Below are positions 1 through 64,000 of a stretch of 64,000 nt of DNA, in pieces. The translations under genes and the position numbers were made by a program. Below the pieces are notes generated by a model that was given only the letters and a program-made list of their open reading frames with translations, made no database searches and was not told where the DNA came from. The stretch comes from Thalassospiraceae bacterium LMO-JJ14 (GTDB lineage Bacteria; Pseudomonadota; Alphaproteobacteria; Rhodospirillales; Casp-alpha2): contig CP134604.1 in NCBI GenBank assembly GCA_021555105.2, positions 3,386,501 through 3,450,500 on the forward strand, in the 5' to 3' direction. Numbering within the stretch: position 1 is the first letter of the stretch; the number at the start of each line of letters is the position of its first letter.

Positions 1-2
1 TC

Positions 3-134
3 GCTTCGAAATTCGGGCAACTCGCCGGCAATCATTTTCTGACGATCGATGACCCGGACGGAAACCTTTATGAACTTGGACGAAGCGTTTTGTGGGAGGG
101 AGCAAAAGGAATTTACATCGAACGCCGAGGGTGA
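3..134 (+). CDS. C-terminal fragment of a probable VOC (glyoxalase-fold) protein
   Basis: An open frame enters from the left edge and ends at TGA 132-134, giving 43 residues. The tail contains IDDPDGNLYEL, which resembles the last metal-site strand of vicinal-oxygen-chelate proteins, where the Glu is a metal ligand. The rest of the gene lies outside the window, so substrate and full domain structure cannot be judged. It converges on the racemase-family gene with only 28 bp between the stops. The assignment rests on one motif and is tentative. Confidence 0.5.
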   Translation, partial: ASKFGQLAGNHFLTIDDPDGNLYELGRSVLWEGAKGIYIERRG

Positions 135-162
135 CGGTCCCCCGCGCGTCGGTTTGGTGGTA

Positions 163-930
163 TTAGGAATTCAGTGAACCATGTCCGTCTTTGTGTGCGA
201 GACGGGCAGCAAGCGCAGCAGTCAGGCCCACCGATTCTTTGGCGGCAGGCCGCATGAAGTTTCCGGATTCCGCTTTCCGGAATTTCAAGGCGACAAGAAG
301 TTCGAGCTGTTTGATTGCCGCTTCGGCACAATCAACAACAGGCACGGGGATGCGATCGCGAACGCGCGATGCCAATCCGGCAAGCGGGGCGCCGGCTAGA
401 ACGACCACATCCGCACCATCCCGAACGACGGCATCGTTCGCAAGCTCGGCCAGCAGATCTTCCTTTTCTTCGCCGACATCGTTGATCGACGTGAATGGCT
501 TGTCGAGCGTCCGAATGCTGACGCAGCGACTTGATAATTTGTGCCAGTCGACGCACTCCTGATACCAGGATCCCAGCGCCGTTGCGAATGTCACAATGGA
601 GAAATTGCGGCCAAGCATCGATGCCGTGACCATCCCTGCTTCGGCAAGCCCAATGACTGGAATGTCGAACATTTCGCGCGCACCGCCGAGTCCCGGATCA
701 CCAAACGCCGCGACAATCGCGCCATCGGCGTTAGCGGATTTCTCCGACAGAACCTCCAACACCACTTGACCGCCAATGAGCTCCTCGGCGCGGGTGGAGA
801 TGTAAGGAACTCCTTTTTTGGCGGTAACAGGAATAATTTCCGTGTCCAGCGAAGCGACCGCCGCCGCTGCAGAATGCAGCCGAGCCGTGACGCACTCGCT
901 GGTGTTCGGATTAATGAGAAGAAGTTTCAA
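163..930 (-). CDS. Asp/Glu/hydantoin racemase-family protein lacking the usual catalytic cysteines
   Basis: The 255-residue protein has the fold signature of hydantoin racemase: N-terminal INPNTS (6-11) and FGDPGL (76-81). Active members use two cysteines, one just before the GDPGL segment and one in a late LGCAG-type turn. Here those positions read Ala75 and Gly180 (LAGAPLAG), so a two-cysteine racemization is not expected. It may be a non-racemizing paralogue, for example a decarboxylase-, isomerase- or lyase-like member, or a binding protein. The start is TTG, chosen because GGAG sits 7 nt upstream and KLLLINPN follows at once. It lies beyond the gamma-glutamyltransferase and transporter cluster and may belong to the same catabolic function; that link is inference. 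Confidence 0.75.
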   Translation of the reverse strand: MKLLLINPNTSECVTARLHSAAAAVASLDTEIIPVTAKKGVPYISTRAEELIGGQVVLEVLSEKSANADGAIVAAFGDPGLGGAREMFDIPVIGLAEAGMVTASMLGRNFSIVTFATALGSWYQECVDWHKLSSRCVSIRTLDKPFTSINDVGEEKEDLLAELANDAVVRDGADVVVLAGAPLAGLASRVRDRIPVPVVDCAEAAIKQLELLVALKFRKAESGNFMRPAAKESVGLTAALAARLAHKDGHGSLNS

Positions 931-1376
931 GATTTTTCTCCGTATTGAGTTTCGGCTTCATTACCGACTGTCCATATACAGGCGAAGCGGCCCCGTTTCC
1001 ATAGGCGCGAAGGAAACAAAGACGACAATCTTCATTTTCTGGCTATTGCGTTCGAGGGTCGAGTCCGTCGCCTGCGCCGATCAATGTCCACTGCCTTCTC
1101 ATCTTTCGCGGACAAGTTGATAAGGTCGTCATTGTGCTCCGACACACCGATGAGTGGCTTCATACCGGCAGAACTCTGCGCCCTTGAGGACATCGGCCTC
1201 TGGCCGGTCCTGCGTTAGGAGCAAGGTCACCTATTGGAATCGAAACCTATGCATTCAACCCGGTCGGATAAGCGTCTTGCATTTTGCCTATGCATAGTGG
1301 CGGCTACTCCATACGCAATACTCGCTGTTGCAAGTCTGCACCAACGATCGGAGTGAAGATATTATCGTTGAGTCAG
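931..1376. other. Intergenic region without a recognizable gene
   Basis: This 446-bp gap precedes the racemase-family gene (leftward) and follows the end of the GAF gene. Open frames here are short and without recognizable domains. It must hold the promoter of the leftward racemase gene, but I could not assign -35/-10 boxes with confidence. Confidence 0.5.
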
Positions 1377-1880
1377 CTATCTATTCTTAAGTGCACTGGC
1401 AAGCTCATCGGCGATCTTGTGAGCACACGCCACATGATCCTCGCGATAAAAACCCGCTTCATCCAGTAAATTCATCGTTCCTAGGGTTTTGCCGTCGGCC
1501 CTGATCGGCATGTTCAGGACGGATTCCAGTCCAAGGTCGATGATCACCGCATAGTCATTGAAATTGGCGCGGATATCGTCGGCATTGTAGCCGATGAAAG
1601 GTCGCCCTTGCGTCAGAACTTGGTCGCCCCACGCAGTAAAGCGTTTCTTCTTTCGTCCGCCCGTCGGATATTTGTCGGGATTGCTTGAATAACAGCGCTC
1701 CACTTCCATGCTCTCGCGATGCAACGCCATGACCGTAAACAACCGGTGGCCGATCAGGTCTGCGGCGGCTCTTTCTGCCAAGCGGAACGCGGTGTCGGCG
1801 TCCGGCGCTTCGGCGACCGCTTTCGCATAGGCATCAAGAGCTTGGAGCATTGCCGCATCCTCAATCGTTTCACCCGACAT
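1377..1880 (-). CDS. GAF-domain protein
   Basis: The 167-residue protein is essentially one GAF domain. A helical start is followed by an alternating strand/helix core and the typical late segment SVLNMPIRADGKTLGTMNLL, where GAF proteins carry the NxP/GxLN ligand-binding loop. There is no output domain, so it may sense or degrade a small molecule as a stand-alone protein. It starts 2 nt after the stop of the gamma-glutamyltransferase gene (TGAAAATG), so the two are co-transcribed and probably translationally coupled. Ligand unknown. Confidence 0.75.
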   Translation of the reverse strand: MSGETIEDAAMLQALDAYAKAVAEAPDADTAFRLAERAAADLIGHRLFTVMALHRESMEVERCYSSNPDKYPTGGRKKKRFTAWGDQVLTQGRPFIGYNADDIRANFNDYAVIIDLGLESVLNMPIRADGKTLGTMNLLDEAGFYREDHVACAHKIADELASALKNR

Positions 1881-1882
1881 TT

Positions 1883-3655
1883 TCAGACCCCGCCGGCGGT
1901 GCCGGCACGCCGGGGATCGGCCCCAGCCGTCAACGCCCCTGTTTCGGGATCACGTACCACCGCAAGCACACCGCCGGCTTTCCATGTGCCGTCCTGCCAG
2001 CGTTCGAGCATGTGGCCGCGGGCCGAAAGGTCTGCGGCGACATGTTCGGGGATGCTCTGTTCGACCATCAGCAGGCCCGGGAAATAGGCGTTCGGTGCGA
2101 ATGAGGACGGGAAGCTGTAGGTCGCGAAACGCGGTGCTTCGACCGCTCTCTGGATGTCCATGCCGAAATGGAAGCGGTTCAGATAGACCTGGATCATCGC
2201 CTGAATCTGTACATCGCCGCCCGGTGTGCCGAACACCATCAGCGGCTTGCCGTCCTTGATCGCCAGGGCCGGATTGGGGGTCAGGCGGGGACGCTTGCCC
2301 GGTGCGACGGCGTTTATCGAGGCGCTGATCCCGCGCGACTGCGAACCCCTGGATGACGGACACAGCCCGGTTCCGGGAATGACCTCGGTATCGGCGGATG
2401 TGTCACTGGGGGTTGCCGAGAACATGTTCCCGGCGGCGTCGATCACCGACACATATGACGTGTCGGCGGATGCCGGGTCGGCCATCTTATGTTTATCAAC
2501 GGGACGGGTGTCATGCGGATCATCTGCCGGTCCGTTCACCGCATCCGGTTGGGTCCCGGCTGCTTCTTCCAGCACGGCCCGCATATTGACGGGATCGCCC
2601 GCGGGCGGCATGGCGTCGAACGCACGGACGGGATCGATCAGCCCGGCCCGCAACGCGAGATATTTTTCATCCAGCATGCCGCTTACCGGGACATCGACGA
2701 AGGCCGGATCTGCGACATAAGCTTCGCGATCCGCAAACACCAGTTTGAAGACCTCGGTCAGGGTATGGATATAATCGGCGGAATTATGTTCGAGACCGGA
2801 CAGATCGATGCCGTCCAGCATTTTGAAGGCCTGCGCCAGCGAAATCCCCTGGCACCACGCGCCGCAGGTATGGATTTCCGCATCCCCGAATTTGACCTTG
2901 AGCGGGGCTTCGAAACGGACCTGAAAATCGGCCAGGTCATCGGCCCCGAGAAAGCCGCCTTTGGCGGCGTGGTAATCGACGATCTTGCGGGCGATGTCGC
3001 CGACATAAAAGGCATCGCGCGCCGCCTTTAGCCCCTGCAAGCGGTCGCCGCCCGCGGCCTGTTCCTGGTCGATCATGTACTGGATCGTCGCTGCAAGGTC
3101 GGTTTGGACGAACATCTCGCCGACTTTCGGCGGGCGGCCGTTCGGCAGGTAAATCTCCTGTAACGCCGGGGTCCGGCGGTAAGCGGCTTCATTGGTGGCG
3201 ATAAAATCAGCGAACACCGGATAGACGGGAAACCCGTCCCGGGCATAGCGAACGGCGAACTGCGCGACATCGGCAAAGCGCATGGTGCCGAATTTCCCCA
3301 GCGCAGCGATCCACGACGCCGGTGCCGCCGGCACCACGGTCCGCATCAGCCCCTGCGGCATGGCACCGCCGTGTTCACGCTCGAAATACTCAACCGACGC
3401 CCGTTTCGGCCAGACACCAAGGCCGTCGATGGTGATCGTCTCATCGCTGTCCGCCATCCGGATGATGATCGGCGCGACGCCGGCGAAATTGACCAGATCC
3501 GAGTGCAGCACGCCGATGGCCAGTCCCGCCGCGACCCCGGCGTCAACCGCATTGCCGCCGTTCTCGAGGATTTCCATCGCTGCCCGGGTGGCAAGCGCGT
3601 GCCCCGCCGAGACGGCATATTTCCGGGCATGAACGACGGGGCGGGCTTTGATCAT
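1883..3655 (-). CDS. Gamma-glutamyltransferase-family Ntn-hydrolase, apparently cytoplasmic
   Basis: The 590-residue protein matches the gamma-glutamyltranspeptidase family: N-terminal GGNAVDAGVAAGL (33-45), the autoprocessing and nucleophile site at Thr399 in ADTSYVSVID, and a C-terminal small-subunit region with LTPNPALAIKDGKP and FGTPGGD. Members cleave themselves before the Thr and then hydrolyse or transfer gamma-glutamyl or related acyl groups. No signal peptide or lipobox is present, unlike the periplasmic glutathione-degrading enzymes, so it probably acts on an imported substrate. It lies 14 nt downstream of the metallo-hydrolase gene, with AGGA 8 nt before the ATG. Together with the tct genes on the other side of the regulator it suggests uptake and intracellular cleavage of an amide- or glutamyl-linked carboxylate. 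The exact substrate cannot be read from sequence. Confidence 0.88.
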   Translation of the reverse strand: MIKARPVVHARKYAVSAGHALATRAAMEILENGGNAVDAGVAAGLAIGVLHSDLVNFAGVAPIIIRMADSDETITIDGLGVWPKRASVEYFEREHGGAMPQGLMRTVVPAAPASWIAALGKFGTMRFADVAQFAVRYARDGFPVYPVFADFIATNEAAYRRTPALQEIYLPNGRPPKVGEMFVQTDLAATIQYMIDQEQAAGGDRLQGLKAARDAFYVGDIARKIVDYHAAKGGFLGADDLADFQVRFEAPLKVKFGDAEIHTCGAWCQGISLAQAFKMLDGIDLSGLEHNSADYIHTLTEVFKLVFADREAYVADPAFVDVPVSGMLDEKYLALRAGLIDPVRAFDAMPPAGDPVNMRAVLEEAAGTQPDAVNGPADDPHDTRPVDKHKMADPASADTSYVSVIDAAGNMFSATPSDTSADTEVIPGTGLCPSSRGSQSRGISASINAVAPGKRPRLTPNPALAIKDGKPLMVFGTPGGDVQIQAMIQVYLNRFHFGMDIQRAVEAPRFATYSFPSSFAPNAYFPGLLMVEQSIPEHVAADLSARGHMLERWQDGTWKAGGVLAVVRDPETGALTAGADPRRAGTAGGV

Positions 3656-3669
3656 CTTGTTAATCCTGT

Positions 3670-4557
3670 TCAGTCGATCCGGTGCGGCAAATCTACGTTC
3701 AGTGACAGTTTCATCAGATCACGGCCGATAATGATATTTCCGGAAAACACGGTTTTCATCTCCGTGACCATTTCTTCAAGGACGCCCGGACTGTCGAGCA
3801 GATGGATGAAGTGTGTGAGCACAACCGTTTTAACATTGGCACGTTTCGCCACTTCCGCAATATCCATGTGATTGCCGCTGGCCAGCCGGTAGGCCTCGGT
3901 CGGTTCCATCCCGGAGGCGAAATGGCACATGTGGATCAGCATGTCGCAATCGCGGGCAAGCTCGACCATGCTGTCCGGGACCCCGCCGCTGTCACCTGAA
4001 TAGACCAGCGTGCCTTCGTCGGTTTCGAGACGGAAGCCGAGGCAATCCATGATCGGCTGAAAATGTGCGGCCTCGCCGACGACGATCCGCCAGCCGTCCC
4101 CCTCTACCGTATCGCCGGGCGCGACTTCATTGATTTCCGGTGCCGGCTTGGCCCGGGGCAGCACGCCGCCGCGTGATACGTACACGTCCTTGCTGGCCTG
4201 ATGCGAAACCCGGGATTCGATATCCAGTCCGAACGCACCGTCCTCGCCGATCAGGCGCTCGGTGATCCGCGCCAGCGGCTGCGGGCCGTAGACCTTCAGT
4301 TCAGGAATTTTGCCGGCCCCCATGTCCCAGCGCTGCAGGACCAGACGCGGATAGTCCATGATGTGGTCGTAATGCATATGGCTGAGGAAGGCGTGCGTGA
4401 CTTTGGTCGGGTGGGATCCGGCCTCAAGCAGACGGTGCGCCGCACCGGGGCCGTGGTCCATGATGATGACATCGTTGCCGATCTCAATGAGGTAGCCGGA
4501 ACTCTGGCGTGTCAGTGAGGGCGCGGGGGTACCGGTCCCCAATAGGGTGATTTTCAA
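3670..4557 (-). CDS. MBL-fold metallo-hydrolase (RNase Z/arylsulfatase-like)
   Basis: The 295-residue protein begins MKITLLGTGTPAP, typical of the RNase Z and arylsulfatase-like branch of the metallo-beta-lactamase superfamily. The metal motif SHMHYDH places ligands at His60, His62, Asp64 and His65. A later Asp in YSGDSGG and a His in LTHFIH complete the di-metal set. No tRNA-binding flexible arm is obvious, and linkage to a transporter operon favours a catabolic hydrolase over tRNA maturation. The start is TTG with GGAGG 6 nt upstream. It heads the leftward operon with the gamma-glutamyltransferase and GAF genes and is divergent from the GntR regulator. Confidence 0.85.
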   Translation of the reverse strand: MKITLLGTGTPAPSLTRQSSGYLIEIGNDVIIMDHGPGAAHRLLEAGSHPTKVTHAFLSHMHYDHIMDYPRLVLQRWDMGAGKIPELKVYGPQPLARITERLIGEDGAFGLDIESRVSHQASKDVYVSRGGVLPRAKPAPEINEVAPGDTVEGDGWRIVVGEAAHFQPIMDCLGFRLETDEGTLVYSGDSGGVPDSMVELARDCDMLIHMCHFASGMEPTEAYRLASGNHMDIAEVAKRANVKTVVLTHFIHLLDSPGVLEEMVTEMKTVFSGNIIIGRDLMKLSLNVDLPHRID

Positions 4558-4612
4558 AAGTCGCCTCCTCGTGCCAGCGGGTGAAACAGCGTGTTGACGG
4601 TGTTCTGTTTTT

Positions 4613-4630
4613 ATATACTATATAGTATAT
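4613..4630. promoter_or_regulatory. Perfect 18-bp palindrome, probable GntR operator
   Basis: The sequence ATATACTATATAGTATAT is a perfect palindrome in the 103-bp gap between the divergent metallo-hydrolase and GntR genes. A half-site-like copy (ACTATTAAGTATA) follows towards the regulator at 4639-4651. Position and symmetry fit autoregulation by the adjacent GntR protein and control of both arms of the locus. It could instead simply be AT-rich promoter sequence. Confidence 0.6.
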
Positions 4631-4660
4631 TAATTAAAACTATTAAGTATATGGAGCCGC

Positions 4661-5440
4661 ATGTCGACCCAGGAAATTGCCATTGATGCGCTATTGCAAT
4701 CCGTCGGTGACGGCATGCCGGCCAATGGCATCCCGAAATACCAGCGGCTGGTGGAAGCGTTTTCCGAATGCGTGATTTCCGGCTGCTTCAAGCCCGGCGA
4801 ACGGGTCCCGACGGAAACGTCGCTTGCGGAAAAGCTTCCGGTTAGCGTCGGGACCGTGCAAAAGGCTTTGGCGCAACTGGTCAGCAATGGCCTCGTTGTG
4901 CGCCATCGCCGGACCGGCACGTTCATCGCCGACCGTAGCTCACTGGTCAATGAAGTCTTCGTCTACCGCTACAAGGATCCCGATACCGGCAAATACATGA
5001 TGCCCTTTGTGCGGACCCTTGCCGTAAATGCGGATACCAACCCCGGACCGTGGCAGGAATCACTGCGGGTCGAAAGATGTGTGCGCGTGGACCGGCTGGT
5101 ATGGTTCGATCAGCAGCCCCCGGCGTATTCGAGCGTTTATTTCACTTATGAGCATGGGCAGGTTTATCTGGACCGTGCGATCGAAGACCTCAATGGCTCG
5201 TCCCTGCACCGGATGCTGATCGACCGCTTTAACCTTCCGACGATTCGCATGGAACACGCCATCAGTTGCCGCACCCTGGACGACCAGGCGTGCCATCATC
5301 TGCTTCTGCCCGGCGGCACCACGGGCACGATCTGGGACATCAAGGACTTCACCATTCACGATGCCCCGATCCTGTTCCAGCGCTATCAGCTGCCGCCCGG
5401 CCACAGGCCGGTCGAAATTACCGAGTCCTACGGGATGTAA
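4661..5440 (+). CDS. GntR-family transcriptional regulator, HutC/UTRA type
   Basis: The 259-residue protein has an N-terminal winged helix (about 23-90) with the GntR pattern GCFKPGERVPTETSLAEKL and SVGTVQKALAQLVSNGLVVR, then a UTRA ligand-binding domain to the C-terminus. HutC-type regulators usually repress catabolic and transport operons until a pathway metabolite binds the UTRA domain. The ATG has TGGAG 6 nt upstream. It precedes tctC by 82 nt on the same strand and is divergent from the metallo-hydrolase operon, with a palindromic operator candidate between them. A role as local repressor of both arms is therefore likely. Confidence 0.9.
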   Translation: MSTQEIAIDALLQSVGDGMPANGIPKYQRLVEAFSECVISGCFKPGERVPTETSLAEKLPVSVGTVQKALAQLVSNGLVVRHRRTGTFIADRSSLVNEVFVYRYKDPDTGKYMMPFVRTLAVNADTNPGPWQESLRVERCVRVDRLVWFDQQPPAYSSVYFTYEHGQVYLDRAIEDLNGSSLHRMLIDRFNLPTIRMEHAISCRTLDDQACHHLLLPGGTTGTIWDIKDFTIHDAPILFQRYQLPPGHRPVEITESYGM

Positions 5441-5522
5441 CAGGGACAAACAAGAAAGACGGAAGAAACTTGAGTACACGACCAAACATAAGCGACACTT
5501 TAAACCAGAGGAGAGCACGTCA

Positions 5523-6461
5523 ATGAAACGCTTATTACCCTTACTCGCAGCGCTTGCGCTGTTTGCCGGTCCGGCGCAAGCCGAATGGGCACCCAAAGGC
5601 CCGATCAAGTTCTGGATCGGCTTCGGCGCCGGCGGCGGTACCGACACCCAGGCCCGCGCCCTTGCCGAAGAACTGGAAGCCCTCAAGGGCTGGCGCATCA
5701 TCCCGGAAAACAAAGCCGGTGGCGGCGGTGCCGTAATGGCAGCGCAGTTAAAGAATGAACCCGCCGACGGTCAGACGGTTGGTCTCGCAATCAACACCAC
5801 CTTCGACTTTGCGACCATCGGCAACGAGAACATTTCGATCGATGATTTCACCTACATCACGATGACGGCGGGTTCGCAAATGGCCGTGCTGGCACGTGCC
5901 GACAGTGGCTGGAAGTCGCTCGACGACATGGTCAAGGCCGCCAAGAGTGGCACCAACATCGTCTGGGCCAACTGGGGCAACCAGGTTCAGGCCGGTGCTG
6001 AAATGGTGGCGCGTCATTATGGCATCACCGTCAACCATCTGCGCGGCAAGGGCGGCAAGTCCGCAATCAACGCGCTGGTGGCCAAGGACGCCAATGTCGG
6101 TTGGGGCGGCGGTGTTCAGGGACCGCTGGTCGCTGCGGGCGAACTGGTGATCCTGGCTTCCGCGGAACCCAAGCCGCTGGTACAGGCACCCGATCAGCCG
6201 ACGTTGATCGATCTCGGCGTGATGGAAACCGGTCTCGGCTTCCAGTTCCTGCTGGCCGGTCCGAAAGGCATGAGCGACGATGCGCGTGACACCTTCGCCG
6301 CAGCAATCCACGAAGTTCTGAAGAACCCGGAATCGAAAACCGCCAAGTTCATCACCAAGCAGTACCCCCCGGGTCCGCTGATGACGTCCGGTGCGGCGCT
6401 GGAGGCTCAACTCAAGAAGAACCTCGAAGCCAACAAAGAACTGGTCAAACTGGTCAAGTGA
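5523..6461 (+). CDS. tctC: Tripartite tricarboxylate transporter substrate-binding protein
   Basis: The 312-residue protein opens with a signal peptide (MKRLLPLLAALALFAGPAQA, cleavage after residue 20) and then the TctC/Bug fold, including KFWIGFGAGGGTDTQARALA and a PENKAGGGGAVMA loop that contacts the carboxylate ligand in this family. It captures the substrate in the periplasm and hands it to the TctA/TctB membrane complex. The start at 5523 was preferred over an upstream in-frame one because GGAG lies just before it and the signal peptide begins there. Bug proteins bind di- and tricarboxylates, but also nicotinate, glutamate or aromatic acids, so the ligand is open. First gene of a three-gene transport operon. 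Confidence 0.92.
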   Translation: MKRLLPLLAALALFAGPAQAEWAPKGPIKFWIGFGAGGGTDTQARALAEELEALKGWRIIPENKAGGGGAVMAAQLKNEPADGQTVGLAINTTFDFATIGNENISIDDFTYITMTAGSQMAVLARADSGWKSLDDMVKAAKSGTNIVWANWGNQVQAGAEMVARHYGITVNHLRGKGGKSAINALVAKDANVGWGGGVQGPLVAAGELVILASAEPKPLVQAPDQPTLIDLGVMETGLGFQFLLAGPKGMSDDARDTFAAAIHEVLKNPESKTAKFITKQYPPGPLMTSGAALEAQLKKNLEANKELVKLVK

Positions 6462-7078
6462 GCGTGAACGCTTCCGACAACCAAAAACATACGGCGCCGG
6501 ACCCCTGGGATATCGGGTTCGGCGCCGTTATTTTCGTCGCCTCGCTGGCGGCGATTTTCGTGTGGTTTCCAAACGACATGCGCGGCGGGTTTTTTTTCGT
6601 CAATCCGATTGGCAAGACCGAACCCGGCGACGCCTTTTTTCCGACCCTGCTGGCAGCTACGCTGGCCCTGCTGAGCGGGCTGCAGCTTTTCCTGTCCCTG
6701 ACACGGGGATCGCCGCCGGCTAGCCCCGGCGCGCAGGGACATCTGACCAAAGACAACATCCGCTTCCTGATCCTTTTCACGGCGATCTGCGTCAGCGGAC
6801 TTCTTATTATGTATTTACTGGGACCGGCCGCGGCGTGGGTGATGCGCAGTTTCGGCCTGATTGATGTCGAGTACCGCTATCTTACGGATACGGCCCCATA
6901 TAAATATCTCGGATACGTCACCGGCGGGTTTCTGATGACTGTCACCCTGATCGGCTGGACCGAGGGCCGTCTGCGGCGCGTCGGCATCATCTCGGTGCTG
7001 ACCGTGATCGTGGTCTCGATCATCATTTTCGATCAGCTGCTGACCAACGTCCTGCTGCCCCCCAATGCCGATTACTAA
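6458..7078 (+). CDS. tctB: Tripartite tricarboxylate transporter small membrane subunit
   Basis: The 206-residue protein overlaps the tctC stop by 4 nt (GTGA) and uses a GTG start. It shows four hydrophobic spans, beginning near IGFGAVIFVASLAAIFVW, with a PGDAFFPTLLA loop after the first, as in TctB. It is somewhat longer than typical members owing to a central loop rich in charged and Pro residues. TctB stabilizes TctA in the inner membrane. Its family is poorly conserved, so the call rests on topology and on position between tctC and tctA. Confidence 0.85.
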   Translation: MSVNASDNQKHTAPDPWDIGFGAVIFVASLAAIFVWFPNDMRGGFFFVNPIGKTEPGDAFFPTLLAATLALLSGLQLFLSLTRGSPPASPGAQGHLTKDNIRFLILFTAICVSGLLIMYLLGPAAAWVMRSFGLIDVEYRYLTDTAPYKYLGYVTGGFLMTVTLIGWTEGRLRRVGIISVLTVIVVSIIIFDQLLTNVLLPPNADY

Positions 7079-7090
7079 CCGGGAAAACTG

Positions 7091-8683
7091 ATGGAACTGG
7101 TTCTCGAATACGTGCTGCGCGGTATCGCCGATGTGTTTACGGCGTCGGACGGCAGCCTGGACTGGATGCCGCTGATCATGGTGTTCGCCGGACTGATCGT
7201 CGGCATCATCGTCGGCGCGACGCCCGGCCTTAACGGCCCCTTCGCCATGGCGCTGTCGTTGCCGGTGCTGATCTGGGTGTTCGGGGTCAGCGATGATGCG
7301 TTGCTGCCGATCCTCGGATTCCTGATCGGCCTGATGAAGGGGGCCACCGTCGGCGGTGCGGTCCCGGCCATTCTGTTCAACACGCCCGGCACGCCGGATG
7401 CCTATCTGACGACACTCGACGGTCATCCGATGGCGCTCAACGGCCAGGGGCCGAAGGCGCTGAAGGTGTCCCATTTCAGTTCCGTCTGCGGCGATACTTT
7501 CAGTGACATGGCGCTGTTCCTGACCGCGCCGGTGCTTGCGGTGCTGATCGAAAGCGTTCTCGACCTGCCCGAGAAAGCGGCGTTGATCATTCTGTCGCTG
7601 TCGTTCATGGCGGCCGTCGCTGGCAGTGCGCCGCTCAAGGGCCTGATGATAGGCGTGCTCGGCATGCTGTTGGCGCTGATGGGCTCCACCCTGTCGGGGA
7701 ACGGCCCCCGGATGACCTTCGGGATTGCGGAACTGGGCAACGGGTTGCCGCTATCGTCGGCCATTCTCGGCGTGCTGATCGTCGGCGAGGTCTTCATCGG
7801 CATCGAGGACGCGGCACGCCACCGGATAGCCAATAAAAAGCCCATTCAGAACAAGGCCCACGGCGACAACCGCTTTCGATGGGCCGATATCAAAGCCATC
7901 ATGCCGGTGATCTGTTCATCGTCGCTGATCGGCACCGTGATCGGCGCCCTGCCGGGGATCGGCACGACCCTGGCGGCGACCCTCGGCTACGACTTCGCCA
8001 AGCGGTTCTCGAAAAAACCTGAAAGATACGGCACCGGCATTCCCGAAGGCGTGGCGGCGACGGAAGCGGCCAACTCGTCGGTGTCCGGCGCCAACCTGAT
8101 CCCGGTCATGAGCCTCGGTATTCCCGGCAACTTCGCCGCCGTGTTCATCATCCTCGCCGTGGAATCGGTTGGCGACTTCACCCTTGGCCCGCAGGTCTTC
8201 CGGTTTACCGAGATCAAGGAGATCGAAGGTTACGGCACCATCATCAACAAGGACCTGGTCATCGCCTTTGCCATGTTCACGCTGATGGTGATCGCCAATG
8301 CCTTCAACTGGACCGTCGGTGGTGTTCTCATGCGCTCACTGGGCGTGCTGGCGCGTATTCCTAAATCAATCATGCTGCCGGTCGTCCTGCTGATTACCCT
8401 TACCGCCGTGTATGCACAGGACGGCGGGTTCGTCGCCATCTGGGTGGTGATGGTCTTTGGCCTGATCGGCTATGTCCTGCGCAGACTGGATATCTCCATC
8501 CTGCCCTTCGTCATCGGTTTTCTGCTGTCACCCCGGCTCGAAGAGCTGATCCGGGGCGGCTATTCGGCGTCCGGGGGCGATCCGCTGTTCCTGTTGAAAT
8601 CGCCGATTGCGCTGGCGTTTCTGGTCATGGCGGTGCTGATCCTGTTTTTCGCGAACCCGAACAGGCGCATAGCCAAAAGTTAA
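7091..8683 (+). CDS. tctA: Tripartite tricarboxylate transporter permease
   Basis: The 530-residue polytopic protein has about a dozen hydrophobic spans and the family signature VGATPGLNGPFAMALSLP near residue 40, repeated in degenerate form as GALPGIGTTLAATLGY in the second half. This is the two-fold arrangement of TctA permeases, which use the cation gradient. It starts 12 nt after tctB with GGGA upstream and ends the operon. No strong terminator follows within the next 100 bp. Confidence 0.93.
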   Translation: MELVLEYVLRGIADVFTASDGSLDWMPLIMVFAGLIVGIIVGATPGLNGPFAMALSLPVLIWVFGVSDDALLPILGFLIGLMKGATVGGAVPAILFNTPGTPDAYLTTLDGHPMALNGQGPKALKVSHFSSVCGDTFSDMALFLTAPVLAVLIESVLDLPEKAALIILSLSFMAAVAGSAPLKGLMIGVLGMLLALMGSTLSGNGPRMTFGIAELGNGLPLSSAILGVLIVGEVFIGIEDAARHRIANKKPIQNKAHGDNRFRWADIKAIMPVICSSSLIGTVIGALPGIGTTLAATLGYDFAKRFSKKPERYGTGIPEGVAATEAANSSVSGANLIPVMSLGIPGNFAAVFIILAVESVGDFTLGPQVFRFTEIKEIEGYGTIINKDLVIAFAMFTLMVIANAFNWTVGGVLMRSLGVLARIPKSIMLPVVLLITLTAVYAQDGGFVAIWVVMVFGLIGYVLRRLDISILPFVIGFLLSPRLEELIRGGYSASGGDPLFLLKSPIALAFLVMAVLILFFANPNRRIAKS

Positions 8684-9159
8684 GCGCACCAAGACGCGCG
8701 GCTCTCAGGATGGTATGACGGACAATTTTCTAAACTATCCGTGTGGAACCGGTTAAAGGTGTAAGCTCATAACTGTGACAGTTATGCCCTCCTGGAATTC
8801 GATCATGATTTGGCCGACCACGAGGCATAATCTGCCCCCGCCAAACGCGGAGACTAGGCAATCCTTTTCGGGACAGTATCAGATCAAACGAGCTTGAGCA
8901 GAACAAGACCGTTCCGTAGCCTCGGCGAACGAATAATCCATATCGCTATTTCAAAATTTCGCCAGAGGTCCTTAGTCAGGAGCTGCTGAAATTCCTAAAA
9001 TGCGCAATGAAGCGGCGGCCCCGCTGTTATTGTCACAGACGGGCTCCGATCATACCGGGCGGCGATGAACGTGTTTCGCAATTTGTCTATCCATCGACCT
9101 CGCCGAGTGGTGACGGCTTGAAGCATATTCATCTGACAACGCCTCGTCGCGAGCTTTGT
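8684..9159. other. Intergenic region between convergent tctA and ABC ATPase genes
   Basis: A 476-bp gap. It contains a perfect 8-bp-arm hairpin CATAACTG-TGA-CAGTTATG at 8768-8786 without a T-run, which could help end either transcript. Small open frames are present but show no domain and no good ribosome-binding site. Nothing else was recognized. Confidence 0.5.
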
Positions 9160-9894
9160 TCACATACCGTTACCTTGACAAGGCTGTTCTGTGTTCTGAT
9201 TTTCCAGCCGCCCGTCCCGCAAATGGAAAATACGGTCGAAGCGGTCGAATATTTTCTCATCATGCGTGACGGCAAGAATTGCTGCATCCTGCTCAACAGC
9301 AACCTTGCGCAACAAATCCATCACGATACCCGCTCGTTGGGAATCAAGCGCCGCCGTGGGTTCATCCGCAAGGATGATCCGCGGACGGTTGGCGAGCGCG
9401 CGGGCGATCGCTACCCGTTGAGCCTCCCCACCCGAAAGATTTGCCGGCATAGCATCTTTACGGTGACCTACTTCCAGATAATCCAGCAACTCAATCGCCC
9501 GCCGTTTCGATTCATCCTTGTCGAACCCGGCAAGGCTAAGTACCACGGCGACATTATCGGTGATGTTTAGGAAGGGCAGCAGGTTGTGAAACTGGAAAAT
9601 GAAACCGACTTTTTCCAGCCGAAGCTTGCGCAGATCAGGTCGCAGCCAGTGTCCGTCATAGACAACTTCACCGTCGAGGCTGACCCAGCCTTTACTGGGC
9701 TCGACGATGCAGCCGATGACGTTCAGGAGCGTCGTTTTCCCCGATCCGCTGGGGCCAAGAAGCGCAACCACCTCGCCAGGATGGACCTTCAGACTGACAT
9801 CGCGCAACGCATCAACGCGGGTTTCCCCTTCGCCGAAATATTTCGAGACATTCCGCACATGCACAAGCGGCAATTCGCTTTTAGGGGGGCACAT
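9160..9894 (-). CDS. ABC transporter ATP-binding protein, MacB/LolD/DevA type
   Basis: The 244-residue ATPase has Walker A GPSGSGKT (47-54), the signature LSGGEAQRVAIARAL, Walker B RIILADEPTAALD and the switch His in AVTHD. This class powers FtsX-fold exporters such as LolCDE, MacB and DevBCA. The start at 9894 was chosen 2 nt after the permease stop, with GGGGAG upstream; the longer frame into the permease gene is a shadow. Last gene of a TetR-adaptor-permease-ATPase operon, so it likely energizes export of a lipid-like, glycolipid or toxic compound. Confidence 0.92.
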   Translation of the reverse strand: MCPPKSELPLVHVRNVSKYFGEGETRVDALRDVSLKVHPGEVVALLGPSGSGKTTLLNVIGCIVEPSKGWVSLDGEVVYDGHWLRPDLRKLRLEKVGFIFQFHNLLPFLNITDNVAVVLSLAGFDKDESKRRAIELLDYLEVGHRKDAMPANLSGGEAQRVAIARALANRPRIILADEPTAALDSQRAGIVMDLLRKVAVEQDAAILAVTHDEKIFDRFDRIFHLRDGRLENQNTEQPCQGNGM

Positions 9895-9896
9895 TG

Positions 9897-11030
9897 CTAG
9901 CTCCCCAATGCCGCTGCTGGATCGACTTTGAGCGCCAGCCGCACGCCGAGGGCACTGGAAAGAACGCAGACAAAGATGACTGCCGCAGCAAGCGCAAGCC
10001 CGTCTTCTGGCTGGAGCACGACGCGGCGCGGAAAATAGTCTTTGATACTCGTAATCAGCAACGCGCCGAACCCGAAACCGATCGTGCCCATCGCTAGGGC
10101 TTGCTGCAGAATCAGCCAAACGATGGTGCGATCTGCCGCGCCAATCAGTTTGAGGGTAGCGATCTCCCGAAGTTTATCCATAGTCATCGTGTAGAGGATC
10201 AGTGCGATGATAACGGCCGAGACGATCATCAGCAGAGCTGTGAACAGCCCGATCTGCTTGCGCGCGCGTTCAACAACAGAGCGCGTCAGGATAAGCTCCT
10301 GTTCATCATGGCTCATGGCCGCAAGGTGTTTCCAGCGCCGCGCCGCTTCTGCCACGCTTTCCGGCGGCACATTCGGGGAGACACGGGCGACAACAGCATT
10401 GATCGTATCCGTGTCACCGGAACCGGCACCTCGTGCGATTTCCCGTCGCGCCGCTGGTGGTGCCAACTCGAATTGAAGCTGTTGGGAATCTTTCAGCGTG
10501 ATGTAAATTACCGGATCTCCCCCGGAAGATACCTGCCCGTCGGTAAGGCCGACAACCGTGAACGTGTCGCGGCCCAGTTCCACACGACTGCCGGGTAACA
10601 GACCTGTCCGTTTGTCTGCCACCATTTCATAGTGGCCCCGGCCAATCGGTCGCCCCGTGGAGATCGTATCAGGCCCGCCGGGACGTCCGGGTTCGTAACC
10701 GACGACATAAAGCCGCAGCTTTTGACTGCCGTGACGCGTCTCGACGGATTGATAGGTCACACTGCCTGCCGCAATGACACCATGAAGCCGGGCGATGGCT
10801 TCGCGTGTATCACCGGGAATACGGGACGATTCGGCGAAAGGTCCGCGCGTACCGGATTCCACGACCCAGACATCCACAACAGGTGTACGAACCAACGTTA
10901 GCGCATCCTCCACCAACCCCCGGTAAATCCCGATCATGGACAGGACGACGCCCAGCAACAGGCTTAGACCGAAGCAGGTGAGCAGAAAACGCCCGAGATT
11001 GTGCCGGATATCCCGATAAGCTAGGTTCAT
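9897..11030 (-). CDS. FtsX-fold ABC exporter permease (DevC/MacB-like)
   Basis: The 377-residue protein has one N-terminal membrane span (about 13-36), a large periplasmic domain of roughly 220 residues, and three C-terminal spans with TMTMDKLREIATLKLIGA, the cytoplasmic coupling helix of the FtsX family. That topology matches DevC, LolC/E and MacB permeases, which use ATP to drive mechanotransmission rather than a channel. It overlaps the adaptor gene by 4 nt (ATGA). Because it is separate from the ATPase and paired with an HlyD-like adaptor, DevBCA is the closest described arrangement. Confidence 0.88.
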   Translation of the reverse strand: MNLAYRDIRHNLGRFLLTCFGLSLLLGVVLSMIGIYRGLVEDALTLVRTPVVDVWVVESGTRGPFAESSRIPGDTREAIARLHGVIAAGSVTYQSVETRHGSQKLRLYVVGYEPGRPGGPDTISTGRPIGRGHYEMVADKRTGLLPGSRVELGRDTFTVVGLTDGQVSSGGDPVIYITLKDSQQLQFELAPPAARREIARGAGSGDTDTINAVVARVSPNVPPESVAEAARRWKHLAAMSHDEQELILTRSVVERARKQIGLFTALLMIVSAVIIALILYTMTMDKLREIATLKLIGAADRTIVWLILQQALAMGTIGFGFGALLITSIKDYFPRRVVLQPEDGLALAAAVIFVCVLSSALGVRLALKVDPAAALGS

Positions 11031-12190
11031 GGCAACGTACCTTCTTGCACCTTCGCCGCACGGCCCTCGCGCAGCCCTTGGCGTGGCGCAATAATGACGC
11101 GCGCGCCTTCCGGCAGGCCATCGGTGATTTCAAGTCGGGAATCGAGTGTTCTACGACCAAGCACGACCTCCCGGCGATACAATTCGTCATCCTCCACGGT
11201 CCAAACCGTACCTTTGGTCCCGTCAAAATTCACGATTGCCGTTTCCGGAACCAGAAGCGCTTTGTCGACGACGCCGGTCGTAACGAAAATTTCTGCCTGT
11301 TCGCCGAGATAAAAACGATCAGGGCAACGGTCGCAGGCGATATAGACCCGACGCTCTTCGCTCACCCGGTCGCTTTCAATGTCGATACGGACCACGTGGC
11401 CAGGGAATTTTTGCCGAGGAAGGGAACGAAGGCGAACCTCGGCGGGCTGACCAACCCGCAGATCACCGGCGCGCGATTCATCGACATAGGCCAGCGCCCA
11501 GATGGTTTCCGGGGCAACTAACGTAAAAAGAGCTTCGCCGGGGCTGAGAACGGAACCCAGCTCTTTGTGGCGTTGGACGATGATGGCGTCATAGGGTGCT
11601 TTGAGTACGTGATGATCCAGAAGCACTTTCTCCACGTCGAACTGCGCGCGGGCATCTTCTAGGACGGCCTTTGCAACATCCACGTCGCTGATTGCCACAA
11701 CCAATTCGGCGTCAGCCACGTCTTGTTCCATTTGCGCTTCTTCGGCGGTTTCGACAGACACCGTTTGCCGAGCGATAAGTGCCTTTTTGCGTTTGTTCGT
11801 CTGCTTCTTCTGAGCAAGAACGGCGCGCGCCTTGCCGACGGCGGCTTCAGCCATCTTTACCACCGCTTCGGCATTGACCATTCCGGCCTTGGCCTTGGCC
11901 ACGCGGGCCGCCTGTTCGGCGCTGTGCAAGCGCGCGAGGACATCGCCTTCTTTCACCCGGTCGCCATGATCGGCATTTAGTTCAACAAGCGCGGCACCGG
12001 CCTCGAAACCTATTTTAGAGAGGATACGTGCCTCTACCGTGCCAAGGCCGAAGACCTGTATCGGTACATTTTCAGCGGGCCTCGCGACCTTCACCGGTAT
12101 TGGTCTGATAAAAATGAACAGTAATATGGCCGCCCCGACTGCGCCGACCCCCAGTAGGAACAAAACATATCGGACAAAACGTTTTCTCAT
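11027..12190 (-). CDS. Periplasmic adaptor (membrane fusion) protein, HlyD/DevB-like
   Basis: The 387-residue protein has an N-terminal anchor (about 7-28), a biotinyl-lipoyl half-motif (LNADHGDRVKEGDVLARLHS), a long alpha-helical hairpin rich in Ala, Lys and Glu, the second lipoyl half (KAPYDAIIVQRHKELGSVL) and beta-barrel and membrane-proximal domains. It bridges the inner-membrane permease to an outer-membrane channel; no TolC homologue is in this window, so a shared one is presumed. It overlaps the TetR stop by 4 nt and the permease start by 4 nt, giving a tightly coupled operon. Confidence 0.9.
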   Translation of the reverse strand: MRKRFVRYVLFLLGVGAVGAAILLFIFIRPIPVKVARPAENVPIQVFGLGTVEARILSKIGFEAGAALVELNADHGDRVKEGDVLARLHSAEQAARVAKAKAGMVNAEAVVKMAEAAVGKARAVLAQKKQTNKRKKALIARQTVSVETAEEAQMEQDVADAELVVAISDVDVAKAVLEDARAQFDVEKVLLDHHVLKAPYDAIIVQRHKELGSVLSPGEALFTLVAPETIWALAYVDESRAGDLRVGQPAEVRLRSLPRQKFPGHVVRIDIESDRVSEERRVYIACDRCPDRFYLGEQAEIFVTTGVVDKALLVPETAIVNFDGTKGTVWTVEDDELYRREVVLGRRTLDSRLEITDGLPEGARVIIAPRQGLREGRAAKVQEGTLP

Positions 12191-12816
12191 GATGCACCAC
12201 TTTCTCCGTCAGGCCCCGCGGTTCCGTAAGCAAGGCCCATTAGTTGCAGTTCAAGAAGGCGGTTTCCCTCTTCTATCAGATCGAAATTCCGGCCACTGAT
12301 AGACCACCTTACGGCAAGGCCCTGCACCAGCCCGATGATAAGATAGGCGGAATCGTCTGGATTGAGATCGTCGCGCAATTCACCCGCTACGCAGGCTTGC
12401 GCCACCAGATCGGCAATCAGCTTATGGAAGCGGTTCATCAGTCCAAAGAAAGCTCTCCGCAGGCCCTTGTTCTTGCTATGGAGTTCCCGTGAAAAAAGAA
12501 TGGCGGGGATCGCCGGCGTTGACTGGATCAAGCGCAGTTGCGCGCCGATCAGTTGACGTATCTTCTCTCTGGAGGTGGTGTCTCCGCTCTGAGCATTCTT
12601 CCAGCAAGTCTCCATCATTGACCCAACGTGGGCGGCCACCGCCTCCCATAGATCGTGCTTCTTCGGAAAGTGTCGGAATATCCCCGGCTGGGTAAGGCCG
12701 ACGGCAGTCGCAATTGCATCGGTCGTCAGCCGGTCTGGCCCAAGTTTGTCGGCCAGGCGAAGGGTAACGTCAATAATCTCAGCCTTCCGGACTGCGGCAG
12801 ATTTTCGGACACGCAT
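12187..12816 (-). CDS. TetR-family regulator of the exporter operon
   Basis: The 209-residue protein has a TetR N-terminal helix-turn-helix (about 12-58; LTTDAIATAVGLTQPGIFRHF) and a helical ligand-binding C-terminal domain. It is the first gene of the exporter operon and overlaps the adaptor gene by 4 nt. A long inverted repeat starts 2 nt before its ATG, so autorepression is likely. Unlike most TetR-exporter pairs the regulator is co-directional rather than divergent. Confidence 0.9.
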   Translation of the reverse strand: MRVRKSAAVRKAEIIDVTLRLADKLGPDRLTTDAIATAVGLTQPGIFRHFPKKHDLWEAVAAHVGSMMETCWKNAQSGDTTSREKIRQLIGAQLRLIQSTPAIPAILFSRELHSKNKGLRRAFFGLMNRFHKLIADLVAQACVAGELRDDLNPDDSAYLIIGLVQGLAVRWSISGRNFDLIEEGNRLLELQLMGLAYGTAGPDGESGAS

Positions 12817-12818
12817 GA

Positions 12819-12862
12819 TACCCAGCCTTAGTTAGTGATTAATTACTAACTAAGGCTGGGTA
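12819..12862. promoter_or_regulatory. 44-bp inverted repeat, probable TetR operator overlapping the translation start region
   Basis: Perfect 18-nt arms (12819-12836 and 12845-12862) surround an 8-nt centre. The core reads TTAGTTAGT..ACTAACTAA, a form common for TetR-type operators. The right arm supplies the only purine-rich ribosome-binding stretch (AAGG) for the TetR ATG at 12814-12816. In mRNA the same repeat would fold into a strong hairpin that hides this site if transcription starts upstream of it; alternatively the transcript starts inside it and is nearly leaderless. Confidence 0.75.
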
Positions 12863-12879
12863 CAGACTTTGTCAACCGC

Positions 12880-12999
12880 CGGCATTGTCACGTTACTGGC
12901 TATATAATTGACCGGCACCGTATATGCCGCACTGTAAGTCATTCTGCCTGCAGAATATTATGCCGAATATCAGGAAAGTTGATTAACGTGACAATGCCG
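12880..12999. repeat. 120-bp segment bounded by perfect 16-bp inverted repeats (MITE-like)
   Basis: CGGCATTGTCACGTTA at 12880-12895 is exactly inverted at 12984-12999, with 88 bp between. The interior is AT-richer than its surroundings and has a smaller hairpin (ATTCTG..CAGAAT). No coding frame fits and no target duplication is visible at the ends. It may be a miniature inverted-repeat element or a small structured RNA locus; it sits 41 bp from tRNA-Lys. Confidence 0.45.
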
Positions 13000-13040
13000 T
13001 TCAAGCAAAGCCTGACCGCAAGATCGAAAATCTACGAAAT

Positions 13041-13116
<76 letters not shown>

Positions 13117-13163
13117 CCAATGTGGGCCGGGCGTCGTCTGCCGTGGTCCCATGGAGAGCGGCG

Positions 13164-13192
13164 GATATAGCAAACCCCGCGCCCAGCCGCAA
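13164..13192 (-). promoter_or_regulatory. Likely sigma-70-type promoter of tRNA-Lys
   Basis: On the minus strand TTGCGG (13187-13192) and TATATC (13164-13169) are separated by exactly 17 bp. This would start transcription about 40 nt before the tRNA, a normal leader length. Called from pattern and spacing only. Confidence 0.5.
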
Positions 13193-13223
13193 GGAAACTC
13201 GCGCTGGCTCCGGGGCCCGGGTC

Positions 13224-14372
13224 TTACAACCCTTCCGCCTCGCCGCGGCGGCCGACCGGCACGTCCTTGTGCACGCCGACACCGATCACCAGCCCGAAGC
13301 CGATCATCAGCGTCAGCATCACCGTGCCGCCGTAGCTGACCAGCGGCAGCGGCACGCCGACCACCGGAATCAGCCCGGTTACCATGGCGATATTGATGAA
13401 CACATAAAGGAAGAACGTGGTCGTGATTCCACCAGCCACGAGGCGACCGAACTGGTTACGCGATTTCACCGAAATGATGATGCCGTATGTAATGATCAGC
13501 GCATACAGCACGATCAGGGCGAGTCCGCCGACAAGGCCCATTTCCTCTGCCAGCATGGTGAAAATGAAGTCGGTCTGCATTTCCGGCAGAAAATGCAGGT
13601 GGCTCTGCGGGCCGAGCATGAAGCCTTTGCCCGTCAGCCCGCCCGACCCGAGCGCGATTTTCGACTGAATGATATGATAGCCGGCACCGAGCGGATCTGT
13701 CTCGGGGTTGAGAAACGTCAGCACCCGCTTCTTCTGGTATTCATGCAGGAACTGCCAGGCGATCGGCGCCGCCGCCAGCCCGGATACCCCGATTACGGCA
13801 AATTTCCATAGCCGCACCCCGGCCAGGAACATCACAGCACCGCCCGTCATCGCCACCATGATCGCCGTGCCCAGATCGGGCTGGCGCAAGATCAGCGCCG
13901 CCGGAGCGGCAATCAGGGCGATCGGCACAATCAGCCGAGGGATCGACCCGATATCCTCGATCGCACCGGCGTTGAAATAGCGTGCCAGCGCCAGCACCAG
14001 AAAAATCTTCATCAGTTCGGACGGCTGGATATTCACGAACCCCAACGAAATCCAGCGTTGCGCACCCATGCCGACATGCCCCGCAACCTCGACCCCGACC
14101 AGCAGTGCCAGCGCCAGGAAATACAGCATGTATGCATAGCGGAGCCAGATACGGATATTGATGGTCGCGATCACGATCATCACCGTCAAGGCGACGCCGA
14201 ACCGCAGCATCTGGCGTTCCGCCCAGGGCTGCATCGAGCCGTCGGCGGCAGAATACAGCATGGCGAAACCGACCCCGGCGACCATGCCGATCAGCAACAC
14301 CAACAGCCAGTTGATGGAAATCAGCTTGCGTCCCAACGTCAGTTCGGGTGTCGAAAGGCCGGATCGCATCAT
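13224..14372 (-). CDS. rodA: Rod-shape SEDS glycosyltransferase RodA
   Basis: The 382-residue SEDS protein has about ten membrane spans and family motifs NIQPSELMK, RQPDLGTA and VGVPLPLVSYGGT. RodA polymerizes lipid II glycan strands in the elongasome together with PBP2 and MreBCD. Its ATG overlaps the mrdA stop, consistent with the obligate RodA-PBP2 pair. Last gene of the leftward mreB-mreC-mreD-mrdA-rodA cluster; tRNA-Lys follows 107 bp on. Confidence 0.97.
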   Translation of the reverse strand: MMRSGLSTPELTLGRKLISINWLLVLLIGMVAGVGFAMLYSAADGSMQPWAERQMLRFGVALTVMIVIATINIRIWLRYAYMLYFLALALLVGVEVAGHVGMGAQRWISLGFVNIQPSELMKIFLVLALARYFNAGAIEDIGSIPRLIVPIALIAAPAALILRQPDLGTAIMVAMTGGAVMFLAGVRLWKFAVIGVSGLAAAPIAWQFLHEYQKKRVLTFLNPETDPLGAGYHIIQSKIALGSGGLTGKGFMLGPQSHLHFLPEMQTDFIFTMLAEEMGLVGGLALIVLYALIITYGIIISVKSRNQFGRLVAGGITTTFFLYVFINIAMVTGLIPVVGVPLPLVSYGGTVMLTLMIGFGLVIGVGVHKDVPVGRRGEAEGL

Positions 14373-16321
14373 GTCCCCCCGTCCGTGCGGGCGACGACTT
14401 TCGCCGGCGCGGCGGTTTCTTCGCTGTGGGCAGCGTCGCCTACAGGGTGCGCCTGTGCGGCGGGCGCGGCGGCGATTGCGATGCCGGGACCGGCGGACCG
14501 GCGGTTATAGGCTTCGATCAGCACGTCACGGGCAATCGGCGCCGCCGTTGACGAGCCGCCGCCCCCGTGTTCGACGACAACGGATATCGCATAGCGCGGG
14601 TTGTCGACGGGCGCAAAGCCGACGAACAGCGCGTGATCGCGGTATTTCCAGGGCAGATCGTCGTTCTTGCGCACGCCCTGCTCGCGTTCCAGCTTGGAAA
14701 TGCGCCGCACCTGCACGGTGCCGGTCTTCCCGGCCATGGGAAATTCCTCGATCCCCGTTTGCGACCGTCTGGCAGTCCCGGTCGGATGATTGACGACCCT
14801 GTCCATGGCCTTGGTGACAATCTCAAGGTGTCCCGGCGGGATATTCAGCGACGGAATATCCGCCGCCGACTTCTGGTACTCGGGCGTACCGCCGATGGCC
14901 CGCGTCAGCCGCGGCGTAATCGCCCGCCCGCCGTTGGCAAGGCGTGCCGTCATCAGCGCCATCTGCAGCGGCGTCAGCAGAACGAAGCCCTGCCCGATCC
15001 CGGCAATCACCGTCTCGCCCTGATGCCACGGTTCGTCGCGCGTTGCGCGTTTCCAGTCCCGGGTCGGGATCAGGCCGCCCTGTTCGCCCGGCAGGTCGAT
15101 GCCCGACGGCGTATCCAGACCGAACTTGCGCGCCGTTGCCGCGATACGGTCGATACCCGTACGCTTGGCGACCTCATAGAAATACACATCGCAGCTTTCG
15201 GTTATCGCTTCCTGGGCATCGACGAAACCGTGCCCGTGCCGTTTCCAGCAGTGGAACTTGGCATCGCCCAGTTCGTACTCGCCGGAACAGTGGATCTTGT
15301 GATCGGGCGAGATCACGCCCTTTTCCAGTGCTGCCAGCAGCACCATCATCTTGAAGGTCGACCCCGGCGAATAGACGCCGGCGATGGATTTGTTGATCAG
15401 CGGCGAGCGTTCGTTATTGACCAGTTGCTGCCATTCGGCGGAACTCAGGCCGCGGTTGAAGTCGTTGGAATCGTAGCTCGGGTTCGAGACCATCGCCAGC
15501 ACGTCGCCGTTACGCACATCCATGACCACGACCGACGCACTTTCCTGGCCCAGCCTTTTGGCGATGTATTCCTGCAAGCCCATATCGAGGGTCAGCATGA
15601 CCTCGGCACCGGGCTGGCCCTCGCGGCGGCTGAGTTCACGGATCATCCGGCCGAAGGCATTGACCTCAACCTCGGAGCTGCCGCCGGTGCCGCGCAGCTC
15701 CAGATCGTGCACCTTTTCGATGCCGGCGCGCCCGACACGAAAACCGGGCAGTTTCAGCAGCGGATCCTCGTCCAGGTCTTTTTCGGAAACGGACGCCACA
15801 TAGCCCAGTACGTGCGCCGCCTCGGCACCATAGGGGTAACGCCGGCTGCGCCCGACGTCGATCATCAGACCGGGCAGGTCGGGGGCGTTGATTTCGATCT
15901 TCGCCACTTCCGTCCAGCTCAGGTTTTCCTTCAGCGTCACCGGCACAAAGGCGCGGTTGCGCCGTACCTCGCGCACGATTCTGCGTTTGTCGCCTTCGCT
16001 CAGCGTGACGATCTTCTGCACATGCGTCAGGACTTCGTCGATCTCGCTGCCCTTGACGTCCTCGGGGACGAGTTGCAAGCGGTAGTTCTGCTGGTTTTCC
16101 GCCAGCGGGCGCCCGAAGCGGTCGATGATGCGCCCGCGCGGCGGCGCCAGAAGACGCAGGTTGATACGGTTTTCATCGGCCAGCGTCGCATAGCGGTCGG
16201 CTTCGACCACCTGCAGGTAATACAGCCGCCCGGCAAGCGCCGTCAGCAATACCGCCTTCCCGCCGGCCAGCATCGCGGCGCGGCGGGTAAAAATCTTCTG
16301 GCGGTCGGGATCCCTGTTCAC
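14369..16321 (-). CDS. mrdA: Penicillin-binding protein 2, elongasome transpeptidase
   Basis: The 650-residue protein has a short cytoplasmic tail and one N-terminal membrane span (about 16-33), a PBP dimerization domain, and a transpeptidase domain with SPGSTFKMM (active Ser and Lys of SxxK), SCDVYFYE (SxN-type) and AGKTGTVQV (KTG). It cross-links peptidoglycan during lateral wall growth, activated by MreC. The C-terminus has an Ala/Pro-rich extension of about 35 residues after the catalytic domain. It overlaps rodA by 4 nt. Confidence 0.97.
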   Translation of the reverse strand: MNRDPDRQKIFTRRAAMLAGGKAVLLTALAGRLYYLQVVEADRYATLADENRINLRLLAPPRGRIIDRFGRPLAENQQNYRLQLVPEDVKGSEIDEVLTHVQKIVTLSEGDKRRIVREVRRNRAFVPVTLKENLSWTEVAKIEINAPDLPGLMIDVGRSRRYPYGAEAAHVLGYVASVSEKDLDEDPLLKLPGFRVGRAGIEKVHDLELRGTGGSSEVEVNAFGRMIRELSRREGQPGAEVMLTLDMGLQEYIAKRLGQESASVVVMDVRNGDVLAMVSNPSYDSNDFNRGLSSAEWQQLVNNERSPLINKSIAGVYSPGSTFKMMVLLAALEKGVISPDHKIHCSGEYELGDAKFHCWKRHGHGFVDAQEAITESCDVYFYEVAKRTGIDRIAATARKFGLDTPSGIDLPGEQGGLIPTRDWKRATRDEPWHQGETVIAGIGQGFVLLTPLQMALMTARLANGGRAITPRLTRAIGGTPEYQKSAADIPSLNIPPGHLEIVTKAMDRVVNHPTGTARRSQTGIEEFPMAGKTGTVQVRRISKLEREQGVRKNDDLPWKYRDHALFVGFAPVDNPRYAISVVVEHGGGGSSTAAPIARDVLIEAYNRRSAGPGIAIAAAPAAQAHPVGDAAHSEETAAPAKVVARTDGGT

Positions 16322-16343
16322 CCCTGTTTATCCCCTATTCATC

Positions 16344-16859
16344 CTATGACGTCTGCAGGAAAGCCTGCTGCCATCGTGTGAACATCCACGACAACACCGG
16401 GAACACGGCGACGGTCAGACCGAACTGGTAAATCGCCGAGCGCGCCTGGATCAGTTCGCCGGTCACGATCGACAGCAACAGCCATTCCAGCGCCAAGGCA
16501 CCGGCGGCAACGAAGACAAAGCCGATCCACACGATGACGAATGACTTGCCGGAAAAGAAAGACCGCTGCGCCAGCGCCGCGCCCAGAACGAGTAAAAAGA
16601 TCAGCGCACTGACGCCGACCGGCAGGCCGGACAGAAAATCGTGGATAATACCGATCAGGAACACGGCTGCCGCCGGCATCAGGTCCGGCCGGTACACGGC
16701 CCAGAAATAAATACCGATCAACGGCAGCATCGGCGCCACCTGCGCAAAGCCCGGGATATGAAACGGGATCGCGCCTATCACCAGCAAAACGAACGTCAGC
16801 GCAAAGGGGGTCAGATCACGGGCAAAGCGGTCGACACGGTGCCAGAATGACGGTTTCAT
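16344..16859 (-). CDS. mreD: Rod-shape protein MreD
   Basis: The 171-residue polytopic membrane protein has about five spans and the MreD-like stretch IHDFLSGLPVGVSALIFLL. MreD links MreC and the RodA-PBP2 complex to MreB in the inner membrane. The start at 16859 (MKPSFWHR) lies 4 nt after the mreC stop; a longer upstream frame overlaps mreC and reads as nonsense. Sequence conservation is low in this family, so operon position supports the call. Confidence 0.92.
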   Translation of the reverse strand: MKPSFWHRVDRFARDLTPFALTFVLLVIGAIPFHIPGFAQVAPMLPLIGIYFWAVYRPDLMPAAAVFLIGIIHDFLSGLPVGVSALIFLLVLGAALAQRSFFSGKSFVIVWIGFVFVAAGALALEWLLLSIVTGELIQARSAIYQFGLTVAVFPVLSWMFTRWQQAFLQTS

Positions 16860-16863
16860 CGCG

Positions 16864-17742
16864 TTACCTGGCCCCTTTGTCGGCGCGGCCGGACTTGAAC
16901 TCGATAATCCCGTCGAGGCCGTAATCCAGGACGTGCACGATCTCGAGCCTGGCCGGGTCGACGAACGGCTCGACCTCGATCCCGCTTTCACCGGCGACGC
17001 TGACGATGCCGACCGGCAGTCCCTGCGGCAAGGCGCCGCCGTGGCCGGAGGTCACGATCCGGTCACCTGGCGTCGCTACGACGTCCGGCGGCAGATGCAC
17101 AAGGCGCAGCGTTTCGCCGTTGGTCCCGGCGACGACGCCGCGCACGCGCGAGCTTTCAATGACGATGGGAATGCGCGAGTTCAGATCCGACAGCAGAAGC
17201 AACCGGGACGAACGCAGGCCGACTTCCTGAACGCGGCCGACCAGACCGGCGCCGGTGATTACCGCCTGGCCCTTGCGCACACCGTCGCGCGAACCGGCGT
17301 TGAGGATCATGGTGCGGGCAAAGGCGCCGCCGGAATCGCCGATGACCCTTGCGGAAATGGTTTTCGTGCCGGGTGCCGGGACGAAGTTCAAAAGCTCGCG
17401 CAAGGCCTTGTTCTCGGCTTCCAGCTTGCGGGCGATCGCCTGCCACTGCAAAAGCCGGTCGTGTCCGGCGCGCAGACGGGCGTTTTCCTCGCGCAGCGCC
17501 AGCAGGGTCTTGCCCTCACCGACCATGTCGTGAATCGCATCCAGCGGCCGTGAAACGAAATCGAGGATGGGGGCAACCGCGTCCGTCACCTGCGCGCGCG
17601 CGCGCTCAAAGGCTGCCGGCTCCATTTTTCCGACAAGCATGAGCGCTGCCGCGGTGACGATCAGGCCGATATACGCAAATCGTTGCGCAAAGGTTTTGAC
17701 CGGCGCGGCAATGCGGCTGATGGAACGTTCGCGGTCGTTCAA
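16864..17742 (-). CDS. mreC: Rod-shape protein MreC
   Basis: The 292-residue protein has one N-terminal anchor (about 25-42), a periplasmic coiled coil (about 75-115, LLALREENARLRAGHDRLLQ) and two beta domains with GLVGRVQEVG and IVTSGHGGALPQGLPVG. MreC polymerizes in the periplasm and activates PBP2. The start appears to be TTG at 17740-17742, with only a weak GGTGA upstream; no better start keeps the anchor intact. Confidence 0.95.
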   Translation of the reverse strand: MNDRERSISRIAAPVKTFAQRFAYIGLIVTAAALMLVGKMEPAAFERARAQVTDAVAPILDFVSRPLDAIHDMVGEGKTLLALREENARLRAGHDRLLQWQAIARKLEAENKALRELLNFVPAPGTKTISARVIGDSGGAFARTMILNAGSRDGVRKGQAVITGAGLVGRVQEVGLRSSRLLLLSDLNSRIPIVIESSRVRGVVAGTNGETLRLVHLPPDVVATPGDRIVTSGHGGALPQGLPVGIVSVAGESGIEVEPFVDPARLEIVHVLDYGLDGIIEFKSGRADKGAR

Positions 17743-17867
17743 ACCGTATCACCCAGTCTTCGCGTTGATGCCCAGGTTTCGCGGCCGAACCGCGAAGCTC
17801 ATCCGGCCACAGTAAACGACAAAAACCTGACCGTTACATGACGCCGCTCCAGCTTTCGCCGGACGGT

Positions 17868-18938
<1,071 letters not shown>

Positions 18939-18986
18939 TCACCGTTACCGACCCCCCGCACTTATAGAAAGCGAGGGGCGGAATTA

Positions 18987-20543
18987 CTAGGCCGAAAGCG
19001 CTTCCGGCGCGGTTTTTTGTCTTTTTACCAATAGTTTGTTCAAAGCCATAATATAAGCGCGGCAACTTGCCACCAGGGTATCCGTATCGGCGGCCATGCC
19101 GTTGACGGTACGGCCGTCTTCTTCAAGTCGTACAGAGACCTCGGCCTGCGCGTCTGTGCCCTGGGTCACAGCATGAACCTGGTAAAGCTGCAGGCGCGCT
19201 TCGTGCGGGAACAACTCCTTGATGCAGTTGAAGGCCGCGTCGACCGGGCCGTCGCCGGTGGCGTCGCAGGATTTCTCCTCGCCCTGCACGTTCAGCGTCA
19301 TCGACGCTTTCGGCGGGTTGTGCACGGTGCCGCAGTTGACCTCGAGCGAGACCAGCGAGATCTCGTCGACGACACCGACCCCCTGATCGTCGATCAGGGC
19401 GATGATATCCTCGTCGAATATCTCTTTCTTGAGATCGGCCAGATCCTTGAAGCGCTTGAATGCGGTCTGCAGCGCGTTGTCGCCCAGATCGTAGCCGAGG
19501 TCCTTGACCTTGTCCTTGAACGCGTGGCGGCCGGAATGCTTGCCCAGCACGATGTTCGACTTGGTCAGGCCGACCGATTCGGGGGTCATGATTTCATAGG
19601 TTTCGGCGTTTTTCAGCACGCCGTCCTGGTGGATGCCGCTTTCGTGCGCGAAGGCATTGGCGCCGACGATGGCCTTGTTGGGCTGCACCTGGAAGCCGGT
19701 GATCGACGACAGCAGCCGCGACGCCTTCATGATGTGTTCGGTCTTGATATTGGTGGTGTACGGCAAAACATCGGCGCGGGTGCGGATCGCCATGACGATT
19801 TCTTCCATCGACGCGTTCCCGGCACGCTCGCCGATGCCGTTGATGGTGCATTCGATCTGGCGTGCGCCGGCGTTGACGGCGGCCAGCGAATTGGCGACGC
19901 CGAGCCCCAGGTCATTGTGGCAGTGCACGGAAATGATCGCCTTGTCGATGTTCGGCACACGGTTCATCAGCATCTCGATCAGCGCCGCGAACTCGTCCGG
20001 CACCGCATAGCCAACGGTATCGGGGATGTTGATGGTCCCGGCGCCCGCCGCAATCGCGCTTTCGACGCAGCGGCACAGGAAATCGTGCTCCGTGCGGGAC
20101 CCGTCTTCCGGCGACCATTCGACATCGTCGGTGTGCGTGCGCGCATGCTTGACGCTGTCGATGACCGCCTGATGCACGTCATCGGGCTCCATCTGCAGCT
20201 TGTATTTCATGTGCAACGGCGAGGTCGACAGGAAGGTGTGGATTCGCTTGCGCTCGGCTGGTTTCAGGGCTTCGGCGGCGCGGTCGATGTCGCCCTTGGT
20301 GGCGCGTGACAACCCGCAGATGGTGGCGCCCTTGACGGTCTTGGCAATCTCGTTGACGGCCTCGAAGTCGCCTGCGGAGGCGATCGGGAAACCGGCCTCG
20401 ATAACGTCGACGCCCATGCCCGCCAGAACCTCGGCAATGCGCAGCTTTTCCTCGAGATTCATCGAGCAGCCCGGCGACTGCTCGCCGTCGCGCAGCGTGG
20501 TGTCGAAGATGATAACGCGGTCTTTGTCCGTCACTTGTGCCAT
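18987..20543 (-). CDS. leuA: 2-isopropylmalate synthase
   Basis: The 518-residue enzyme has the catalytic barrel signature DTTLRDGEQSPGCSMN (14-29), the metal-binding HCHNDLGLGVANS, and a C-terminal LeuA regulatory domain (about 390-510) through which leucine inhibits. It condenses acetyl-CoA with 2-oxoisovalerate, the first step of leucine synthesis, taking its substrate from the neighbouring ilv genes. Length fits the class I type of about 510-520 residues. It is transcribed leftward from its own upstream region. Confidence 0.97.
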   Translation of the reverse strand: MAQVTDKDRVIIFDTTLRDGEQSPGCSMNLEEKLRIAEVLAGMGVDVIEAGFPIASAGDFEAVNEIAKTVKGATICGLSRATKGDIDRAAEALKPAERKRIHTFLSTSPLHMKYKLQMEPDDVHQAVIDSVKHARTHTDDVEWSPEDGSRTEHDFLCRCVESAIAAGAGTINIPDTVGYAVPDEFAALIEMLMNRVPNIDKAIISVHCHNDLGLGVANSLAAVNAGARQIECTINGIGERAGNASMEEIVMAIRTRADVLPYTTNIKTEHIMKASRLLSSITGFQVQPNKAIVGANAFAHESGIHQDGVLKNAETYEIMTPESVGLTKSNIVLGKHSGRHAFKDKVKDLGYDLGDNALQTAFKRFKDLADLKKEIFDEDIIALIDDQGVGVVDEISLVSLEVNCGTVHNPPKASMTLNVQGEEKSCDATGDGPVDAAFNCIKELFPHEARLQLYQVHAVTQGTDAQAEVSVRLEEDGRTVNGMAADTDTLVASCRAYIMALNKLLVKRQKTAPEALSA

Positions 20544-20720
20544 GACACACCTCTCATTCGTCCGAAACCGGAACAGTTCCGTCCCCGGACAGTCTCAGAA
20601 TTGGGTTTCCATAAGCTTAACGCCCGAAAACGCAAGAAAAAAGGCGGGATTGGGGGATGGAGGTACGTTTCCGCTGATTCATGTCTCGGAAGGAAGTGCA
20701 GGGTGACGGGCAAGCAGAAT

Positions 20721-20754
20721 AAACGGCCCCGGTTGCCCGGGGCCGTTTTTGTTT
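20721..20754. terminator. Rho-independent terminator, possibly bidirectional
   Basis: A 12-bp stem (20721-20732 with 20737-20748, AACGGCCCCGG/CCGGGGCCGTT core) with a 4-nt loop is followed by TTTTTGTTT on the plus strand and TTTATTCT on the minus strand. On the minus strand it would end the ilvB-ilvN-ilvC transcripts before leuA. Confidence 0.8.
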
Positions 20755-20765
20755 GATCCGCCCTC

Positions 20766-20862
20766 TCCTTCGAGACGCGCTGCGCGCTCCTCAGGATGAG
20801 GGTTTTATTCATTTCGCCTCATCCTGAGGAGCCCCGGACACTGTCCGGGGCGTCTCGAAGGA
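20766..20862. repeat. Palindromic dispersed repeat, family A copy 1
   Basis: TCCTTCGAGACGC at the left end is inverted at the right end (GCGTCTCGAAGGA, 20850-20862). Nested inside are TCCTCAGGATGAG and CTCATCCTGAGGA plus a CCCCGGACAC/GTCCGGGG hairpin. A second copy lies at 47736-47830, also between genes. Confidence 0.8.
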
Positions 20863-20923
20863 TGGGGACGACGATAGCCTGATCGTCGAGATCCCGGCCT
20901 GCGCCGGGATGACGCCTGCGGCG

Positions 20924-21976
<1,053 letters not shown>

Positions 21977-22011
21977 TTAAATCCGGTGTCGCTGAATTTG
22001 CTGGGGGGGTT

Positions 22012-22524
22012 TTACAGCCCCTCGGTCCCGCGGGCAATGGCGGCGACGCCGGTACGTGAAATATCCGCAAGCCCCAACGGCCGCATCAGATCGATAAAAG
22101 CGTTCAATTTGCCGGTGTCGCCGACGATTTCGAAGACGAAACTCTCGTTCGTGCTGTCGACCACGCGGGCACGGAAGATATCGGCGATACGCAAGCTTTC
22201 GACGCGTTTGTCACCGGACCCGACCACCTTGACCAGCGCCAGCTCGCGGTCCACATGCGGGCCGTCGAGGGTCAAGTCGGAAACCCGGTGCACAGGCACC
22301 AAGCGGCCCAACTGCGCCTTGATCTGCTCGATAATCATTTCCGTACCGGAGGTGACGATGGTGATCCGCGACAGGCTTTTTTCGATATCCACCAAGGCGA
22401 CGGTCAGGCTTTCGATGTTGTAGCCACGGCCGGAAAACAGGCCGATGACGCGCGCCAAAACGCCCGGCTCGTTGTCGACGAGAACGGAGATGGTGTGAAA
22501 GTTGATCTTTTTGTCGATGCTCAT
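22012..22524 (-). CDS. ilvN: Acetolactate synthase small (regulatory) subunit
   Basis: The 170-residue protein has an N-terminal ACT domain (HTISVLVDNEPGVLARVIGL, about 9-28) that binds valine, and the conserved C-terminal half with ETGD-like GDTGKLNAFIDLMRPLG. It activates and gives feedback control to the IlvB catalytic subunit. The start at 22524 (MSIDKK) has AAGGA upstream; the longer frame runs into the intergenic gap. It follows ilvB by 43 nt. Confidence 0.96.
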   Translation of the reverse strand: MSIDKKINFHTISVLVDNEPGVLARVIGLFSGRGYNIESLTVALVDIEKSLSRITIVTSGTEMIIEQIKAQLGRLVPVHRVSDLTLDGPHVDRELALVKVVGSGDKRVESLRIADIFRARVVDSTNESFVFEIVGDTGKLNAFIDLMRPLGLADISRTGVAAIARGTEGL

Positions 22525-22567
22525 GCTTCTGGTCCTTGAATTGAGGTGATGGTTTTCCACGCCGGCT

Positions 22568-24328
22568 TTAGACGAGGACCATCCCCTCTTCCGAAATCGG
22601 TTTCTCGGCCTTGTCGTCCGGGCCCAGAAGCATTTCATTGTGCGCCGCGCCCGACGGAATCATCGGGAAGCAGTTTTCCGTCGGATCGATCTGCACGTCG
22701 GCGATCACCGGTCCGTCGGTTTCGATCATTTCCTTCAACAGGTCCTCGACCTCACCGGGTTTGGTCGTACGCAACCCCTTCATACCGAAGGTGTCGGCCA
22801 GTTTGACGAAATCCGGCAGGCTATCCATGTAGCTTTCCGCATAGCGCCCGCCGTGCAGCAGCTCCTGCCACTGACGCACCATGCCCATATAGAAGTTATT
22901 GAGGATCAGGCACTTCACCGGCAGACGGTACTGCGCGATGGTGGAAAGCTCCTGCATGTTCATCAGGAACGACGCCTCGCCGGAGATATCCACGACCAGG
23001 CTTTCCGGATGCGCGATCTGCACGCCCATGGCGGCCGGCAGGCCATAGCCCATGGTGCCGAGGCCGCCCGACGTCATCCAGCGGTTCGGCTCTTCGAAGC
23101 TGAGATACTGCGCTGCCCACATTTGGTGCTGCCCGACTTCGGTGGTGATGTAGGTGTCCCTGTCGCGCGTCAGATCATTGAGTGTCTGCAACACGTACTG
23201 CGGCTTGATGATGTCGCCGGACTGCTTGAATTTCAGCGATTCGACGGCGCGCCAGTCGGCGATCTGCGCCCACCACTTGTCGAGCGCGGCGAGATCGGGG
23301 TGATGCTTCTTGGCTTTCCACCCGGCGATCAATTCCTTGAGGACGTGCGCGACATCGCCGACGATCGGGATATCGACCTTGACGTTCTTGTTGATCGAGC
23401 TGGGGTCGATGTCGATGTGGATTTTCTTTGAATTCGGCGAGAACGCATCCAGACGCCCGGTGATGCGGTCGTCGAACCGCGCGCCGACGCAGATCATGAC
23501 GTCGCAGTCGTGCATCGACATGTTGGCTTCGTAAGTGCCGTGCATGCCGAGCATGCCGAGGAACTGCTTGTCCGACGACGGATAAGCCCCCAGCCCCATC
23601 AGTGTCAGGGTGCACGGATAATTGGTCATGCGCACGAATTCGGTCAGCAGCCTGGAAGCTTCCGGACCGGAATTGATGACGCCGCCGCCGCAATAGAACA
23701 CCGGCTTCTTGGCCGACGCGATCAGTTCGACCGCTTCGGCGATCTTGTCGGACTCGGGTTTCAGGCGCGGCTGATACTTGGCCAGCGAGATTTCTTCCTT
23801 CGGCGTGTAGTCCTGCTTCGCCATGCAGACATCCTTGGGCAGGTCGATGACGACCGGGCCCGGACGGCCGGAACGCGCGACGTGAAACGCCTCGTGCATG
23901 ACATGCGACAGATCGGCAACGTTCTTCACCAGATAGTTATGCTTGGTGCAGGGGCGCGTGATACCGGTGGTGTCGCATTCCTGAAAGGCGTCGTTGCCGA
24001 TCAGATGCGTCGGCACCTGACCGGTCAGGCAGACAACGGGAATGCTGTCCATCAGCGCATCGGTCAGGCCGGTTACCGCATTGGTCGCACCGGGACCCGA
24101 CGTCACCAGAACGACGCCGACCTTGCCGGTCGAACGGGCATAGCCTTCGGCGGCATGCACGGCGCCGCCTTCCTGACGGACAAGGATATGGCGGATCTGG
24201 TTCTGGTTGAAGATCGCGTCATAGATCGGCAGGACCGCACCGCCCGGATAACCGAAGATGACTTCGACACCCTGATCGGCCAATGCCTTCAGGATAATCT
24301 CTGCTCCGGATATTTCTGTCGTGCTCAT
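22568..24328 (-). CDS. ilvB: Acetolactate synthase large (catalytic) subunit
   Basis: The 586-residue ThDP enzyme has the N-terminal Pyr domain with the catalytic Glu (VRQEGGAVHAAEGYA), a central FAD-binding domain and a C-terminal PP domain whose cofactor motif reads SGEASFLMN..LILNN. The second residue of the usual GDG/GDA cofactor motif is Glu here, a conservative change. It makes 2-acetolactate or 2-aceto-2-hydroxybutyrate for branched-chain amino acids. First gene of the leftward ilvB-ilvN-ilvC run. Confidence 0.97.
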   Translation of the reverse strand: MSTTEISGAEIILKALADQGVEVIFGYPGGAVLPIYDAIFNQNQIRHILVRQEGGAVHAAEGYARSTGKVGVVLVTSGPGATNAVTGLTDALMDSIPVVCLTGQVPTHLIGNDAFQECDTTGITRPCTKHNYLVKNVADLSHVMHEAFHVARSGRPGPVVIDLPKDVCMAKQDYTPKEEISLAKYQPRLKPESDKIAEAVELIASAKKPVFYCGGGVINSGPEASRLLTEFVRMTNYPCTLTLMGLGAYPSSDKQFLGMLGMHGTYEANMSMHDCDVMICVGARFDDRITGRLDAFSPNSKKIHIDIDPSSINKNVKVDIPIVGDVAHVLKELIAGWKAKKHHPDLAALDKWWAQIADWRAVESLKFKQSGDIIKPQYVLQTLNDLTRDRDTYITTEVGQHQMWAAQYLSFEEPNRWMTSGGLGTMGYGLPAAMGVQIAHPESLVVDISGEASFLMNMQELSTIAQYRLPVKCLILNNFYMGMVRQWQELLHGGRYAESYMDSLPDFVKLADTFGMKGLRTTKPGEVEDLLKEMIETDGPVIADVQIDPTENCFPMIPSGAAHNEMLLGPDDKAEKPISEEGMVLV

Positions 24329-24364
24329 CGAACCGTTCCTTGTGCGTTACACCAAACAATAATT

Positions 24365-24394
24365 GACGGTCGGCAACCGCGGCCCCCGACCGTC
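24365..24394 (-). promoter_or_regulatory. Hairpin in the ilvB 5-prime leader
   Basis: Nine-bp arms GACGGTCGG/CCGACCGTC with a 12-nt GC-rich loop lie about 35 nt before the ilvB ATG. Such structures often take part in ilv attenuation, but I found no leader peptide with a convincing start and only a weak U-rich tail (AATTATTGTTT). It may simply be a leader hairpin. Confidence 0.35.
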
Positions 24395-24447
24395 CTGAAC
24401 CTTGTGTTAGAGCTCCAGCCCAGCAGGAGCGGGGGGAACCTAGAGGC

Positions 24448-25398
24448 TCATGCCCCGGGGGTCAATAAAAACTTGCGAATAAATGAAAAGATTTTTTCTT
24501 CATCTCTTTCCGAATATTTCTCTTCAACGCACAAATCTGTACGAATCTGACGCCTGAACCAGGTCATCTGCCGCTTCGCAAGATGGCGGGATGCCGTCTT
24601 CGCCTTTGTGACAGCCGTTTCCAGGTCCCATTCGCCGTTCAGGGCCCGCATCAGCTCGGCGACACCGACGGCGCGTGCGGCCGGCAGATCGGGCGCCAAA
24701 CCGAGGGCCGCGAAAGCCTTGACCTCGTCGAGCGCCCCTGCCGCCAGCATGGCGTCGAAGCGGGCATCGATGGCGGCGTACATCTCGTCTCGCGGCGGCA
24801 TCAGGACGATCGTCAGATAGCGTGCCGGATAGCCCGGCGCATCAGCCTGTTCGCCCTGCCAGTCGCTGAGCGTACGGCCCGTGGCGGCGAACACCGCGGC
24901 GGCCCTGATCAGGCGCTGGCGGTCGCTGGCAGGCAGTCTGGCGGCGGCTTCGGGGTCCACGGTGCCAAGCTCGGCGCGGAACGCCTCACCGCCGATGTCG
25001 TCGAGGTGCGCGGTCATCTGCGCAACCATTTCAGAGGGCACATCGGGGACCGGCGCCAGCCCGTCCGTCAGCGCCTTCAGGTACAGACCGGTGCCGCCGG
25101 CAACCACCGGCACGCGGCCGCGGGCATGGATATCCGCGAGCGCCGTCTGCGCCATTTCGAGCCAGCGCCCGGCCGAGCAGCGTTCCGCAACGCTCAGGCA
25201 ACCGAACAGATGGTGCGGTACGCGCTGCATTTCGGCCGGCCCTGGGCGCGCGGTGAGGATGCTCAAGTCTGCATATACCTGCATGCTGTCCGCATTGACC
25301 ACCTCGCCGTTAAGCTTTTCGGCGGCCTTCAGGGCCAAATCGGTTTTTCCGCTCGCCGTCGGTCCGGCGATGATGACAACGGGCGATAAATCGTCCAA
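24448..25398 (-). CDS. miaA: tRNA dimethylallyltransferase
   Basis: The 316-residue enzyme has the P-loop GPTASGKT near its N-terminus, the DSMQVY substrate motif and GGTGLYLKAL. It adds dimethylallyl to A37 of tRNAs reading UNN codons. The start is best placed at TTG 25396-25398, with GGGAGG 6 nt upstream, giving MDDLSPVVIIAGPTASG. An ATG at 25417-25419 gives seven extra residues and has no Shine-Dalgarno site. The much longer frame that runs back over serB is antisense shadow. It is divergent from serB. Confidence 0.95.
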   Translation of the reverse strand: MDDLSPVVIIAGPTASGKTDLALKAAEKLNGEVVNADSMQVYADLSILTARPGPAEMQRVPHHLFGCLSVAERCSAGRWLEMAQTALADIHARGRVPVVAGGTGLYLKALTDGLAPVPDVPSEMVAQMTAHLDDIGGEAFRAELGTVDPEAAARLPASDRQRLIRAAAVFAATGRTLSDWQGEQADAPGYPARYLTIVLMPPRDEMYAAIDARFDAMLAAGALDEVKAFAALGLAPDLPAARAVGVAELMRALNGEWDLETAVTKAKTASRHLAKRQMTWFRRQIRTDLCVEEKYSERDEEKIFSFIRKFLLTPGA

Positions 25399-25461
25399 TT
25401 TGTGCCTCCCAGTAAGCATGCAGCGCGCATGCAGAATTCTAAACGCCCGGAGCCCGCCCGT

Positions 25462-26355
25462 ATGCAATCCGTCGTGACCCTGATCGCACCCGAGGACACC
25501 CCCCTTGGCGAGAGCATTGTTGGCGAAGTTCGCGCCGCCCTCAACACCCTCGGTGCAGAAACATCGCAACCGGTATGGCTTTGCGATGCGATTGCCTGCG
25601 ATATCGGCTTCGAGCATATCGCCGAAGACCAGGCCGACGCGGCGGCCAGAAGCATCATTGCCGCGCGTCCCGTCGACGTCATCGCGCAGGAAACGCTGAG
25701 CCGGCGCAAGTCGCTTTTGCTGGCCGACATGGACAGCACCATCGTGACGTCGGAGACGCTGGACGATCTGGCGGCGCATGTCGGGCTCAAGGAAAAGATC
25801 GCCGCGATCACGGCCAGAGCCATGAACGGAGAACTGGATTTCAAGGCCGCGCTCAGAGAGCGGGTCGGTATGCTGAAGGGGCTTTCCGCCGGGGCACTGG
25901 ACGAGGCCTGGGCCCAGATCGAACTTTCGCCCGGCGCCGAGACTCTGGTCCGTACCATGGCGGCGCACGATGCCCGCTGCGTTCTGGTCTCGGGCGGCTT
26001 CAAATTTTTCACGTCCAGGGTCGCGGCGCGCTGCGGCTTTCACGAAGACCTGTCGAACGATCTGATCATCGAGGACGGCAAACTGACCGGGCAGGTAACG
26101 GAACCGATCCTCGACAAGGACGTGAAGTTGCAGACTCTGATCGCGCGCGCCGCCAGTCATGGCCTGTCGCTTGCCGAGACGCTCGCTGTCGGCGACGGCG
26201 CCAATGACCTGCCGATGCTGAAAGGCGCCGGGCTCGGCGTTGCCTACCGAGGCAAACCGAGCGTCCTCACCGAAGCACCGGCACGGCTCGATCATGCCGA
26301 TCTGAGCGGGCTTCTGTATGCGCAGGGCTACCGGGTGGAAGAATTCGTCGGGTAA
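25462..26355 (+). CDS. serB: Phosphoserine phosphatase
   Basis: The 297-residue HAD phosphatase has motif I LLADMDSTIV (nucleophile first Asp), motif II VLVSGGF and motif III/IV VGDGANDLPMLKGAGLGVAY. An N-terminal ACT-like region of about 80 residues precedes the catalytic domain, as in alphaproteobacterial SerB. It releases serine from phosphoserine. The start at 25462 is preferred (GGAG 9 nt upstream); an in-frame ATG at 25429 is possible. It converges on degP. Confidence 0.96.
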   Translation: MQSVVTLIAPEDTPLGESIVGEVRAALNTLGAETSQPVWLCDAIACDIGFEHIAEDQADAAARSIIAARPVDVIAQETLSRRKSLLLADMDSTIVTSETLDDLAAHVGLKEKIAAITARAMNGELDFKAALRERVGMLKGLSAGALDEAWAQIELSPGAETLVRTMAAHDARCVLVSGGFKFFTSRVAARCGFHEDLSNDLIIEDGKLTGQVTEPILDKDVKLQTLIARAASHGLSLAETLAVGDGANDLPMLKGAGLGVAYRGKPSVLTEAPARLDHADLSGLLYAQGYRVEEFVG

Positions 26356-26425
26356 GCCCCTCTCCCTCCCACGCGCGGACGCGCGGGTCCCACCCTCTCC
26401 CAAGGGAGAGGGTATCTAGGGGAAA
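26356..26425. terminator. Hairpin-rich repeat between convergent serB and degP
   Basis: A perfect 10-bp stem ACCCTCTCCC/GGGAGAGGGT (26392-26413, 2-nt loop) sits beside an ACGCGCGG..GCGCGGGT structure and another CCCCTCTCCCTCCC copy. It separates two convergent stops and probably halts both transcripts, though it lacks a T-run. The CCCTCTCCC motif resembles common dispersed intergenic repeats. Confidence 0.5.
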
Positions 26426-27943
26426 TCAGCCCTTGTCGATGCGGATCGCGATGAATCGCCGCCCCTGCGCGCTTCCGACGCGCAGCAGCACCGACTTTCG
26501 GCCCTGCGCCTTGGCTTCATCGACCTTGCGCGTCACGTCGGCGGGTTCGCTGACATCCGACTGACTGACCTGAATGATCACATCGCCCGGCTGCAGCCCC
26601 TTTTCCGCGGCCGGCCCGTCGGCATCGACGTCGGTCACAACAACACCCTTCACCGTGTCACCAAGCTTGAAACGTTCGCGCGCGTTGTCGTCGATCACCG
26701 CGACTTTGAAGCCCAGACCGTCGACCGTGCTTTCGGCACCGACATCCTTGGTATCGACAGCGGCGACTTCGACCGGCGTATCCTTGAGCACCCCGACCTT
26801 GACCTTGAAGGTCTTTTTCTTGCCGTCGCGCCAGACCACGATTTCGACTGTGGTACCAGGGTCGACGGCGGCGACGAGCTTCGGCAAGCTGTGCACATCC
26901 GCCACCGCGACTCCGCCGAATTCAATCACTACATCGCCGGCCTTGATGTCAACCGATGCCGCCGGCCCGTCATCGAGGACACTGGCGACCATTGCGCCCC
27001 GGGGGCCATCGAGGCCCAGACTTTCGGCGATTTCAGGCGTTACCGACTGAATATGCACGCCAAGCCAGCCGCGCCGCACTTCGCCGTTATTGATCAACTG
27101 ACGGATCACCGGTGCGGCGGTCGAGGTCGGCACGGCAAAGCCGATACCGACACTGCCGCCGGTCGGCGAGATAATCGCGGTATTAATACCGATCACCTCA
27201 CCACCCATATTGAACATCGGCCCGCCCGAATTGCCGCGGTTGATCGAGGCGTCGGTCTGCATGAAATTGTCGTAGGGGCCGGCATTGAGGTTACGGTTAA
27301 TCGCCGAGATGATCCCCGCCGTGAGCGTGCCGCCAAAGCCGAAGGGATTGCCGATGGCAATCACCCAGTCGCCGACTTCGCTGGCATTCGAATCGCCCAG
27401 TTCGGCGACCGGCAGATCGCCGTCGTAATTGACCTTGAGCACCGCGATATCGGTTTTCGAATCGCGCCCGACCAGTTCCGCCTTGAGCCGCGTGTCGTCG
27501 TGAAGGATCACGGTAATCTCATCCGCACCATCAATAACGTGGTTGTTGGTGACGACGAAGCCCTTGGCATCGACGATGAAGCCGGACCCCAGCGACGTCG
27601 CCTTGCGCGGTCGCTGCGGCTGGCCATTGCGCTCGAAGAAGTCTTTGAAGAAATCCTCGAACGGCGAGCCCGGCGGCAACTGCGGTATATCGAACCCGTT
27701 GCGCCCTTCGACCATCTGCGTCGTCGAGATATTGACGACTGTCGGCAAAAGCTTTTTCGCCAGACCGGAAAAACTGTCCGGCGCGCCCTTGGCAAATGCG
27801 CCCGACGCCTGCAGAGCAATCGCCAGCGCCGTCAGAACGGCGAACAGCCGCATCGCCCAGATGACGGTTTTGGACGTGTCGTCCGATTTAACGGCGGCTC
27901 GGGTCGTCACTCTGGCGTGTCTCATCGTTCGCTTAAACCTCAT
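26426..27943 (-). CDS. degP: Periplasmic serine protease DegP/HtrA (Do family)
   Basis: The protein of about 505 residues has a membrane or signal segment (MRLFAVLTALAIALQASGAFA), a trypsin-like domain with triad motifs TNNHVIDGAD (His), SKTDIAVLKV (Asp) and RGNSGGPMF (Ser), then two PDZ domains. It refolds or degrades damaged envelope proteins. The start is uncertain: ATGs at 27970, 27943, 27925 and later at the signal segment are in frame and none has a strong ribosome-binding site, so a long positively charged pre-signal tail may not be real. In related genomes degP usually lies beside hflC-hflK; here 2.8 kb of other genes intervene. Confidence 0.94.
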   Translation of the reverse strand: MRFKRTMRHARVTTRAAVKSDDTSKTVIWAMRLFAVLTALAIALQASGAFAKGAPDSFSGLAKKLLPTVVNISTTQMVEGRNGFDIPQLPPGSPFEDFFKDFFERNGQPQRPRKATSLGSGFIVDAKGFVVTNNHVIDGADEITVILHDDTRLKAELVGRDSKTDIAVLKVNYDGDLPVAELGDSNASEVGDWVIAIGNPFGFGGTLTAGIISAINRNLNAGPYDNFMQTDASINRGNSGGPMFNMGGEVIGINTAIISPTGGSVGIGFAVPTSTAAPVIRQLINNGEVRRGWLGVHIQSVTPEIAESLGLDGPRGAMVASVLDDGPAASVDIKAGDVVIEFGGVAVADVHSLPKLVAAVDPGTTVEIVVWRDGKKKTFKVKVGVLKDTPVEVAAVDTKDVGAESTVDGLGFKVAVIDDNARERFKLGDTVKGVVVTDVDADGPAAEKGLQPGDVIIQVSQSDVSEPADVTRKVDEAKAQGRKSVLLRVGSAQGRRFIAIRIDKG

Positions 27944-28304
27944 ATCAAAAATCCGTATACTAATGTGCATAACCTATAGCACTTCGTCTATGCATCAAAT
28001 GTGTCTGCACTATGGCCGTGTCCAGTGGTGGGGTGAAATTGGACCGATTCACGGCGAATTGATGTCAGAGGCTTCATCTATCGAGACGCTTTCTAACGTT
28101 CGCGCCTCAAGATGAGGCGGCAAACGCCCACCCCCGCGCGTGTCGGTGTCCCGCTATGGCAGGTATAGACTCCAACCTTCCTCAGAAAGGCACGTTAGGT
28201 TTTGTAGAAATCACCGATTTTCTAGAATGAATAAAGAAAGCCCCGCCAAATTGACGGGGCTTTCCAAATAAACTTTACATTACTCTACGTCACACTGCCT
28301 TACT
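27944..28304. other. Intergenic region upstream of degP
   Basis: About 360 bp without a supported gene. It contains the degP promoter region, a small hairpin CGCCTC-AAGAT-GAGGCG (28105-28122) and the terminator at 28236-28264. The right half is less GC-rich than the flanking housekeeping genes. Confidence 0.5.
28236..28264 (-). terminator. Rho-independent terminator
   Basis: A perfect 10-bp stem GAAAGCCCCG/CGGGGCTTTC with a 9-nt loop is followed on the minus strand by TTTATTCATT. It lies 41 bp after the stop of the small membrane-protein gene at 28305-28481 and fits as its terminator. Confidence 0.75.
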
Positions 28305-28481
28305 CTACTCAACAGATATGAACACACTTAACCGCGTCTTCCATATCTGCAACTTCGTTCTCATAGTGACTTTCCTACCACTGTCTGTAGCCAGAGTGAT
28401 TAAGCTTCTGGCCCAAAAAAGCAGCGCGACTAAAATGACGACAAAGACTATGGCCGGTAGCCACAGCCCTATGTCGTTCAT
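28305..28481 (-). CDS. Small single-span membrane protein (58 aa)
   Basis: The frame reads MNDIGLWLPAIVFVVILVAL and continues to 58 residues. It has one clear N-terminal transmembrane helix (about 5-27) followed by a basic cytoplasmic tail with several Lys and Arg. A ribosome-binding site AGGTGA lies just before the ATG, and a good terminator lies just downstream on the same strand, which together support a real gene. No family was recognized. It belongs to the less GC-rich insertion between degP and hflC. Confidence 0.65.
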   Translation of the reverse strand: MNDIGLWLPAIVFVVILVALLFWARSLITLATDSGRKVTMRTKLQIWKTRLSVFISVE

Positions 28482-28771
28482 GGCAGGTCACCTCACTACG
28501 CTGTTCCAAATAGCCATATTCGATACTCCATTTAAACAAAGCATGCGAATCAAGTTGCAAATATAAATATAAGCCTGTTTTGGCCGAGAGTCGAGAAAGC
28601 GAAAGCGGGGCCCCCTCTGCGGAAGGGGCACAAAATGCCATAGGACTGCTTCCCCTGATCGATCGCTTCCAGTACAATCATTGCGCGTGTTGTGCGATTT
28701 CTGCGCCTGCTTCATTTATGGCGGAAAATCCCCAGACGAATATGTACAATCGTCAATGGCAGAGCGTTGCG

Positions 28772-29053
28772 ATGAAGAAGATCAAAACCTATCTCGACTA
28801 TCTTCTAGACATTTCCGTCACCGTACACTTCTTCAACATGTTGGCCGACATATTCATGTTCCCCTCCCGGGCCAAAAAAATTCAAAAGGAGGAATCGGAC
28901 GGTTTCGACCAATTCCATTTGATGGACTCTGAATACGACGACGAATTGAAAGATAATATTCCAAGCAACAGATGGGCCTGCTTTGAGCCGTTATGGCCTT
29001 TTTATCAACCGCGAGAAATCGGCACAAAAAAGCCCCCACCTGATAAGGAATAA
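28772..29053 (+). CDS. Hypothetical protein
   Basis: A 93-residue frame beginning MKKIKTYLDYLLDISVTVHF, with a moderately hydrophobic first third that could be a membrane-associated helix, then an acidic middle (DSEYDDELKD) and a Pro/Lys-rich tail. The frame stays open upstream to 28580, with other ATGs at 28718 and 28742, and none has a clear ribosome-binding site. No domain was recognized. Base composition matches the surrounding AT-richer insertion. Confidence 0.4.
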   Translation: MKKIKTYLDYLLDISVTVHFFNMLADIFMFPSRAKKIQKEESDGFDQFHLMDSEYDDELKDNIPSNRWACFEPLWPFYQPREIGTKKPPPDKE

Positions 29054-29142
29054 TCAACGAAACACCACCCGTTGTTCACTTCAGGCGCATCAAGTACAAG
29101 CCCGTTAGCGCGGGTCGACCCGAACCTATGGAGCAGGTCACG

Positions 29143-29622
29143 CTAAAATAGCTTCGCTGCTGCCTGTAATTCAGACCGTCGTTCCTTGGCTATTCGCAAG
29201 TTACATGCTGCATGAAATCTGTTCCGTATCGAACCGCCGAATGAAAAATCGTAATACAGACCGCAATTAAGTTTACGAAATTTGCGCCAAGCATCCTGGG
29301 ATTGAACCAAGGCGCTTGCCGGATTACCAATGATTGAGGGCTCACTAGAAGGTAGTTCTTTGAAAGATTTTTCTGATGCTGCGGATAACTGTTTGATGAG
29401 TTCATCTATCTCCGCATCTATCGATGTCGTCTGCGAGACAAGGCATTTGCGGATATCCGTTTTGTTGGGTGCGCCATCGTACTTGCAGGCAAACTCTTCA
29501 CTCTTACTAACGGCGAAATATGGCAACCAGGAATTGTTCTCGCCAGCACTTGACGGCACTGGGAACAAATAGATGAGAAAGGCAAGCGCCAGAAATCTGA
29601 CTACAGCTGTATCCTGTTGCAT
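29143..29622 (-). CDS. Secreted LprI-like (DUF1311) protein
   Basis: The protein of about 159 residues starts with a signal peptide (FLALAFLIYLFPVPSSAG) and continues into a helical domain with the pattern C..C and QDAWRKFRKLNC...AACNLRIAKERRSEL. This matches the lysozyme-inhibitor LprI/DUF1311 family with its paired cysteines and conserved aromatic-Arg-Cys motif. It probably acts in the periplasm. The start at 29622 has GAGG upstream and gives a compact signal peptide; ATGs at 29637 and 29658 are also in frame. It is monocistronic in the degP-hflC insertion. Confidence 0.7.
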   Translation of the reverse strand: MQQDTAVVRFLALAFLIYLFPVPSSAGENNSWLPYFAVSKSEEFACKYDGAPNKTDIRKCLVSQTTSIDAEIDELIKQLSAASEKSFKELPSSEPSIIGNPASALVQSQDAWRKFRKLNCGLYYDFSFGGSIRNRFHAACNLRIAKERRSELQAAAKLF

Positions 29623-29732
29623 CACTCCCTCTCTCATACTCTTCTTGGTGGCACCCACTGGAAATATACCCGGCAGCCCAATGAGTTAATATAGATTGCC
29701 GGCTTTGAGGACAACCGGAAGGCTGAACCCAC

Positions 29733-30749
29733 TCACCCGGCGATCAGCCGCCAGAGCCGGCCGATCTGTTCGCGCGCCTGTTCGCGGTGCGTACGGTATT
29801 TGACGTGCTGGGCGGGTGCCGCTGCCGGGTCCAGTTCGATAGAAAAAAGCGCGCTGATCTCGTTCGGCACGAAGGAATAACGCACATCGACAATGCGGTT
29901 CGGGGTTGCCGGGTCCGGCGCGGAAAACCCGTCGCTGAACCGGTTAAAGCGAGCGATGTCGCGTGCCTGTTGCGTCGCCGGATCGAGCCAGGGAAAATCC
30001 CGGCCGGCATCCAGTTTGACGACCGACGTGCCTTCGTACACACGCGGTGCCAGACGCACGCGCAAGGCATCGACGTAAAACCTGCCGTCCGCCTCATAGA
30101 TACTTTTCCAAACAACGATGTTGCCGAAGCTCGGCTTTATCTCGAAGCGCACCGGCGCGTGACCGCGTGATACCGCCAGTGCCGCCGCCATTGCCCGTGC
30201 GTCCTGATGCTGCGCCCACCCCGCCGCCAGATACAAAAGCGCCCAGACCAGTCCGATGCGGGCCGGGCGCGGGTCGCTCTGCACCGCCGCCATGACGACG
30301 GACGCCAGCAACGGCAACGTGAACAGCGGATCGACGATGGAGACGATGCTCCACGAATACCGGGTTTCGACGAACGGCCACAGCAGCATCGTGCCGTACG
30401 ATGTCGCACAATCCAGAAGCGCGTGCGTCGCGTACCCCAGCGAACAGAAAAGCATGGTCTGGCGGAAGCTCAGATGCCAGCGGCGGCGCAAAAGCCCGTG
30501 CAGCACCAGCGCCACGAGCAGGCCGCCGATGGGAATGAAAATCAGGGAATGGGTGAATTGCCGGTGATAGGTCAAAAACAGCAGCGGATCGCTGTCCGAC
30601 GCAATCAGGATATCCAGATCCGCGGCCATGCCGCCGAGCATGCCGATGAACCCGGCAATGGCGAGCTGATAGCGGTGCTTGCCGAGCGACTTCGCCCATG
30701 TCGCTTGCGGCAATGCGGCGCCCAACGCGCCCTGCGTCAACGGATCCAT
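29733..30749 (-). CDS. Membrane-bound metal-dependent hydrolase (YdjM/DUF457 family)
   Basis: The 338-residue protein starts MDPLTQGALGAAL and has conserved metal-binding motifs AADLDIL, HRQFTHSL and ATHALLDCATSYGT among about four to five membrane spans, as in the DUF457/YbcI-like hydrolase family. A C-terminal soluble domain of about 150 residues follows. The substrate is unknown; relatives have been linked to membrane or stress functions. The last gene of the insertion, it lies 40 bp from the DUF2065 gene on the same strand. Confidence 0.8.
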   Translation of the reverse strand: MDPLTQGALGAALPQATWAKSLGKHRYQLAIAGFIGMLGGMAADLDILIASDSDPLLFLTYHRQFTHSLIFIPIGGLLVALVLHGLLRRRWHLSFRQTMLFCSLGYATHALLDCATSYGTMLLWPFVETRYSWSIVSIVDPLFTLPLLASVVMAAVQSDPRPARIGLVWALLYLAAGWAQHQDARAMAAALAVSRGHAPVRFEIKPSFGNIVVWKSIYEADGRFYVDALRVRLAPRVYEGTSVVKLDAGRDFPWLDPATQQARDIARFNRFSDGFSAPDPATPNRIVDVRYSFVPNEISALFSIELDPAAAPAQHVKYRTHREQAREQIGRLWRLIAG

Positions 30750-30789
30750 GGGACGTCAGTTACCGCGATGTTGGGGCAAGCATCATCCC

Positions 30790-30975
30790 CTAGCCCCGGA
30801 TCAGCCAGATGATGACGACGCCGGCGATCGCCGCGCCGATACCGAACGCGCGCAGCGTCGAGGGCGGCTGGCCGATCACCTGCAGCATCATCTTTTTCAT
30901 GGCGTCGGGGAACAGCGCATAGCAAACGCCCTCGATCACGATAGCGAGACCGAGGGCGGTTAGGAACTCTGTCAT
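30790..30975 (-). CDS. DUF2065 small membrane protein
   Basis: A 61-residue protein with two predicted spans (about 4-20 and 43-59) separated by FPDAMKKMMLQVIGQPP, the hallmark of DUF2065 (YjeT-like). This family commonly sits downstream of hflC, as it does here with a 26-bp gap. AGGATCGGC precedes the ATG. Function unknown; an accessory role to the HflKC complex is suggested by synteny only. Confidence 0.85.
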   Translation of the reverse strand: MTEFLTALGLAIVIEGVCYALFPDAMKKMMLQVIGQPPSTLRAFGIGAAIAGVVIIWLIRG

Positions 30976-31001
30976 GCCGATCCTAGATCGTTTTCAGAGG
31001 T

Positions 31002-31886
31002 TTAGTTATAGGTTTTCGGCGTCGGTGTGGCCTCGTTGAAATACCGGAAGAATTCGCCATCCGGCGACAACACCATCGTCGTGCCTTCATCGAACGCGCC
31101 TTCATAGGCTTCCATGGAGCGGTAGAAGTTGAAGAACTCGGCATCCTGACCGAACGCGTCGCCCAGAATCTTGTTCTTCGTCCCTTCGCCTTCACCGCGC
31201 AGGATCTGCGAGGTGCGGTTGGCTTCGGCGAAAATAACCGTCCGCTGACGGTCGGCCTCGGCCTGAATGGTCAGCTTCTGCTCCTCACCCTGGGCGCGGA
31301 TTTCAGCGGCCTGGGCGATACGGTCGGAACGCATCCGGTTATACACGGATTGCAGCGTGGCATCCGGCAAATCGGTGCGGCCGATCCGAAGATCGACCAG
31401 CTCGACACCGAAGTTCGGTGCCTGCGTTTTCAGGATCTGGAAGATCTGATCCATCACCTCGGCACGTTTCGGCGACAGAATTTCCGCCAGCGATACCTTG
31501 GCGACCTCGGCACGCACCGCGGAATTGAGCTGCGAGCCGAACACCTGACGGAAGTTGCGGTCCGTCTGGGCGGCTTTCAGGAATTCCAGCGGATCGACGA
31601 TTTTATAGCGTGCAAAGCTGTCGACGTTGATGCGCTTCTGATCGGCCAGCAGCACTTCCTGCGGCTGCGGGTCGAGATCGAGAATACGGCGGTCGAAGTA
31701 GGTGACGTTCTGAATGAACGGCATCTTGAACTTCAGACCGGGTTCGCTCTCGACCCTGACCGGATTACCGAACTGCAAGATCAGCGCCTGCTGCGTCTGG
31801 TGAACGGTGAAGGCGGCGCTATAGGCGGCGATAGCCGCGATAATGGCGAGAATGCCCAGAATTGCCAAACCAGGTTTTTTCATCAC
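31002..31886 (-). CDS. hflC: SPFH protein HflC
   Basis: The 294-residue protein has an N-terminal signal-anchor (about 7-25), the SPFH domain starting TVHQTQQALILQFGNPVR and an Ala/Glu-rich coiled coil (AEIRAQGEEQKLTIQAEADR). With HflK it forms a large periplasm-facing cage that modulates the FtsH protease. Its start overlaps the hflK stop by 4 nt. Confidence 0.96.
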   Translation of the reverse strand: MMKKPGLAILGILAIIAAIAAYSAAFTVHQTQQALILQFGNPVRVESEPGLKFKMPFIQNVTYFDRRILDLDPQPQEVLLADQKRINVDSFARYKIVDPLEFLKAAQTDRNFRQVFGSQLNSAVRAEVAKVSLAEILSPKRAEVMDQIFQILKTQAPNFGVELVDLRIGRTDLPDATLQSVYNRMRSDRIAQAAEIRAQGEEQKLTIQAEADRQRTVIFAEANRTSQILRGEGEGTKNKILGDAFGQDAEFFNFYRSMEAYEGAFDEGTTMVLSPDGEFFRYFNEATPTPKTYN

Positions 31887-32998
31887 TGGGTTCCTCCACT
31901 CTTCTTCTGCAGTTCATTCAGGGGAAGATACGGCACAACGCCCTGACCGCCCTCGACACCCTTGTCGATGATGATCTTGTTGGCGCTGCGCAACACCTGT
32001 TGCATACGTTCCAGATACAGACGTCGTGTCGTCACGTCCTTCGACGTCTTGTAGGTTTCGTAGACCGACAGGAAGCGTGCCGCTTCACCCTCGGCTTCCT
32101 TGATCACCTGTTCCTTGTAGGCGCGTGCGGCGGCGAGGCGTTTTTCGGCTTCACCTTTTGCGCGCGGCACGATGTCGTTCTTGTAGGCCGTGGCCTCGTT
32201 GACGGATCGTTCCTGGTCCTGCTTGGCCCGCTGCACATCGTTGAAGGCGTCGATCACTTCCTGCGGCGGATCGGACTGCTGCAGTTTGGTCTGCGTGATC
32301 AGGATCCCGGCGCCGTAATCGTCGAGAATTTTCTGCAGCAACGCCTGGGTGTCGGTTTCCACTTTCTGACGGCCAGTGGTCAGCACGGTTTCCAGCGACG
32401 CCTGACCGACGATTTCGCGCAGCGCGCTTTCGGCGGCGATCTTGATGGTGCCTTCGGGGTCGCGGATGTTGAACAGGAAGTCGGCGGCACTCTTGATCTG
32501 CCACTGCACGTCGAAATCGATATCGACGACGTTCTGGTCACCGGTCAGCATCAGGCTTTCGCTCGGCACATCGCGGTTGGCGCGGCTAGAGCCGCCCTCG
32601 CCCCGGTAGCCGATCTGCGTCGTGTTGACACGCGTCACGTTCGGCGTGAAAACCTCACCGATCGGCGACGGCAGCCAGTAGTTCAGACCAGGCTGGGTCT
32701 GCTTGACGAATTCGCCGAACAACAGTTCGACACCCTGCTGTTCCGGCTGCACGCGGTAGAATCCGCTGGCGAACCAGATGCCGATCACGGCCACGACGAT
32801 CAGGACGATCCCCTTGGCGCCGCCCGAGCCGCCCGGCAACATGCTTCTGACTTTTTCCTGGGCACGCCGCAGCGTTTCCTCGAGGTCGGGGGGCTGCATA
32901 CCGCCGCCACCACCGGGTCTGCCGGGGCCGCCGCTGCCCCATGGGCCTTGACCGCCACCACCGCCACCCCATGGGCCGCCTTGTTTATTCCAAGCCAT
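31883..32998 (-). CDS. hflK: SPFH protein HflK
   Basis: The 371-residue protein has a Gly/Pro-rich cytoplasmic tail (first 45 residues, many GGG), a single membrane span (about 64-83), the SPFH domain (FYRVQPEQQGVELLFGEFVK) and a C-terminal coiled coil. It partners HflC in FtsH regulation. AGGA precedes the ATG. It is divergent from mrp across 200 bp. Confidence 0.96.
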   Translation of the reverse strand: MAWNKQGGPWGGGGGGQGPWGSGGPGRPGGGGGMQPPDLEETLRRAQEKVRSMLPGGSGGAKGIVLIVVAVIGIWFASGFYRVQPEQQGVELLFGEFVKQTQPGLNYWLPSPIGEVFTPNVTRVNTTQIGYRGEGGSSRANRDVPSESLMLTGDQNVVDIDFDVQWQIKSAADFLFNIRDPEGTIKIAAESALREIVGQASLETVLTTGRQKVETDTQALLQKILDDYGAGILITQTKLQQSDPPQEVIDAFNDVQRAKQDQERSVNEATAYKNDIVPRAKGEAEKRLAAARAYKEQVIKEAEGEAARFLSVYETYKTSKDVTTRRLYLERMQQVLRSANKIIIDKGVEGGQGVVPYLPLNELQKKSGGTQ

Positions 32999-33198
32999 TT
33001 AAATCCTACCCTTGCTTTCCAGCCAGCCGATCTGCATGCATATGCTTGTGCAGGCGCTGGTGTCTTGTAATTTTGCCCATTCACGTTAACTACTGGGGCG
33101 AACGGGCGGTTCGCGTTATAGGCCAGCGCCGCCAAACTGCCAAATACAGTCGGACAATACCACCCCTGATATCGGTTTACATTCTGGAGTTTGCAACC

Positions 33199-34347
33199 AT
33201 GCCCGAGATTACAAATGACATCATCCTCGATGCCCTGAAGAAAGTCACCGACCCGATCAGCGGCAAAGACCTTGTCAGCGCCGGTATGGTACAGGGTTTG
33301 CAGACCAAGGACGGCAACGTCGCCTTCGCCATCGAAGTCCCCGCGGAAAAGGGCGCCGAGCTGGAACCGCTCAGAAAACAGGCCGAAGATACGGTCTTTG
33401 CGCTCAGCGGCGTCGTCTCCGCGACCGTCGTGTTGACCGCCGAACGCCCCCAGGGATCAGACGCCAAACCGGCCGCCGATGCGCATGCCGGCCATGATCA
33501 CACCAAACCGGGCCAGCCGGTCCCCCCCGCCGGTCAGGGCGAACTGCTGCCGGGCGTCAAATCGATCATCGCGGTCGCATCGGGCAAGGGCGGCGTCGGC
33601 AAATCGACGACCGCCGTCAACATCGCACTGGGCCTTGCCGCCGGCGGCCACTCGGTCGGATTGCTGGACGCCGATATCTACGGGCCCTCGATGCCGCGCA
33701 TGATGGGGATTTCCGGACGGCCCAACTCGGTCGACGGCAAGACGCTGGATCCGATGGAAAATTACGGCATCAAGGTGATGTCGATCGGCTTCATGGTCGA
33801 CGAGGAAACGCCGATGATCTGGCGCGGCCCGATGGTGCAGTCGGCGCTTGAGCAGATGATGCGCGACGTCAACTGGGGCGAGCTGGACGTTCTGGTGGTC
33901 GACATGCCGCCGGGCACCGGCGACGCGCAGCTGACCATGGCGCAGCGCGTGCCGCTGACCGGGGCCGTCATCGTCTCCACGCCGCAGGACATCGCGCTGC
34001 TCGATGCGCGCAAGGGCCTCAACATGTTCCGCAAGGTCGACGTGCCGGTGTTCGGCATCGTCGAAAACATGAGCTATTTCCTGTGCCCCGATAACGGCAA
34101 GCGCTACGACATTTTCGGCCACGGCGGTGCAAAGCGCGAAGCCGAGCGCCTGGGCGTCGATTTCCTGGGCGAGGTGCCGATCGAAATCGCCATCCGCGAA
34201 ATGTCGGATGCCGGCACGCCGATCACGGTGGCCGACCCGGAAAGCCAGAGCGCGGCCAATTACCGTGCCATCGCGGCGACGGTTTGGGATAAGATCGAAA
34301 CCGCCATCGGTGGCGAAAGCCGCGCGCCGAAGATCGTTATTCAATAG
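33199..34347 (+). CDS. mrp: Mrp/ApbC Fe-S cluster carrier ATPase
   Basis: The 382-residue protein has an N-terminal MIP18-like domain (1-90), a His-rich linker (HAGHDHTKPGQP) and a ParA-like ATPase with deviant Walker A SGKGGVGKST and a CxxC-type region near the C-terminus (ENMSYFLCPDNG), where only one cysteine of the usual pair is obvious. It delivers Fe-S clusters to apoproteins. The start at 33199 has GGAG upstream and matches the domain boundary; a longer frame reads through the promoter region. Confidence 0.93.
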   Translation: MPEITNDIILDALKKVTDPISGKDLVSAGMVQGLQTKDGNVAFAIEVPAEKGAELEPLRKQAEDTVFALSGVVSATVVLTAERPQGSDAKPAADAHAGHDHTKPGQPVPPAGQGELLPGVKSIIAVASGKGGVGKSTTAVNIALGLAAGGHSVGLLDADIYGPSMPRMMGISGRPNSVDGKTLDPMENYGIKVMSIGFMVDEETPMIWRGPMVQSALEQMMRDVNWGELDVLVVDMPPGTGDAQLTMAQRVPLTGAVIVSTPQDIALLDARKGLNMFRKVDVPVFGIVENMSYFLCPDNGKRYDIFGHGGAKREAERLGVDFLGEVPIEIAIREMSDAGTPITVADPESQSAANYRAIAATVWDKIETAIGGESRAPKIVIQ

Positions 34348-34358
34348 GAACCGCGTTC

Positions 34359-34946
34359 ATGCTGACCACGCCCGCCCCCCAGAAAGTTGCGATCCGGGCC
34401 GGGATGCTTGGTCTTCTTACGGGGCTTTGCCTGTTGCTGGTCATGTTGCTGGCAGGCGTTTCCCAGGCCCGTGCCGAGACCGTCGTCGCGCTGCCCGGCG
34501 CCGAATGCCGCGATGTGCGCGCAACGCTGGAGCTCTACGTGCCGATTGCGCCGGGCTTCCGCCAGCTTGAAATGCCGTTCCCGGAAAATGCCGAAAAGAT
34601 CGAAGGCACGCTGTGCCGCCTCGTCGCGGTGGGCACCGGTGTACATATCGAGAACGAGCGCGTGCGCACGCTGAAAGACATGCAGCGCTATGTCAAAGGC
34701 GCGCTGACCGAAGCCGGCTGGCAGGAAACCGAACAGACCAAGCGCTTCGCCGGGCGCTCCAAGCATGGCCGCCATGTGTTTGCCGTGACCCGCAACAACG
34801 CCATCTGCGTCGCCACCATTCAGGTCGACATGGTGCCCGGCGCGGAACCGTCACGCGCCGCGCTCGACGACGGCACCGTCTATCTCGGTTCGCTGAAACC
34901 GCACGAGCGCGAATGGTGGGTCGCCGTCGACTGCTTCCATTTCTGA
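34359..34946 (+). CDS. Secreted or membrane-anchored hypothetical protein
   Basis: The 195-residue protein has a long hydrophobic N-terminus (about 15-36, GLLTGLCLLLVMLLAG) ending in QARAE, a plausible signal peptide site, and a compact domain of about 155 residues with four cysteines (CRD, TLCRL, ICVA, DCF) and mixed strands. No family was recognized. It starts 11 bp after mrp, so it may be co-transcribed. The even cysteine count suggests periplasmic disulfides. Confidence 0.7.
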   Translation: MLTTPAPQKVAIRAGMLGLLTGLCLLLVMLLAGVSQARAETVVALPGAECRDVRATLELYVPIAPGFRQLEMPFPENAEKIEGTLCRLVAVGTGVHIENERVRTLKDMQRYVKGALTEAGWQETEQTKRFAGRSKHGRHVFAVTRNNAICVATIQVDMVPGAEPSRAALDDGTVYLGSLKPHEREWWVAVDCFHF

Positions 34947-34959
34947 TTGCCAGTTCGGC

Positions 34960-35805
34960 TCATCCGGCGACGCGCATGCCCTTGTGCAGGGCCGGCATGA
35001 GATCGAAATAAGGGCGGATAACGGGCGAGGTCGCGGCCTCGAAAGCGGCATACGGTCCGTCGAAGTGGACGCGCCCTTCATGCAGCATGACGACACGCGG
35101 CTCGAGGCGGATCAGAAGATCCTTGTCATGGGTGATGATCAGCGTCGTCCGTTTGGGATGGCCGGGCGCGGTCCCGACGTGGGTTTCATAAATCAGGTCC
35201 TGTACCTGCGCCGCGCTGGTCGGGTCCAGTCCGGTCGTCGGTTCGTCATAGAGGATCACATTCGGGTCCATGGACAGCGCGCGGGCAATGGCCAGGCGCT
35301 TCGCCATGCCGCCGGACAGGCTTTCGACGGGGCTGTCCATGAATTCCTCGTCGCACGGCAACGAAACCGCCTTCAGGGAGTCCAGCGCAATCGGTTCGAT
35401 TTCCGCTTCTTCCAGGTTCTTGATCTCGGTCAGCCACAGCGCGAAGTTGGCATAGACGGTTCCCGAAAACAGGGCGTTTCTTTGAAACACGACCCCCCAA
35501 TGGGTGTGGATGGCATCCATTTCCCGTTCGTCGATTTTCGCCAGATCAACGAGCGGTGTTCCGGCCCGGTTGTAGTCCGCGACCCGGACCCGGCCTTCGT
35601 CCGGCGTCAATTGCCCGAGGATGTGGTTCAGCAACACCGTCTTGCCGCACCCCGAGCCGCCGACGATGGCGACGATCTCGCCCCGGCATATGCTAAGGTC
35701 GACGCCGGTCAGCACCCGGTGATCGCCGAACGCCTTGGACAGTCCCTCGACCTCGATTTCGACGTTTATCGCTTCGGCGGGTGCGGTGGGCTTGACGATT
35801 TCCAT
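34960..35805 (-). CDS. MlaF-like ABC transporter ATP-binding protein
   Basis: The 281-residue ATPase has Walker A GGSGCGKT, Q-loop VVFQRNALF, signature LSGGMAKRLAIARAL, Walker B VILYDEPTTGLDP and His in ITHDKD. The features fit the Mla/Ttg2A group that drives phospholipid or sterol transport. No MlaE permease or MlaD MCE protein is adjacent, so it either serves a complex encoded elsewhere or is an orphan. It has an unusual insert around residue 95-130 (KNLEEAEIEPIALDSLKAVS). It converges on the preceding secreted-protein gene. Confidence 0.85.
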   Translation of the reverse strand: MEIVKPTAPAEAINVEIEVEGLSKAFGDHRVLTGVDLSICRGEIVAIVGGSGCGKTVLLNHILGQLTPDEGRVRVADYNRAGTPLVDLAKIDEREMDAIHTHWGVVFQRNALFSGTVYANFALWLTEIKNLEEAEIEPIALDSLKAVSLPCDEEFMDSPVESLSGGMAKRLAIARALSMDPNVILYDEPTTGLDPTSAAQVQDLIYETHVGTAPGHPKRTTLIITHDKDLLIRLEPRVVMLHEGRVHFDGPYAAFEAATSPVIRPYFDLMPALHKGMRVAG

Positions 35806-36077
35806 GCTTCAGTTCCGGCTCCCCAAAGGCCCGCGCCAGCGTCGGGCAGACACACACCCCACACTCATACAAATCTAACACACCGCCCTGAAAACACTTT
35901 GATAAAAACCAAGGGGCTGTAACCGATATCCGTTAACGCACTTCTCAGGACCAAGGCAATGCATTAAACGCCAACCGCTGCAATCATCGGGAACAGCCTT
36001 TATTTATTTGAACGGCTATGTTCAGGGCTGGCGTCTCCGTTGCATTGGCACGCAATCGCAGTGTGACTTGCCGTGCA

Positions 36078-37640
36078 TCAGTGAACCGATCCCTTAAAGG
36101 ATCCATGGTGCAGCGGTAGCAAGATGCGGATTATCGTACCTTCACCGATGGCACTTTCAACGCTCATCGTCCCCCCGTGCGCCTCGGTCAGTCCCTTGAC
36201 GATGGACAGGCCCAGCCCCGTGCCTTCATGGCGCCTCGAGAGCACGTTCTCAATCTGGTGGAATGGTTTGGCAATTTTATCGATATCGTTAGCGTCAATC
36301 CCGATGCCGGTATCGGCGACAGATATTACCAAATCGTCGCCATTCCTGATCGCACTGATGGTGATCTTGTCATTTTCCTGTGTGAATTTAATCGCGTTCG
36401 AAACAAGGTTCAGCAATATCTGCCGCAAGGCCCGCTGGTCCGCCTTGATGCACGTATCAACATCGACTGCGCCAAGTTGCAAGAAGACCTTTTTGATTTC
36501 TGCGTTCGGCCTCGCGATATGAATAATAGATGAAATTTCATCCGCGACATCAACGTCAGCAAAAGTGAGCTCGTACTGGTTTGCTTCTATCTTGGAAATA
36601 TCAAGAATGTCGTTCAGCACACTCAGGAGGTGTTCTCCGGAAATGGCTATATCGTTCAGATAGTCCGCCTGCTTCTCGTTAATGGGGCCGCCGATACCGG
36701 TTTGCAGCGCCTGGGTGAAACCGAGAATGCCATTGAGCGGGGTGCGGATTTCATGGCTCATCACGGCAAGGAACCGTGTTTTCGCCTTGTTTGCTTCTTC
36801 AGCCTCGATTTTGGCGGCATTCAATTCGATCGCGCTTTGAATGTCCGCGGTGATATCGGTGCCGATGCCGCGAAACCCCCGGAACTCATCGGTGTCCGAG
36901 AAATACGGCTTGCCGTTCAGGCGGATCGCGTGCACGTCACCAAGAGGCGTACGAATATCGAAGATCAAATCCTTGAAGCCCGAAGCTTCGGAGAGGCTCC
37001 TTTCAAGTTCTGCGCGATGGTCTGGCTGTCCGGAAATCAAAAACCCGTTAAGTTCGGTGCCGATAATTTCGTGCGGTTGGATGCCATGAACTTCCTTGAT
37101 GCTATCGCTCACAAACCGGATCCGATGATCCCTGTCGGTTTCCCAGAACCAGTCGGACGCGGCCTCGGCAAAGTCTCTGAAACGTGCCTGAAGCGTATCG
37201 ATCTCCGCGGTTGTCTGTGTGCGTACAGTATCTGGCAGCTTCTCGCGTAACATGTCGGCGATGAGCTTCGGCAATCGCTGATATGTGTCCCTGCTTTTTA
37301 CGAGATAGTCGTTCGCGCCACGCTTGATGGCGTCCACCGCCATTTCTTCGGAGCCGAATCCCGTTAAGGCCAGGATAGGAATGTCTGTCGCTTTGCTTCG
37401 TATGAAGACGATGACATCAAGTCCCGAGCCGTCCGGCAGAGCAATATCGGTCACCACTGCGTCGAACTGATCGGCATTGAATGTTTCAAGTGCTTTTTTG
37501 ACGCTTTCTATCGACATCACCGTGACATCGGATGTGCGCCGTGAGAACTCGGTTTCAATCGTTGCGCGATCGAATTCGTTATCCTCGACAAGCAAGAGGC
37601 GAAAATTCTGAATCTCAGGGGCGAAGCTGTCAGCGATCAT
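36078..37640 (-). CDS. REC-PAS histidine kinase
   Basis: The 520-residue protein has an N-terminal receiver (12-130; acidic Glu19/Asp20, phospho-Asp65 in VVTDIALPDG, Thr93, Lys115), a PAS domain (about 155-275), HisKA with His296 (VMSHEIRTPLNG) and a HATPase domain with N box (LLNLVSNAIKFT), DTGIG and GTGLGL. With no membrane span it is cytoplasmic. A receiver at the front suggests the kinase is itself gated by phosphotransfer. It overlaps the response-regulator gene by 11 nt. Confidence 0.93.
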   Translation of the reverse strand: MIADSFAPEIQNFRLLLVEDNEFDRATIETEFSRRTSDVTVMSIESVKKALETFNADQFDAVVTDIALPDGSGLDVIVFIRSKATDIPILALTGFGSEEMAVDAIKRGANDYLVKSRDTYQRLPKLIADMLREKLPDTVRTQTTAEIDTLQARFRDFAEAASDWFWETDRDHRIRFVSDSIKEVHGIQPHEIIGTELNGFLISGQPDHRAELERSLSEASGFKDLIFDIRTPLGDVHAIRLNGKPYFSDTDEFRGFRGIGTDITADIQSAIELNAAKIEAEEANKAKTRFLAVMSHEIRTPLNGILGFTQALQTGIGGPINEKQADYLNDIAISGEHLLSVLNDILDISKIEANQYELTFADVDVADEISSIIHIARPNAEIKKVFLQLGAVDVDTCIKADQRALRQILLNLVSNAIKFTQENDKITISAIRNGDDLVISVADTGIGIDANDIDKIAKPFHQIENVLSRRHEGTGLGLSIVKGLTEAHGGTMSVESAIGEGTIIRILLPLHHGSFKGSVH

Positions 37641-38070
37641 TGTACACGCCTTTCATGCAATTGACCTTGCACCAATAGTCATGAAGAGATTTTGCGACGT
37701 ACGTAAGTTCGCTGGAGCGTACCGGTTTGACGATGTAGCTGTTGGCACCGAGGTCATATGCACGTTGGATGTCGACCGGATCGGACGATGAGCTGAATAC
37801 CACTATGGGGATTTTCTGCGTCAGATTACTGGTTTTCAGCCGGTGTAAGACCTCATGCCCGTCCATCCGACGCAGTTTCAGGTCAAGAACGATAAAATCC
37901 GGCTTCGGTGGAACGATATCGTCGTTGTCCGGGATCAGGAACGAAATGGCGTCATAGCCGTCTTCGACAACGTCAACATCGACATCGGATGCCGATTTAG
38001 AAAACGCACGCTGCAGCAATGTCGAATCCGCGATTTCATCTTCAACGATTAGTACTCTGCATGATGCCAT
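37630..38070 (-). CDS. Single-domain response regulator, Rcp1-like
   Basis: The 146-residue CheY-like protein has Glu10/Asp11, phospho-Asp63 (VLDLKLRRMDG), Ser93/Ser94 and Lys115 (IVKPV). The long loop before the phospho-site (IPDNDDIVPPKPDF) and the C-terminal helix resemble Rcp1, the partner of phytochrome-type kinases. No output domain is present, so it should work by phosphotransfer or protein binding. It lies between the two kinases in one operon, an arrangement fitting a relay. Confidence 0.92.
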   Translation of the reverse strand: MASCRVLIVEDEIADSTLLQRAFSKSASDVDVDVVEDGYDAISFLIPDNDDIVPPKPDFIVLDLKLRRMDGHEVLHRLKTSNLTQKIPIVVFSSSSDPVDIQRAYDLGANSYIVKPVRSSELTYVAKSLHDYWCKVNCMKGVYNDR

Positions 38071-38112
38071 GATACCGCTGCCCCCTGGTTACCCAGTCCA
38101 TATGTTAGTGGC

Positions 38113-39600
38113 TCACTCGTGCTTTCTTTTCGGCAAAGCGACAGTAAAGATCGTTCCGCCCTCCGGTGCTGCCGATAAGGTGATGCGGCCCCGGTGAAGA
38201 TTTATCCCTTTTTTGACGATCGCCAGTCCTATTCCCGTTCCTGCGTATTGAGTTCGGCCGTGAAGCCGGTGGAAAATCTGGAAAATCTTGTCCCGGCAAT
38301 CGTCGGGAACGCCAATGCCGTTATCACTAACAGAAATCTCTATCTCGTGAATGTGATCAACCGCACGCACCTCAACCACCGGCTCGGTTCCAGGATGGGA
38401 AAACTTAAGTGCATTGCCGATCAGGTTCTGGAAAATGCCTTCCAAGGTGGTTTCATGCCCCTCGATCTTGCCCCAATCGCCTTCGACGGTTACCTGAGCA
38501 TCCTTTTCTTCGATCGTTTGGCGGTGGGCATTGATGACATTGTCGATAACGCGTTTCAATGGAACCGAATGAAACGGGAGTTCGTCGCGCCCAACGCGAC
38601 TGTATTCGAGCAAATCATCGATCATATTCCCCAGGTGTGTAACACCGTTGGCTATGTGGCCCAGATACTCCTGCGCGGCACCATCCAGTTGTTTGCCGTA
38701 GTCTTCTGCCAGCGCGCTGGAAAACCCCTCGATCGCACGAAGCGGCGCCTTGAGGTCATGGGCGACAGAATAGGAAAACGCCGCCAGTTCACGAACGTTT
38801 CGTTCAATTTCATGTTCCGCGGCTTTTCGTTCCGTGATATCGCGAATGATGCCGACGAACACGGGCTGTCCGAGCTCGCGCGCTTCGCCGACGGACAGTT
38901 CCATGGGGAATGTCGATCCGTCGCTGCGCTGTCCCGTCACTTCGCGGCCAATGCCGATGATCTTTTTGATCCCGGTGGTACGATAATTCGAAACGTATTC
39001 GTCGTGCTCTTCCCGATAGGGAGCCGGCATGAGCATCTTGACGTTTCGGCCAATAACGTCTTCTGCGCAATACCCGAACAAACGTTCGCAGGCCGGGTTG
39101 AATATTCGGATGCTGGCATCGCCGTCAATGATGATTACGCCGTCCACGGCCGTATCGATAACGGCGCGAATACGCGCTTCGCTTTCGCGCAACGCCGCTT
39201 CTGCAGCCTTGCGTTCGGTGATGTCGCGAATGATGCCGACGAATATTCGCCCCTCATCCTGATTCGCTTCACCAACGGATAGTTCCATCGGAAAGGTTGT
39301 GCCGTCTTTCCGCATGCCGGCCACTTCTCGGCCGATGCCGATGATTTTCTTCTCGCCGGTCGTGCGGTAGTTGGCAAGATAGCCGTCGTGCTCCTCAAAA
39401 TAGGGCTGCGGCATGAGGACCTTGACGTTTTTACCGATAACGTCTTCGGCGGTATGACCGAAAAGCTTTTCGCACGCAGGATTGAAAACCTGTATCGTGC
39501 CCATGTCGTCAATAAGAATAACGCCATCGACAGCCGTCTCTATAACAACGTCCAACCGGTCAGCAGCATCTCCGACTTTGCGAAAGTCGTCATTGTGCAT
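38113..39600 (-). CDS. Sensor histidine kinase with two tandem FixL-type PAS domains
   Basis: The 495-residue soluble kinase has PAS1 (about 12-130) and PAS2 (about 140-260), which are clear internal duplicates. They are followed by HisKA with His281 (SVAHDLKAPLR, a form shared with phytochrome kinases) and HATPase. Aligned by eye with FixL, both PAS domains keep the heme-ligand His (EEHD; His71 and His199) and the Arg in IIGIGR (Arg91 and Arg219). The FixL O2-contacting Arg206 and the His214 position are Asn and Lys in both copies. Heme-based gas or redox sensing is therefore likely but unproven. It sits 42 bp upstream of the response regulator. Confidence 0.93.
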   Translation of the reverse strand: MHNDDFRKVGDAADRLDVVIETAVDGVILIDDMGTIQVFNPACEKLFGHTAEDVIGKNVKVLMPQPYFEEHDGYLANYRTTGEKKIIGIGREVAGMRKDGTTFPMELSVGEANQDEGRIFVGIIRDITERKAAEAALRESEARIRAVIDTAVDGVIIIDGDASIRIFNPACERLFGYCAEDVIGRNVKMLMPAPYREEHDEYVSNYRTTGIKKIIGIGREVTGQRSDGSTFPMELSVGEARELGQPVFVGIIRDITERKAAEHEIERNVRELAAFSYSVAHDLKAPLRAIEGFSSALAEDYGKQLDGAAQEYLGHIANGVTHLGNMIDDLLEYSRVGRDELPFHSVPLKRVIDNVINAHRQTIEEKDAQVTVEGDWGKIEGHETTLEGIFQNLIGNALKFSHPGTEPVVEVRAVDHIHEIEISVSDNGIGVPDDCRDKIFQIFHRLHGRTQYAGTGIGLAIVKKGINLHRGRITLSAAPEGGTIFTVALPKRKHE

Positions 39601-40272
39601 TCAAACTTCCTGACATCGCCATGACCACACCCAAATCCAAACGAGGCGCGATCCTGCACTACTATAGGTAAATGGATTTCTCCAGATCCCGCCGGCCCGC
39701 CATGAAATACTATTAATATCAATCAGTTAAATTTTTATTTTCAGCTGCTCTATTTCTACCTGCACAAATCACCATACCTATGATTGTGCTGACTTTAGCT
39801 CACAAGAAAGCGCGCTCAAAAAAAAATTGGGTCAACCGTCGTGCTGAATTGCCAGGCATAACGGATCACTCGTTGTACCAACTGGTTGCTTGGCAGTTGA
39901 TCCGGATCTCGGCTAACAAGGCCAGCAGCACGTCTAACCGGGAACGCCGCTGGGAAACCCAGCCGTCGGGCATGTTCCTTCCTGGATTGGCGTGATTCCG
40001 TCTGTCTGAATATAGCTGTGAAGCGGTCGAAGCACTGCTTCCGTCACAAACCCCGTTTTGCCGGATCGACGGTGGATTTTTCACCGAGGGATTTGCTGTG
40101 CCGGCGCAGACAGTTGGCGGTCGCCGTCCGCACGCGCCTGGTGCGGGCTTCGGTGGCATTGATGAACAGCAAGCGGCGGTGCGGGGCGGAATAAACCTTG
40201 GTCTCTTGCGTGGACGTTTCTTTGAAAACGTCCCTGTCGCAGCCGATATCCCTGTCGCAGCCGGGCAGTTCG
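39601..40272. other. 672-bp region without a supported gene
   Basis: The first 200 bp are AT-rich and should hold the promoter of the leftward sensor-kinase operon. The remainder has overlapping frames on both strands, including a 250-residue minus-strand frame to 40618, none with a recognizable domain or sensible composition. It may be decayed sequence; no insertion-sequence ends were found. Confidence 0.45.
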
Positions 40273-40488
40273 TCAGCGCGTGCCGGCGGTAGGGTGAATT
40301 CCCGGGTTGCTGATGACGGCGCGAAAGCCATGTGCGGCGCGCACCATCGCATGGGTAACGCTGCGAGTGGCATGCACGAACATGCCGCGGATGGCTTCGG
40401 CCCGCATAACCTCCGCCTCGTGCTGGAAGCGCGTAATATCTTCCGTCGTCATGTCCTTGTAAGATATCTCGCCAATAATGGGTTTCAT
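40273..40488 (-). CDS. Small conserved-type alphaproteobacterial protein
   Basis: The protein of about 71 residues begins MKPIIGEISY and contains the amphipathic helix ITRFQHEAEVMRAEAIRGMF. That helix resembles a group of short alphaproteobacterial proteins with an RAEAxR motif and unknown function. The start at 40488 is favoured by GGAG 9 nt upstream; another ATG two codons earlier is in frame. It is divergent from a LysR regulator with a long palindrome between them, so it may be that regulator's target. Confidence 0.55.
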   Translation of the reverse strand: MKPIIGEISYKDMTTEDITRFQHEAEVMRAEAIRGMFVHATRSVTHAMVRAAHGFRAVISNPGIHPTAGTR

Positions 40489-40520
40489 GGTCATAAGCTC
40501 CAGTGCTTGCGTTTATATCT

Positions 40521-40556
40521 ATATTGCGTTGCAACATCGTTGTTGCATTGCAATAT
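40521..40556. promoter_or_regulatory. Imperfect 36-bp palindrome, candidate LysR binding region
   Basis: Arms of 16 nt (40521-40536 and 40541-40556) match at 14 positions around a TCGT spacer; the inner part TTGCAACA/TGTTGCAT has the dyad symmetry expected of LysR-type sites. It lies in the 147-bp gap between the divergent small gene and the LysR gene, overlapping likely promoters of both. Confidence 0.55.
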
Positions 40557-40635
40557 AATTGACGTAGGCTTTCTGCGGAATCCCCTGCTTTGACATAACC
40601 CTTTTGCGCCATGCGCACATGTAATTGAAAGAGTC

Positions 40636-41568
40636 ATGGATATATCTAACCAAATGATATTGTTTGCAAAAGTCGTTGAAACCGGTGGTTTTTCGGCGGC
40701 GGCGCGTGAATTGGGCCTGACGCCCTCGGCGATCAGCCGTCAAATCGGCAACCTCGAGGACCGGCTTGGCGCACGCCTGTTGAACCGCTCGACCCGGCGC
40801 ATTTCCCTGACCGAAGTCGGGCGCGAGTTTCACGGCCGGTGCGCCGATATCGCCAAAAGCGTCGAAGATGCGGAGGCTTTGGTGGCCTCCCGGCTCGATC
40901 ATCCGCAGGGAACGCTGCGGATCTCCGCCACGTCGGCCTTCGCCAAGGTGCAATTGCTGCCGATTTTGCCGCAGTTTCTGGCAAAAAACCCGGACCTCAA
41001 GCTGTCGCTGGAACTGACCGACCGCGATATCGATCTGATCGGCGAGCAGATCGACGTCGCGATCCGCTTTACCGAACAGATATCGGACACGTCGATGGTG
41101 GCGCGGAAGCTGGCCTCCAATACCCGCATTTTCTGCGCCGCGCCGAGTTATATCAAGGCACACGGCGAACCGAAGACGCCAGAAGACCTTGCCGATCACA
41201 ACTGCCTGCGCCTGTCCACGGTCGAAAAGTTTAACAACTGGCAGATGAACGACGGGCACTCCCGGGTCGCACGGCGCATCACCGGCAACTTCGAAACCAA
41301 CAGTTCGGATGCGCTGCTGCATGCGGCGCTGGACGGGCTCGGTATTGCCAAGCTCTCGACCTACCTTGTGCACGATGAATTGAGCGACGGCCGTCTGGTC
41401 CGGGTCCTGCCCGACTATGCCGAGGATGCGGCCGATATCCTCGCGATCTATCCGAACAGGCGCAACCTGTCGCCGAACGTCCGTGCGTTCGTCGATTTCC
41501 TCGCCAACGCGTTCACCGGCGTGCCACCGTGGGAACGTGAGCCCCTGACGGACGCCAACGCCGCCTAA
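40636..41568 (+). CDS. LysR-family transcriptional regulator
   Basis: The 310-residue protein has a typical LysR winged helix (1-60; GGFSAAARELGLTPSAISRQI) and a substrate-binding regulatory domain with the DxxIR-type segment LIGEQIDVAIRFTEQ. The subgroup resembles single-gene CrgA/DsdC-like regulators that often repress neighbouring oxidoreductases. It is divergent from a small protein gene and overlaps the convergent SRPBCC gene at its stop by 4 nt. Confidence 0.92.
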   Translation: MDISNQMILFAKVVETGGFSAAARELGLTPSAISRQIGNLEDRLGARLLNRSTRRISLTEVGREFHGRCADIAKSVEDAEALVASRLDHPQGTLRISATSAFAKVQLLPILPQFLAKNPDLKLSLELTDRDIDLIGEQIDVAIRFTEQISDTSMVARKLASNTRIFCAAPSYIKAHGEPKTPEDLADHNCLRLSTVEKFNNWQMNDGHSRVARRITGNFETNSSDALLHAALDGLGIAKLSTYLVHDELSDGRLVRVLPDYAEDAADILAIYPNRRNLSPNVRAFVDFLANAFTGVPPWEREPLTDANAA

Positions 41569-41975
41569 CCGCCGAACATCTTCTTCAGATTGTCGAACCC
41601 GGCCTGATAAACGTCGGCGATTGCCTTCAGCGCATCGTTCTCAGCCGATCCGGCGGCTTCAAACTCGCTCGACCATTCGACGCTCGAATTGTCGCCCTCG
41701 CCCGTGACTTTCAGTGTCGCCGTATAGTTTTTCACCGGCAGCGGACTGTCGACAATGGAATAAGTATAGGTGCGCGAGTTGTCGTCCTTGTGCTCCAGCT
41801 TCTCAATGATCGTCCCGCCGCCGGCGAGGCTCAGCTTGCGGGTCTGACCTTCTTCCTTCAATTCCGAGCTCTCGACCCCCGGATGCCAGTCGGGCAGCGC
41901 GTTGAAATGACCGATCATCTGCCAGAGCTGATCGGCGGAAACGTTCAAATCCTGAGACATTGAAACTTTCGGCAT
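41565..41975 (-). CDS. SRPBCC (START-like) family protein
   Basis: The 136-residue protein matches the polyketide-cyclase/SRPBCC helix-grip fold: MSQDLNVSADQLWQMIGHFNALPDWHPGV at the start, alternating strands, and a long C-terminal helix (ALKAIADVYQAGFDNLKKMF). Such proteins bind hydrophobic ligands in a cavity. GGAGG lies 7 nt before the ATG. No enzymatic motif is visible; ligand unknown. Confidence 0.85.
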   Translation of the reverse strand: MPKVSMSQDLNVSADQLWQMIGHFNALPDWHPGVESSELKEEGQTRKLSLAGGGTIIEKLEHKDDNSRTYTYSIVDSPLPVKNYTATLKVTGEGDNSSVEWSSEFEAAGSAENDALKAIADVYQAGFDNLKKMFGG

Positions 41976-42078
41976 GAATAATCCTCCACTCCTTTGTTTT
42001 CAGGTGATGCGGGATTATAGCCGAAAATAGGGACAATTGGATGACTTGGATCAATCGGCGGAGTCGTGCCGGAACGCG

Positions 42079-42573
42079 CTAGGGGCGTCGCTCGAGGCGC
42101 ACGAAACTGAAGGCCGGGCCGCCCGGCGTTTCCGCGGGATGGCGTTCGCGACGGGTTTCTTCCCATTCTTCCGGATCGATTTCCGGAAACAGGGTATCGC
42201 CGTCGATCACCGCATGGACTTCGGTCAGCTCGATCACGTCGGCATCGTCGAAGATTTCCGCGTAAATCTGCCCGCCGCCGATGATCATGGCTTTTTCGGC
42301 GCCGTCGTCGCGGCACAGATCAAGCGCACCATCAATGGTGCCGACCTTGTCCGCCCCTTCGAACGTAACATCCGGATTGCGCGTGATGACAATGTTGCGG
42401 CGCCCCGGCAGCGGAAACGGCAGGCTTTCCCACGTTCGCCGCCCCATGACCACCGGATGGCCCATGGTGACGCGCTTGAAATGCTTGAGATCGGCGGAGA
42501 TTTTCCACGGCAGGTCGCCGTCGCGGCCAATGACCCGGTTCTCAGACACGGCGACGACAAGAACGATTTCCAT
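42079..42573 (-). CDS. folA: Dihydrofolate reductase
   Basis: The 164-residue enzyme begins [23 protein letters not shown] with the substrate-site Trp, and has VMGRRTWESL and GGGQIYAE for NADPH binding. It regenerates tetrahydrofolate after thymidylate synthase; its start abuts the thyA stop at 42573, so the pair is co-translated. Confidence 0.97.
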   Translation of the reverse strand: MEIVLVVAVSENRVIGRDGDLPWKISADLKHFKRVTMGHPVVMGRRTWESLPFPLPGRRNIVITRNPDVTFEGADKVGTIDGALDLCRDDGAEKAMIIGGGQIYAEIFDDADVIELTEVHAVIDGDTLFPEIDPEEWEETRRERHPAETPGGPAFSFVRLERRP

Positions 42574-43367
42574 CAGACCGCGATCGGGGCTTTGATGTGC
42601 GGGTGGGATTCGTACCCTTCGAGGGTGAAATCTTCGTACTTGAACCCGGCAATGTCGGTGACGTCCGGGTTCAGGCGCATGGTCGGCAACGCAAGCGGTT
42701 CACGCGAAAGCTGCAGATCCGCCTGATCCAGGTGATTGGCATACAGATGCGCATCGCCCAGCGTGTGTACGAACACGCCCGGCTTCAGCCCCGTCACCTG
42801 CGCCATCATCATCAGCAACAGCGCATAGCTGGCGATGTTGAACGGCACCCCCAGAAAGACATCGCACGAACGCTGGTAAAGCTGGCAGTTCAAGCGCCCG
42901 TCCATAACCTGGAACTGGAACATGCAGTGGCACGGCGGCAGCGCCATGTCGTCGATGTCGGCCGGATTCCAGGCGCTGACGACCATGCGCCGCGAATTCG
43001 GCCGCTCGCGGATTTCGCGGATCACCCAGTCGATCTGATCGATGCTGCGCCCGTCCGGCGTCGCCCACGAGCGCCACTGGCGGCCGTACACCGGGCCAAG
43101 CTCGCCGTTCTCGTCGGCCCATTCGTCCCAGATCGAAACGCCGTGCTCGTTCAGGTACTTGATGTTGGTGTCGCCGTTCAGAAACCACAGCAGCTCGTGA
43201 ATGATCGACTTCAGGTGCAGTTTCTTAGTCGTCAGAATGGGAAAGCCGTCGGCCAGGTCGAATCGCATCTGATAGCCGAATACGGCCTGCGTGCCGGTGC
43301 CGGTGCGGTCGCCGCGGAAGGTGCCGGTGTCGCGAATGTGCCTGAGAAGATCGAGATACTGTTGCAT
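42573..43367 (-). CDS. thyA: Thymidylate synthase
   Basis: The 264-residue enzyme has the phosphate-binding RxRTGTGT-type start ([20 protein letters not shown]), the catalytic Cys in [10 protein letters not shown] and the dUMP-binding [20 protein letters not shown] stretch. It makes dTMP from dUMP using methylene-tetrahydrofolate, which folA recycles. It follows the glycosyltransferase gene by 9 nt. Confidence 0.98.
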
Positions 43368-43376
43368 GGGCGGATT

Positions 43377-44501
43377 TTACGCGCCCCCCGCGCGCCGTGC
43401 CAACACCTCGCGTGCCGCATCCAGCGCGCGCGCCGGCGTGATCTGCGTAAGGCAATGATATCGCCCGTTTTCCAGCGGATGAATACACTGCCCAAGGCAT
43501 CCGGCACAGTCGATGTCCGGCACCTCGAAGCGGACATTTTCGGGTGTCATCCGCGAATCATACGGCACGCTGTCGACGATGTGCGCGGCCGACGCCAGAC
43601 ACAGCGTCGGCGTCCCCACCCCCACCGCCAGATGCATGATCGAGGTATCGACGCTGACCGCCAGCGCCGCGCCGCGCAGAAGCGCCGCCTTGGTGCGCAG
43701 GTCGCTGACATCGACACGGACCCCCGTCATCGCCGCCAGCGCCGCATGCCGTGGCGCGCGCTCCAGGTCGTTCGGCCCCGCCGACAGGACGATGTCGTGG
43801 GTGCCCCGGAACGCCTCGGCAATGGCCATGAATACTTCGGGCGCGGCCTCGCGTTCGGCGATGGCGGAAAACGGATGCAACACGATGTGCGGGCGCGGGC
43901 CGGTGACGGCATCGGGCAGGCGCGCCGTATCGAAGCGGACCTTCGGTACAGGTGCTTTTTCGCCGCTGAGCGCGTTCGCCAGTTCCCACCAGCGGATCAA
44001 CCGGTGTGCCATTTGCGGATCGGGATCGACCCAGCGCGTGTACCAGTTCCTGTGCTTTTGCAGCGCCGTGTCGTGCTTGGGCCAGCTTCTGGGCGACAGT
44101 GCAGCGCGCTCGGTGGCGCCCGACGCCATGATCATCACGTCGTCGACCGTCGGCAGGCGCAGGTGATCGGTGCTGATCGCGCTACGGACGCCGAAATCGC
44201 GGATCTGGCGGCTGACGCCGATCCGGTACGCCGCGTTTTTGATGAAGCGGCGGTAATCGATGGGCATCATCCTGACCCGGTCGGGAAACAGGAAGCTCGC
44301 AAACCGGCTTTCGGCGCGGACCACCAGCGTCACGTCCTCGTCATCGGGGACCAGTGCCATGAAGCGTTCGGCCATCAGCGAGAACAGGATCGTGTCACCG
44401 AGCCCACCCGATGAGACCAGCAAAAGCCCGCGCTTTTCAGCCCTGGCCTTGGCGGCGATCCCGGCGATGATGTTGTCGGTGATTTTCTGGATGATGGACA
44501 G
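43377..44501 (-). CDS. Glycosyltransferase family 9 (heptosyltransferase-like)
   Basis: The protein of about 374 residues matches family 9 transferases: GGLGDTILFSLMAERF near the N-terminus, a central VLHPFSAIAERE sugar-nucleotide motif, and a C-terminal half with SVDTSIMHLAVGVGTPTL. It probably adds a heptose or related sugar to LPS core or another surface glycan. The coding frame extends well upstream of the first TTG (44421-44423), and a GGGGAGAGAG ribosome site points to a CTG start at 44499-44501, since no ATG, GTG or TTG lies between. A TTG start would remove about 26 residues and has no ribosome site. Confidence 0.82.
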   Translation of the reverse strand: MSIIQKITDNIIAGIAAKARAEKRGLLLVSSGGLGDTILFSLMAERFMALVPDDEDVTLVVRAESRFASFLFPDRVRMMPIDYRRFIKNAAYRIGVSRQIRDFGVRSAISTDHLRLPTVDDVMIMASGATERAALSPRSWPKHDTALQKHRNWYTRWVDPDPQMAHRLIRWWELANALSGEKAPVPKVRFDTARLPDAVTGPRPHIVLHPFSAIAEREAAPEVFMAIAEAFRGTHDIVLSAGPNDLERAPRHAALAAMTGVRVDVSDLRTKAALLRGAALAVSVDTSIMHLAVGVGTPTLCLASAAHIVDSVPYDSRMTPENVRFEVPDIDCAGCLGQCIHPLENGRYHCLTQITPARALDAAREVLARRAGGA

Positions 44502-44574
44502 CCGCTCTCTCCCCTTTCCGGCATTCTAGCCGCCAGCGGGCGGCGCGCAATCGGTACGATGCCCCCTGACCCAC

Positions 44575-44654
44575 GTCACCCCAAACTTGATTTAGGATCC
44601 ATACGGCTCATTCAGCGCGGCCGCCCATGGGTCCTGAATCGCGTTCCGGACGGC
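44575..44654. repeat. Palindromic dispersed repeat, family B copy 1
   Basis: Arms of about 28 nt, GTCACCCCAAACTTGATT.. and ..GGTCCTGAATCGCG.., form an imperfect inverted repeat around a GC-rich centre. It lies between the glycosyltransferase and ssrA. The second copy, at 53751-53768 plus 55710-55776, is split by the IS1595 element; this copy shows the uninterrupted form. Confidence 0.75.
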
Positions 44655-44700
44655 GTTCATATTCCTAAGCACACTTCCCTGCGCCTATCCCCCTGTCCCC

Positions 44701-44729
44701 TTGCGAAAATGCGCCGTTAAGCGCATATT
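44701..44729 (+). promoter_or_regulatory. Promoter of the tmRNA gene
   Basis: TTGCGA (44701-44706) and CATATT (44724-44729) are spaced 17 bp, predicting transcription from about 44735, where the acceptor-half RNA begins. Confidence 0.6.
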
Positions 44730-44733
44730 AGCC

Positions 44734-45022
44734 GTGCTGGCTTGTCCAGCTATGGTGATAAACGCTTTTCGGAATAAGCGTTGCGGACCCGGGGGCGGTA
44801 CCCGGCACCTCCACCAAGTTTTCCTGTCCCGATACGGGGCAAGTTGATGGGGGTGAAACAGGATCGACGCGCGTAGTAAAGGTTAAGTTTTCACTCGGCA
44901 TGGTTCCGCCGTTACCGGGCCATTTTCACAAGTGCCAACGACAATCAAGCACTTGCAGTCGCGGCCTAACACGCCATAACGACTACGGGGTTCGGGGGGC
45001 ACCTGGCAACAGAAGCCCCCCA
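44734..45022 (+). ncRNA. ssrA: Circularly permuted two-piece tmRNA
   Basis: The acceptor half comes first and ends with a T arm (GGACCCGGGGGCGGTACCC) and CACCTCCACCA, the CCA at 44814-44816. A processed spacer of about 32 nt follows. The coding half starts at 44849 with GGGGGTGAAACAGGATCGAC, whose GGGGGTG pairs with the acceptor CACCTCC. The tag frame runs from resume codon GCC 44934-44936 to TAA 44967-44969 and encodes ANDNQALAVAA, giving the AA-ANDN...AVAA pattern of alphaproteobacterial tags once the tRNA-borne Ala is added. A hairpin GGGGGGC/GCCCCCC (44994-45021) closes the RNA. The permuted order is the known alphaproteobacterial form. Function: rescue of stalled ribosomes and tagging for ClpXP. 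Confidence 0.96.
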
Positions 45023-45117
45023 CTTTATTTGTCAAATCCCCTCTCCGTTTGACCGAGGTCAAGGCCCCGCCGCCATTGCGGTGCTAATTTCGATCAGGTT
45101 CAATCACGGAGGTCCCG

Positions 45118-45453
45118 ATGGACGTTCATACAGAAGATCACGGCCACATCGGCCACAATTCCCGGGACATCCCGATCATCGTCCGCGCCAAGATGTTCAA
45201 CTCGGTCCGCGCCGCCGACGGTGGGCCGCGCCTGCGCGATCTCGCCATGCAGGCGGGTGACACGCTGGCAGACCTGGTGCGCACGCTCGGCATCGAAAAA
45301 AGCGCGCTGTTCATCGTCTGGGCCAACGGCCGCGACGTCAGCAAACGGATGTGCGGCGAGATCAATCTGGACTACGTCATGCAGGACGGCGACGAAATCG
45401 CGCTGTCCGGCCCGATTCCGTATAGCTGGGGGTACGGCTCGCCGGTAGTATAA
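45118..45453 (+). CDS. Small beta-grasp-like (ThiS/MoaD-resembling) protein
   Basis: The 111-residue protein shows the order of a ubiquitin-like beta-grasp: IIVRAKMFNSVRAADGG, then GDTLADLVRTLGI, WANGRDV and MQDGDEIALSGPIP. This resembles ThiS/MoaD sulfur carriers. It lacks their C-terminal Gly-Gly and ends in YSWGYGSPVV instead, so carrier chemistry is unlikely unless it is processed. GGAGG lies 5 nt before the ATG. It sits between ssrA and sspB with short gaps; a link to tagging or proteolysis is only positional inference. Confidence 0.65.
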   Translation: MDVHTEDHGHIGHNSRDIPIIVRAKMFNSVRAADGGPRLRDLAMQAGDTLADLVRTLGIEKSALFIVWANGRDVSKRMCGEINLDYVMQDGDEIALSGPIPYSWGYGSPVV

Positions 45454-45512
45454 GTATCCGGCCTGTCCCATTCTGTCTTTAACCATCGGGGCGTTACGTC
45501 TACATTACCCCT

Positions 45513-46040
45513 ATGATAGACGAAGACAGCGATATCCTGAGATACGATCTGTGGATCGAAGACGCCCTTCGCGGCGTGATCCGCCGTTCGCTCACCACCA
45601 TCGAAGAGATGGGCCTTCCCGGCGACCATCATTTCTATATCACGTTCAGGACCGATCATCCGGACGTCAACATCGCCGACTGGCTCACCGCCGAATACCC
45701 GGAAGAAATGACCATCGTCCTGCAGCACCAGTTCGAGGGTCTGAGCGTCAGCGACGACGGCTTCACGATCAAGCTCCGCTTCGGCGGCCGGCCCGAGCAT
45801 CTGTCGATCCCGTTCGACGCCATCACCTCGTTCGCCGATCCGTCCGTCAGCTTCGGTCTGCAACTGAAGTCGGTCGATCTCGACGACGAGGACGAAGACG
45901 CAGACGAACTGACACCGGAAGAACTGGGCATCGACCCGGCGGCACGGCTGAACGATACCGGCATGGAAGATTCCACCGCGGACGATGACGACAAGAAAAC
46001 CGGCGAAGTCATCGCGCTGGACAGCTTCCGCAAAAAATAA
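45513..46040 (+). CDS. sspB: ClpXP adaptor SspB (alpha type)
   Basis: The 175-residue protein has the SspB core ([26 protein letters not shown] and [18 protein letters not shown]), a strand-rich peptide-binding region ([16 protein letters not shown]) and a long acidic linker ending in the short ClpX-binding tail ([12 protein letters not shown]). It binds the ssrA tag and tethers substrates to ClpX. The tmRNA gene encoding the tag lies 0.5 kb upstream on the same strand, an instructive linkage of tag and adaptor. Confidence 0.93.
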
Positions 46041-46090
46041 CCCGATCCGGCGCCCATTGCGGCGTATTCAAATACAAGAGCGAGCAAGTC

Positions 46091-47719
<1,629 letters not shown>

Positions 47720-47735
47720 GGCAGAAATCCTTATT

Positions 47736-47830
47736 CTTCGAGACGGCCTTCGGCCTCCTCAGAATGAGGATTCTCTAGTAACCTCCTCATCCTGAGGAGG
47801 CCCGGACCCTGTCCGGGGCGTCTCGAAGGA
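47736..47830. repeat. Palindromic dispersed repeat, family A copy 2
   Basis: Closely related to the copy at 20766-20862: TTCGAGACG at the left, CTCATCCTGAGGAG inside, GTCCGGGGCGTCTCGAAGGA at the right. It fills the gap between the two fumarase genes and could fold into a long hairpin in their mRNA. Confidence 0.8.
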
Positions 47831-47852
47831 TGACGTTGGGAGATATACGCAA

Positions 47853-49257
<1,405 letters not shown>

Positions 49258-49268
<11 letters not shown>

Positions 49269-50037
49269 CGCCAACGATCCGGGACATTTTTCCAACTCGT
49301 CGCTCGACACCGACGAGATCCGTCAGGCGCGCATCGATCTCGCGGCGTGTTTCCGGATGGCGGCCAGGCTCGGCATGCACGAAGGTATCTGCAATCATTT
49401 TTCATACATGGTGCCGGGACGCGACGACCTGTTCCTGGTCAACCCCGACGGCTATGCCTTCAGCGAAATCACCGCGTCGAAGCTGTTGATATGCGATTTC
49501 GACGGCAACGTGATCGAGGGTAACGGCACGCCGGAAGATACCGCGTTCTTTATTCACGCACGGCTGCACATGCGCCACCCGACGGCGCGCGCCGCCTTTC
49601 ACACCCACATGCCGAACGCGACGGCGCTGGCCATGCTGGAAGGCGAACCGCTGGTCTGGGCCGGGCAGTCGGCGCTCAAATTCTATGGCCGCACCATCGT
49701 CGACGAAAATTTCAACGGCCTCGCGCTGAACACCGATGAGGGCGACCGCATTGCCGACGCCATGGGCGACAAGGCAGTCGCGTTCCTCAAGAACCACGGC
49801 GTGATGGTCACGGGGCCCTCCATCGCCAAGGCTTGGGACGATCTTTATTATCTGGAACGCGCCGCGAAAGCGCAGGTCATCGCCATGAGCACCGGACGCC
49901 CCTTGAAGGCCGTGTCACCGGAGATCGCCGCCAAGACGGCGCACCAGATGACGCTCGGTCATCGCGACAGCGCCGGCCTGCACCTTGAGAGCATCAAACG
50001 TATCCTGAACCGCGAAGAACCGGATTATGCGGACTGA
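49258..50037 (+). CDS. Class II aldolase/adducin-family protein
   Basis: The 259-residue protein matches the class II aldolase/adducin head: metal-binding [14 protein letters not shown] and the later NHGVMVTG His, plus [11 protein letters not shown] near the start. Members cleave sugar phosphates or act as decarboxylases or epimerases; the exact reaction is unclear. The ATG at 49258 overlaps the fumC end, so expression is coupled to fumC. Confidence 0.85.
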
Positions 50038-50065
50038 CAATTAACCGAGAACCGAGGGGAAGAAC

Positions 50066-50803
50066 ATGGCAGGCGTCACCATCGTCACCGGCGGATCACG
50101 CGGCATCGGCGCTGCGACCGCGAAACTCGCCGCCAGCCACGGCGATGCGGTCTGCGTCAATTACGTGAGCGACAAGCAAGCCGCCGACGCCGTTGTCGCC
50201 GAAATCATCGCGGCAGGCGGCAAGGCCATCGCCGTCAAGGCCGACGCATCGAACGAGGCCGAGGTCGTGGCCATGTTCGAACAGGTCGACAAGGAACTCG
50301 GCCCCGTCACCGGGCTGGTCAACAACGCCGGCAGCAACGGCCGCTATTGCCGGGTGGAAGAGCTGGGCGCCGACGAGATCAGCCGGCTTCTGGACATCAA
50401 CATTACCGGGTGTTTCCTGTGTGCGCGCGAGGCGATCAAGCGCATGTCGACGAAACACGGCGGCAACGGGGGCGCCATCGTCAATGTATCGAGCCGCGCG
50501 GCGGGGACCGGCAACCCCGGTCTCGGCGTGCTCTATGCGACATCGAAAGGCGCCTTGAACTCGTTCAACATCGGCCTCAGCCAGGAAGTCGCGGGCGAAG
50601 GCATCCGCGTCAACGCCGTCTCGCCGGGCATGACCCGGACCGACATGCCGAGTGCGGAACGCATCCGCGAACAGGCCGCAAACATCCCCATAGGCCGCGT
50701 CGCCGAACCGCTTGAGATCGCCGAGGCGATCTGGTTCCTGCTCAGCGATGCCGCCAGCCATATCGCCGGCGCCAATATCCGGGTCACCGGCGGCAGACTT
50801 TAA
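50066..50803 (+). CDS. Short-chain dehydrogenase/reductase, copy 1
   Basis: The 245-residue SDR has TGGSRGIGAATA for NAD(P) binding, NNAG, the catalytic Ser (VNVSS) and YATSK Tyr-Lys. It is close to FabG-like oxidoreductases. The next gene is a close paralogue of the same length, so this is a recent tandem duplication. Its substrate cannot be assigned. GGGA precedes the ATG. Confidence 0.92.
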   Translation: MAGVTIVTGGSRGIGAATAKLAASHGDAVCVNYVSDKQAADAVVAEIIAAGGKAIAVKADASNEAEVVAMFEQVDKELGPVTGLVNNAGSNGRYCRVEELGADEISRLLDINITGCFLCAREAIKRMSTKHGGNGGAIVNVSSRAAGTGNPGLGVLYATSKGALNSFNIGLSQEVAGEGIRVNAVSPGMTRTDMPSAERIREQAANIPIGRVAEPLEIAEAIWFLLSDAASHIAGANIRVTGGRL

Positions 50804-50833
50804 AACGCAAACAAACATGAAAGGCCTTACATC

Positions 50834-51571
50834 ATGAGCGGTGTTACCATCGTCACCGGCGGATCGCGCGGCATCGGCGCTGCAACCGCGAAACTCGTCG
50901 CCAGCCACGGCGATGCCGTCTGCGTCAATTACGTGAACGACAAGCAAGCTGCCGACACCGTTGTCGCCGGGATCACCGCAGCGGGCGGCAAAGCCATCGC
51001 CGTCAAGGCGGATACCGCGAACGAGGCCGAGGTCGTGGCCATGTTCGAACAGGTCGACAAAGAACTCGGCCCCGTCACCGGGCTCGTCAACAATGCCGGC
51101 ATCAACGGCAACAGAAAACGGGTCGAGGAACTGACGCCCGGCGAAATCACCCAGCTTCTCGCCGTCAACGTGACGGGCTGCATGATCTGCGCGCGCGAAG
51201 CCATCAAGCGCATGTCGACGAAACATGGCGGCAAGGGCGGCGCCATCGTCAATGTCTCAAGCGGGTCGGCGAACCTGGGCAATCCGGGGATAGGCGTGCT
51301 GTATGCGACGTCCAAGGGGGCGCTGAATTCGTTTTCCATCGGGCTCAGCCAGGAAGTCGCCGCCGAGGGCATCCGCGTCAACGTCGTCGCGCCGGGGATG
51401 ACCCGCACCGATATGCCGGGCGAGGACAGGCTCAAGGCGCAGGCCGAGAAAATCCCCATGGGCCGTGTCGCCGAGCCGGAAGAGATCGCCGAGGCGATCT
51501 GGTTCCTGCTGTCCGACAAGGCCGGCTACATCGCCGGGGCCAACATCCGCGTCGGTGGCGGGCGTTTGTAA
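50834..51571 (+). CDS. Short-chain dehydrogenase/reductase, copy 2
   Basis: The 245-residue SDR shares long identical stretches with copy 1 (for example TIVTGGSRGIGAATAKL and EAEVVAMFEQVDKELG) and keeps the YATSK active site. The copies differ mainly around residues 105-125 and 160-165, near the substrate pocket, suggesting divergence in substrate use. Confidence 0.92.
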   Translation: MSGVTIVTGGSRGIGAATAKLVASHGDAVCVNYVNDKQAADTVVAGITAAGGKAIAVKADTANEAEVVAMFEQVDKELGPVTGLVNNAGINGNRKRVEELTPGEITQLLAVNVTGCMICAREAIKRMSTKHGGKGGAIVNVSSGSANLGNPGIGVLYATSKGALNSFSIGLSQEVAAEGIRVNVVAPGMTRTDMPGEDRLKAQAEKIPMGRVAEPEEIAEAIWFLLSDKAGYIAGANIRVGGGRL

Positions 51572-51662
51572 TTGCCGGAAGCGCTTTTTTATCCCGTTCA
51601 CCGAACAATCCTGTAAAGTCATTCCCGCAATTATAGAATAAGCATTGAAGGGAACGGTCGGG

Positions 51663-52631
51663 ATGGAAGAGTTTTTTCAGTTTTTCAGTGGTTTCTCGGT
51701 GTTTGCCGTGGCCGTGCTGGTGCTGGCGGTCATACTCGTTTTTCTCGGCGTCAAAACCGTGGCGCAGGGATATGAATATACGGTCGAGCGATTCGGCAAA
51801 TATACCCGCTCACTGTCTCCCGGCCTGCATCTGATCATTCCAATGATCGACCGGATCGGGCGTCATATGAACATGATGGAACAGGTGCTCGATGTGCCGT
51901 CGCAGGAAATCATCACCCGCGACAACGCCATGGTCACCGTCGACGGGGTCGTGTTCTTTCAGGTCCTCGACTCTGCCAAGGCCGCATACGAGGTCAATTA
52001 CCTTGAAAATGCGATCCTCAACCTGACCATGACCAACATCCGTACGGTGATGGGATCGATGGACCTCGACGAGCTGCTGTCCCAGCGCGATCACATCAAT
52101 ACCAAGCTGCTGACCGTCGTCGACGAAGCGACCAACCCCTGGGGCGTCAAGGTCACGCGCATTGAAATCAAGGATATCTCGCCACCGCGCGATCTGGTCG
52201 ACGCCATGGCGCGCCAAATGAAAGCCGAGCGTGAGAAGCGGGCCCAGATTCTCGAGGCCGAAGGCAGCCGTCAGGCGGCGATCCTCAAAGCCGAAGGCGA
52301 AAAGCAATCGCAGATACTCGAAGCCGAGGGCCGGCGCGAAGCCGCCTTCCGCGACGCCGAAGCCCGTGAACGCGAAGCCGAGGCCGAGGCCAAGGCGACG
52401 GCAATGGTGTCGGAAGCCATCGCCAAGGGTGACGTGCAGGCGGTCAATTACTTCGTCGCGCAGAAATACGTCGAGGCCCTTCAGGAAATCGGCACCGCCA
52501 ATAACGAGAAGGTCCTGTTGCTGCCGTATGAAGCGACGAGCCTGCTCGGCTCGCTGGCCGGTATCGGCGAACTGGCGAAAAGTGCATTCGGTGAAGGCGC
52601 GAAGCGCACCGGCCCGTGGGAGGATAAATAA
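51663..52631 (+). CDS. SPFH/stomatin-like membrane protein (QmcA type)
   Basis: The 322-residue protein has an N-terminal membrane span (about 13-33), the SPFH domain ([22 protein letters not shown]) and a long Glu/Ala/Lys coiled coil with [20 protein letters not shown] repeats. It forms membrane scaffolds, usually with an NfeD partner, which is the next gene. The ATG at 51663 (with GGGA upstream) is preferred over an upstream TTG that adds six residues. Confidence 0.93.
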
Positions 52632-52636
52632 GCCGC

Positions 52637-53119
52637 ATGCAGGAAGGTTTCGACATTCACACCGTCATGAGCGGCATCACGTTCTGGTACTGGTGGATTC
52701 TCGCCGTCGTGCTGGTAATCCTGGAACTGATGGCACCCGGCGTGATTTTCCTCTGGCTCGGCGCTGCCGCCGTTGTGTCGGGGTTTATATTATTCGCGGT
52801 CCCCGACATTGCCTGGCAGCAGCAGTTCCTGATTTTCGCCGTGCTGTCCGTGGTCAGTGTTGTCGCCGGGCGTCTCTGGTGGGCGAAACGTTCACCGACG
52901 GAATCCGACCATCCGACGCTCAATCGGCGCGGCCAGCAATACATCGGCCGTACTTTCAAGCTCAACACGGCGATTGAAGACGGCGTCGGCCGCATCACCG
53001 TCGACGACACCACGTGGCGCGTGAATGGTGATGACATGCCGGCGGGCACGCATGTGACGGTCACCGGTGTCGACGGCGCCACGTTCAAGGTTGAGCGGGT
53101 CGCACTGAGCGAAGAATGA
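52637..53119 (+). CDS. NfeD-family membrane protein
   Basis: The 160-residue protein has three membrane spans (about 17-33, 36-55, 62-80) and a C-terminal OB-like domain (YIGRTFKLNTAIEDGVGRITVDD). NfeD short forms pair with SPFH proteins in membrane-domain organization. It lies 5 nt after the SPFH gene. Confidence 0.9.
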   Translation: MQEGFDIHTVMSGITFWYWWILAVVLVILELMAPGVIFLWLGAAAVVSGFILFAVPDIAWQQQFLIFAVLSVVSVVAGRLWWAKRSPTESDHPTLNRRGQQYIGRTFKLNTAIEDGVGRITVDDTTWRVNGDDMPAGTHVTVTGVDGATFKVERVALSEE

Positions 53120-53736
53120 GCCATCCCGACTACCTCATCGACGGCCCGAAATCCGCGCCACTGACGCTGGCGTTGGCACACGGCGCCGGAGCACCGATGG
53201 ACTCGGACTGGATGAACAAGGTTGCTGCCGCCGTTGCCGCGAAAGGCTTCCGTGTCGTGCGCTTCGAATTTCCCTACATGGCGGAGCGCCGCGAGACCGG
53301 CAAAAAACGACCGCCCAATCCGGCGCGTGTGCTGGAAGAAACTTGGGCGAGCGTGATCGCCGATCAGGGCGCGGACAAGCTGGTCATCGGCGGCAAGTCC
53401 ATGGGCGGGCGCATCGCCAGCATGGTCGCCGACGACGCGGGCGTTCGGGGGCTTGTCTGTCTCGGCTATCCGTTCCATCCGCCGGGCCGCCCGGAAAAGC
53501 TGCGCACCGAGCATCTGGCGGCGCTCAAGACGCCGACGCTGATCTGTCAGGGCGAGCGCGACCCGTTCGGCACCATCGAAGAAGTGCCGGGGTTTACGCT
53601 GTCGAAAAAGATCAAGCTGCACTGGGCACCCGACGGCGATCACGGTCTGAAACCGCGCAAGAAATCCGGATTCACGGAAGAGCAGAACATCGCCGATGCC
53701 GTCGACGCCATCTGCGCGTTTATAGGGAAATTGTAA
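53116..53736 (+). CDS. Alpha/beta hydrolase, KANL3/TEX30 family
   Basis: The 206-residue hydrolase has LAHGAGAPMDSDWMN (oxyanion region), nucleophile elbow GGKSMGGRIAS, Asp in ICQGERDPFG and His in DGDHGLKPRKKSG. This is the KANL3/TEX30-type family of small serine hydrolases. It overlaps the NfeD gene by 4 nt. Substrate unknown. Confidence 0.88.
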   Translation: MSHPDYLIDGPKSAPLTLALAHGAGAPMDSDWMNKVAAAVAAKGFRVVRFEFPYMAERRETGKKRPPNPARVLEETWASVIADQGADKLVIGGKSMGGRIASMVADDAGVRGLVCLGYPFHPPGRPEKLRTEHLAALKTPTLICQGERDPFGTIEEVPGFTLSKKIKLHWAPDGDHGLKPRKKSGFTEEQNIADAVDAICAFIGKL

Positions 53737-53832
53737 TCGCACGACAAACCGTCACCCTGAACTTGATTGGGGATTATCCCCTTGCGTCATGTAAGTGGAT
53801 TTGCTATTATCTCTGTATTGGAGGTAACAGAA

Positions 53833-54699
53833 ATGACCACGCAATCCGTACTTCAGTTTTTCGAACGCTTCCCGAACGACGATGTTTGTTTGGAACACCT
53901 TTGGAACGTCCGCTTTGGCAATCAGGGCGAATGCCCGAAGTGCGCCAAGCCGAGCAAGTTCCATCGTGTTAAGAAGCGCCCGGTTTACGAATGCGCGTGG
54001 TGCGCTCACCAGATCAGCCCTATGGCCGGGACGCCGTTTGAGAAGTCCCGTACCCCGCTGCAAAAGTGGTTTTATGCTATGTACCTGTTCACCACGACGC
54101 GGCACGGTGTCAGCGCCAAGGAATTGCAGCGCCAGCTTTCCGTGACCTACAAGACGGCGTGGCGGATCGGCCACGAAATCCGCAAGTATATGGGCGACGT
54201 GGACGGCAACGCCCCGCTTGGCGGTGTTGGCCATGACGTTGAAGTCGATGAAACGCTGATCGGCGGTTCCGTCAAAGGCAAGGGTCAGGGTTACAAGGGC
54301 AACAAGACGTGTGTTGTCGGTATGCTTGAGCGTGGCGGCGAGCTTGTGACCAAGGTTGTCAGCGCCCGCGACAAGGTGTCCATGAAGGGCGTGATCCTCT
54401 CCAACGTGCTTCCGGGGTCCACGATCCAGACCGACGAATTTGGCGGCTACAAGGATATCGACCAGTCCGGTTACAACCACGTCAAGGTCAACCACAAGCT
54501 TGGCGAATACGCGACCAAGGACGGCGCGGGCGTCAACGGGATCGAAGCCTTCTGGGCGCAGTTGAAGCGTGGCATCAACGGTACTCACGTCCACGTCTCC
54601 CGTAAGCACCTGCCGAAGTACCTTGGCGAGTTCGAGTTCCGGTACAATCTCCGCAAGCGCCCGGACCTCATGCTTCCGGCCCTTTTGCAGGCGTTTTAG
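53833..54699 (+). CDS. IS1595-family (ISXO2-like) transposase
   Basis: The 288-residue transposase has an N-terminal zinc ribbon (CPKCAK...CAWC, about 38-62), a helix-turn-helix-like segment (SAKELQRQLSVTYKTAWRI) and the DDE-type ISXO2 core with VDETLIGGS, QTDEFGGY and NGIEAFWAQLKRG. It has the full length expected and no frameshift, so it is probably active. The ATG at 53833 has GGAGG 8 nt upstream. Confidence 0.95.
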   Translation: MTTQSVLQFFERFPNDDVCLEHLWNVRFGNQGECPKCAKPSKFHRVKKRPVYECAWCAHQISPMAGTPFEKSRTPLQKWFYAMYLFTTTRHGVSAKELQRQLSVTYKTAWRIGHEIRKYMGDVDGNAPLGGVGHDVEVDETLIGGSVKGKGQGYKGNKTCVVGMLERGGELVTKVVSARDKVSMKGVILSNVLPGSTIQTDEFGGYKDIDQSGYNHVKVNHKLGEYATKDGAGVNGIEAFWAQLKRGINGTHVHVSRKHLPKYLGEFEFRYNLRKRPDLMLPALLQAF

Positions 54700-54829
54700 G
54701 CTTAACCATCCGGTCAAGGAGACGGTCAAACGTCTCCTTTTTGCCCTCGGACGGGTGCTCCTTGCAGAACTGGTCTAACTTGTCCTGCTCTCGGGCCTCT
54801 TCAAGGCTTAAGAATTTTCCTCGGGACAT
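54668..54829 (-). CDS. Small passenger protein of the IS1595 element
   Basis: The 53-residue protein begins MSRGKFLSLEEAREQDKLDQ and ends in a Lys/Pro-rich tail. It is highly charged and probably helical with no membrane span. GGAG lies 7 nt before the ATG. It overlaps the upstream two-span gene by 22 nt, implying translational coupling, and its 3-prime end overlaps the transposase gene antisense by 32 nt. Function unknown; a regulator, antitoxin or transposition accessory are all possible. Confidence 0.6.
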   Translation of the reverse strand: MSRGKFLSLEEAREQDKLDQFCKEHPSEGKKETFDRLLDRMVKPKTPAKGPEA

Positions 54830-55590
54830 GTCATCTCCGTGGTCTGCCAATCTTTGGTGTAGTTCAACACCAAATTAATGGTTTCAGTTGGGGTGTTTGG
54901 TACGCTCGATGCGACTTGAACTCTTAATCTGTATGATCCTGGATTAGAAAACAGCTTGGATATTGAGTTTGGAATCCGCCCCCCCACGGTCTTTAAATGG
55001 AACGCCCCCCCTTGGGTAATAAACCCAATGTCCAGAAATTCGGGCGTCCCGCTTATTAGCACCTTTGATGTAGCATCGGCGTCCTCGCTGGCAGCAAATG
55101 GCAGTGGCAGGCTATTCCCAAAGCCTCCTTGTGTGTTGTCGCCAGTAACGTCAACAAGGCGACCGAAACAACCAGAGAGCGTCCCTGTCCCAAGGTATTC
55201 GACGCGGACCCGATAATAGATCGCGTTCGGGCCTTGATTGAGGTTTGTTTGCACACGGCACCCAGTAACTTTAGGGTCAAAAGTAAGCCGTAATACAGGG
55301 TCGAATCGGCTCTTTAGTTTAGCGACTTCTTCCTGCCCTTCTGCCCACATTCGAAATGGCGTGATAATCACCATTAAAAGGAGAAGCCATCCAATAGCGA
55401 TCCATGAAAGCACCCTCTGGAAGGCGTCACTTATTGCTGATTCAATGACGCCGATCCCGGCAAGCGCAAGAATCGCGATTGCAAAGTAAGAGGCCAGCGC
55501 GAACCAAGTGTCAGACCCTCCCCAATGCATAATGCTGCGCTTGAGTACGGTCACGGCGTAACGCTCAAAAGTTGGCTCTTTTGTGTCCAT
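54808..55590 (-). CDS. Passenger two-span membrane protein of the IS1595 element
   Basis: The 260-residue protein has two N-terminal membrane helices (about 28-50 and 60-79), a short charged linker (MWAEGQEEVAKLKSRFDP) and a strand-rich C-terminal domain of about 170 residues (LRLTFDPKVTGCRVQTNLN, RVRVEYLGTG) that would face the cytoplasm. Not a transposase and not a known resistance gene. The plan of two helices plus a ligand-like domain recalls membrane effectors in bacterial defence, but no such family was recognized. It sits just inside the right end of the element. Confidence 0.8.
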   Translation of the reverse strand: MDTKEPTFERYAVTVLKRSIMHWGGSDTWFALASYFAIAILALAGIGVIESAISDAFQRVLSWIAIGWLLLLMVIITPFRMWAEGQEEVAKLKSRFDPVLRLTFDPKVTGCRVQTNLNQGPNAIYYRVRVEYLGTGTLSGCFGRLVDVTGDNTQGGFGNSLPLPFAASEDADATSKVLISGTPEFLDIGFITQGGAFHLKTVGGRIPNSISKLFSNPGSYRLRVQVASSVPNTPTETINLVLNYTKDWQTTEMTCPEENS

Positions 55591-55709
55591 ACCTCACATC
55601 CTGCCCCAAACCCGGGGCGGGAGTCTCCAGTCCAGTTGCTACTGGTTTTCAGCATAACCCTGAATCTCCATCATGTACATGACGCAAGGGGATAATCCCC
55701 AACTTGATT

Positions 55710-55776
55710 CAAGGTCCATGAACATAGGTGCCCATTGTGCCGGGCCCCATGGGTCCTGAATCGAGTTCAGGACGAC
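55710..55776. repeat. Right part of dispersed repeat family B, interrupted by the IS
   Basis: Together with 53751-53768 this rebuilds a palindromic unit with arms GTCACCCTGAACTTGATT.. and ..GGTCCTGAATCGAGTTC, matching the intact copy at 44575-44654. The IS landed in the left arm. Confidence 0.8.
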
Positions 55777-55841
55777 GTAATGAGTGTGTTGGCGGATTGC
55801 GGTTATCCGAATAAGATTCCCCGCGACGGAGGAACGGGACC

Positions 55842-56210
55842 ATGAAGCTCGATCACATCAACGTCTGGACCGATGACCTTGAGGGCACGACGGCATTTTT
55901 CACCGAAGTGCTCGGCCTCGAAGCCGGATACCGGCCGCCGTTCAAATTTCCCGGCGCCTGGCTGTATGGCGACCCGGACACGCCGGCCATCGTTCATCTG
56001 GTCGAAGCCGCACCGCAGGACGGTGGCACCGGCCCGCTCGATCACGTGGCATTCAAGGCCGACGACTTTGAGGGCCTGAAGCAGCGCCTTGAGGCACATG
56101 GATATGAATATGAAGTCCGCGTCATCCCCGCCAGCGGCGACCGGCAGATATTCTTCACCGCGCCCTTCGGCCTCAAGATTGAGGTCAACTTTCCGCCTGC
56201 GGACGCCTAG
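55842..56210 (+). CDS. VOC-family (glyoxalase-fold) protein
   Basis: The 122-residue protein has one vicinal-oxygen-chelate module pair: MKLDHINVWTDDLEGTTAFF with metal-binding His, GPLDHVAFKADD with a second His, and a C-terminal FGLKIEVNF with the metal Glu. Members are dioxygenases, lyases or resistance proteins; this short form is not specific enough to assign. GGAGG precedes the ATG. The RHH gene follows with zero gap. Confidence 0.88.
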   Translation: MKLDHINVWTDDLEGTTAFFTEVLGLEAGYRPPFKFPGAWLYGDPDTPAIVHLVEAAPQDGGTGPLDHVAFKADDFEGLKQRLEAHGYEYEVRVIPASGDRQIFFTAPFGLKIEVNFPPADA

Positions 56211-56441
56211 ATGGAAGACACCGGCGGCGATCCAACCATCATCAAGAAGCGTTCTGTCAGTATTGCCGGACATGCCACCAGTATCTCGCTGGAGGATGCC
56301 TTCTGGACCCGGCTCGGCACAATCGCCAAAAGGCGCGGTCAAAGCCTGAGCGCGCTGATCCGCGATGTCGACGAGGCGCGTACCGGCAACCTGTCGAGTG
56401 CGCTCCGCGTTTTCGTTCTGGAAAACAGCGCGCCGGAATAG
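56211..56441 (+). CDS. Ribbon-helix-helix domain protein
   Basis: A 76-residue protein with the pattern IKKRSVSIAGHATSISLED then FWTRLGTIAKRRGQSLSALIRDVD, typical of an alphaproteobacterial RHH_4-type DNA-binding protein. It starts directly after the VOC stop and is likely co-translated with it. It may be a small repressor; its target is unknown. Confidence 0.82.
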   Translation: MEDTGGDPTIIKKRSVSIAGHATSISLEDAFWTRLGTIAKRRGQSLSALIRDVDEARTGNLSSALRVFVLENSAPE

Positions 56442-56451
56442 AGAAACAGGC

Positions 56452-59400
56452 TTACTTGAACAGCTTGTTCAACAGATCGGCGGGATTGATCGTTTGCTGC
56501 TGTTGTTGCGGCGCGGGCTGCGGTGGTGGCGTCGCACCGCTGTCGCCCGTGGAGCCGCTCTGCGGCGGCGGTGCCGTTTGCTGCTGCGTCGACGAACCGC
56601 CGCCGAGGATTCCCTGCAACAGATTGCCGACACCCGGCACTTTCTTTTCCAATTTGTCGAGGCCCGGCACCTTGATGCCCTGGCCGCCGGCGCTGCCGGC
56701 ACCGCTGAACGACTGTATCTTGACGTTCGGCTTGTCGATGTTGCCGGTGACCTGGAACGGAATTTCGCTCGGCAGGCGCGCAACATTGGCCAGCACCGCC
56801 CCCAGCAAACCCTGATCGACCTTGACCGTGCCGCCGATATTCATCGACCACAAAGGCAGGTTGATATCGCCGGAGATATCCCCCTCGTAGATATTGGAGA
56901 GGATCTTGGTGTCCTTGGTGTTGATGGTCCCGTTGGCAATGGTGAACGAACTGGTGACATCGGTCTCGCCGATTTTGGTCTTGCCGCCGGCGCCGATCAG
57001 CCCGCCAAGGCCGCTGTTCAGAACCTCGAAAATCTGCATCAGCGGTCCGAGCGCCAGACCGATCACCGGCATGTCGTTCAGCGACGACTGCCCCTTGATG
57101 CCCTTGACCTCGATCGCCCCCTTGCCGTTCAGTGCACGGACCCAGTCGGCGACGCTTTGTCCGGCCGTGGACACATCGATACGCGTCGTCAGATTCCCCG
57201 TTGTCCCGGCGATCCCGGCGGCCTTCGACGCCGCGCCGATGTCCATGTTGCCGACCGTGACCCGTCCCGCCAGCATCGGTTGTGCCCCCGCGGCATTGAC
57301 CGTCGCCTGCGACTGTACGGCACCGCCGAAGACGACACCGGAAAATTCGTTGACCTTGAGGACGCCGTTCTCGACACCGCCCAGCAGCTTGGCGCCATCG
57401 AGATTGTACTCGTGATAGGAAATGCGCGGCGACGTCAGTGTGATATCCGCATCGGCGGCCGTCAGCGCCGACAGATCGATCGGCGTCGTCGGCCAGCGCT
57501 CCGACACCGAGGCGATCAGATGCCTGAGGTCGGCTCTGCCGCTTTCCGGCACGATAAAGCGCGCCGGGATCACACGGGCCGGCGCATCCGGTTTGAGCGA
57601 CGCGGATTTCTTTGCCGGCAGGAACGGATCGATGACGACATTCCCGGTGCTCAGTGTCGTCGTGATTTTCGGCCGCGCCCCGGCAAGGCGAACCGTCCCT
57701 TCGCCGTTCACCTGAACCGCGCCGATGGCCGCCGTCAGCTTGGAGAACGAGAATGCATCCGCACCGCCCTTGAGCGTCGTCGTCAGATCGAGCCCACCGA
57801 TATCCCCGGCCGGTCGGTAAGCCGCGCCGAGCTTGCGCAGCAGGCCCGCCGTGTCGCCATGACGCACGCGTACACCGAGATCGAACATGTTCGCCGGATC
57901 GAGCAGCTTGAGCCGGCCATTCGCATCCAGCGTCGCCGCCATCGCCTTGATGGTTGACGTCAGCGACGGCTGGGTCAGGTCGCCGTTGATATCCGTCGCG
58001 ACACTGACTTTGCCCAGCGTTTTCGCCGGAACAGGCAGTTCCGCGCCGGTCAGGGCGGCAATTTTACCCAGATCGCGCAACTCGGCGCGCACCGCCAGCG
58101 CCTTCGCCGTCGGTGTGCCGTCAAGCCCGAGGATCGCACCGGTGATCGACACACCCGACGACAACGCGTCGGCAACGGAAATCTTGTTGATCGTCAAATC
58201 GCCCTGCACGAGGCTGATGTCGGCGGCGATATTGCTGGCAGCGATGCCGGCCACCTTCAACTTACCGACATTGGCGCGCAGATTGGCATCGAACGAACCA
58301 AGCGGCCTCAGGGCATCGAACATCCCGCCGTCCGGCCCCGGCCCGGCATCGCCCGTGGGGGCGGCGGTCCCGCTCTCGGCGCCTGTGTCCCGGGGCGCGG
58401 GCTCATTCACGGCGGCGGGCGTATCGGCCAGATAGGCATCGAGATCGATCTGGTCGACAACCACAGACGCACCGATACCCGGGCGCGCCCTCAGCGCAAT
58501 CGTCGCCGCACCGCTGATATTCGTTTTGTCGAAAGCCAGCGACAGCTTGCGTACCGACACCGCATCCGGTGTCGCACCGGCTTCGAGATTGAGGCTCAGC
58601 GCACCTGGCTTGCCCTGTTTCAGGGCGGCGGTGTCGGCCCCGGCCCATTTCATCAGGGTCTGCGGCTCGGCGACCTTCGCCTGTACCTGACCGTCAAAGG
58701 CAGGCTTGCCGTCCTTCGCAGAAAGGAACCCGAAAACCGCCAGATCGGTGCCGCCTGGCCCCTGCAGGGACAACTGCGACAGGGTCAGTTCGCCATTTGC
58801 CAACTCGGCATTAAGCACGGCGTTGCGGATACGATCGCCTTTCAGCGACACCTCGCCGATGCGGAACGACAACGAAGCGGCGATGCCCGAGGGCAATGCG
58901 AACGGCGCGGCAGCAGCATCGGAAGCGGCGGGCATTGCCCCGCTCACGGCCGATGCGGCCCCCCCGCCATCGACTGCGGCGGCCTCGGATGTTTCCGGCA
59001 CGGCCTTTAACCATGGATCGGCATCGATCTTGTCGATGCTCATCGTTGCGGTGATCTTCGGCACGCCGCTGAAGCTGCCCGCGACCTTGCCTTTGCCCTT
59101 GGCGCCGCCGAAGTCGAGACGCAGGTCATCGAGCGCCAGCGACTGTGCCGAGGCATCCAGTGACCCTGCCATCGACAGCGGCTGGCCCAGCGGCGCCGGC
59201 AACGATGCGCCATCGGCAAGCGCACTGACGACCTTGCCGATATTGGCGCTGGCGAGGTTCAGCGTGCCACGGAAGCGCGGTGTTTCGTTCAGATTGAGGA
59301 CCGTGCCTGAAAGGCTCAGCTTGGCGCTTTCGCCGCCGATCATGACGGACAGATCAAGCGGGAACGTGCTGGCGCCGATAATCTCGCCGATGTCGGCACT

Positions 59401-60042
59401 GATACCGAGGCGCATCCCCTTGGCGACCAGCGATCCCTGCGCGCGGAACGGCCCTGCCGTCAGCGAGGCGGCATCCAGTGTGAGATCGATGTCGGTAATC
59501 GTTTCGTGCGTTTTCGAGGCCGCGTCCTTGTAGGTCAGCGATCCGTCGACGATTTCAAAATTGCCGAGCGCAATGTCAGGTCCGCCGCTTGAGCCGTTCC
59601 CCGATGCCGGTCCTGCCGTCGCCGTCTCGGCTTTATCGGCGGTATCGGTTTTTGGCACGGCAATGTCCCAGGACGTGCGGCCATCCGCCAGCACTTCGAG
59701 GAAAATCTGCGGCTCGACGAGACGTACCGTCTCAACGCTCAGGTTGCCGCCCAGCAGCGGCGCCAGCGCGATGCGCACCTCCACCGAACGCAACGACGCC
59801 AGATCGGGCGACTGTGCGCCTTCAATGCTCGACAGCGAGACCTTCTCGGCGATCAGCACCGGGGACGGCAGAATTTTGAGGTCGATATCACCGGCGATGA
59901 CCAGATCGCGGCCGGTCAGCTTCCGGACTTGTTCGGAAATTTCGGGCTTGTAGGAATTCCAGTCGATGACGTTCGGCACAACCACGACCGCAATCACCAT
60001 GAGGCCGATCAAACCACCGATTGCCCACAGAATTTTCTTCAC
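56452..60042 (-). CDS. AsmA-family envelope protein
   Basis: The protein of about 1196 residues has an N-terminal signal-anchor (KILWAIGGLIGLMVIAVVVV), the AsmA start region (YKPEISEQVRKLTGRDLVIAGDIDLKILPSP), a very long repetitive beta-rich body and a Gln/Pro-rich C-terminus (STQQQTAPPPQ, PQQQQQTINPADL). AsmA-like proteins form long bridges or scaffolds in the periplasm and affect outer-membrane assembly and lipid transport. The start is GTG at 60040-60042 with GGAG nearby; an upstream ATG frame lacks this site. It is monocistronic and converges on the RHH gene. Confidence 0.9.
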   Translation of the reverse strand: MKKILWAIGGLIGLMVIAVVVVPNVIDWNSYKPEISEQVRKLTGRDLVIAGDIDLKILPSPVLIAEKVSLSSIEGAQSPDLASLRSVEVRIALAPLLGGNLSVETVRLVEPQIFLEVLADGRTSWDIAVPKTDTADKAETATAGPASGNGSSGGPDIALGNFEIVDGSLTYKDAASKTHETITDIDLTLDAASLTAGPFRAQGSLVAKGMRLGISADIGEIIGASTFPLDLSVMIGGESAKLSLSGTVLNLNETPRFRGTLNLASANIGKVVSALADGASLPAPLGQPLSMAGSLDASAQSLALDDLRLDFGGAKGKGKVAGSFSGVPKITATMSIDKIDADPWLKAVPETSEAAAVDGGGAASAVSGAMPAASDAAAAPFALPSGIAASLSFRIGEVSLKGDRIRNAVLNAELANGELTLSQLSLQGPGGTDLAVFGFLSAKDGKPAFDGQVQAKVAEPQTLMKWAGADTAALKQGKPGALSLNLEAGATPDAVSVRKLSLAFDKTNISGAATIALRARPGIGASVVVDQIDLDAYLADTPAAVNEPAPRDTGAESGTAAPTGDAGPGPDGGMFDALRPLGSFDANLRANVGKLKVAGIAASNIAADISLVQGDLTINKISVADALSSGVSITGAILGLDGTPTAKALAVRAELRDLGKIAALTGAELPVPAKTLGKVSVATDINGDLTQPSLTSTIKAMAATLDANGRLKLLDPANMFDLGVRVRHGDTAGLLRKLGAAYRPAGDIGGLDLTTTLKGGADAFSFSKLTAAIGAVQVNGEGTVRLAGARPKITTTLSTGNVVIDPFLPAKKSASLKPDAPARVIPARFIVPESGRADLRHLIASVSERWPTTPIDLSALTAADADITLTSPRISYHEYNLDGAKLLGGVENGVLKVNEFSGVVFGGAVQSQATVNAAGAQPMLAGRVTVGNMDIGAASKAAGIAGTTGNLTTRIDVSTAGQSVADWVRALNGKGAIEVKGIKGQSSLNDMPVIGLALGPLMQIFEVLNSGLGGLIGAGGKTKIGETDVTSSFTIANGTINTKDTKILSNIYEGDISGDINLPLWSMNIGGTVKVDQGLLGAVLANVARLPSEIPFQVTGNIDKPNVKIQSFSGAGSAGGQGIKVPGLDKLEKKVPGVGNLLQGILGGGSSTQQQTAPPPQSGSTGDSGATPPPQPAPQQQQQTINPADLLNKLFK

Positions 60043-60153
60043 GGAGTCGTCTCCAGTCCGGATAAAGCTTATCTCTTCAGCGCGCAAGATACATTGCCGA
60101 GGTGCATATGGTAACGACTCATCGGGACACGGGCAATCGGCTGCACGTAACGG

Positions 60154-61413
60154 TTACGTGACAACAATTGCCCGGAAATCGTTGACGTTCGTATATGTCG
60201 GGCCGGTCACCAGAAGGTCGCCGGTGTTATCGAACAAGGTGTATGCATCGTTGTTCGCAAGCGCTGCGGCGACGCTCAGGCCGGTCGCTTCGGCACGCGC
60301 CAGTGTGGTCGGATCAATGAACGCGCCGGCATTGTCCTCGCTGCCGTCGACGCCGTCGGTATCGCAGGCCACGGCATAAATACCGTCCGCCCCGCCGAGC
60401 CGCGCGCAAACCCCCAGCAGGTATTCCGTATTGCGCCCGCCGCGGCCGTTGCCGCTCATCGTCACGGTCGTCTCGCCGCCCGACAGAATGACGCAGGGCG
60501 CTTTCGCCGGGCCGCTTCCGTCCCGGCATTTCAGCGCCAGCGCGGCGTGCTCGCCGCCGACATCCCGAGCCTCGCCCTCGACCAGGTCGCCGAGATCGAC
60601 CACCGCGTACCCGGCCGCCCGGGCCACCTCCGCCGCCGCTTCGATGCTTTTGTCGGGCTTCGCGGCGAACACCAGTTCGTTCCCGCCGAACACCGCAGAG
60701 TCCGGTTTCGGGGTTTCGTCGGCGCCGGCTTCAAGATGGCGGCGCACGCTTTCAGGCAACTGCATTTGATACTTTTCGACCACCGCCAGGGCATCGGCGA
60801 AGGTCGTCGGATCCGGCACCGTCGGCCCTGAACCGATGACCGCCGGGTCGTCGCCCGGCACATCGGAAATCAGGATGCTCAGTACCCTGGCCGGGTGCGC
60901 CGCGGCGGCAAGGCGGCCGCCCTTGATGGCCGAGATATGTTTGCGGATCGTGTTCATCTCGACGATGTCCGCGCCCGAGCGTAACAGCTGTCGGTTGACC
61001 TCCTGCTTATCGGCAAACGAAATTCCGTCGGCGGGCGCCGTCAACAGCGCCGAACCGCCGCCCGACATCAGCGCGATGACCAGATCGTCGGCACCTGCGC
61101 TTTTCGCCATTTCCAGAATACGCCGCGCCGCCTCACGCCCGGCATCGTCCGGGACCGGGTGCGCCGCCAGCACGATTTCGATGTGCGCGCATTCCACATC
61201 GTAGCCGTAACGCGTGACGACGATGCCGGACAACTCGGTGTCGGGCCACGCCTGTTCGATCGCCCGTGCCATCGCCGCCGACGCCTTGCCCGCGCCCAGC
61301 ACGATGGCTTTCTTCGGTTGCGCGGGCAGGATCGGCGGGACACGGACGGCGGGATCGGCGGCGCGGATCGCGGCATCGGCCAACTGACGGAGCAGGTCTT
61401 TCGGTTCAGGCAT
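60154..61413 (-). CDS. Glycerate 2-kinase (MOFRL family)
   Basis: The 419-residue protein matches the MOFRL/DUF4147 glycerate kinase family: LGAGKASAAMARAIE near the start, SGGGSALLTAPADGI, DVPGDDPAVIGSGPTVPDP and the C-terminal MOFRL block GGRNTEYLLGVC..ACDTDGVDGSEDNAGA. It phosphorylates D-glycerate, a photorespiration or serine-cycle and sugar-acid intermediate. It lies 45 bp downstream of an FAD-linked oxidase, consistent with a glycolate/glycerate-type pathway. Confidence 0.92.
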   Translation of the reverse strand: MPEPKDLLRQLADAAIRAADPAVRVPPILPAQPKKAIVLGAGKASAAMARAIEQAWPDTELSGIVVTRYGYDVECAHIEIVLAAHPVPDDAGREAARRILEMAKSAGADDLVIALMSGGGSALLTAPADGISFADKQEVNRQLLRSGADIVEMNTIRKHISAIKGGRLAAAAHPARVLSILISDVPGDDPAVIGSGPTVPDPTTFADALAVVEKYQMQLPESVRRHLEAGADETPKPDSAVFGGNELVFAAKPDKSIEAAAEVARAAGYAVVDLGDLVEGEARDVGGEHAALALKCRDGSGPAKAPCVILSGGETTVTMSGNGRGGRNTEYLLGVCARLGGADGIYAVACDTDGVDGSEDNAGAFIDPTTLARAEATGLSVAAALANNDAYTLFDNTGDLLVTGPTYTNVNDFRAIVVT

Positions 61414-61458
61414 AACGGGGTCGTCCTATCGTCGGAATGTTTTCTTACTCAGGGTGTT

Positions 61459-62850
61459 CTACAGGCGGATGATCTTGCCCGGATTCATGATGTTCCCGGG
61501 ATCCAGCGCACGTTTGATGTCGCGCATCACCGAAAGCGCTTCGCCGTGCTCGGCCTCGAGGAAACCGATTTTGCCGTAGCCGACACCATGTTCGCCGGTG
61601 CACGTCCCGTCCATGGCGAGCGCGCGCATGACCATGCGTTCGTTCAGGGCCTCGGCGCGGGCCATTTCATCGGCATCGTCGGGGTCGACGACCATCACCA
61701 GATGGAAATTGCCGTCGCCGACGTGGCCGACGATGGGCGCGATCAGACCGCTTTCGGCGATATCCTTCTGCGTTTCGAGGATGCATTCCGCCAGTTTCGA
61801 GATCGGCACGCAGACGTCGGTGGCGATGCCCTTGGCGCCGGGACGCAGCGCGATCCCGGCATAATACGCATCATGGCGGGCCTGCCACAGTTTCGAGCGG
61901 TCTTCCGGTTTTTGCGCCCATTTGAACTCGGAGGCGCCGAAATCCCCGGCAATCCCCTGCACCTGCTCGACCTGTTCGACGACGCCGCGCTCGGAGCCGT
62001 GAAACTCGAAAAACAGGGTCGGTCGCACCGGATAGTCGAGGCCGGAGTACTTGTTGCAGGCATCCATCTGCACATCGTCCAGAAGCTCGATGCGCGCCAC
62101 CGGGACGCCGGACTGAATGGTCAGGATGACCGTGTTGACGGCGCTTTCCATATCCGGAAACGAACATACCGCCGCCGACATGGCTTCGGGAATGCCGTAA
62201 AGCCGCAGCGTCACTTCGGTAATCACGCCAAGCGTGCCTTCGGAGCCGACGAACAACCGTGTCAGATCGTAGCCGGCGGAGGTTTTCTTGGAGCGTCTGG
62301 CGGTACGAATAACCCGTCCGTCTGCCATGACGACTTCAAGCGACAAAACGTTCTCGCGCATCGTGCCGTAGCGCACCGCATTGGTCCCCGACGCCCGGGT
62401 CGCGGTCATGCCGCCCAGCGACGCATCGGCGCCGGGGTCGATCGGAAAGAAAAGCCCCGTATCGCGCAGGTATTCATTCAGCTGCTTGCGCGTGACGCCG
62501 GGCTGTACGCGGCAATCCAGATCCTCGGCATGCACTTCCAGAACCCGGTTCATCTGTGAAACGTCGATGCTGACGCCGCCTTCGAGAGCCGCGACGTGGC
62601 CTTCCAACGAAGTGCCGGTGCCGAAAGGAATGATCGGCACGCCGCGTTCGGCACAGGCGCTGACGACCCTTGAGACCTCATCGGTGGAATGCGCGAAGAC
62701 CACCGCATCGGGCGGAATACAGGGGTGGAACGACTCGTCGCGGCCATGCTGCTCGCGGATCGCGTCGGCCGTCGTCACCCGCTCGCCGACAATCTGACGC
62801 AGCACGCCCAAAAGCGCATCGTCGAACCGGCTTTGCACGGCTGTTTTCAT
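61459..62850 (-). CDS. FAD-linked 2-hydroxyacid dehydrogenase (GlcD/D-lactate dehydrogenase type)
   Basis: The protein of about 463 residues has the PCMH FAD-binding site (IIPFGTGTSLEGH, DPGADASLGGM, ASGTNAVRYGTMRENV) and a C-terminal substrate domain with HVGDGNFHL and GTCTGEHGVGYGK metal or substrate motifs. It oxidizes a 2-hydroxyacid such as D-lactate or glycolate. The ATG at 62850 has GGAGAGG upstream; the longer frame is not supported. It is in the same operon as the glycerate kinase and divergent from a small membrane protein. Confidence 0.92.
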   Translation of the reverse strand: MKTAVQSRFDDALLGVLRQIVGERVTTADAIREQHGRDESFHPCIPPDAVVFAHSTDEVSRVVSACAERGVPIIPFGTGTSLEGHVAALEGGVSIDVSQMNRVLEVHAEDLDCRVQPGVTRKQLNEYLRDTGLFFPIDPGADASLGGMTATRASGTNAVRYGTMRENVLSLEVVMADGRVIRTARRSKKTSAGYDLTRLFVGSEGTLGVITEVTLRLYGIPEAMSAAVCSFPDMESAVNTVILTIQSGVPVARIELLDDVQMDACNKYSGLDYPVRPTLFFEFHGSERGVVEQVEQVQGIAGDFGASEFKWAQKPEDRSKLWQARHDAYYAGIALRPGAKGIATDVCVPISKLAECILETQKDIAESGLIAPIVGHVGDGNFHLVMVVDPDDADEMARAEALNERMVMRALAMDGTCTGEHGVGYGKIGFLEAEHGEALSVMRDIKRALDPGNIMNPGKIIRL

Positions 62851-62938
62851 CGAAAACCTCTCCATTCGCAGTGTTGCGCCCCAATTTAGGGCGCGCGCGG
62901 GGATTCCGCAAAGCCCGATCACATGTTAGCGTGCGCAA

Positions 62939-63178
62939 ATGCTGTATTTGATCCTCGCCGTACTGTGGCCGCTTGCCTTTGTCGGGCTGTATTTCGGCTA
63001 TCCGCTGGTCTTTCCGGACAAGACGCCGCCGGACGAGGCGATTTTGTTCATCGCGGCACTGCTCGGCATGGCGGCATTCACCTTCGCCGGTGCCTTGCGC
63101 ATACTGGGCTTTCTGCGCGACGACAAGATGCGGCGGGAGAAATCCCGCGACGACGCCGCCAACGACGGGCCCGGCTGA
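62939..63178 (+). CDS. Small two-span membrane protein
   Basis: The 79-residue protein has two hydrophobic helices (about 2-24 and 35-58) joined by PDKTPPDEA, and a charged C-terminal tail (RDDKMRREKSRDD). No family recognized. It is divergent from the oxidase and converges on the TPR gene 43 bp away. Confidence 0.65.
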   Translation: MLYLILAVLWPLAFVGLYFGYPLVFPDKTPPDEAILFIAALLGMAAFTFAGALRILGFLRDDKMRREKSRDDAANDGPG

Positions 63179-63221
63179 TCCCCGTACCCGCTAATACCGT
63201 GCAAATACCGTTTTGGCATAC

Positions 63222-63773
63222 TCAGGTTTTCTTGGCGGCGATGATGTCGCGCAGTTCGCGCATCCGTTCATCGAGACCGGGCATGCCGGGATAGATTTCC
63301 TTGACCTGGATCAGTACGTCGAGCGCCTGTGCTTCCAGGCCGATAGTCTGATAGATCAGCGCCAGGCCCGACAGGGCGCCGAAATGACGCGGCTCAAGCG
63401 AGAGGGTTTTGCGGATGTCGAGCACCGAACCTTCATAATCGCCAAGGTAATAGGCGACCGTTGCCCGCTTGTTCCAGCCTTCGGCGAAATCCGGTGCCGT
63501 TTCGATGACGTTACTGAACAGTGCGCGGGCCTGTTTCAGCTTGCCCTCGTTCATCGAAATCACCCCCTGCGCGAAAGGGATGCTTGCCTTGCGGTTATCG
63601 GGAAGGCTCCAGATCCGCCAGATCTGACGCTCCGTATCGGCGACAGCGACGGGATCGGTCACGATTTGCAGTTGCTTGAAAAGTCCGGCCAGCATCGGGC
63701 TCTTCTGATCGGCACCGGCTGTACCGGCGCTGAACAGCAGAAGCATGAGACCCGTGAAAAAGAGAGTGCGCAT
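63222..63773 (-). CDS. Periplasmic TPR protein
   Basis: The 183-residue protein starts with a signal peptide (FFTGLMLLLFSAGTAGA) and then TPR units (AGLFKQLQIV, PFAQGVISMNEGKLKQARALF, ATVAYYLGDYEGSVLDIRKTLSLEP, ALSGLALIYQTIGLEAQALDVL). It is probably a periplasmic scaffold. It lies 44 bp downstream of the end of a histidine kinase gene on the same strand. Confidence 0.88.
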   Translation of the reverse strand: MRTLFFTGLMLLLFSAGTAGADQKSPMLAGLFKQLQIVTDPVAVADTERQIWRIWSLPDNRKASIPFAQGVISMNEGKLKQARALFSNVIETAPDFAEGWNKRATVAYYLGDYEGSVLDIRKTLSLEPRHFGALSGLALIYQTIGLEAQALDVLIQVKEIYPGMPGLDERMRELRDIIAAKKT

Positions 63774-63817
63774 TTTCCTGATATGGGAACTCCGGTTTTT
63801 GCGGCAACACCCCCAGC

Positions 63818-64000
63818 TTACACGTTTTGGCGTGGCAGGGTGACCGTAACCCGGGTGCCGACACCGGGTGCGCTTTCAATCGACAACCGCCCGCTGTGCG
63901 CTTCGACAAGCGACTTGACGATCGTCAATCCGAGTCCGGTACCGGTCCCGGCAATATGCGGATTGCTGTGCGTTTGCGAAAACGGCTCCGTAATCGTCGC
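63818..64000 (-). CDS. C-terminal part of a sensor histidine kinase (partial)
   Basis: Sixty residues reach the right edge, showing the HATPase glycine-rich lid [20 protein letters not shown] and a final [15 protein letters not shown]. This is the end of a kinase continuing beyond the window. Confidence 0.9.

Follow-up and report, generated by a model that had tools for sequence, protein, structure and literature searches.

A MoaD/ThiS-like gene associated with tungsten aldehyde oxidoreductase lies at the conserved ssrA-sspB-fumA block of Alphaproteobacteria

The tmRNA gene (ssrA) of Thalassospiraceae bacterium LMO-JJ14 is separated from the gene for the ClpXP adaptor SspB (sspB) by a small gene, here called mid, and the arrangement is best explained as a conserved ssrA-sspB-fumA block beside a sporadic accessory gene of tungsten aldehyde oxidoreductase (AOR), which would help to assemble the tungsten cofactor or to insert it and have no role in trans-translation. 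We place the probability of this reading at roughly three in four. The window analysed here is a stretch of 64,000 nucleotides of contig CP134604.1, in which the locus comprises the following features:

42573..43367, minus strand: thyA, flanking synteny marker (PF00303)
43377..44423, minus strand: gene for a glycosyltransferase of family 9, next to ssrA on its upstream side and divergent from it (PF01075)
44697..45024, plus strand: ssrA, permuted (two-piece, predicted) tmRNA gene (Rfam RF01849 alpha_tmRNA, RF04321)
45118..45453, plus strand: mid, predicted 111-aa MoaD/ThiS-fold protein without C-terminal diglycine (family alignment, Pfam, AlphaFold2 model, PDB matches, profile match, AOR association)
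45513..46040, plus strand: sspB, ClpXP adaptor SspB (PF04386, E 4.2e-46)
46091..47719, plus strand: fumA, class I fumarase gene directly 3' of sspB (PF05681/PF05683)

The genes ssrA, mid and sspB lie head to tail, all on the plus strand and with short gaps, confirming the initial annotation of a tmRNA gene, a beta-grasp protein and SspB in one same-strand block, with coordinates agreeing to within a few bases. The Rfam alpha_tmRNA model matched ssrA at 267.2 bits against a cut-off of 50, as did the permuted tmRNA model RF04321 at 154.1 bits, and ARAGORN called the tmRNA gene at 44722-45060 with the stop-terminated tag frame ANDNQALAVAA*. The 3' end of ssrA carries a hairpin; near the gene there was no match to sigma-70-type promoters and no excess of terminator-like sites relative to shuffled sequences. 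The SspB of the window matched PF04386 over residues 15-166 at 157.3 bits (cut-off 27). Further along the window, the class I fumarase gene is adjoined by a class II fumarase gene (47853-49268, plus strand), followed by tandem short-chain dehydrogenase genes (50066-50803 and 50834-51571, plus strand) that are 81% identical and apparently the product of duplication, and by an IS1595/ISXO2-family transposase gene (53833-54699, plus strand; PF12762, PF12760).

Linkage of ssrA and sspB was assessed in a class sample of 144 alphaproteobacterial genomes that were at least 90% complete, of which 138 had a tmRNA match above cut-off and 136 had an sspB match; five tmRNA rows below cut-off were excluded from the linkage count. 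Among the 134 genomes with both genes, sspB was located within 300 bp downstream of ssrA on the same strand in 89 and within 5 kb in another 18, resulting in a same-strand total of 107/134. The two genes shared a contig at a greater distance or in some other placement in 8 of the 134 genomes, and were on separate contigs in the other 19, some of which are perhaps assembly breaks. At closer range, in a set of the window's genome plus the 20 closest of the genomes available, 15 had both tmRNA and sspB matches and, with the single exception of G016, all of these carried the two genes on one contig and strand (14/15). The fumarase gene fumA adjoined sspB in all 16 loci in which this was checked, including the window genome (the sspB locus L032 of G007 was left out). 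Linkage of ssrA and sspB is thus old and class-wide in Alphaproteobacteria, and ssrA-sspB-fumA is a conserved alphaproteobacterial block. The linkage fits co-regulation of the tag-encoding RNA with its adaptor, and the two genes may be co-transcribed; given the presence of a fumarase in the same block, adjacency alone is no proof of shared function. No description of the linkage was found in the literature by title or abstract opening, and it is not claimed as unreported; the available portion of a Caulobacter review (PMC8119881) does not mention it.

The ssrA and sspB of the window resemble those of other Alphaproteobacteria in having a permuted tmRNA, an adaptor of the SspB family and linkage between the two, and differ in the extra gene between them, which is shared by the window genome and one congener. 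Among the 14 linked pairs in the near genomes, those two genomes (G000, which is the window genome, and G001) have mid between ssrA and sspB, two others (G004 of the window's genus and G013 of another family) have it immediately 5' of ssrA, and the remaining 10 lack it at the site. No genus other than that of the window yielded the order ssrA-mid-sspB. A further genome, G477, also has mid directly upstream of ssrA, so that ssrA-adjacent copies occur in three families (f1, f2 and f169). Across the other wide ssrA-sspB intervals (300-5000 bp), mid was present in 0/17 genomes, and the idea of a third gene conserved at this position was rejected, as these 17 intervals hold genes that differ by lineage or have none called; no gene was called in the short interval of G120. 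Among the near genomes, G002 has its gap occupied by genes for a regulator of the MarR type and for a protein that matches no Pfam family. Conversely, of the 65 mid loci from named genomes, only two include ssrA, and these belong to the window's genus. These results establish that mid is not a component of the conserved ssrA-sspB linkage. Separately, three loci (L291, L292 and L293, from G160, G042 and G051) share one gene pair in the interval, judged by eye to encode a regulator of the ArsR type and a protein resembling cation-efflux proteins.

The initial annotation had taken the linkage as a sign of co-regulation and perhaps of a third component of tag-directed proteolysis; the class-wide counts are consistent with the first part, and the second is not supported. 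Such a component could be, for example, a ubiquitin-like protein that modulates SspB or ClpX and is co-regulated at ssrA, and the strand and short gaps of mid, its hydrophobic C-terminus, and the ability of beta-grasp proteins to act as adaptors (as described in the available part of PMC1949818) would all suit it, as would the position of mid beside ssrA in five genomes, of which G004, G013 and G477, with mid directly upstream, add a point in favour of the original suggestion. The absence of mid from most linked near pairs and from all 17 other wide intervals argues against this possibility, as do the confinement of the three-gene order to one genus, the rarity of ssrA among the named mid loci, and a strong association elsewhere with an unrelated pathway, that of tungsten AOR, described below. 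A role for mid in proteolysis therefore finds little support, and a third component of this kind is considered highly improbable.

To the Pfam ThiS family (PF02597) the window mid, taken alone, gave a sub-threshold match (17.5 bits against 22.5), and within the mid family the ThiS and Mut7-C ubiquitin families each matched 42 of 66 members at E up to 0.01. Profile-profile comparison by hhalign aligned mid with the diglycine-ending MoaD of AOR operons at a probability of 98.4%. The AlphaFold2 model of mid had a mean pLDDT of 80.6, with most of the tail below 50, and its top PDB matches were MoaD proteins at Z 9.7 and 9.6. Together these predictions support a beta-grasp fold for mid and its placement as a relative of MoaD and ThiS. 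By fold and homology mid resembles MoaD, the small subunit of molybdopterin synthase (6jbz, Z 9.7; 1fm0, Z 8.2), and it differs in its termini: a conserved N-terminal I-G-H-N-S and an invariant C-terminal tail of the type SGPVPYS(W/Y)GYGAPVV, conserved to its very end, with a terminal Gly-Gly in 0/75 family members. The dN/dS values of mid against two congeners were 0.19 and 0.10, indicating purifying selection and the behaviour of a real gene.

In the genome samples, where mid was counted only at E < 1e-20, strong matches were found in 5/387 class, 15/150 order and 2/397 phylum genomes. Matches not counted were one in G018 (E 9e-4), those in the samples between E 1e-3 and 1e-9, and a partial second match in G068 (E 2.3e-14). 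Several of the weak matches were GG-ending MoaD genes beside AOR (e.g. G000:C1:1825631), and for the others the E-value was the sole ground for exclusion. The survey of named genomes yielded the 65 mid loci referred to above, two of them from records labelled Chromatiales and Gammaproteobacteria. Mid is thus sporadic and, based on this patchy distribution and on its varied neighbours, probably laterally mobile. Among those neighbours, PqqD-like and radical-SAM genes lie near mid in L276, L278 and L282 (with Pfam matches for PqqD in L278 and for radical SAM in L276 only), which suggests a further link of mid with redox-cofactor synthesis. A Crp-like regulator lies beside mid in L078, L079, L088, L098, L104, L107 and L108, mostly from Hyphomicrobiaceae, and genes that by eye resemble nitric-oxide-reductase accessory genes are nearby in the same loci.

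The genomes that carry mid are, with few exceptions, genomes that carry AOR. An AOR gene (PF01314) was present in 61/65 named mid genomes (46/50 and 15/15 in the two sets), and two of the four without it are only 1.4 and 2.0 Mb and perhaps incomplete. In the class sample AOR was found in 5/5 mid genomes compared with 35/387 genomes overall (hypergeometric 4.6e-6, kinship ignored), and in the order sample in 15/15 compared with 69/150 (hypergeometric 3.5e-6, kinship likewise ignored); the class, order and named samples overlap, with G001 and G004, for example, being the same genomes as L050 and L051. These observations show that the mid subfamily travels with tungsten AOR. The converse does not hold, as a strong mid match is missing from 54 of the 69 order-sample genomes with AOR, and AOR is therefore not dependent on mid everywhere. 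Physical linkage was less frequent: an AOR gene was within 5 kb of mid at 15/65 named loci (that of L097 being a distant type, 30% identical) and in further order genomes, and at most mid loci AOR is not adjacent. Where the two are linked, the usual neighbour of mid, adjacent or divergent, is an operon of c5, MoaD-GG, FAD oxidoreductase, AOR and a 4Fe-4S protein. The window genome has its own AOR operon (L147: 4Fe-4S, AOR, FAD, MoaD-GG, c5), which is 1.6 Mb away and without mid, and all of its genes except c5 are supported by Pfam. The c5 protein (L147:11898-12197 and relatives) is approximately 98 aa long, has no Pfam match and accompanies MoaD-GG in AOR operons, with a terminal RGGG that is invariant in 9/9 aligned sequences; the possibility that c5 is another MoaD was discarded, as profile comparison gave a probability of 0.2% and no homology was seen.

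The homology of mid to MoaD raises the alternative of a normal sulphur carrier of the MoaD/ThiS type, in which cleavage of the tail would uncover a functional C-terminus. ThiF/MoeB-like and MobB genes, named by sequence reading, lie beside mid in L072, L094 and L103, which counts in favour of such a carrier. Against this, none of the 75 family members ends in diglycine, conservation of the tail runs through to its last residues, and complete AOR operons usually have a separate GG-ending MoaD. Cleavage of this kind is accordingly regarded as unlikely.

The two contexts of mid, at ssrA and at AOR, are joined in G477, where fumA, sspB, ssrA and mid occupy one strand, followed on the opposite strand by AOR and the FAD subunit and beyond these by thyA-dfrA, such that the AOR operon sits in a row with the mid-ssrA-sspB-fumA genes, between ssrA and thyA. 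In the window, thyA-dfrA and the glycosyltransferase gene flank the far side of ssrA. The SspB of G477 ends in the residues VIALDTFRKK, a candidate ClpX-binding tail. In the phylogeny, a single clade (support 100/99) unites the mids of G001 and G004 with that of the window; in a first tree, AOR-linked mids from Phaeospirillum and Magnetospirillum grouped with it (96/86). In a second, larger tree, to which 9 of the 15 order-sample mids were added (L249 being identical to L096), support (97/89) fell on the wider group and not on the fork itself; the partial L112 (66 aa) was omitted from alignment A2 and from both trees. The first tree seemed to split G013 from the window clade, but an AU test on the larger tree did not reject a single clade of ssrA-adjacent mids (p 0.40), and neither a single origin nor independent origins of the adjacency is claimed. 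Had mid arrived at ssrA more than once, this might point to a function behind the position.

The position at ssrA could also have arisen by chance or through tRNA and tmRNA flanks that receive mobile DNA, in which case location would be uninformative on function; the odds of this are judged to be about even, and it is compatible with a role in the AOR system. A tRNA or tmRNA gene lay within 500 bp of mid at 9/65 loci, compared with 24 of 748 other genes at those loci, suggesting that such flanks are somewhat favoured, with the limitation that the nine include near-identical pairs. Unrelated genes occupy the ssrA-sspB interval in other lineages, and tmRNA genes are described as frequent integration sites in the available text of PMC11915505. 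Arrival by chance or at a receptive flank leaves the association with AOR unexplained, and so complements an accessory role in that system without replacing it.

Small MoaD-resembling proteins have precedents in AOR systems. The AOR cluster of Aromatoleum includes the accessory genes aorD and aorE, the products of which resemble MoaD, are missing from the purified enzyme and are putative maturation factors, according to the accessible part of PMC6365974, and the recombinant enzyme had an activity of 4.5 U/mg when produced from aorABC compared with 16 from aorABCDE, as given in the portion available of PMC9295118. Compared with AorD and AorE (the latter likened by description), mid is usually divergent or away from the operon, lacks the diglycine and is additional to GG-MoaD and c5. 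WorX, a ThiS-like protein beside some class I tungsten oxidoreductases in a 2026 classification (PMC13328260, in its accessible part), is likewise small and encoded near such enzymes, a likeness of description and not of sequence; the description of WorX available there makes no mention of a mid-type tail or of ssrA.

The most likely explanation is therefore an accessory role for mid in tungsten-cofactor or AOR maturation, by analogy with these systems, and most likely no role in trans-translation. Under this explanation, an accessory gene of the AOR system would have come to lie at ssrA in the ancestor of the genus, and its product would be a MoaD-fold partner that helps to build the tungsten cofactor or to insert it. 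The lack of a diglycine makes sulphur carriage unlikely; mid may instead act as a docking or scaffold protein, using its invariant tail to bind a cofactor-synthesis enzyme or AOR subunit while carrying no sulphur. A more speculative version, considered a long shot, is that mid founds a group of MoaD-fold proteins that have lost sulphur transfer, in which the invariant tail serves as a plug or docking peptide for delivering the tungsten cofactor, or for gating it, during AOR maturation, and that the small hydrophobic C-terminus makes mid a regulated ClpXP substrate; if true of a gene found next to ssrA and SspB in three families, AOR maturation would be coupled to proteolysis.

For the Alphaproteobacteria as a class, the linkage of ssrA and sspB makes co-expression of tag and adaptor testable in any alphaproteobacterial model. 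For the AOR system, the cofactor assembly of which is poorly understood, the mid family represents a tail-altered MoaD subfamily and a candidate maturation factor. The locus also illustrates that three closely packed genes need not all serve one pathway.
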